Source of the DNA: a virus
Strand: one strand, 5' to 3'
Length of the DNA: 21,914 nt
IMG/VR virus record: IMGVR_UViG_3300032316_000633
Span: 1-21,914 of that record
The position numbers and the translations under genes are program-made. Below the pieces are notes generated by a model. The model was not told the origin of the DNA, searched no databases, and saw nothing but the letters and a program-made list of their open reading frames with translations. This document shows positions 1 through 21,914 of the stretch, piece after piece. The first letter of the stretch is position 1. Every line of letters starts with the position of its first letter.

Positions 1-115
1 ATGTTTTTGCCAATTATTATTGATTGCCCAAGACCCAACTTTTTTATTAAGGCTATTTCGTCAACAACAAACACGCTCTATTTGACGCTCGTAGCTAACG
101 AATAAGGGATTTACC
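1..115 (+). other. Left edge, leader before the tail fibre gene
   Basis: Frame 1 is open from base 1 to a TAA at 103-105 (34 codons, beginning with ATG at base 1). It could be the last codons of an upstream gene cut by the window edge, or chance. The predicted peptide is not recognisable. The only clear signal is AAGGGA at 104-109, a ribosome binding site seven bases before the ATG at 116. I saw no convincing promoter. Confidence 0.25.
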
Positions 116-2431
116 ATGTCCAACAACACCGCCAAGACTATAACAACCAATATAGTGCCGGTTCAGGGGACTTTTGAGCCCTTGCCGCCGTATGAGTGCA
201 TTAACTTAATTGGACCTGCGGGAACGCCATTTTATGCGCCTACAAACCCTGATTTAAACGGGGTAAGCATTACCAATAGCACCATTAATAGCACTACGAT
301 TGGGGCAACAACCCCATCAACCGCGGCGTTTACATCTGCAAGCGCAACAAGTCTGCCTGTTGGCGGTAATGACCTAACCAATAAAACCTATGTTGACGCA
401 GCATTAGCTGGTATTTCTTGGAAAGAGCCAGTTCGTGCTGGAACAACGGCTAACATTACCCTATCTGGCGCACAAACAATTGATGGCGTGGCAGTCGTTG
501 CTGGTGATCGAGTATTGGTAAAAGACCAAACCAACGCAGCGCAAAACGGTATTTATGTTGCTGCTGCTGGTGCGTGGTCACGGGCAGAAGATGCAAATAC
601 ATGGGATGAATTGGTTTCTGCCTTGGTTTTTATAACCTCTGGTGGATTATCCGGTTCAGCTTGGTATTGCTACATTCAGCCAGGCGGCACTCTTGGCGTT
701 ACTGCGGTCAATTGGTCTAATTTCCAAGTAGCTGGTGCCTATTTTGCTGGCACCGGTTTATCGTTAGCAGCCAATGTGTTTAGCATTACAAATACTGGTG
801 TTTCTGCCAATACTTATGGATCGGCCAGCACGGTTCCAGCCATTGCAGTTAACGCCCAAGGACAGATTACTAGCGCAACTAATACAAGTATTGCTATTGC
901 AGCATCCCAAATTACTAGCGGAACTATTGATACTGCCAGAATTTCAGGTTCTTATACAGGCATTACCGCGGTTGGAACTCTGTCTGGCCTAACGGTTAGC
1001 AGCACAATTTCTGGATCAATTTCTGGTAACGCAGCAACCGCTACAACTGCGACCACGGCTACAACGGCTACCACGGCAACTAATATTGCAGGTGGCGCAA
1101 CTGGATCAGTCCCATATCAAAGCGGTGCCGGCGCAACTACTTTTGTTGGAATTGGATCAACTGGTCAGGTTTTAACAGTTGCAGGCGGAGTGCCAACCTG
1201 GGCAACTCCATCGGCTGGAACGGTAACTTCTGTAGGCGGAACTGGAACGGTATCAGGCATTAGCCTGTCGGGAACAGTTACAAGCAGCGGGAACTTAACT
1301 CTTGGCGGAACTTTAGACTTATCCGCGCCCCCAGCAATTGGTGGAACAACTGCCAACACGGTGCGTGGAACAACTATTACCGCAACTACTGGTTTTGTAG
1401 GTACTAATTTTGATGCTGCAGGATCAGGCGGTGGTAATTTAAGAAATTCTAGTGGAACTGCTCAGATTCAATGGGGCGGTGGCGGTGGTAACAATGTTTC
1501 TATTGATGTAGCAACTAACATTAATCCAGCAAATGCTGCGGTAGCAATTAGTCCTACAGGAACTGGAACTGTTGCAATTTCACCTGCGGGCGCGTTGACT
1601 GTAAACCCAACAACCGCATCAACCATGAACAATGTGGCTATTGGCGGAACAACCCCTCTGGCTGGCACATTTACTGATTTACGGGTAAATAACACTATTT
1701 CTTTGGCTGGATCAACTGGAACCGCAGGCTATGTATTGACCTCTAATGGCGCATCGGCACCAACTTGGCAAGCCAATGCAAACGGCTTGGCGATTGCGGA
1801 CGATACAACAACGAATGCAACCCGTTATTTAACATTTACTAGCGCAACAACAGGCAATATTACAACGGCCAATGTTGCATCAACTAAGTTGCAATTTAAC
1901 CCCTCAACTGGTGTGTTTACAACCACGGGTGTAAATTTAACTGGACTAACTGCATCAAGCGCAGTTGCAACCGATGCGTCAAAAAACCTTGTGTCAGTAG
2001 CCAATACGGGAACTGGTAGTAATGTGCTGGCTACCAGCCCAACCTTAGTAACGCCTATTCTTGGAACTCCAACTTCTGGCAATCTAAACAATTGCACGGC
2101 AGACGGAACAAACAAAGTTGGTTACCGAAATATTCCGCCAGTAGGAACAAAAACTGGCTCTTATACATTAGCTGTAGGCGATGTTGGCGAATATGTGCAA
2201 ATTGGTTCTGGTGGATCAATTACTATCCCTGACGCAACTTTTGCCGAAGGCGATGCAATCACACTTTTCAACAACACGACCGGAAACATAACAATTACTT
2301 GTTCAATCACAACGGCATACATTGCGGGGACTGATTCCGACAAGGCCACGATGACCTTAAAAACCAGAGGAACGGCAACCATTTTGTTTATTAGCGGAAC
2401 GGTTTGCGTTGTTGCGGGGAATGTTTCTTAA
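116..2431 (+). CDS. Tail fibre protein (771 aa)
   Basis: A long Thr/Ser/Ala/Gly-rich beta-structured protein with no signal peptide, typical of a trimeric tail fibre or side fibre that binds the host surface. The N-terminal part has the module with LTNKTYVDAALAGISWKEPV (about residues 87-107), seen in many tail fibre proteins of environmental phages. The centre (about 305-322) has an Ala-Thr-Thr short repeat. Two similar units ending in PTWA and APTWQ (about 360 and 550) look like duplicated fibre segments. The C-terminal 100 residues (TKTGSYTLAVGDVGEYVQIG onward) form a compact tip-like module common in phage fibres. The start has a good AAGGGA site. The stop overlaps the next gene as TAATG. 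Fibre role is confident; receptor unknown. Confidence 0.82.
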   Translation: MSNNTAKTITTNIVPVQGTFEPLPPYECINLIGPAGTPFYAPTNPDLNGVSITNSTINSTTIGATTPSTAAFTSASATSLPVGGNDLTNKTYVDAALAGISWKEPVRAGTTANITLSGAQTIDGVAVVAGDRVLVKDQTNAAQNGIYVAAAGAWSRAEDANTWDELVSALVFITSGGLSGSAWYCYIQPGGTLGVTAVNWSNFQVAGAYFAGTGLSLAANVFSITNTGVSANTYGSASTVPAIAVNAQGQITSATNTSIAIAASQITSGTIDTARISGSYTGITAVGTLSGLTVSSTISGSISGNAATATTATTATTATTATNIAGGATGSVPYQSGAGATTFVGIGSTGQVLTVAGGVPTWATPSAGTVTSVGGTGTVSGISLSGTVTSSGNLTLGGTLDLSAPPAIGGTTANTVRGTTITATTGFVGTNFDAAGSGGGNLRNSSGTAQIQWGGGGGNNVSIDVATNINPANAAVAISPTGTGTVAISPAGALTVNPTTASTMNNVAIGGTTPLAGTFTDLRVNNTISLAGSTGTAGYVLTSNGASAPTWQANANGLAIADDTTTNATRYLTFTSATTGNITTANVASTKLQFNPSTGVFTTTGVNLTGLTASSAVATDASKNLVSVANTGTGSNVLATSPTLVTPILGTPTSGNLNNCTADGTNKVGYRNIPPVGTKTGSYTLAVGDVGEYVQIGSGGSITIPDATFAEGDAITLFNNTTGNITITCSITTAYIAGTDSDKATMTLKTRGTATILFISGTVCVVAGNVS

Positions 2432-3285
2432 TGGGAATCCAACAAATGCTCTTGGGCGCGGCCCCAGCAGAGCCAATATCAATTGATTTTTTGATAGTGG
2501 CTGGCGGTGGTGGTGGCGGATATGGAAACGCTGCCAACGGAACTGGAGGTGGCGGCGCGGGCGGTTATCGGTCGTTTACTTCTGAATTGGTTCAGCCTGG
2601 GACTTCATACACAATCACAGTAGGTGGTGGTGGCGCAGGCGGAACGGCAGATCAAGGAGGCGCTGGAAGCAACTCAGTATTTGCGACCTACACATCAACC
2701 GGAGGCGGCGGGGGAGGCGGAAACGGCACCACAGGGGGCGCAGACGGCGGATCGGGCGGCGGCGGCGGAACATCTGCCGGAAACGGAAACACGCCATCAA
2801 CGAGCCCATCTCCAGGAAACAACGGCGGCACGGTCGGCCCGTCATCCGGCGGGGGCGGGGGTGGCCATACAGGCGCTGGTGATAACGGTGGATTCGGCGT
2901 GGGCGCGACTGGTGGAACGGGAACGGCCTCAAGCATTACGGGATCATCGGTCACCAGGGCGGGCGGTGGCGGCGGCGGTTCATATACTGGATTCGGCGCT
3001 GGAGGCGCGGGAGGGTCAGGAATTGGAGGCCAGGGTGGTGGCTCGCAAGGCGATGCCACAAGCGGAACACTTAACACCGGAAGCGGAGGCGGCGGCGGAA
3101 GGATTGGCTATGGGGGCAGCAACGGAGGCGGCGGCGGCTCGGGAGTGGTTATTCTTAAAATTCCAAATTCATCGAGTGCTAGTTTTTCTGGAGGCGTTAC
3201 CCAATCATCATCGCCATCTGGCGGGTTTACGGTTTACACCGTTACAGCAACATCAACAACCTCTGAGACGGTGACATTTTCATGA
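2431..3285 (+). CDS. Glycine-rich tail fibre/adhesin-like protein (284 aa)
   Basis: Begins at the ATG of a TAATG overlap with the fibre gene; an in-frame codon further upstream is ignored because the coupled ATG fits better. After DFLIVAGGGGGG (about residues 20-31) come long polyglycine stretches separated by short Ser/Thr/Asn patches, then GSGVVILKIP and a beta-rich tail ending in SETVTFS. This is the glycine-rich domain architecture found in phage receptor-binding proteins, where Gly-rich loops pack as polyglycine helices and contact the receptor. Base composition changes sharply here (GGC/GGN runs), which also creates long open frames on the other strand. It is likely a fibre tip or adhesin working with the upstream fibre. 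The role is inferred from position and composition. Confidence 0.72.
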   Translation: MGIQQMLLGAAPAEPISIDFLIVAGGGGGGYGNAANGTGGGGAGGYRSFTSELVQPGTSYTITVGGGGAGGTADQGGAGSNSVFATYTSTGGGGGGGNGTTGGADGGSGGGGGTSAGNGNTPSTSPSPGNNGGTVGPSSGGGGGGHTGAGDNGGFGVGATGGTGTASSITGSSVTRAGGGGGGSYTGFGAGGAGGSGIGGQGGGSQGDATSGTLNTGSGGGGGRIGYGGSNGGGGGSGVVILKIPNSSSASFSGGVTQSSSPSGGFTVYTVTATSTTSETVTFS

Positions 3286-3647
3286 GCCATTTTGCCAAAC
3301 TTGATAAAAACAATATCGTGACTTTTGTCACGGTTGGCCGTCAGGAAGATGACGGCAAAGAAGATGAAATGACTGCGCGGACGGGTGATGTTTACAAACA
3401 AACCTCATACAACACTTGTGGCGGAGTTCATGTATTGGGCGGAACCCCTTTGCGCAAAAACTATGCGGGGATTGGTTACACCTACGACCCACAACGGGAT
3501 GCGTTCATTCCTCCAAAACCTTTTGCCTCTTGGGTGCTGAACGAAAAAACTTGTCTTTGGGATTGCCCAGTTCCGTATCCAAACGATGGCAAAACTTATG
3601 TTTGGAATGAGGAAACTCTTTTATGGGTGTTGCATGATCACATTTGA
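3282..3647 (+). CDS. Small Trp-motif fibre-associated protein (121 aa)
   Basis: Starts inside the preceding stop (ATGA overlap). It begins with SHFAKLDKNNIVTFVTVG, and its C-terminal half repeats a Trp-centred pattern: FASWVLNEKTCLWDCPVPYP and then YVWNEETLLW. Proteins of this shape, with an N-terminal SHFAK-like motif and the W-x-W-P repeats, are frequent next to tail fibre genes in aquatic phages, where they are usually annotated as hypothetical or tail-fibre assembly proteins. The sequence GIGYTYDPQRDAFIPPKP (about 65-83) is the conserved core. No membrane segment or signal peptide. A structural or assembly partner of the fibres is likely but not shown. Confidence 0.68.
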   Translation: MSHFAKLDKNNIVTFVTVGRQEDDGKEDEMTARTGDVYKQTSYNTCGGVHVLGGTPLRKNYAGIGYTYDPQRDAFIPPKPFASWVLNEKTCLWDCPVPYPNDGKTYVWNEETLLWVLHDHI

Positions 3648-3945
3648 ATGGAAAATCCTTGAAACCGTTATTGTTGACGGGGTCTTAAAAACTATTAAAT
3701 ATTGGTGCAAAGCAATAGATGATAAACATTCTGTAGAAACCGAGGGTAATTGGAAAATGCTTACTCCGCACATGGTGGATGGCGATACAACCGAACACCA
3801 GGTTATACATTGGCTTGATTTAGATGCTACCCAAAATGACAAACATCTTATAAAATATAGATTACAAGAGCAACTGGATGCGCTTAGTTCAGCAGCAACA
3901 ACTAAACCGCCCTGGGCCGTGGATACATTTAAGGTGACGATATGA
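3634..3945 (+). CDS. Small conserved phage protein (103 aa)
   Basis: I place the start at ATG 3634 (MITFEWKI), overlapping the previous gene by 14 bases; an in-frame ATG at 3586 would mean a longer overlap and adds a non-conserved-looking head. The protein has an N-terminal beta-strand region ([18 protein letters not shown]), a central acidic part and a C-terminal helix with [11 protein letters not shown] followed by a [11 protein letters not shown] segment. This layout (mixed sheet, EQV-x-x-W motif, short helix) resembles a small uncharacterised protein family found beside fibre genes of cyanophages and other aquatic phages. Function unknown. The stop overlaps the next ATG as ATGA, placing it in the same translationally coupled run. 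Confidence 0.6.
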
Positions 3946-4907
3946 CACAACCAATCGACATCATCTCTCGCGCCCTTAAAGATATTGGGGCATTAGAGGC
4001 TGGTGAGACTCCCGCGCCTGCGGATGCGCAAGACGCATTTGATATGCTTAATGACATGGTTGACCAATGGTCAAACGAGCAGATGATGGTTTTTTACAAG
4101 ACTGAAATCATCTTTACCCTGACTTCTGGCCAAACCCAATACACCATTGGCGCTGGAGGCCAGATTGGCGGGACTATTACTGGTTCAATCAGCGGCACAA
4201 CCCTAACGGTCACCAATGTATCAAGTGGCGCTATTGCCCTTGGTATGACATTGTCAGGCTCTGGCGTGGCAGCTGGCACAAAGATTACTGGTTTTAAATC
4301 GGGCGCGGGCGGTAATGTAAATTCTAATGGAACTTACACCGTAAACATTTCACAGACCGTAGCCAGCACAACAATTAGCGCATATTACGAGCGCCCTTTA
4401 TCCATTAATTCAGCATTTGTAAGGGTAAACACTAACTCAAATGGTCAGCCTATTTTGAACGGTGGCTTGGATTATCCGGTAGCCATCCTAAACCTAGAAA
4501 ACTATGAGTTGATTGGTTTAAAGACCCTTAACGGCCCTTGGCCTCGCGCCCTGTACTATCAGCCAGGCGAATCTTTAGGAACAATTACTGTATGGCCTAA
4601 TCCATCCCAAGGTGAAATGCATATCTTTGCGGACACCCTGTTTCAGCGATTTACCACCATCAATGACGAGATAGTCATTCCACAAGGCTATTTTATGGCT
4701 CTCAGATGGTGTTTAGCCGAGCGTTTGATGCCAATGTATGGAAAAGCCAGCCCAACGCAAATAAGCATGATTAACGGGTTTGCAAGCCATGCCAAGGCAA
4801 CCATTAAACGCACCAATATGAAACCTATGCAAGTTGCTCGATTTGAGGACTCATTGATTGTAGGTAAGAGAGCAGACGCTGGCTGGATTCTGACCGGAGG
4901 CTTTTAA
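3942..4907 (+). CDS. P22 gp4-like head-to-tail adaptor with inserted beta module (321 aa)
   Basis: The N-terminus [20 protein letters not shown], then [16 protein letters not shown], is the signature of the P22 tail accessory factor gp4 family, which forms the ring below the portal and closes the DNA channel after packaging. The C-terminal part ([19 protein letters not shown], then helices to [12 protein letters not shown]) also fits. Residues about 78-147 are an extra beta-rich module ([16 protein letters not shown] ... [10 protein letters not shown]) that interrupts the domain between [13 protein letters not shown] and the [15 protein letters not shown] strand. The same module occurs twice in the next gene. 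P22 gp4 is 166 aa, so the extra length here comes partly from the insertion. Next in the run is the gp10-like gene, which starts on the last base of this one. Confidence 0.8.
4170..4382 (+). repeat. Beta-module copy 1 (inside gp4-like gene)
   Basis: About 70 codons encoding [13 protein letters not shown] ... [17 protein letters not shown]. It aligns end to end with the two modules in the following gene: T-G-x-I-S-x-T-T-L-T-V, G-x-x-x-x-G-x-G-V, GTYTV, QTV-x-STTI. This copy carries a five-residue insertion (VNSNG) before GTYTV. It interrupts an otherwise recognisable adaptor fold. Confidence 0.75.
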
Positions 4908-6778
4908 TGCCAGACTTTGGATTCGTTGGCGCGGCTTACGAAGCGCCCTCCATCTATCAAGATGCCCAGGAATGCATTAATTTCTACCCAGAGATAGACC
5001 CTACTAAGCCGCAAGGTGACCGTGGCATCATGGCGCTTTATCCAACGCCAGGACTTGAGACTGTAGCCATTCTCCCAAATCAAGAGGAAGTGCGAGGCAT
5101 TCGTACCCTATCAGGCGGTACACAAGTCGTTACCGTATGCGGTGATTTTGTATATGTAATGGAGTCTGATTACACGCCCAAAATGATTGGCCAGATGAAT
5201 ACCGCCACCGGCTTGGTTGGGATTGTGGATAACGGCGTGAATGTCTACATTGTGGATGAGACTTATCGTTATTGCTGGTTTATCTCTAACCCATCCGCAG
5301 CAACCTTTACCGGATCAATATCAAGTACAACCTTGACCGTTACCTCTGTTTTAAGCGGAACAATTGCCGTAGGACAGGCTATTTTTGGACAAGGGGTTTT
5401 GCAAAATACCGTTATTACTGCTCTTGGTACTGGCACCGGCGGAACTGGAACTTATACGGTCAGCAACACGCAAACGGTTGCATCCACTACTATTAACTCG
5501 GTTGCATCGCCTGCAATTGTTACCGGCGCAATATCTGGAACAACCCTCACAGTCTCTGCGGTCACTAGCGGAACTCTGCGGATAGGCCAAACCATTGATG
5601 GTACTGGAGTAACCGATGGCACGATTATTAAGGCCTTTGGTACTGGTTCTGGAGGGGTTGGAACTTACACAGTAAGCGCATCCCAAACAGTCAGCAGCAC
5701 AACCATTTATGCAATGAACTGGACCGTATTGCCGGCAAACGATGGCGCATTCCAAGGCGGTGGAACGGTTGATATTACCGACAATTACTTTGTTTATAAC
5801 AAACCAGACTCGCAGCTATGGGCAGCCTCGGACTTACTGAGCCCCATTACCGACCCGCTGTCTTTTGCTAGTAAAGATGGCTCACCAGATGACCTAGTGT
5901 CCATTATTGTGGATCGCCGAGAAGTCTATTTATTAGGTGAAATGTCATCCGAAGTCTGGATTAATTCGGGCGCGGTGCCGTTTCCATTTACTAGGATTCC
6001 TGGTACATCTACTCAGCAAGGTATTGCAGCGCAATATTCTATGTCTAGAATGGGTAACTCATTTGCGTATGTATCTAAGAATAATCGCGGTGAGGCAATG
6101 GTAGTTCGTATGAATGGATATTTTCCTGAAAGAATATCAACCCATGCGGTAGAAACAACCTTAGTAAATCAGAATGTGTCTAATGCTATAGCGTGGACCT
6201 ATCAGCTTGAAGGCCATGAGGTCTATGTGGTGACCTTTCCATCGATTGGAACTAACGGCTTAACTTGGGCATATGACAATACAACCGGCTTATGGCATAA
6301 ATGGTTGTACCGTAATAATCAGAATGAATACGAACGCCATCGTGGTAATTGTTGCGCATTCTTTAACCAGCAGGTATTGGTTGGAGATTACCAAAATGGC
6401 AAGATTTATCAATTAAGCCGTAACTTTTATACAGACGATGGCCAGCCAATCCGCCGAATTCGCAGAGCGCCGCACATTACAAGCGACCTGCAACGCCAGT
6501 ATTTCCATGAACTACAGATTCAGTTTCAGCCAGGCGTTGGATTGTCTACCGGTCAAGGAGAGGACCCACAAGCGATGTTGCGCTGGTCTAATGACGGCGG
6601 CTCAACTTGGTCTAATGAGTATTGGACAACTATTGGAAAACAAGGAAAATACCTAAATCGTGCTATTTGGCGGCGTTTAGGGTTTTCCCGCGATAAGGTG
6701 TTTGAGGTTTCTATCTCTGACCCCGTCAAGGCAGTCATTATTTCTGCAAATTTAAAGGCTGAAGCTGGAGAAAATTAA
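4907..6778 (+). CDS. P22 gp10-like packaged-DNA stabilisation protein (623 aa)
   Basis: The opening ([15 protein letters not shown], then [12 protein letters not shown]) and the end ([20 protein letters not shown], then a final strand) match the layout of P22 gp10, a tail protein that closes the tail after packaging. P22 gp10 is about 470 aa. The roughly 150 extra residues are largely two tandem copies of the beta module (residues about 132-198 and 202-269), placed between a [10 protein letters not shown] segment and [11 protein letters not shown]. The middle has [20 protein letters not shown] and [20 protein letters not shown], matching the IGIGTW / KGIAGTY regions of the family. The gene starts on the last base of the gp4-like gene (TAATG) and shares its stop with the next ATG. 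Confidence 0.82.
5300..5500 (+). repeat. Beta-module copy 2 (inside gp10-like gene)
   Basis: About 67 codons, [16 protein letters not shown] ... [17 protein letters not shown]. It is clearly homologous at protein level to copies 1 and 3, with DNA-level divergence, so the duplication is not recent. Confidence 0.78.
5510..5713 (+). repeat. Beta-module copy 3 (inside gp10-like gene)
   Basis: About 68 codons, [16 protein letters not shown] ... [17 protein letters not shown], directly following copy 2 after a short linker (NSVASPA). All three copies share the [10 protein letters not shown]-like turn and the STTI end strand. Confidence 0.78.
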
Positions 6779-6996
6779 TGTCTACACCGCAAAACCAACG
6801 GCTGCCAACAAGCCCATTAATTGATAACACGGGACGGCCAACCCGTGCCTGGCAACTGTTTTTGCTTAATCTGTTGAACTTTTCTAGCGCAGCAACGGCC
6901 ACCGCTGGATCGGCTACTTTGCCAGCCAACCCAGAGGGTTTTATTGAGGTTACGGTCAATGGCGAATCTAAAAGAATTCCTTATTACAACATATGA
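6778..6996 (+). CDS. Small conserved phage protein (72 aa)
   Basis: Starts on the last base of the gp10-like gene (TAATG). The N-terminal half has PLIDNTGRPTRAWQLFLLNL, and the C-terminal half has a low-complexity ATATAGSATLPANP linker followed by GFIEVTVNGESKRIPYYNI. This two-part small protein (TGRPTR-x-W motif plus a C-terminal GFIEV-x-NG-x-x-x-(I/K)PYY motif) is frequent near tail and ejection genes of podovirus-like environmental phages. It is probably a minor structural or assembly component, but its function is not known to me. It overlaps the next ATG (ATGA). Confidence 0.65.
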   Translation: MSTPQNQRLPTSPLIDNTGRPTRAWQLFLLNLLNFSSAATATAGSATLPANPEGFIEVTVNGESKRIPYYNI

Positions 6997-7424
6997 CCGA
7001 ACAATTACTAGCCCCTCTTAATTTACCGCTTACTGCGCAAAAGTGGTTAATAGACTTTTTTTGGGTTATTCAAGGCCTAGACGATTGGCGCGATAACGAC
7101 CCAGTAGACCCAAAGCAAAAAGAAAAGGTAATTTATCAGGTTATGGTGGAATTGCCACAAAACCATTTCTTTCAAAGCCATTCCCACAATTTACTGCCAT
7201 TGGTAAGTATTCTTGTTTTAAAGTGGATTGGCGCTAACAAATTGGAAGATAATAGAGAACAATTACACAAGGCCTATATGTGGCGGGCATCTTACTACGA
7301 CTTAATATTGGAAGTGGTGCGCTTAGTCCACGGGTTTGATGGGGCAGCAAGTGCTGCTGAGTATGTTGCCAAATTGTATGGCGAGACTTATGAAGATTAT
7401 GTAAAGGAGTTTGAGAATGCCTGA
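6993..7424 (+). CDS. Conserved helical phage protein (143 aa), function unknown
   Basis: Almost entirely alpha-helical, with an acidic cluster IQGLDDWRDNDPVD (about residues 27-40) and a second half containing LVSILVLKWIGANKLE and AYMWRASYYDLILEVVRLVHG, ending YGETYEDYVKEF. The layout (Trp-Asp acidic motif, LP-x-N-x-FF, then an Arg-Ala-x-Tyr-Asp-Leu helix) recurs in a family of uncharacterised proteins encoded between the tail stabilisation and ejection genes of podovirus-like phages. The spaced acidic motif is faintly reminiscent of all-helical isoprenoid-synthase folds, but I would not assign an activity. It overlaps the next gene by eight bases. Confidence 0.6.
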   Translation: MTEQLLAPLNLPLTAQKWLIDFFWVIQGLDDWRDNDPVDPKQKEKVIYQVMVELPQNHFFQSHSHNLLPLVSILVLKWIGANKLEDNREQLHKAYMWRASYYDLILEVVRLVHGFDGAASAAEYVAKLYGETYEDYVKEFENA

Positions 7425-8181
7425 TCCAGTCACCGGTACTATTGCAGCCGTTGCCACAGTAGGTGGCGGTTATTTGCAAGGCCAAGCAGCTAAAAGTGCG
7501 GCAAGCACACAAGCAGCGGCAGCTGATCGAGCAATGGCTCAAGAGGCCGCTATGTACGGGCAATCTAGAGAAGATTTAGCCCCATACCGCGAAACAGGTT
7601 ATACCGCCCTAAAAGACATTGAGCGGATGAAACCATTTTTAACGGCTCAATTTGGACCAGAACAATTTGGACAATATTTGGACCCTAGCATGGCATTTAG
7701 GCAGCGTTTGGGAACTCAAGCTACCGAGCGTTTAGCGAATATTGGTGGCGGGGCAATTAGCGGTAATACATTACGCGCCCTTACTGACTATGGACAAAAC
7801 TTAGCGTCTACTGAGTATGGCAACGCATTTAACCGCTTTCAAACTGAGCGTGGCAACATTTATAACACTTTGGCTAATATTGCTGGCATGGGTCAACAAG
7901 CGGTCAATACTGGAGTAAATGCAGGGCAAAGTTTTGCAGCAGGCCAAACTGGATTAATTACTGGTCAAGCCGCAGCTAACGCCGCTGGAACGGTTGGTGC
8001 ATCTAATGCATATGCAGGGGCTCTTGGTAACTTAGGCAATTTAGCAATGTTAAATTCCTTTATGAAACCTCCAGCAGTAACGCCAACATCTAATTTGGCT
8101 GGATATGGAAATTATGGAAATATTCCACCGATGTACACACCAGGAACTGGATTACCAACAACTTACGGCTCTCCCGCTTAA
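7417..8181 (+). CDS. DNA-ejection protein, P22 gp7-like (254 aa)
   Basis: Start chosen at ATG 7417, which has AAAGGAG at 7403-7409 seven bases upstream; the in-frame TTG at 7411 lies too close to that site. The N-terminus is a hydrophobic Ala/Gly segment (TGTIAAVATVGGGYLQGQAA) followed by a long Ala/Gln-rich helix. The core EDLAPYRETGYTALKDIE and then RLGTQATERLANIGGG, NTLRALTDYGQNLASTEYGNAF and FQTERGNIYNTLANIAGMGQ are hallmarks of the DNA-transfer protein family ejected with the genome into the cell envelope. The C-terminus is Gly/Pro-rich and flexible. It sits directly before two further candidate ejection proteins, the order seen in P22-like phages. Confidence 0.8.
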   Translation: MPDPVTGTIAAVATVGGGYLQGQAAKSAASTQAAAADRAMAQEAAMYGQSREDLAPYRETGYTALKDIERMKPFLTAQFGPEQFGQYLDPSMAFRQRLGTQATERLANIGGGAISGNTLRALTDYGQNLASTEYGNAFNRFQTERGNIYNTLANIAGMGQQAVNTGVNAGQSFAAGQTGLITGQAAANAAGTVGASNAYAGALGNLGNLAMLNSFMKPPAVTPTSNLAGYGNYGNIPPMYTPGTGLPTTYGSPA

Positions 8182-8202
8182 TTAGGAAAGTAAAGGCTAA
8201 TC

Positions 8203-9549
8203 ATGGCAGTTAATATAAAACCAGACATCTCATTAAGCGCTAAACCGCCGGCAACAATGACATTGCCAGAAATGATAGGTTTAGCCCGTGGCGCGCAAGC
8301 ATACCAGCGTGAACGGGAAATATTCCCCGAATTAGTCCAACAATCCAAAATTCAAACGCAACAGTCACAGTTTTCTTTAGATAAAGACCAAACCGCAGGA
8401 ATCATGTCTTTGGTTGGTGGTTACCGAAACGACCCAAGAATTAATAGCGGAAATGCCGACCAAGCCATAGAGGCTATGTCAGAAATCCGCGCAAAGGCGG
8501 TGGCTATTGGAATTCCTGAAAAACGAGTAGACGATTTAATGCGCATGGGCAACGCAATTGCGGTACGCAATCCCGCAAAACTTGGCCAATATTTTGACAA
8601 TGTCATCCAGACCCAAATTGGACCAACTGGCCAACAGGGATTACAAACACCAGAAGTAGGTACATTTGGCGGTCAACCTGGTTTATTCCGCAAAGGCCCT
8701 GGTACTGTAACTCCTTTGCCATTGCCTAACGCGCCCCCTGCGCCTGGTGGCGTGACATCCCAAGACATGACCGCACCAATCCAAAATAAACCAGCTGCAG
8801 GTCCAGCGCCAAGTATTACACCAACATCGCAGATGGTTCAGCCAGATACCGGCCGTTTGCCTTTAACTTATCCCGTGCGTCAGGCCGGTGTGCCGTTTGC
8901 AGCGCTCCCGCAAGAAGAAACAGACCGCACCGCTGGCAGCCAATACCGTAACGGTTTGGTGCAGCGTCAGTCTGAATTAACCTTAGCGCGTGAAAATTTA
9001 CGAGGAGTTATTAAAGGAGCAGAAGCAATAAAAGCAGATGCTCTTTTCCCAGAAACAGGAATAAGTGGAAAAATTAAAAGAACATATTCGGAACTTGTTG
9101 GCGATCCACAATATAAACAATTATCTAAAGACTTAGCCAATTTGCAAATTGCTAATATTAAAGCAATGGGTGGATCGTTAGATACTGTTGCCGGTCAACA
9201 ACTGACGCGTGAGGCCAGCGGAGATGAAACATATCCGCCCGATGTTTTATTAAGTATTGCCCGGCGTACTGATGGCCAAATGACAAATGTAGACATGATG
9301 GCAACTGGTATGCAGCGCCATACTGAAAAATTTGGCGATGCTAATGCCAATAGATTTCGACAGATGTGGTCAGCAAATGCAGACTCTCGCATATTTGAAA
9401 TTATGAATATTGCGCGTGATGTTAAAGATGTTAATAAACGCAAGGAATTAACCGACAAACTGCTTGGTGATATGGATGACAACCAGCGTAAAGACCTATA
9501 TCGTAAATACAACAATTTAGTAAAATTAACAAATTCAGGTGATTTGTAA
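8203..9549 (+). CDS. Internal virion / DNA-ejection protein (448 aa)
   Basis: The N-terminus MAVNIKPDISLSAKPPATM, then PEMIGLARGAQAYQRERE, is followed by Gln-rich helices. A proline-rich linker covers about residues 170-235 (APPAPGGVTS ... LPLTYPVRQAGVPF). The C-terminal helical domain (about 245-448) is rich in charged residues. No enzyme motif or membrane segment is visible. Position between the gp7-like gene and the large glycine-zipper protein, together with the helix-linker-helix design, suggests the second ejection protein, equivalent in place to P22 gp20. Sequence alone does not prove this. A purine-rich stretch (AGGAAAG) lies 12 bases upstream. The stop shares its last base with the next ATG (TAATG). 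Confidence 0.65.
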   Translation: MAVNIKPDISLSAKPPATMTLPEMIGLARGAQAYQREREIFPELVQQSKIQTQQSQFSLDKDQTAGIMSLVGGYRNDPRINSGNADQAIEAMSEIRAKAVAIGIPEKRVDDLMRMGNAIAVRNPAKLGQYFDNVIQTQIGPTGQQGLQTPEVGTFGGQPGLFRKGPGTVTPLPLPNAPPAPGGVTSQDMTAPIQNKPAAGPAPSITPTSQMVQPDTGRLPLTYPVRQAGVPFAALPQEETDRTAGSQYRNGLVQRQSELTLARENLRGVIKGAEAIKADALFPETGISGKIKRTYSELVGDPQYKQLSKDLANLQIANIKAMGGSLDTVAGQQLTREASGDETYPPDVLLSIARRTDGQMTNVDMMATGMQRHTEKFGDANANRFRQMWSANADSRIFEIMNIARDVKDVNKRKELTDKLLGDMDDNQRKDLYRKYNNLVKLTNSGDL

Positions 9550-11930
9550 TGCAAGACATTGGCCAACTTATATTAGGTGGCTCAAAACCGCCATCCCAGC
9601 AACCGTCTGGAGATAGTTTTCGTTTTGAAAATTTGCAACCCACACAGGTGCAAATGGCGGTAAAACGGTTTACTGATATGGGATATAACCCTAATCGATT
9701 ACAAGAGATATTAACTACTCCTGAAAAATTTAATAATTACCCATTAGAGGTTCGTAAACAGTTTTTTGAATTGTCCTCTGGATCGCAGCCAGCAATGGCT
9801 AGGCCGTACACTAACGAGCCCGTAACTACAGAGGTAACAAATAAACCGGCCGCTGCGCAACCAGCTATGCGTCAAGCTGTTGCAGACCCTATCGGTGACA
9901 TGATTTTAGGAAAGCCAGTAGAAGTTAAGACAACCGAACCACCAGCCCGTAAAGTTGGCAAAGTTAAAGATATGAGCGAGGCCAGCCCATTAACCCAGTT
10001 TGGCCGTACTGCTGCTAGTTTTTATGATGCAACTATTGGCAGCGTTGTGCCAGGGATTGTGGAACCAGTTACCTATGCTGGAGCCCGTGCAATTGGCAAA
10101 ACGCCAGAACAGGCTAAACAAATTAGCACGGCAGCTGCTGCGCCCTTTGAATCTGGTATGGGTAAAACATTTGGCGTAACAGAAACGCCAGAATACCAAA
10201 ACGAAGCAACCCGCCGTTTGACCAATTTTATTGGTGAAAACTTCCAAAAGGGCGCGGCGTGGATTGCTGAAAAAACAGGTTTGCCAGCAACCGATATTGA
10301 AAACATGATGGGAACCGTTGCCGCTGGTGGTGGCGTAAAAGTTGCCCCAGCCGTACAACGCGGTGTATTAAAAGGCGCGGAAACCGTAGAAACCGCTTTA
10401 GGAACTAATGTACCAAAAGCCCCAGAAGCGACTAGAGTTGAGCCAACTTTAGCGGCAAAACCAAAAGTAACTTATGCAGAGTTTCAAGCGCAATTACAAA
10501 ACAAACAAGGTGGACCCGCTGCAACATTGCCACCAGCGCCAAAAATACAAACCCCGACAATGCCTGCTCCAACCAATACGCAGCCATTTCCAGAAGTCAA
10601 GTACGCACAAAAGGGCAGCGTAAATCTGCCAGAACAAGAACAACGCAAGCAAATTCTGGCTCGTGTTGGCTTAGAAAACGCCCGTCAATCCTCTATTTTA
10701 GGCGATGGATTCGCTGCTGCTAACGAGTTTCAAACTAGCAAAGTAGACGCGCCCGTTGGCCAGCTTTACAGAGACACGCTAGCCAATGAGCGGGCAACAT
10801 TAGAAAACTTTGGCCAAAAAATTGTTGAGCGCACGGGCGGAACTTTAGGCCTTGATGAAACTTCTTTATATGACCGCGGCACTAGGATTGCGCGCCCATT
10901 TGATGATTTTAAGAATGTACTGCAAACTCAAATGGATCAATCGTATGCCCAAGCTAAACAAGTAGCTGGAACGCAGCCAGCAGTTATACCAAGCGACCTA
11001 CAAAAATTCTTAGATACAAATTCTAACTTTACGGTAAACGACAGTTTTATGTCTTTGCGCCGCGGGGTTGAAGCGCATTTAAAAGAAAATGATTTATTGG
11101 ATGCTAACGGCAAAGTTAAACCAATGACGGTAGAACAAGCTGAAGGACTGCGTAGATACATTAATTCAAACTGGAATAATGAGCGTTCTGGCATTATTGG
11201 CCGTCTTAAAGATAAAATTGATAATGATGTAACAAAAGTTGCCGGTCAAGATGTTTATAAAAAAGCTAGAGACATTCGCACCAAAATTGCTCGTTTGCTA
11301 GATGACCCAAAAGGCGTGGCCAAGATTATGGATTACGATCCACAGTCACCCATGAATCGCGCCGTACCGTTTGAAAAGATTGCCTCAACCGTGGAGCGGA
11401 TGGATGTAGACCAGCAGCGGCATTTAATTAAACTGTTAAAAGAAATGCCAGACGAATTACGGCCCCAAGCAGATGCAGCAATTGCAGAAATTAAAGCCCA
11501 GTTTGCTAACCGCATTTTGCAAGAAGGCTCTAAGAATAAAGGCCAATGGAATGCCGGCAATATTACAAAATACTTAAATGACAACAATCGCAAACTTGGC
11601 GTATTGATGGAAGATAAAGAGTTGGCGCAGATGGTCAAGGACTTACATGATGCTGGCCACCTAGTCAAATATGACGCGTCTTACCCTGGCGCAGCCATTC
11701 AAGCCCATAATTTAATTCGTTTGGGCGCGGCCCCATTACTTGGAACTTTAGGAACTTCTGTCGGCGGCGCGGTAGGCGGTGCGTTTGGCGGAGTTCCAGG
11801 CGCTGGAGTTGGTGCGACTGTTGGCGGTATGTATGGCGCAAAAAAGGGTGTGGCAATGGCAGAAAAATCTGCATTAAAACGCGCTCAGAAAAAAATGGTT
11901 CCCCTCAAAGATGTTGGTAAAGGAAAATAA
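9549..11930 (+). CDS. Large DNA-ejection protein with C-terminal glycine zipper (793 aa)
   Basis: The largest protein in the window. The N-terminal 100 residues are soluble and include FTDMGYNPNRLQEILTTPEK. About 140-250 has SPLTQFGRTAASFYDATIGS and PGIVEPVTYAGARAIGKTPE, a segment seen in large ejection proteins of related phages. A Pro-rich linker lies at about 290-350, then a long helical part to about 720. Residues 725-765 are a glycine zipper (GTLGTSVGGAVGGAFGGVPG and onward) followed by a Lys-rich tail. Such GxxxG repeats insert into membranes, so this region may form part of the channel that carries DNA across the inner membrane. It is the positional equivalent of P22 gp16. No lytic transglycosylase motif is visible. 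Confidence 0.7.
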   Translation: MQDIGQLILGGSKPPSQQPSGDSFRFENLQPTQVQMAVKRFTDMGYNPNRLQEILTTPEKFNNYPLEVRKQFFELSSGSQPAMARPYTNEPVTTEVTNKPAAAQPAMRQAVADPIGDMILGKPVEVKTTEPPARKVGKVKDMSEASPLTQFGRTAASFYDATIGSVVPGIVEPVTYAGARAIGKTPEQAKQISTAAAAPFESGMGKTFGVTETPEYQNEATRRLTNFIGENFQKGAAWIAEKTGLPATDIENMMGTVAAGGGVKVAPAVQRGVLKGAETVETALGTNVPKAPEATRVEPTLAAKPKVTYAEFQAQLQNKQGGPAATLPPAPKIQTPTMPAPTNTQPFPEVKYAQKGSVNLPEQEQRKQILARVGLENARQSSILGDGFAAANEFQTSKVDAPVGQLYRDTLANERATLENFGQKIVERTGGTLGLDETSLYDRGTRIARPFDDFKNVLQTQMDQSYAQAKQVAGTQPAVIPSDLQKFLDTNSNFTVNDSFMSLRRGVEAHLKENDLLDANGKVKPMTVEQAEGLRRYINSNWNNERSGIIGRLKDKIDNDVTKVAGQDVYKKARDIRTKIARLLDDPKGVAKIMDYDPQSPMNRAVPFEKIASTVERMDVDQQRHLIKLLKEMPDELRPQADAAIAEIKAQFANRILQEGSKNKGQWNAGNITKYLNDNNRKLGVLMEDKELAQMVKDLHDAGHLVKYDASYPGAAIQAHNLIRLGAAPLLGTLGTSVGGAVGGAFGGVPGAGVGATVGGMYGAKKGVAMAEKSALKRAQKKMVPLKDVGKGK

Positions 11931-11932
11931 TT

Positions 11933-12676
11933 ATGGCAGTCAATCTATCTCCCATAGGCAACGGTTTTCAGTTTTTTAATAATGATGGCCTGCCATTAAA
12001 CGCCGGTAGAATTTATACATACCAAGCTGGTTCAACTACTCCGCTTGCAACCTATACCGATTCAAGCGGTTTAATTGCTAATACCAATCCAATTATTTTG
12101 GGAACGGATGGTCGGCCACCATCAACAATTTGGTTGTTAGACGGTTTTTTCTATAAATTTGTGTTAAAAACTTCTTCAGATGTAACCATACAAACTTATG
12201 ACAATTTGTATGGAATTATTAACGCAGCAGCGCCCGCAGCAACTCCAATCCCAGTTGGAGGCATTTTATTGTGGTCTGGATCAATTGGCTCTATTCCCGC
12301 TGGTTATGCTTTGTGTAACGGTTCAAACGGAACTCCAGATTTGCGAGACCGATTTGTAGTTGGCGCTGGCTCAACTTATGCAGTTAATGCTACAGGCGGA
12401 AGTACAGATGCGATAGTAGTAAGCCATACTCATGCTATTACTGATCCAGGTCACTTTCACACTACTGGAATAACAGACAATGAAGTATTAGGAAGTTCAG
12501 TTGCTACTGGACCAAGCGTAAGCTCCCGTGCTCCAAACCTTAATGCTGCAACAACTCAAAATAGCTTTATTACGGGTTCAAAAACAACCGGAGTATCTGT
12601 AAATACTGCTGGTACAAGCGGAACTAACGCCAACCTGCCTCCTTACTATGCTCTTTGCTACATAATGAAAACCTAA
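11933..12676 (+). CDS. Tail collar / short tail fibre protein (247 aa)
   Basis: The N-terminal 95 residues (NLSPIGNGFQFFNNDGLPLN ... GRIYTYQAGSTTPLATYTD) are a common attachment domain of tail fibres. Residues about 105-145 form a phage tail collar domain: PVGGILLWSG, IPAGYALCNG, GTPDLRDRFVVGAG. The C-terminal part has SHTHAITDPGHFH (164-176), the spaced histidine pairs that bind metal ions along the axis of trimeric phage fibres, and ends in NLPPYYALCYIMKT, the usual collar-family terminus. A short or central fibre of the tail is likely. The gene follows the ejection operon and ends one base before the first lysis-region gene. Its separation from the other fibre genes (116-3285) is worth noting. 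Confidence 0.85.
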   Translation: MAVNLSPIGNGFQFFNNDGLPLNAGRIYTYQAGSTTPLATYTDSSGLIANTNPIILGTDGRPPSTIWLLDGFFYKFVLKTSSDVTIQTYDNLYGIINAAAPAATPIPVGGILLWSGSIGSIPAGYALCNGSNGTPDLRDRFVVGAGSTYAVNATGGSTDAIVVSHTHAITDPGHFHTTGITDNEVLGSSVATGPSVSSRAPNLNAATTQNSFITGSKTTGVSVNTAGTSGTNANLPPYYALCYIMKT

Positions 12677-12677
12677 T

Positions 12678-12932
12678 ATGGAATGGCAAACTATTATCAA
12701 TATTGGCCTTGGATGCGTTATTGCATCTATTGGCTGGTTTGCAAGAGAACTCTGGGATTCTGTTAAAGAGTTGCGCAGGGACATTCACCAGATTGAAAAA
12801 GGTCTGCCAGAACTTTATGTGCGCAAGGATGATTTAAAAGAGGTGCGAATTGAAATGGTCGCACGATTTGACAAGCTGGAAAGTATCATGGCCTCGTTTT
12901 TTGACCGATTAAATGATAAGGCAGACAAGTAA
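12678..12932 (+). CDS. Small membrane protein with coiled coil (84 aa)
   Basis: One N-terminal transmembrane segment (about residues 6-24, INIGLGCVIASIGWF) followed by a charged coiled coil with ELRRDIHQIEKGLPELYVRK and RFDKLESIMASFFDRLND. This architecture occurs repeatedly in phage lysis regions. The GLPELYVRKDDLKE motif is common in such proteins, which are usually unnamed or called holin-associated. It opens the lysis cluster right after the collar gene and shares its stop base with the next start (TAATG). It could serve as a holin-regulating or envelope-spanning component. No direct evidence for which. Confidence 0.62.
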   Translation: MEWQTIINIGLGCVIASIGWFARELWDSVKELRRDIHQIEKGLPELYVRKDDLKEVRIEMVARFDKLESIMASFFDRLNDKADK

Positions 12933-13147
12933 TGGATGTGCCATATAACAATGGCAAAATTAAGATTGGTTGTAAATACGACCTTAATCCACTTAAACCA
13001 AAGTACATTGAACGCGATGAGGATATGTTGGAATTGCAGAGTTACCTAATTCACGACCCGCGTTTACTTAATAAACAGTATTGGGCAAAGCGCATTTATT
13101 GCGCAATCCTGTTATTCATATTAACCATAATGCTAATGGCCAACTAA
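12932..13147 (+). CDS. Small tail-anchored membrane protein (71 aa)
   Basis: The opening VPYNNGKIKIGCKYDLNPLK is a recognisable motif of a small protein encoded near lysis genes of many proteobacterial phages. The middle is acidic and helical, and the last 18 residues (YCAILLFILTIMLMAN) form a C-terminal membrane anchor. The start overlaps the previous stop (TAATG), and the next small gene begins immediately after its own stop. Function unknown; the tail-anchored topology is seen directly in the hydropathy of the sequence. Confidence 0.62.
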   Translation: MDVPYNNGKIKIGCKYDLNPLKPKYIERDEDMLELQSYLIHDPRLLNKQYWAKRIYCAILLFILTIMLMAN

Positions 13148-13321
13148 ATGTTAACCACCATATTAAATATTTTTGCTTTATTTGTTGCTATTTTTGCGGT
13201 GCTTATATTTACTGCATTGTTTGCTTTTTTCCTATTCATTATGTTTGCTTGCACCTTTATTGGATGGAAAGAAATTAACTCAATGCCGGTTGCGGACATA
13301 TGGCAAAAATTAAAAAAATGA
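13148..13321 (+). CDS. 57-aa hydrophobic membrane protein
   Basis: A 57-codon ORF starting one base after the preceding TAA. The first 39 residues are almost entirely hydrophobic (TILNIFALFVAIFAVLIF and then TALFAFFLFIMFACTFIG), enough for one long or two short membrane spans. A short soluble tail follows (WKEINSMPVADIWQKLKK). It fills the whole gap between the flanking membrane-protein genes, which supports it being real. No Shine-Dalgarno motif is obvious, so translation may depend on coupling. A small holin or pinholin-like role is possible but unproven. Confidence 0.6.
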   Translation: MLTTILNIFALFVAIFAVLIFTALFAFFLFIMFACTFIGWKEINSMPVADIWQKLKK

Positions 13322-13327
13322 TGATAT

Positions 13328-13780
13328 ATGTCAGACGAACTGGGGCTATCCGCTGGTGCCAAGGGTATCAGCGAAGGGATGAAAACCGGTAGAGAAGCCG
13401 GTAGAGAAATTGGCAAGAATATTGAAGAAGTACAAAAGGAAGCAGTAGATGTTGCAAAGCAGCAAGCAAACGCAAGGATTCGGGAACGCAGGGAAGCGGA
13501 GTTAAGGAAAGAGCGGGCAATATTTAAAGCCCTTGAGGAGTACAAACACCGCAAAAAGATTTCCGATGAGGAATACCAGCTGCGCATAGATTTTATTAAG
13601 AAGTACGGCACTAAAGAATGGCAGAAGTTAATTGACATTAAGGCCGAAATTGAAAAGCTAGAAAAAGAGGACCGCAAGTATTTTGATGCGGAGTTGGCAA
13701 AGGTTAAATGGGTTCAGTTTTGGTGTTTTCTAGTGGCTGCTTGGATTGCTTATTACATCGTATGGGGGTCTAAAAAATGA
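13328..13780 (+). CDS. Coiled-coil, tail-anchored membrane protein (150 aa)
   Basis: Begins six bases after the 57-aa gene. The N-terminal 30 residues are Gly-rich and regularly spaced (SAGAKGISEGMKTGREAGRE). Residues about 31-125 are a highly charged continuous helix (for example RIRERREAELRKERAIF). Residues 127-146 form a C-terminal membrane span (VKWVQFWCFLVAAWIAYYIV) with a short Lys tail. A long soluble helix anchored by its C-terminus could bridge the membrane to another surface, but no spanin signature is present. The next gene starts inside its stop codon (ATGA). Function unknown; the topology call is confident. Confidence 0.65.
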   Translation: MSDELGLSAGAKGISEGMKTGREAGREIGKNIEEVQKEAVDVAKQQANARIRERREAELRKERAIFKALEEYKHRKKISDEEYQLRIDFIKKYGTKEWQKLIDIKAEIEKLEKEDRKYFDAELAKVKWVQFWCFLVAAWIAYYIVWGSKK

Positions 13781-14037
13781 ATATGCAAGATGTCTTAAAG
13801 GCGGTAATACCAATTTTGGTGGCCTGTATTGCTTGGTTACTAGGCCAGGTATCGTCATTTCAGACCCGTTTGACCCAGATTGAAGGCAAGATGCCTGCGC
13901 TAATTACATCTGAGGGCATACCAACAGATAGCCCAATATCTGCCGAGCGCAGAGCCAAGATGCGAGAAGAACTGTATAAAGAACTCCATGACCTCCATGT
14001 GCGGGTCAAGTTACTTGAAGAAAGGTCTAAAAAATGA
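13777..14037 (+). CDS. Small membrane protein with coiled coil (86 aa)
   Basis: ATGA overlap with the preceding gene. An N-terminal membrane span (about 8-25, VIPILVACIAWLLGQV) is followed by QTRLTQIEGKMPALITSEGI, a conserved motif PTDSPISAERRAKM, and a C-terminal coiled coil (LYKELHDLHVRVKLLEERSK). Its plan mirrors the 84-aa protein at 12678 (span, then I-E-x-x-(L/M)-P, then coiled coil), so the two may be distant paralogues. Probably part of the lysis or envelope set; function not established. Confidence 0.62.
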   Translation: MNMQDVLKAVIPILVACIAWLLGQVSSFQTRLTQIEGKMPALITSEGIPTDSPISAERRAKMREELYKELHDLHVRVKLLEERSKK

Positions 14038-14120
14038 ATCGATACGACCTACTTGTGGCTACTTGGATGGCAGCAATTTTGTTTATTTGTATGGGGATTA
14101 ATTCATGGATACGCTATTAG
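14034..14120 (+). CDS. 28-aa membrane micro-protein
   Basis: Starts by ATGA overlap with the previous gene and ends 16 bases inside the holin gene. The peptide is LLVATWMAAILFICMGIN flanked by MNRYD and SWIRY, a single predicted membrane span. It exactly bridges the gap between two coupled genes, where otherwise about 67 bases would be untranslated. It may be a genuine micro-protein or may mainly carry ribosomes into the holin start. Evidence is limited to position, overlap and hydrophobicity. Confidence 0.42.
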   Translation: MNRYDLLVATWMAAILFICMGINSWIRY

Positions 14121-14608
14121 GAATACTTAAAGGGGTTGCGCCCGTACTAGCAACTGCGGTTGCCGGCCCAGCTGGTGGCGCTGCCGTAGGTTGGATTGCA
14201 AGCAAGTTAGGGATTGATGACGCTACCGTTGAAGGGGTCACACAGGCGCTTACGGGCAATCCTGAAATGACCCTAAAACTTAAAGAACTAGACTTGGAAT
14301 ATGCCAAACTGGAAGTCCAAGACCGAGACTCTGCCCGCCAGGCTTATGCTGCGGTAGCCACATCTGAACACGCAACTAAACTAGATAAGCTGGTCGTACC
14401 CGTCTTAGCCCTTGGTGTCGTAGGATTGGCGTTTTTCTTGATTGGGATATTGATGTTTGTTGATACGCCAGACAACCAGCAGCAACTGGTTATTTTTGCT
14501 CTTGGTTTTATTACCTCAGCTGCGGGCCAAGTCTTATCGTTTTACTTTGGTTCAAGCCAAGGGAGCAAGAGCAAAACCGAAGAAATGAAAGGAATGCTTA
14601 AAAAATGA
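14105..14608 (+). CDS. Holin, GTA-type three-TM family (167 aa)
   Basis: Forms the membrane lesion that lets the endolysin reach the cell wall. The N-terminal hydrophobic Gly/Ala stretch (PVLATAVAGPAGGAAVGWIA, about 13-32) is followed by a soluble helical part with TGNPEMTLKLKELDLEYAKL and the DRDSAR motif (73-78). Two strong membrane spans follow at about 97-119 (VVPVLALGVVGLAFFLIGIL) and 127-149. The tail is Lys-rich. This order matches the holin family first described for gene-transfer-agent release. The endolysin gene starts inside its stop codon (ATGA), a common holin-endolysin arrangement. Confidence 0.82.
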   Translation: MDTLLGILKGVAPVLATAVAGPAGGAAVGWIASKLGIDDATVEGVTQALTGNPEMTLKLKELDLEYAKLEVQDRDSARQAYAAVATSEHATKLDKLVVPVLALGVVGLAFFLIGILMFVDTPDNQQQLVIFALGFITSAAGQVLSFYFGSSQGSKSKTEEMKGMLKK

Positions 14609-15033
14609 ACTTATCCGAACACTTTACCCTTGAAGAACTAACCCACACGGACCACCGTGAATTTGACAATACGCCAAATGCGTCAGAAATGGCCAACCTT
14701 GTGCGTTTAGCTACATTTCTAGAGGATGTTAAAACGGTATTAAATAACAAGCCTGTAATGATTAATTCAGCGTTTCGCTGCAAACAAGTCAATGACGCGG
14801 TAGGGTCTAAGGACACTAGCCAACACCGGATTGGTTGTGCTGCAGACATTCGCATCCCAGGCATGACCCCCGATGAGGTGGTTAAAACTATTATGGCTGC
14901 GGGTCTTGGCTATGACCAGATTATCAGAGAGTTTGACCGCTGGACCCATATCTCAATCCCTAATAACCCAGAGGATAAACCTAGGCAACAGGCATTGATT
15001 ATTGATCGCAGCGGTACTCGTCCTTACGCGTGA
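14605..15033 (+). CDS. Endolysin, M15-family zinc peptidase (142 aa)
   Basis: Cuts peptide bonds in peptidoglycan. The family motifs are present: SAFRC (55-59) with nearby VNDAVGS, the zinc-ligand region SQHRIGCAADI (H74, D81) and REFDRWTHISI (E109 likely catalytic base, H115 third zinc ligand). The total length is normal for a single-domain M15_3 endolysin, with no extra cell-wall-binding domain and no signal peptide, so it depends on the holin for export. It ends the late rightward operon and faces the leftward early operon; a candidate terminator follows at 15081-15105. Confidence 0.88.
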   Translation: MNLSEHFTLEELTHTDHREFDNTPNASEMANLVRLATFLEDVKTVLNNKPVMINSAFRCKQVNDAVGSKDTSQHRIGCAADIRIPGMTPDEVVKTIMAAGLGYDQIIREFDRWTHISIPNNPEDKPRQQALIIDRSGTRPYA

Positions 15034-15037
15034 TACA

Positions 15038-15211
15038 CTAAATATTGATTTCGTTTGTTTCCTTTAAACCCTCTTGCCCTGCCTCTTTGGTGGGGCTCTT
15101 TTTTTCATAGGTCATGGCATCTGTAAACCCCTCACGGTACGCATTGTGAACGGCCTCCATATGCCATAAAACTAACAAAACGGCCCCAACAATCAATAGA
15201 GCGGGGCGCAA
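15038..15211 (-). CDS. Possible small membrane protein, TTG start (57 aa)
   Basis: On the minus strand, an open frame overlaps the lipoprotein gene and runs to TAG at 15038-15040. From a TTG at 15211 it would encode RPALLIVGAVLLVLWHMEAV, a clean membrane anchor, followed by the soluble part NAYREGFTDAMTYEKK and a Lys/Glu-rich tail. A shorter version would start at ATG 15160 (40 aa) but loses the membrane segment. The overlap with the upstream stop and the well-formed anchor support a real gene; the weak start codon and lack of a strong ribosome binding site count against it. The opposing late terminator lies within its 3' half. Confidence 0.42.
   Translation of the reverse strand: MRPALLIVGAVLLVLWHMEAVHNAYREGFTDAMTYEKKSPTKEAGQEGLKETNEINI
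15081..15105 (+). terminator. Candidate rho-independent terminator of the late operon
   Basis: GCCTC (15081-15085) pairs with GGGGC (15092-15096) with one G-T pair and a six-base loop, followed by TCTTTTTTT. The stem is short, so strength is uncertain. It lies 48 bases after the endolysin stop and inside the convergent small ORF on the other strand. Confidence 0.5.
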
Positions 15212-15447
15212 GTTACATCCACCACAATATCGCGGGTCATACCGCCAACCTTGCGTTTACCGTAAATTACTACGGCTCTGGTCTTGGCAACCTGGCAATC
15301 TTGAATGGCCGTAACCACCTCAAGACGGCTCATAGAATGAACCTTGTCATCAACTATCAACTCCTGCTCTGGCATAGCGTTTTTGTCGGGCAAGATGCCA
15401 CATCCGCTTAAAAACAGTAAACAAACACCGGCTATGATCATTTTCAT
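15193..15447 (-). CDS. Small phage lipoprotein (84 aa)
   Basis: The N-terminus MKMIIAGVCLLFLSGC is a lipoprotein signal peptide with lipobox LSGC (Cys16), so the mature 69-residue protein should be lipid-anchored. The rest is soluble, with Cys51 and Cys80 available for a disulphide, and ends RAVVIYGKRKVGGMTRDI and VVDVTCAPLY. The RAVVIYG ... DVTCAP pattern recurs in small lipoproteins of related phages. AGGAGGGAG sits just before the ATG, a strong ribosome binding site that abuts the SSB stop. It is the penultimate gene of the early operon. It might act in superinfection exclusion or as an outer spanin-like partner of the overlapping membrane ORF; neither is shown. Confidence 0.68.
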   Translation of the reverse strand: MKMIIAGVCLLFLSGCGILPDKNAMPEQELIVDDKVHSMSRLEVVTAIQDCQVAKTRAVVIYGKRKVGGMTRDIVVDVTCAPLY

Positions 15448-15456
15448 AACTCCCTC

Positions 15457-15858
15457 CTAGAATGGGTTGTCATCGTTGATGTCACCCGCATATGCCCGTG
15501 AGGGGTATTTTCCGGCGTTTTGAGGCGTTTGCGGTTGAGAATCGGGTTTAGACCCAGCAAACTCTAATTCGCCTACCCTAGCCCTTAAAGTAACGCCCTC
15601 GGTGCCATCGTGGCGCTTATAGGTTTCTACATGGGGTTCGGTCATGCTGACGAACAATAGCTGGCCTTTGGTAAGGTGCGGTCTTAACTTTTCGCATCTA
15701 TCTCCCCACATAGTCCCGTTGACCCATTGGGTCGGCTGCTTGCCATCAACCTTACGGCCATATGAGAACGCCAAGGACAAATCCATAACTGCTTTGCCGT
15801 CTGGTGTAAAGCGTACTTCTGGGTCATTGCCCAGGCGGGCTAATCCGATCATTAACAT
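15457..15858 (-). CDS. ssb: Single-stranded DNA-binding protein (133 aa)
   Basis: Coats single-stranded DNA during replication and recombination. The N-terminal OB-fold region shows GLARLGNDPEVRFTPDGKAV, WVNGTMWGDRCEKLRPHLTK and GQLLFVSMTEPHVETY, close to the bacterial SSB pattern. A disordered Pro/Gln linker leads to the acidic tail ending DINDDNPF, the protein-interaction tip typical of SSBs. The start overlaps the upstream exonuclease stop (TAATG), with AAGGGAG upstream; a second in-frame ATG at 15852 is possible. It belongs with ERF and YqaJ as a recombination module. Confidence 0.88.
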   Translation of the reverse strand: MLMIGLARLGNDPEVRFTPDGKAVMDLSLAFSYGRKVDGKQPTQWVNGTMWGDRCEKLRPHLTKGQLLFVSMTEPHVETYKRHDGTEGVTLRARVGELEFAGSKPDSQPQTPQNAGKYPSRAYAGDINDDNPF

Positions 15859-16505
15859 TAAAAACTCCCTTTATCAAAGTAATTCGATTCATCATTAAAA
15901 AACTCAAATAGTGCATCGCATTCGGCTAAAAACTTCTCGGCAGCTGCCTCAACTTCTGCCAACTCCTCTGGTGTAGGACTATATTTTTTAATAAATAAAT
16001 CCTTACCCTCGCCCATACGCGGGTCATAGGACACAAACCAAACATCCTTACCAGTACAAGCTGACTGCAAAAGCATCTGCGGTTTGTACTCCGGTGGGAT
16101 AGCCTGATTAGCCACATACTTCATGTGTGTTTTAGTCTTGGGGCATTTGACCTCGATCAAGCAGCCATCGGACACAAACCCGTCTGGGCTAACCCCACAA
16201 TTGTCAATGCTTGGATGGTCAATAAAACCGACATCCTTAACCATTAAACCGGTAAGGGTCTCAAAGGCCTCTTTAGCGGCGGCCTCCTGCTCTACGCCCC
16301 ATTGCATATCCGAGGTCATATATTTGTCGGCAAAGGTGTTGGTAATGCGCTCGGCCACTACCTCATAACGCAGGTTCTCCCGCTCACTAGACTCTTTGCC
16401 AGACTTTAGGAAGTTCATGGCTGCAGCCATTCTGGAACCGGTCAACTTACCAAGGCGGTCATTCCACCAGGTCCCGTCTTGTTGGAATGGGTTTGGTTCA
16501 CGCAT
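15858..16505 (-). CDS. YqaJ-type recombination exonuclease (215 aa)
   Basis: A lambda-exonuclease-like 5'-3' nuclease that resects DNA ends to provide single strands for the annealing protein. Motifs: WWNDRLGKLTGSRM (13-26), MQWGVEQEAAAKEAFE (67-82, with the conserved Glu), GVSPDGFV (104-111, metal-binding Asp108), then LIEVKCPK (116-123, catalytic Glu118 and Lys120) and YKPQMLLQ (140-147). Length is normal. I use ATG 16505, preceded by AAAGGTGA, rather than the in-frame GTG at 16514, which lies inside that ribosome binding site. The gene overlaps the end of the ERF gene by eight bases. Confidence 0.87.
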   Translation of the reverse strand: MREPNPFQQDGTWWNDRLGKLTGSRMAAAMNFLKSGKESSERENLRYEVVAERITNTFADKYMTSDMQWGVEQEAAAKEAFETLTGLMVKDVGFIDHPSIDNCGVSPDGFVSDGCLIEVKCPKTKTHMKYVANQAIPPEYKPQMLLQSACTGKDVWFVSYDPRMGEGKDLFIKKYSPTPEELAEVEAAAEKFLAECDALFEFFNDESNYFDKGSF

Positions 16506-17046
16506 TTTGGTCACCTTTCAGTTTTTCGTTATGTTTAGCCGCAAACTCACGCACCATTTCGCGCTCGTCTGCTGCTAATGTTTTCCAAGTAGCAGTCAGT
16601 TGATCGGTTGATGTGGCTGCCGTAATTAATGCCTCAATCTCTGCCTTGGTGCGGGTAGATTTAGGTTTGCTTGGGCGCGATGCTTGATTGCCGTCATCGT
16701 CCTCTGGTGCGATACCACAAGCAGCCTGGAGCGAATACCGGCGGGCGTAGGTCATTGCTGACCCGTACCCCTGGGCATCTTGTTTGGTAGCTGGCACATG
16801 GAGTTTGCCCCCAGAAATCATTTCACCAGACTCATGGATAAAAATAGTCTCGATGATAATTCCATCGGCGCAGTCATGCGAATGCTGAACCAAGGCAATT
16901 CCATTGTCGTTAAGGGCATCAATCACGGCCTCAACACAAGCTGCCAAGTCGGCATATCTTGATTTGAAGTGTGGATTGGTGGACGATTTGAGCGCAGGTC
17001 CAAAGGCCTTTTGTGCCTTGACTAACGCGGTTGCTATTTTTTGCAT
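16498..17046 (-). CDS. erf: ERF-family single-strand annealing protein (182 aa)
   Basis: Promotes annealing of complementary single strands in phage recombination. The family motifs are NPHFKSRYADLAACVEAV (24-41) and DAQGYGSAMTYARRYSLQAA (90-109) followed by CGIAPEDDDGN, the ERF core. The C-terminal 60 residues are a Lys/Arg linker and helical end (TWKTLAADEREMVREFAAKH). The start is placed at ATG 17046, which has GGAGGGAA four bases upstream; a frame extending to 17121 lacks ribosome binding evidence and would overlap the small membrane gene. Paired with YqaJ and SSB it completes the module. Confidence 0.87.
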   Translation of the reverse strand: MQKIATALVKAQKAFGPALKSSTNPHFKSRYADLAACVEAVIDALNDNGIALVQHSHDCADGIIIETIFIHESGEMISGGKLHVPATKQDAQGYGSAMTYARRYSLQAACGIAPEDDDGNQASRPSKPKSTRTKAEIEALITAATSTDQLTATWKTLAADEREMVREFAAKHNEKLKGDQNA

Positions 17047-17057
17047 ATTCCCTCCGA

Positions 17058-17189
17058 TTAAATAAATGCTAAAAGTAAAATAAAGACTACTAAACCTACT
17101 GCAGCAAAGGCCTCCATCCAAGGAGATTCTTTTTTAGTAAACACATTGCGTTGCCACCTGTTTGCCTCAAAGTTGGTCTTTCTCATCAT
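17058..17189 (-). CDS. 43-aa tail-anchored membrane protein
   Basis: A minus-strand ORF whose ATG (17189, or the adjacent ATG at 17186) overlaps the stop of the HTH gene as ATGA. The N-terminal half is basic and polar (MMRKTNFEANRWQRNVFTKK) and the C-terminal half is a clear membrane span (AFAAVGLVVFILLLAFI) ending right at the stop. It fills the gap between the HTH protein and the ERF ribosome binding site. Function unknown; it may be an early host-membrane effector. Support is overlap, position and the sharp polar/hydrophobic division. Confidence 0.52.
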   Translation of the reverse strand: MMRKTNFEANRWQRNVFTKKESPWMEAFAAVGLVVFILLLAFI

Positions 17190-17410
17190 GCCCTGCCTTT
17201 GCGAATGCCTGACATCAAGTGATAAACGGCGTAACGCACTCCGCTAGGCTCTTTTACCATTTCGGTAACAATGTTCCACCCTTTGCCTTTTAGGGTAAAA
17301 ATAATGTCAGCTAGGCGTGTGGCGTGGTAGCGCTCGATTGCCTCCCAGCTGGTTATCTTTCTTTTTTTAATTAAATGCTGCGCTACTTGGTTAATTTTGG
17401 TGTCTTTCAT
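17186..17410 (-). CDS. Helix-turn-helix protein (74 aa)
   Basis: Start at ATG 17410, which has GGAGG four bases upstream and overlaps the preceding gene as ATGA; an in-frame ATG at 17449 is inside that gene and lacks a site. The core NQVAQHLIKKRKITSWEAIE, then YHATRLADIIFTLKGKGWNI, reads as a helix-turn-helix of the small phage HTH_39 type, with a C-terminal beta-wing (GVRYAVYHLM). It may regulate transcription or bind DNA for replication. Its position inside the recombination operon does not decide between these. Confidence 0.7.
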   Translation of the reverse strand: MKDTKINQVAQHLIKKRKITSWEAIERYHATRLADIIFTLKGKGWNIVTEMVKEPSGVRYAVYHLMSGIRKGRA

Positions 17411-17664
17411 AATTCCTCCACGGTTATTTTGTAATGACGGCCATTGCAATCCACAACAAACAAATGCTTTTTGGTGCTAAGAAACTGACCCTCTGGGCCT
17501 AAGTCCCAATGAATGCGACCAGTACCATAAACAATGTCTAATGGGTCAGGTGCGTTTAGGGCTCTTTTGGTTATGTGAGCAATGTAGTCGCAGTAAGCTG
17601 GTTGCGCCTGTTGCTCTTGCTGCTGCAGCTGCTGGTGGTGATGTAAGTCTTGTAAATCGTCCAT
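17407..17664 (-). CDS. Conserved small protein with Gln/His-rich N-terminus (85 aa)
   Basis: The first 22 residues are low complexity (DDLQDLHHHQQLQQQEQQAQ). The rest is a compact domain, YCDYIAHITKRALNAPDPLD, IVYGTGRIHWDLGPEGQFLS and KKHLFVVDCNGRHYKITVEE. The C-terminal portion is a probable small beta sheet. I do not recognise a named family. The ribosome binding site GGAGAG belongs to the shared leader found before three consecutive genes, here preceded by a UUCG-loop hairpin (17683-17696). Its stop overlaps the HTH gene start (ATGA). Confidence 0.58.
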   Translation of the reverse strand: MDDLQDLHHHQQLQQQEQQAQPAYCDYIAHITKRALNAPDPLDIVYGTGRIHWDLGPEGQFLSTKKHLFVVDCNGRHYKITVEEL

Positions 17665-17682
17665 TTCTTCTCTCCGAGTAAT

Positions 17683-17696
17683 GGGGCCGAAGCCCC
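17683..17696 (-). promoter_or_regulatory. UUCG-tetraloop hairpin upstream of ribosome binding site
   Basis: Read on the minus strand, GGGGC-TTCG-GCCCC is a five-base-pair stem closed by a UUCG tetraloop, an exceptionally stable RNA hairpin. It lies between the stop of the 63-aa gene and the leader ATTACTCGGAGAGAAGAA before the ATG at 17664. No U-tract follows, so it is unlikely to be a simple terminator. It may stabilise processed mRNA or insulate the ribosome binding site. Confidence 0.7.
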
Positions 17697-17702
17697 GGTT
17701 GT

Positions 17703-17894
17703 TTAAATTGGTGTTATGTCTAAATTAGATTTTTGTGCCAAAACTTCTCTAAGTTTTTTCATTTGATCAATGACTTTGTTTTGCTCTGATTCAGTAACAT
17801 CATCAATCTCACGATCCTTATTTTTAATTGCATGGTACAAGGCATCGATTGCAACTGCGTATGCATATTCTTTTGGTGTAAATCCGTTTTTCAT
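17703..17894 (-). CDS. Small helical protein (63 aa)
   Basis: A short, mostly helical protein: MKNGFTPKEYAYAVAIDALY, HAIKNKDREIDDVTESEQNK and VIDQMKKLREVLAQKS. No cysteines, membrane segment or signal peptide. The leader has GGAGAGAAAAA before the ATG and a UACG-loop hairpin upstream (17913-17926), so the unit hairpin-SD-gene is repeated here. Function unknown; probably an early host-takeover or accessory protein. Confidence 0.58.
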   Translation of the reverse strand: MKNGFTPKEYAYAVAIDALYHAIKNKDREIDDVTESEQNKVIDQMKKLREVLAQKSNLDITPI

Positions 17895-17912
17895 TTTTTC
17901 TCTCCGATAAAT

Positions 17913-17926
17913 GGGGCCGTAGCCCC
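17913..17926 (-). promoter_or_regulatory. UACG-tetraloop hairpin upstream of ribosome binding site
   Basis: On the minus strand GGGGC-TACG-GCCCC, the same stem as at 17683-17696 with the loop changed from UUCG to UACG. Both loops belong to the stable UNCG class, so the structure and not only the sequence is kept. It precedes ATTTATCGGAGAG and the ATG at 17894. Confidence 0.7.
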
Positions 17927-17931
17927 GTTAA

Positions 17932-18246
17932 TTAATTCCAAGCGTGAACTGATTTAAAACCAATTGGTGCAACAAAAACTGCGTGACCCGTTTCGTCAAC
18001 GATTACATCGCCAACTGACAGGGAATGCATTTCGTCAATTCTTTTGATGTCTGGGTGGTTTCCCATGTTACCAATACGAAACACATCGTTTAATGAACCA
18101 GCTTTGATTTCAGCAACTGGCTTGTACAAATCTTGAGCAGTCAAAATTGCTTTTACAGTTGGGTGAAATGTTGTATCGAGATATGTCTCGCGATGAGCAG
18201 CGTATTGTTCGTCTGACAAGTTGATTTGGTGTACTGTGTATTTCAT
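17932..18246 (-). CDS. Conserved small phage protein (104 aa), first gene of the leftward operon
   Basis: Start at ATG 18246 behind ATCGGAGAGAAAA; the frame remains open to 18342 but the promoter lies within that stretch. N-terminal YTVHQINLSDEQYAAHRETY, middle VAEIKAGSLNDVFRIGNMGN, C-terminal MHSLSVGDVIVDETGHAVFV followed by APIGFKSV. The HSLSVGDVI-x-D-x-x-G-x-x-x-V-x-x-x-GF motif recurs in small proteins of many phages, usually unnamed, and probably forms a beta-barrel-like end domain. As the promoter-proximal gene it is likely the most highly expressed early protein. Function unknown. Confidence 0.65.
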   Translation of the reverse strand: MKYTVHQINLSDEQYAAHRETYLDTTFHPTVKAILTAQDLYKPVAEIKAGSLNDVFRIGNMGNHPDIKRIDEMHSLSVGDVIVDETGHAVFVAPIGFKSVHAWN

Positions 18247-18289
18247 TTTTCTCTCCGATTTTGTTGCCCGATCAAATGACCGTAGATGA

Positions 18290-18318
18290 ATAGTAAACTG
18301 TTTATTTGCATTCCGCAA
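18290..18318 (-). promoter_or_regulatory. Sigma70-like promoter for the leftward early operon
   Basis: On the minus strand, TTGCGG (18318-18313) and TACTAT (18295-18290) are separated by exactly 17 bases. Transcription would start near 18283, leaving about a 37-base leader with the GGAGAG ribosome binding site. The AATTAGGG repeat lies 25 bases upstream of the -35. Confidence 0.62.
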
Positions 18319-18342
18319 CCGATTTATGCGTTTTTTTATCAA

Positions 18343-18391
18343 AATTAGGGAAATCCCCTATAAAACTAGGGTAAACCACTAGAAAAATACC
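18343..18391. other. Control region, left part
   Basis: AT-rich, gene-free DNA carrying AATTAGGG (18343), its inverted repeat and AACTAGGGT (18364), immediately upstream of the leftward promoter. It is likely regulatory. Together with the repeat array and RNA it fills the 790-base gap between the divergent operons. Confidence 0.5.
18346..18360. repeat. TAGGG/CCCTA inverted repeat
   Basis: TAGGG (18346-18350), five bases, CCCTA (18356-18360). The AA(C/T)TAGGG word recurs at 18364-18372 and 18491-18499, so it may be a protein-binding site flanking the repeat array. Confidence 0.5.
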
Positions 18392-18468
18392 CAATAAATG
18401 ACAATAAGTCTGCACAATAAATGACAATAAATGCTCAATAAATGCTTAATAACTGCGTAATAACTGCT
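18392..18468. repeat. Iteron-like array of about seven 10-13 bp direct repeats
   Basis: Tandem units matching YAATAAMTGCK: 18392, 18402, 18415, 18425, 18436, 18447 and 18458. The last four are exactly 11 bases each and the first three are looser. The block is AT-rich, lies between two divergent operons and is flanked by AACTAGGGT repeats. Such arrays are typical of initiator-binding origins or multi-site operators. No protein that would obviously bind it is identified, although the winged-helix and HTH proteins are candidates. Confidence 0.62.
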
Positions 18469-18481
18469 TATTACCTATTAA

Positions 18482-18544
18482 CCATGGTCGAACTAGGGTT
18501 GAACCATGGTTAAAAAAACCAGACTTTCTTAAATAAAACCATGG
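18482..18544. promoter_or_regulatory. Three CCATGG palindromes, possible operator
   Basis: CCATGG at 18482-18487, 18504-18509 and 18539-18544. The middle copy extends to AACCATGGTT; the third is immediately followed by TAATAT, a possible -10 element. The copies are spaced 22 and 35 bases apart (about two and three helical turns), which suggests binding of a dimeric regulator on one face of the DNA. Confidence 0.45.
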
Positions 18545-18557
18545 TAATATTAAGGGG
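18545..18557 (+). promoter_or_regulatory. Possible -10 element and start of the structured RNA
   Basis: TAATAT at 18545-18550 is followed by TAAGGGG, so a transcript could begin at the G run (18554-18557), exactly where the first long RNA stem begins. No good -35 is seen at the right distance; an activator binding the palindromes could substitute. Confidence 0.33.
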
Positions 18558-18960
18558 TCAGCAAGGTGGCACTTGTTGGAATCTCTGGAAGCGAACCCCG
18601 AATTTTTCGGTGGTGCGATAGGTTTTGGCATCGGTCATTCTTCCAGAGGACTTATTCCAAAACTGCCCGCCAAGGCCGCACCACCCAAGGATTTGGGGTT
18701 TTTTGTTGCCTGCTGACCGTACTCCGAGCGTTATTAAGAGCCTACATCGGCTGCGCGGAACAGTAGATACGGTATCGGCTCACCACCAGATTACCGGAGC
18801 AGCCTGTCAACGAGGGACTGCGGAACTAGCCTAAGACATGGGTGATAGACAACTTAGGCTAGGATGAATCGTTGCCTTATGGGGCGCATAGGCTGGATTG
18901 TTTTACTAATCTTTGCTGGTGCTAAAGTGATCATGGCTATCACCCTTGGGTAACCTATGA
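18554..18960 (+). ncRNA. Candidate large structured noncoding RNA with two pseudoknots
   Basis: No credible gene lies here, yet the sequence is full of long perfect complementarities. 5' domain: closing stem 18556-18563/18711-18718 (8 bp, extended by G-U pairs that fit only the plus strand); 18594-18599/18695-18700; 18609-18617/18677-18685 (9 bp); 18622-18628/18657-18663 (7 bp). The loop segment 18640-18648 pairs with 18583-18591 (9 bp), a pseudoknot. All five helices are mutually compatible. 3' domain: 18826-18835/18853-18862 (10 bp), whose 17-base loop pairs through 18840-18848 with 18937-18945 (9 bp), a second pseudoknot; hairpins 18874-18893 and 18911-18927. Weaker stems lie between. I do not recognise the family. 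It is not tmRNA, RNase P RNA or a tRNA by the motifs I know. A large ornate phage RNA of the GOLLD/ROOL kind is a comparison to make, though this one is shorter. Confidence 0.62.
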
Positions 18961-18964
18961 GAAA

Positions 18965-19004
18965 AAGAAATAGAAACTAAAAACTGCCTTGCAAACTATT
19001 TCTT
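18965..19004 (+). terminator. AT-rich inverted repeat before the rightward early operon
   Basis: AAGAAATAG (18965-18973) and CTATTTCTT (18996-19004) form a perfect nine-base-pair stem with a 22-base loop, just downstream of the structured RNA and 19 bases upstream of the AAGGAG ribosome binding site. It could end the RNA, act as an attenuator, or be a dyad for protein binding. No long U-tract follows. Confidence 0.35.
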
Positions 19005-19037
19005 AATCATTTATTCTCTGCAACAAGGAGAACAAAT

Positions 19038-19310
19038 ATGACCCTCGATGATCTAGAAGAAGTTGCCCTTAAATGCGGAATGGTAAGAACCAAAAAAAAT
19101 TGGTCGGCCACCGAATCACAATTGGAATGCTTTGCAAACAATTTGCTTGAAGCGTTTAGAGGGATTGCTAGAGACCAGCTAATTCAATCCATTAAACGCG
19201 CAGCTGATTACGAGCGCGAACAATGCGCCAAGGTCGCTGAGATGTCCTGGTTTGAGGGCATGGAACAAGAGGACATAGCCAAGGCTATTCGTGAGCGGGG
19301 CGATGAATGA
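19038..19310 (+). CDS. Small conserved phage protein (90 aa), first gene of the rightward early operon
   Basis: A strong AAGGAG lies eight bases before the ATG. The protein is helical: DDLEEVALKCGMVRTKKNWS, a middle NNLLEAFRGIARDQLIQSIK, then DYEREQCAKVAEMSW and EDIAKAIRERGDE. The ERE-x-CAKVAE motif followed by an AIR-x-RG end is very common in small phage proteins of replication regions, but its role is unknown. The next small gene starts inside its stop codon (ATGA). Confidence 0.65.
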   Translation: MTLDDLEEVALKCGMVRTKKNWSATESQLECFANNLLEAFRGIARDQLIQSIKRAADYEREQCAKVAEMSWFEGMEQEDIAKAIRERGDE

Positions 19311-19411
19311 TTGCCTATTCTGCTCAAACCCCGTCATTAGTGGATTTTTCTTGGTTTATTTTGGTTGTTGCTATTTTGGCTTGTTTAGCTATTTGGTTGA
19401 GGGATAAATGA
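19307..19411 (+). CDS. 34-aa single-span membrane protein, coupled on both sides
   Basis: Begins ATGA inside the stop of the preceding gene and ends ATGA inside the start of the following gene. The peptide is MIAYSAQTPSLVDFSW followed by the membrane span FILVVAILACLAIWL and a positively charged RDK end. Two-sided ATGA overlap, exact filling of the gap and a clean membrane span make this a credible gene despite its size. Function unknown; it sits between replication-type genes, as small membrane proteins often do in early phage operons. Confidence 0.58.
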   Translation: MIAYSAQTPSLVDFSWFILVVAILACLAIWLRDK

Positions 19412-19788
19412 CAGACTTTGATGAATTTTGGAAAACCTACCCACGCCGTGTGGCCAAGGGCGATGCGCGTAAGGCCTGGAAACAAACTGAGGGCATTCGC
19501 CCGCCGCTGCCGGAACTGTTGGACGCTATTCGGCAACAAATGCGCTCGGACCAATGGCGTAAGAATGACGGCCAGTTTGTATGCTACCCCGCCACCTGGT
19601 TGCGCCAGGAGCGCTGGTCTGACGAGTTAAAAGTGACCCTGCCTGGCGTGGTTGATGGTAAAGAATGGCATGAAACATGGCCAGGCATTGTGGCCAAAGG
19701 TAAAGAATTAGGCATTCTGGAGTCCCAGTTTGACCAGCCATATTTATTTAAAGCTGCGGTATTGCGCGGATCGGTAAAGGCTGCGTAA
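19408..19788 (+). CDS. Replication-protein-like domain (126 aa)
   Basis: The N-terminal motif FDEFWKTYPRRVAKGDARKA, then LPELLDAIRQQMRSDQW, and later GQFVCYPATWLRQERWSDEL are the hallmark of the C-terminal domain of phage replication proteins of the O/DnaD-like type, which recruit the host helicase or its loader. Here it stands alone without the usual N-terminal DNA-binding domain; that part may be supplied by another protein. The rest (PGIVAKGKELGILESQFDQP) is a helical end. Position beside the candidate origin and before nuclease and resolvase genes fits a replication role. Starts by ATGA overlap. Confidence 0.65.
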   Translation: MTDFDEFWKTYPRRVAKGDARKAWKQTEGIRPPLPELLDAIRQQMRSDQWRKNDGQFVCYPATWLRQERWSDELKVTLPGVVDGKEWHETWPGIVAKGKELGILESQFDQPYLFKAAVLRGSVKAA

Positions 19789-20046
19789 TTGAATAACAAG
19801 CTGACCGCATCCCAAAGGAATCACCTTACACGCGTTAAATCGCTACCGTGTGGCGTTTGTGGCGTGTCTGAACCCTCAGATGCCCACCACATAGAACAAG
19901 GCCTGCAATACCTTTGTATTCCGCTCTGCAAGGATTGCCACCAGGGCAGCCATAACGGCATTCATGGCCGCAAATCCATATGGAATGCAACCAAAAAAAC
20001 TGAACTAACGGTACTCAATGACACAATCCAAAAACTCCTCCGATAG
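19789..20046 (+). CDS. Ref/HNH-type zinc nuclease, TTG start (85 aa)
   Basis: The frame opens with TTG 19789, immediately after the preceding TAA; no ATG is available before the conserved part, so TTG is the likely start. Zinc-ligand pattern: C21-x2-C24, HH at 33-34, C47-x2-C50 H51, then SHNGIHG (54-60). This matches the C-terminal nuclease domain of the RecA-dependent nuclease (Ref) of phage P1 and related HNH proteins. The family member in P1 has a longer N-terminal part, absent here. It probably nicks recombination intermediates with the annealing and resolvase proteins. It overlaps RusA by 29 bases. Confidence 0.68.
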   Translation: MNNKLTASQRNHLTRVKSLPCGVCGVSEPSDAHHIEQGLQYLCIPLCKDCHQGSHNGIHGRKSIWNATKKTELTVLNDTIQKLLR

Positions 20047-20377
20047 ACTTAGCCTGCCTTGGCCGCCTAAAGAACTAAGCCCCAATTATTCTGGGCATTG
20101 GGCTCCGCAAGCAGCTGCTAAAAAAAAGTACCGGTTTGCGGTCCGCATCCTAGCTATGCAGCATCCGCAGCCGATACCGGAAGAAGGCCCTATTTATTTG
20201 GAGGTTGAGTTTTACCAGCCAGATAACCGGGCGCGAGATCAAGACAATATGATTGCAGCATTTAAAGCTGGTCAAGACGGTCTGGCCGATGCCTGGAAGA
20301 TTAACGACAAACGAATTAATTGCACATACAAATTTAGCCAGCAAAAGGGCGGTATGGTAAAAGTAAAGGTTTTATAG
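20018..20377 (+). CDS. rusA: RusA-family Holliday junction resolvase (119 aa)
   Basis: Cuts four-way DNA junctions. The conserved opening SLPWPPKELSPNYSGHWAPQ, followed by a basic KKKYR, and the catalytic region RARDQDNMIAAFKAGQDGLA, then DAWKINDKR, are those of RusA. D74 and D76 sit at the positions of the paired metal-binding aspartates, with K83 and D97 likely the further active-site residues. Length is normal for the family. It overlaps the preceding nuclease gene; in this operon it would resolve recombination intermediates produced by ERF/YqaJ and debranch DNA before packaging. Confidence 0.88.
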   Translation: MTQSKNSSDRLSLPWPPKELSPNYSGHWAPQAAAKKKYRFAVRILAMQHPQPIPEEGPIYLEVEFYQPDNRARDQDNMIAAFKAGQDGLADAWKINDKRINCTYKFSQQKGGMVKVKVL

Positions 20378-20390
20378 GGAACTGTTTATT

Positions 20391-20630
20391 ATGAAAAAGA
20401 TGAAACGCCGACCACGGCTTGCGCAGGATATTTTGGTCTTGCTTGAGCAAAAACCCAACATTACGCAAGCGGAGATTGCAAAAGAACTGCTGGCCAAACC
20501 CCATTCCATTAAAGCGGTATTATGGAAATTAGTGCATCAACAGAATAAAATTGTTGCTACAAAAGGCGCAAAAGCAGATAAAATGACAGGGCCGAAGGTC
20601 ATTAATATGTACTGTTTGAAGGAATTATGA
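20391..20630 (+). CDS. Winged-helix DNA-binding protein (79 aa)
   Basis: A basic N-terminus (KKMKRRPRLAQDILVLLEQK) leads into PNITQAEIAKELLAKPHSIK and AVLWKLVHQQNKIVATKGA, a winged-helix pattern in which ITQAEIAKEL is the turn and HSIKAVLWKLVHQ the recognition helix, then a wing and a C-terminal strand. A candidate regulator of early genes, perhaps acting on the repeats in the control region. A second in-frame ATG at 20400 is possible. It overlaps the next gene (ATGA). Confidence 0.68.
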   Translation: MKKMKRRPRLAQDILVLLEQKPNITQAEIAKELLAKPHSIKAVLWKLVHQQNKIVATKGAKADKMTGPKVINMYCLKEL

Positions 20631-20983
20631 AAGACATCGAAGCATTTTCGCTGGCATTACTTAACTCTGCGACCTGCGCTCATTTGCAGCATTGGCAGAC
20701 CAAAAGCTATGCGCAGCATAAGGCCTTGGCAAAATACTATAACGCCATCCCAGACCTTGTAGACCAGCTAGTAGAATCTTGGATGGGTAAGTATGGCCCA
20801 ATAGGTGATTTTGAAGAAGAATTTGAGATAGAAAAAGACCCTATCAAATACTTTAAAGCGTTACAAAAGTATGTCAAAGAGAATAGAAAACACTTGCCAA
20901 AAGACACCGAATTACAGAATACTATTGATGAAATTACCGATTTAATTGATTCTTTGCTGTATAAACTGCAACAACTCTCCTAA
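20627..20983 (+). CDS. DUF5856-like helical protein (118 aa)
   Basis: All-helical with the sequence LLNSATCAHLQHWQTKSYAQ, HKALAKYYNAIPDLVDQLVE and SWMGKYGPIGD, then helices ending DSLLYKLQQLS. The H-x-x-HWQTKSYA-x-HKAL-x-x-YY core is that of a family of phage proteins called DUF5856 and thought to have a ferritin-like four-helix fold, common in cyanophages and other aquatic phages. The His and Glu residues could bind metal. Function unknown. ATGA overlap at its start. Confidence 0.65.
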   Translation: MKDIEAFSLALLNSATCAHLQHWQTKSYAQHKALAKYYNAIPDLVDQLVESWMGKYGPIGDFEEEFEIEKDPIKYFKALQKYVKENRKHLPKDTELQNTIDEITDLIDSLLYKLQQLS

Positions 20984-20994
20984 AAGGAACGAAA

Positions 20995-21168
20995 ATGAAC
21001 ACATTTAACTGCCCAAAAGACTGCAACGACAATCCTGGTCGTAAAGAAAAGACCAAAAATGCCGTGATGCAAGAAGGCAAAAACAAGCCGATGGGCGAGA
21101 AAATGACCATGAAAGGCCGTGATACCAAGATGGGTACGAACAATTCTGGCGAAATGTACCAGAAGTGA
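20995..21168 (+). CDS. 57-aa Lys/Met-rich protein
   Basis: A 57-codon gene with AAGGA six bases upstream of the ATG. The N-terminus has two cysteines (MNTFNCPKDCNDNPG); the rest is rich in Lys, Met and Gly (KTKNAVMQEGKNKPMGEKMT, MKGRDTKMGTNNSGEMYQ) and probably disordered. It is linked to the next gene by a GTGA overlap, which supports it being translated. No family recognised. Confidence 0.58.
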   Translation: MNTFNCPKDCNDNPGRKEKTKNAVMQEGKNKPMGEKMTMKGRDTKMGTNNSGEMYQK

Positions 21169-21362
21169 ATTGCGGAAATTGCCAGTTTTTTCAGGGTACG
21201 CAGTTCGGCCATTGCCGGCGCTACCCTGAAACAGTAACCAAACAGGCTGGGATGTGGTGCGGTGAACACCAAGTCGTGGTGCCACCGCAGCCAATATTCA
21301 CGGAATTGGCAGCCACTCCAGCACCCAAAAGGCGCAAGAAAAATGATACGACCGTTGCGTGA
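21165..21362 (+). CDS. Cys-rich zinc-finger-like protein, GTG start (65 aa)
   Basis: Starts at GTG 21165 inside the preceding stop (GTGA). Cys3-x2-Cys6 (NCGNCQFFQGTQ) with Cys17 (GHCRRYPETV) and Cys32 (MWCGEH) gives four possible zinc ligands. The pattern C-x-x-C-x-FF ... C-R-R-YP ... WCGEH occurs in small phage proteins. The C-terminal third is Pro-rich and basic (KRRKK). It overlaps the GroES-like gene by 20 bases. A zinc-binding adaptor role is likely; partner unknown. Confidence 0.62.
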   Translation: MNCGNCQFFQGTQFGHCRRYPETVTKQAGMWCGEHQVVVPPQPIFTELAATPAPKRRKKNDTTVA

Positions 21363-21645
21363 CCGAATCGTTGTAAGACCCGTTGAGCGGGTCAAGAGCC
21401 AGGTGATTGAAGTCATCATGGATGAACTGCCTAACATCGGTGAGGTATTGGCCGTAGGGCCTGGCGAGATTGACAAAAAAGGCCGGTTGATTCCTAATCC
21501 TATAGAAATAGGCCAGAGAATCCGATTTGGGGGCGCGGAGGACTATTTGTCTTACCCTAGATTTGAGATTGACGGCGAAGAATACCTCGTGATGTCTTGG
21601 AAAGATGTCTGTTTTGTGGAGACCGATAATGCCCAAAACCACTAA
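21343..21645 (+). CDS. GroES-like co-chaperonin (100 aa)
   Basis: Start at ATG 21343 (AAAAGGCG upstream). The pattern MIRPLRDRIVVRPVERV, LPNIGEVLAVGPGEIDKKGR, IEIGQRIRFGGAEDYLSYPR and FEIDGEEYLVMSWKDV is that of Cpn10/GroES, a heptameric lid for chaperonin GroEL; phage versions assist folding of the capsid protein or replace the host lid. The mobile loop region (VKSQVIEVIMDELPNIG) lacks the usual IVL tripeptide that contacts GroEL, having VIEVI instead. No GroEL gene is in the window, so it presumably works with host GroEL. It overlaps the next gene by 17 bases. Confidence 0.78.
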   Translation: MIRPLRDRIVVRPVERVKSQVIEVIMDELPNIGEVLAVGPGEIDKKGRLIPNPIEIGQRIRFGGAEDYLSYPRFEIDGEEYLVMSWKDVCFVETDNAQNH

Positions 21646-21913
21646 TAAACCAATTGCGCGCACCACCACCGGTAAGGGTAAGAACTACAAACCCACCGAA
21701 GCTGGTGCGGGCATGACCGCTAAAGGAAGGGCGGCATACAATGCAAAAAATAATGCAAACCTTAAAGCACCTGCTCCAAACCCTAAAACAAAAGCTGACG
21801 AAGGCCGTAAAAAAAGTTTTTGCGCAAGAATGAGCGGAATGCCTGGGCCAATGAAAGATGAAAAGGGTAGGCCCACCCGAAAAGCAGCATCTCTTAAAAA
21901 CTGGAATTGTTAA
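21629..21913 (+). CDS. DUF6321-like basic protein (94 aa)
   Basis: Start at ATG 21629, inside the GroES-like gene. Strongly basic: MPKTTNKPIARTTTGKGKNY, then MTAKGRAAYNAKNNANLKAP, PNPKTKADEGRKKSFCARMS, and GMPGPMKDEKGRPTRKA ending LKNWNC. The TAKGR-x-x-YN ... NLKAPAP-x-PKT ... R-x-KSFCARM-x-GM-x-G motif series is that of the DUF6321 family, found in many aquatic phages. Likely a small nucleic-acid-binding protein; function unproven. It ends one base before the window edge and is complete. Confidence 0.75.
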   Translation: MPKTTNKPIARTTTGKGKNYKPTEAGAGMTAKGRAAYNAKNNANLKAPAPNPKTKADEGRKKSFCARMSGMPGPMKDEKGRPTRKAASLKNWNC

Positions 21914-21914
21914 C

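Follow-up and report, generated by a model that had tools for sequence, protein, structure and literature searches.

Phased repeats between the early operons of an uncultured virus look like an exchangeable control region beside an apparently undescribed structured RNA

Layout of the early region

The repeat array studied here, at 18392–18468, is in the IMG/VR virus record IMGVR_UViG_3300032316_000633, all 21,914 bp of which are referred to as the window. The array lies in a 0.8-kb gap between two divergent sets of genes. On the left, on the minus strand, are small genes and then those for an ERF annealing protein, a YqaJ exonuclease and an SSB. Protein genes on the right are on the plus strand; the first of them starts at 19038 and is followed by genes for a replication-associated protein (19408–19788), a RusA-like resolvase and a small winged-helix protein (20391–20630). 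The part of the gap not taken by repeats is filled by a structured RNA.

The preliminary description of this region spoke of replication genes from 19408 onward. The product of 19408 is indeed replication-associated, but it has only 126 residues and matches just the C-terminal part of initiator profiles (residues 178–252 of 383 in phrog_270, and 173–262 of 276 in phrog_9327). The assignment of 20391 as a winged-helix protein was borne out by an AlphaFold model with a pLDDT of 86, for which the nearest solved folds are of the MarR type. It has 79 residues, lacks a dimerisation domain, and is a candidate DNA binder. Further to the right, the product of 20627–20983 matches phrog_858 (“starvation-inducible transcriptional regulator”) and Pfam DUF5856, and that of 21262–21645 resembles, by eye, a GroES-type co-chaperonin.

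The window has the layout of P22 and lambda, in which operons for recombination (left) and replication (right) are transcribed away from a shared control region. The gap between the early operons of P22-like phages would hold a CI/Cro switch, whereas here it holds repeat blocks and a structured RNA, and the early genes examined include no identifiable CI/Cro-type repressor. The portal and coat proteins of one relative belong to phrog_156 and phrog_283, which we take to be P22-type families.

Repeats and putative promoters in the gap

The array consists of seven AT-rich tandem units, CAATAAATGA, CAATAAGTCTGCA, CAATAAATGA, CAATAAATGCT (twice), TAATAACTGCG and TAATAACTGCT, which by hand start at 18392, 18402, 18415, 18425, 18436, 18447 and 18458 and are thus spaced by 10, 13, 10, 11, 11 and 11 bp. 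The last four were originally described as exactly 11 bp long, and the hand reading agrees; Tandem Repeats Finder (TRF) reports 18392–18467 with a period of 11, 6.9 copies and 81% matches. When TRF was applied to 18246–18550 the best score was 74 and the 11-bp repeat scored 64, a value reached by none of 1000 dinucleotide shuffles of the same stretch (maximum 59) and by one in 1000 shuffles of the AT-rich 91 bp alone. The array is non-random, and tandem direct repeats of about one helical turn are what is expected of iterons.

Several other repeats surround it. Two exact copies of the 9-bp sequence AACTAGGGT, at 18364–18372 and 18491–18499, are the flanking repeats already reported for this locus. 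A second 11-bp series, AACCATGGTCG-AACTAGGGTTG-AACCATGGTTA, occupies 18480–18512, and TRF finds a 21-bp series on the left, at 18341–18386. The last array unit forms an inverted repeat with its right edge (GTAATAA-CTGC-TTATTAC, 18457–18474). Half-sites TAGGG, CCCTA, TAGGG and CACTA start at 18346, 18356, 18367 and 18377 (18346–18381), in alternating orientation and 10–11 bp apart. The central two make up a palindrome, CCCTATAAAACTAGGG (18356–18371), which has no second copy in the window at up to one mismatch.

Relatives were collected by two protein-based scans, which gave 91 loci, and 35 distinct gap sequences were read. Most of these 35 regions have a recognisable form of the palindrome CCCTA-n6-TAGGG (for example CCCCTACAAAATGTGGGG), and some a degenerate one; in distant relatives it directly adjoins the −35 element. 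A scan of 17900–19200 with the sigma-70 consensus returned no promoters, where 2.5 would be expected by chance. Three putative promoters were recognised from conservation only. That of the left operon is TTGCGG-17-TACTAT (18290–18318, minus strand), and reads TTGCAA-17-TACTAT in most close relatives. That of the right protein operon, TTGCAA-17-TATTCT (18989–19017, plus strand), is near-invariant in the alignment of close relatives. Between them, an extended −10-like box, TGGTAATAT (18542–18550, plus strand), occurs a short distance 5′ of the motif GTCAGC, just before the start of the structured RNA, in all 35 regions; in relatives the same position reads TGGTAACAT, TATAAAAT, TATAAT or TATCCT. 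Its −35 element is weak. The array had been described as lying between divergent promoters. Divergently oriented elements do flank it, but its immediate neighbour on the right is the start of the RNA, and the protein operon begins only at 19038.

Exchange of the repeat block among relatives

In blastn comparisons of the gap, the sequence to the right of 18539 is kept at about 88–95% identity in many loci, and the surroundings of the array are often unaligned. The full array is found in only four of the 35 distinct sequences, namely the window, L007, L064 and L010, and a shorter form in three more (L029, L124 and L019). The second 11-bp series accompanies the array in all seven, and the inverted repeat is retained in the three short forms. 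In more than 12 of the 35, TAGGCnnnnGCCTA units spaced by 21 bp replace the array. L014 has TAGGC-type units plus two AATAAATG-like units, and L018, L028 and L062 carry other block sequences. In more distant relatives, with replication proteins of up to 81% identity, there is mostly one palindrome such as CCCCTACAAAATGTGGGG and no array, and the operons are kept.

One close relative with such a replacement is L002, which has two 21-bp TAGGCnnnnGCCTA units in place of the array: its replication protein is 98% identical to that of the window, and its winged-helix and ERF proteins are each 99% identical. In a maximum-likelihood tree of 800 bp from the right operon, the array label changes four times, compared to 3.8 times with shuffled labels, counting L019 (a short form) as “other” under the strict pattern used. 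The block thus moves independently of the right operon. Among the neighbouring proteins compared, no type tracks the type of block. The 19408 and 20391 proteins were considered as specificity factors for the array and rejected, both being 98–99% identical across block types, and the first gene of the left operon was rejected as a determinant because it differs among array-bearing phages.

Different blocks have a common spacing. The strongest autocorrelation lag is 11 bp in the blocks of the window and L029, and 20–21 bp in those of L002, L012, L014, L022, L062, L018 and L032, so that all nine block types tested repeat at one or two helical turns, despite their differing sequences. Within the array type, the entire gap of L007 and of L010, including the array, aligns with the window from end to end at 93.5% and 92.8% identity respectively, and hence the array is not visibly diverging faster than its flanks.

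The repeats look like an exchangeable control region adjoining an RNA gene, given that close relatives swap them and keep all the neighbouring genes, and do not look like a replication origin. The array would be one variant of the phased regulatory repeat block, and its exchange between near-identical phages is unusual.

A structured RNA to the right of the repeats

The conserved sequence that follows the −10-like box has the features of a structured RNA on the plus strand, with a predicted 5′ end at about 18556–18557. A 413-nt fold from about 18556 has a z-score of −3.4. A search with the pattern of the 5′ hairpin gave 99 viral stretches, and filtering of all the loci fetched left 58 distinct RNA members. 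The RNA can be divided into two domains. Domain 1, of about 163 nt (18556–18718), starts with the hairpin TCAGCAAG-GTGGCA-CTTGTTGG (18558–18579), in which the GTGGCA loop is constant in every member selected with the pattern and the stem covaries. It is followed by the 5′ arm of a helix P3 (CTCTGGAAG, 18583–18591) and by a long stem P4, whose 5′ strand is at 18594–18617. The 3′ strand of P4 extends to 18700 and runs into a terminator-like T tract (18677–18704 in all). The 3′ arm of P3 (CTTCCAGAG, 18640–18648) lies inside the loop of P4, so that P3 and P4 together form a pseudoknot.

The arms of P3 are hypervariable between phages and retain their complementarity: stems of 8 bp or longer between an RNA's own two arms are possible in 49 of 58 members, compared to 14% of swapped pairs, although the stretch tested for the 5′ arm may include the start of P4 and a few of the stems counted (for example in L111 and L182) are P4 pairs. 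Neither P3 arm sequence has a further copy in the window, and an antisense target elsewhere in it was accordingly discarded. For the domain as a whole, RNAalifold applied to an alignment of 38 sequences predicts 37 pairs, 24 of them with double changes. In 34 of the 38 sequences, 95.4% of cells are paired, compared to 76.7% after shuffling and at most 53% with the partner slid; these values are biased towards the structure in so far as it was obtained from that alignment, which itself was made without fitting to the structure. There are 254 double-change cells compared to 90 in shuffles, and none of 500 shuffles matches the observed pairing. Compensatory changes in its helices, as expected of a structured RNA, are therefore present in domain 1. 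The 5′ strand TCAGC has two possible partners, the 3′ side of the hairpin to which it belongs and GCTGAC beyond the T tract. These pairings are mutually exclusive, and alignment column 6 covaries with each partner, which suggests alternative conformations and a conformational switch.

Domain 2 (18712–18956) is exchangeable. By eye there are at least four unrelated types among the window, L028, L098, L046 and L057; combining types, unrelated as they are, gave a consensus fold that was informative only in its first part. In L028 (4350–4470) and L098 (3951–4072) it is an already described RNA, the Betaproteobacteria-1 RNA (Rfam RF02932), with scores of 65.0 and 72.2 bits respectively against a gathering threshold of 49.4. 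The position of domain 2 in this RNA region is thus taken by a known family in those two relatives, whereas domains 1 and 2 of the window match neither that family nor any other in Rfam. Domain 1 of L028 is 100% identical to that of the window over 161 nt, and its repeat block and domain 2 are both different. Upstream of position 5001 in L046, whose replication protein is 77% identical, a different hairpin RNA-like sequence takes the position of domain 1, and domain 1 may therefore itself be exchangeable.

Domain 2 of L105 (4102–4346) and L215 (1645–1886) contains a stretch resembling the T arm and acceptor stem of a tRNA, which in L105 reads AACGG-TTCAAGT-CCGTT within CTCCCA...TGGGAG. Rfam gave no such match in either locus and ARAGORN found nothing in L215; a superficial likeness of the same domains to a cobalamin riboswitch likewise received no support from Rfam.

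We regard the existence of this RNA family as highly probable. It appears to be undescribed within Rfam 15, the sequence collections searched and open-access papers. A search of the window against Rfam 15 gave no match at the gathering threshold, the hits being at chance level, far below gathering and with E-values of up to 10, and no tRNA, tmRNA or known Rfam RNA was found in the window. Comparison with 50,697 phage records revealed no similar DNA, and neither did a comparison of one relative's sequence with 72,556 plasmids, so that no named phage or plasmid in these collections was seen to carry the RNA. A packaging RNA of the phi29 type was judged unlikely, since one relative encodes a large terminase, a portal protein and, in the position of the small terminase, a 95-residue ORF with no family match.

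Role of the repeat block

The reading that we favour, and hold to be slightly more probable than not on the sequence comparisons, is that the array belongs to a cis-regulatory block, exchangeable and helically phased, with the left recombination operon on one side and the structured RNA's promoter on the other. The array would supply phased binding sites, spaced by one turn here and by two in relatives, for a DNA-binding protein that would form a polymer on one helical face. The polymerised protein would control the weak extended −10 promoter from which the RNA probably starts (near 18556), with a possible effect on the left promoter also. Both the binding and the direction of control are conjectural. 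In all 35 regions, the block sits between the core of the left promoter and the −10-like box, and a gene for a winged-helix protein without a dimerisation domain is nearby. Against this, the array is about 90–165 bp upstream of the RNA start, which is far for a classical operator. It is not essential to the RNA, given that more distant relatives have the palindrome but no array.

There is a precedent for such binding in BldC of Streptomyces, a short winged-helix protein without a dimerisation domain, which assembles head-to-tail at promoter regions on AT-rich direct repeats that vary in number, and bends the DNA (PMC5859096). By analogy, the 20391 protein may bind in this mode, although BldC is MerR-like and uses 9-bp repeats, whereas 20391 has a predicted fold nearer the MarR type and the spacing here is 10–11 bp. 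As it is nearly identical across block types, it cannot on its own explain the swaps. Possible binders are a protein of the host and one that the phage encodes somewhere beyond the genes compared.

Alternatively, the block could be a tolerated spacer, generated by slippage and recombination, with function restricted to the palindrome, the −10 box and the RNA. Its sequence and copy number vary freely, block type shows no link to neighbouring genes, and distant relatives manage without a block, all of which fit a spacer. We nevertheless consider this rather unlikely: unrelated blocks have a common helical spacing, of 10.5–11 bp or double that, and the identities of 93.5% and 92.8% noted above leave no sign of the array diverging faster than its flanks.

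Phased repeat arrays beside replication genes readily get labelled as origins, and the array was initially put forward as an origin or master operator. The operator part of this proposal, if not necessarily the word “master”, fits, in that the array is between divergent early operons, in helical register, upstream of the conserved −10-like element and next to promoters, these being recognised by conservation only. The origin part, in which an initiator would bind the units as iterons and open the AT-rich repeats, is improbable. The array does share with the iteron origins of plasmids and phages its tandem AT-rich one-turn repeats beside a replication-associated gene, and repeats of some type are present in all close relatives. 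However, repeats bound by a shared initiator should be conserved, and L002, with its 98% identical replication protein, has lost the array; the preliminary description had itself named the loss of the repeats from close relatives that keep both operons as evidence against an origin. More distant relatives that keep the operons have a single palindrome. In the 19408 protein the N-terminal portion of the initiator profiles, which binds DNA, is missing, so that it does not qualify as a cognate initiator with a DNA-binding domain. Nor does the array combine a DnaA box with an AT-rich unwinding region: there is no DnaA box (TTWTNCACA) near it, and its AT content of 71% is not the maximum of the window, four other 80-bp stretches equalling or exceeding it with values of up to 76%. 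GC skew, which had been suggested as a check, has no consistent turning point at the array in ten long relatives, where the extremes of cumulative skew do not consistently coincide with the region, although G015 comes close; this is weak evidence, since skew in such genomes also tracks gene direction. To call this array an origin would probably be wrong, since comparison with near-identical relatives shows the repeats to be a block that can be swapped.

A scaffold for host nucleoid proteins of the H-NS or IHF type, silencing or bending the early region, would suit AT-rich phased repeats and a block type that no phage protein follows, as expected of a host-encoded binder, but is very improbable, given that the window has no IHF consensus and that the GC-richer TAGGC replacement blocks would not suit H-NS.

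Possible role and distribution of the RNA

The comparison of relatives that argues for an exchangeable regulatory block also brings to light an RNA family that is apparently undescribed and whose pseudoknot helix diverges rapidly. In the members read, the RNA is probably transcribed from the −10-like box ahead of its start. A speculative possibility, which we would not put high, is that an RNA with such a hypervariable helix acts in RNA-based control or in superinfection immunity. If so, P3 would give each phage its own specificity, and the gap between the early operons would encode, in place of a CI/Cro switch, a new modular RNA family, in which a conserved pseudoknotted 5′ domain is combined with an exchangeable 3′ domain and is driven by a promoter acting through swappable phased repeat blocks. 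The family is in any case a concrete target for studying how phages might use RNA in early control.

Structured phage RNAs of unknown function have been described before, namely GOLLD and ROOL, with many GOLLD members exceeding 800 nt (PMC12286853). GOLLD also combines a conserved part with a variable part, but GOLLD and ROOL are much larger, and the RNA of the window has no Rfam match and a different location and structure.

The carriers of the RNA family are dozens of uncultured phages and one apparent prophage. There were 42 hits to the hairpin pattern in bacterial genomes, most of them without the rest of the RNA, and L215 alone passed the motif filter. This locus (together with L249–L251) is on a 582-kb contig of an Akkermansiaceae MAG, where, barring a misassembly, the RNA and the early module are in an apparent prophage beside bacterial housekeeping genes. 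The prophage has different structural genes, and a reverse-transcriptase-like protein adjoins a tail-like gene, which by eye could be a diversity-generating retroelement.
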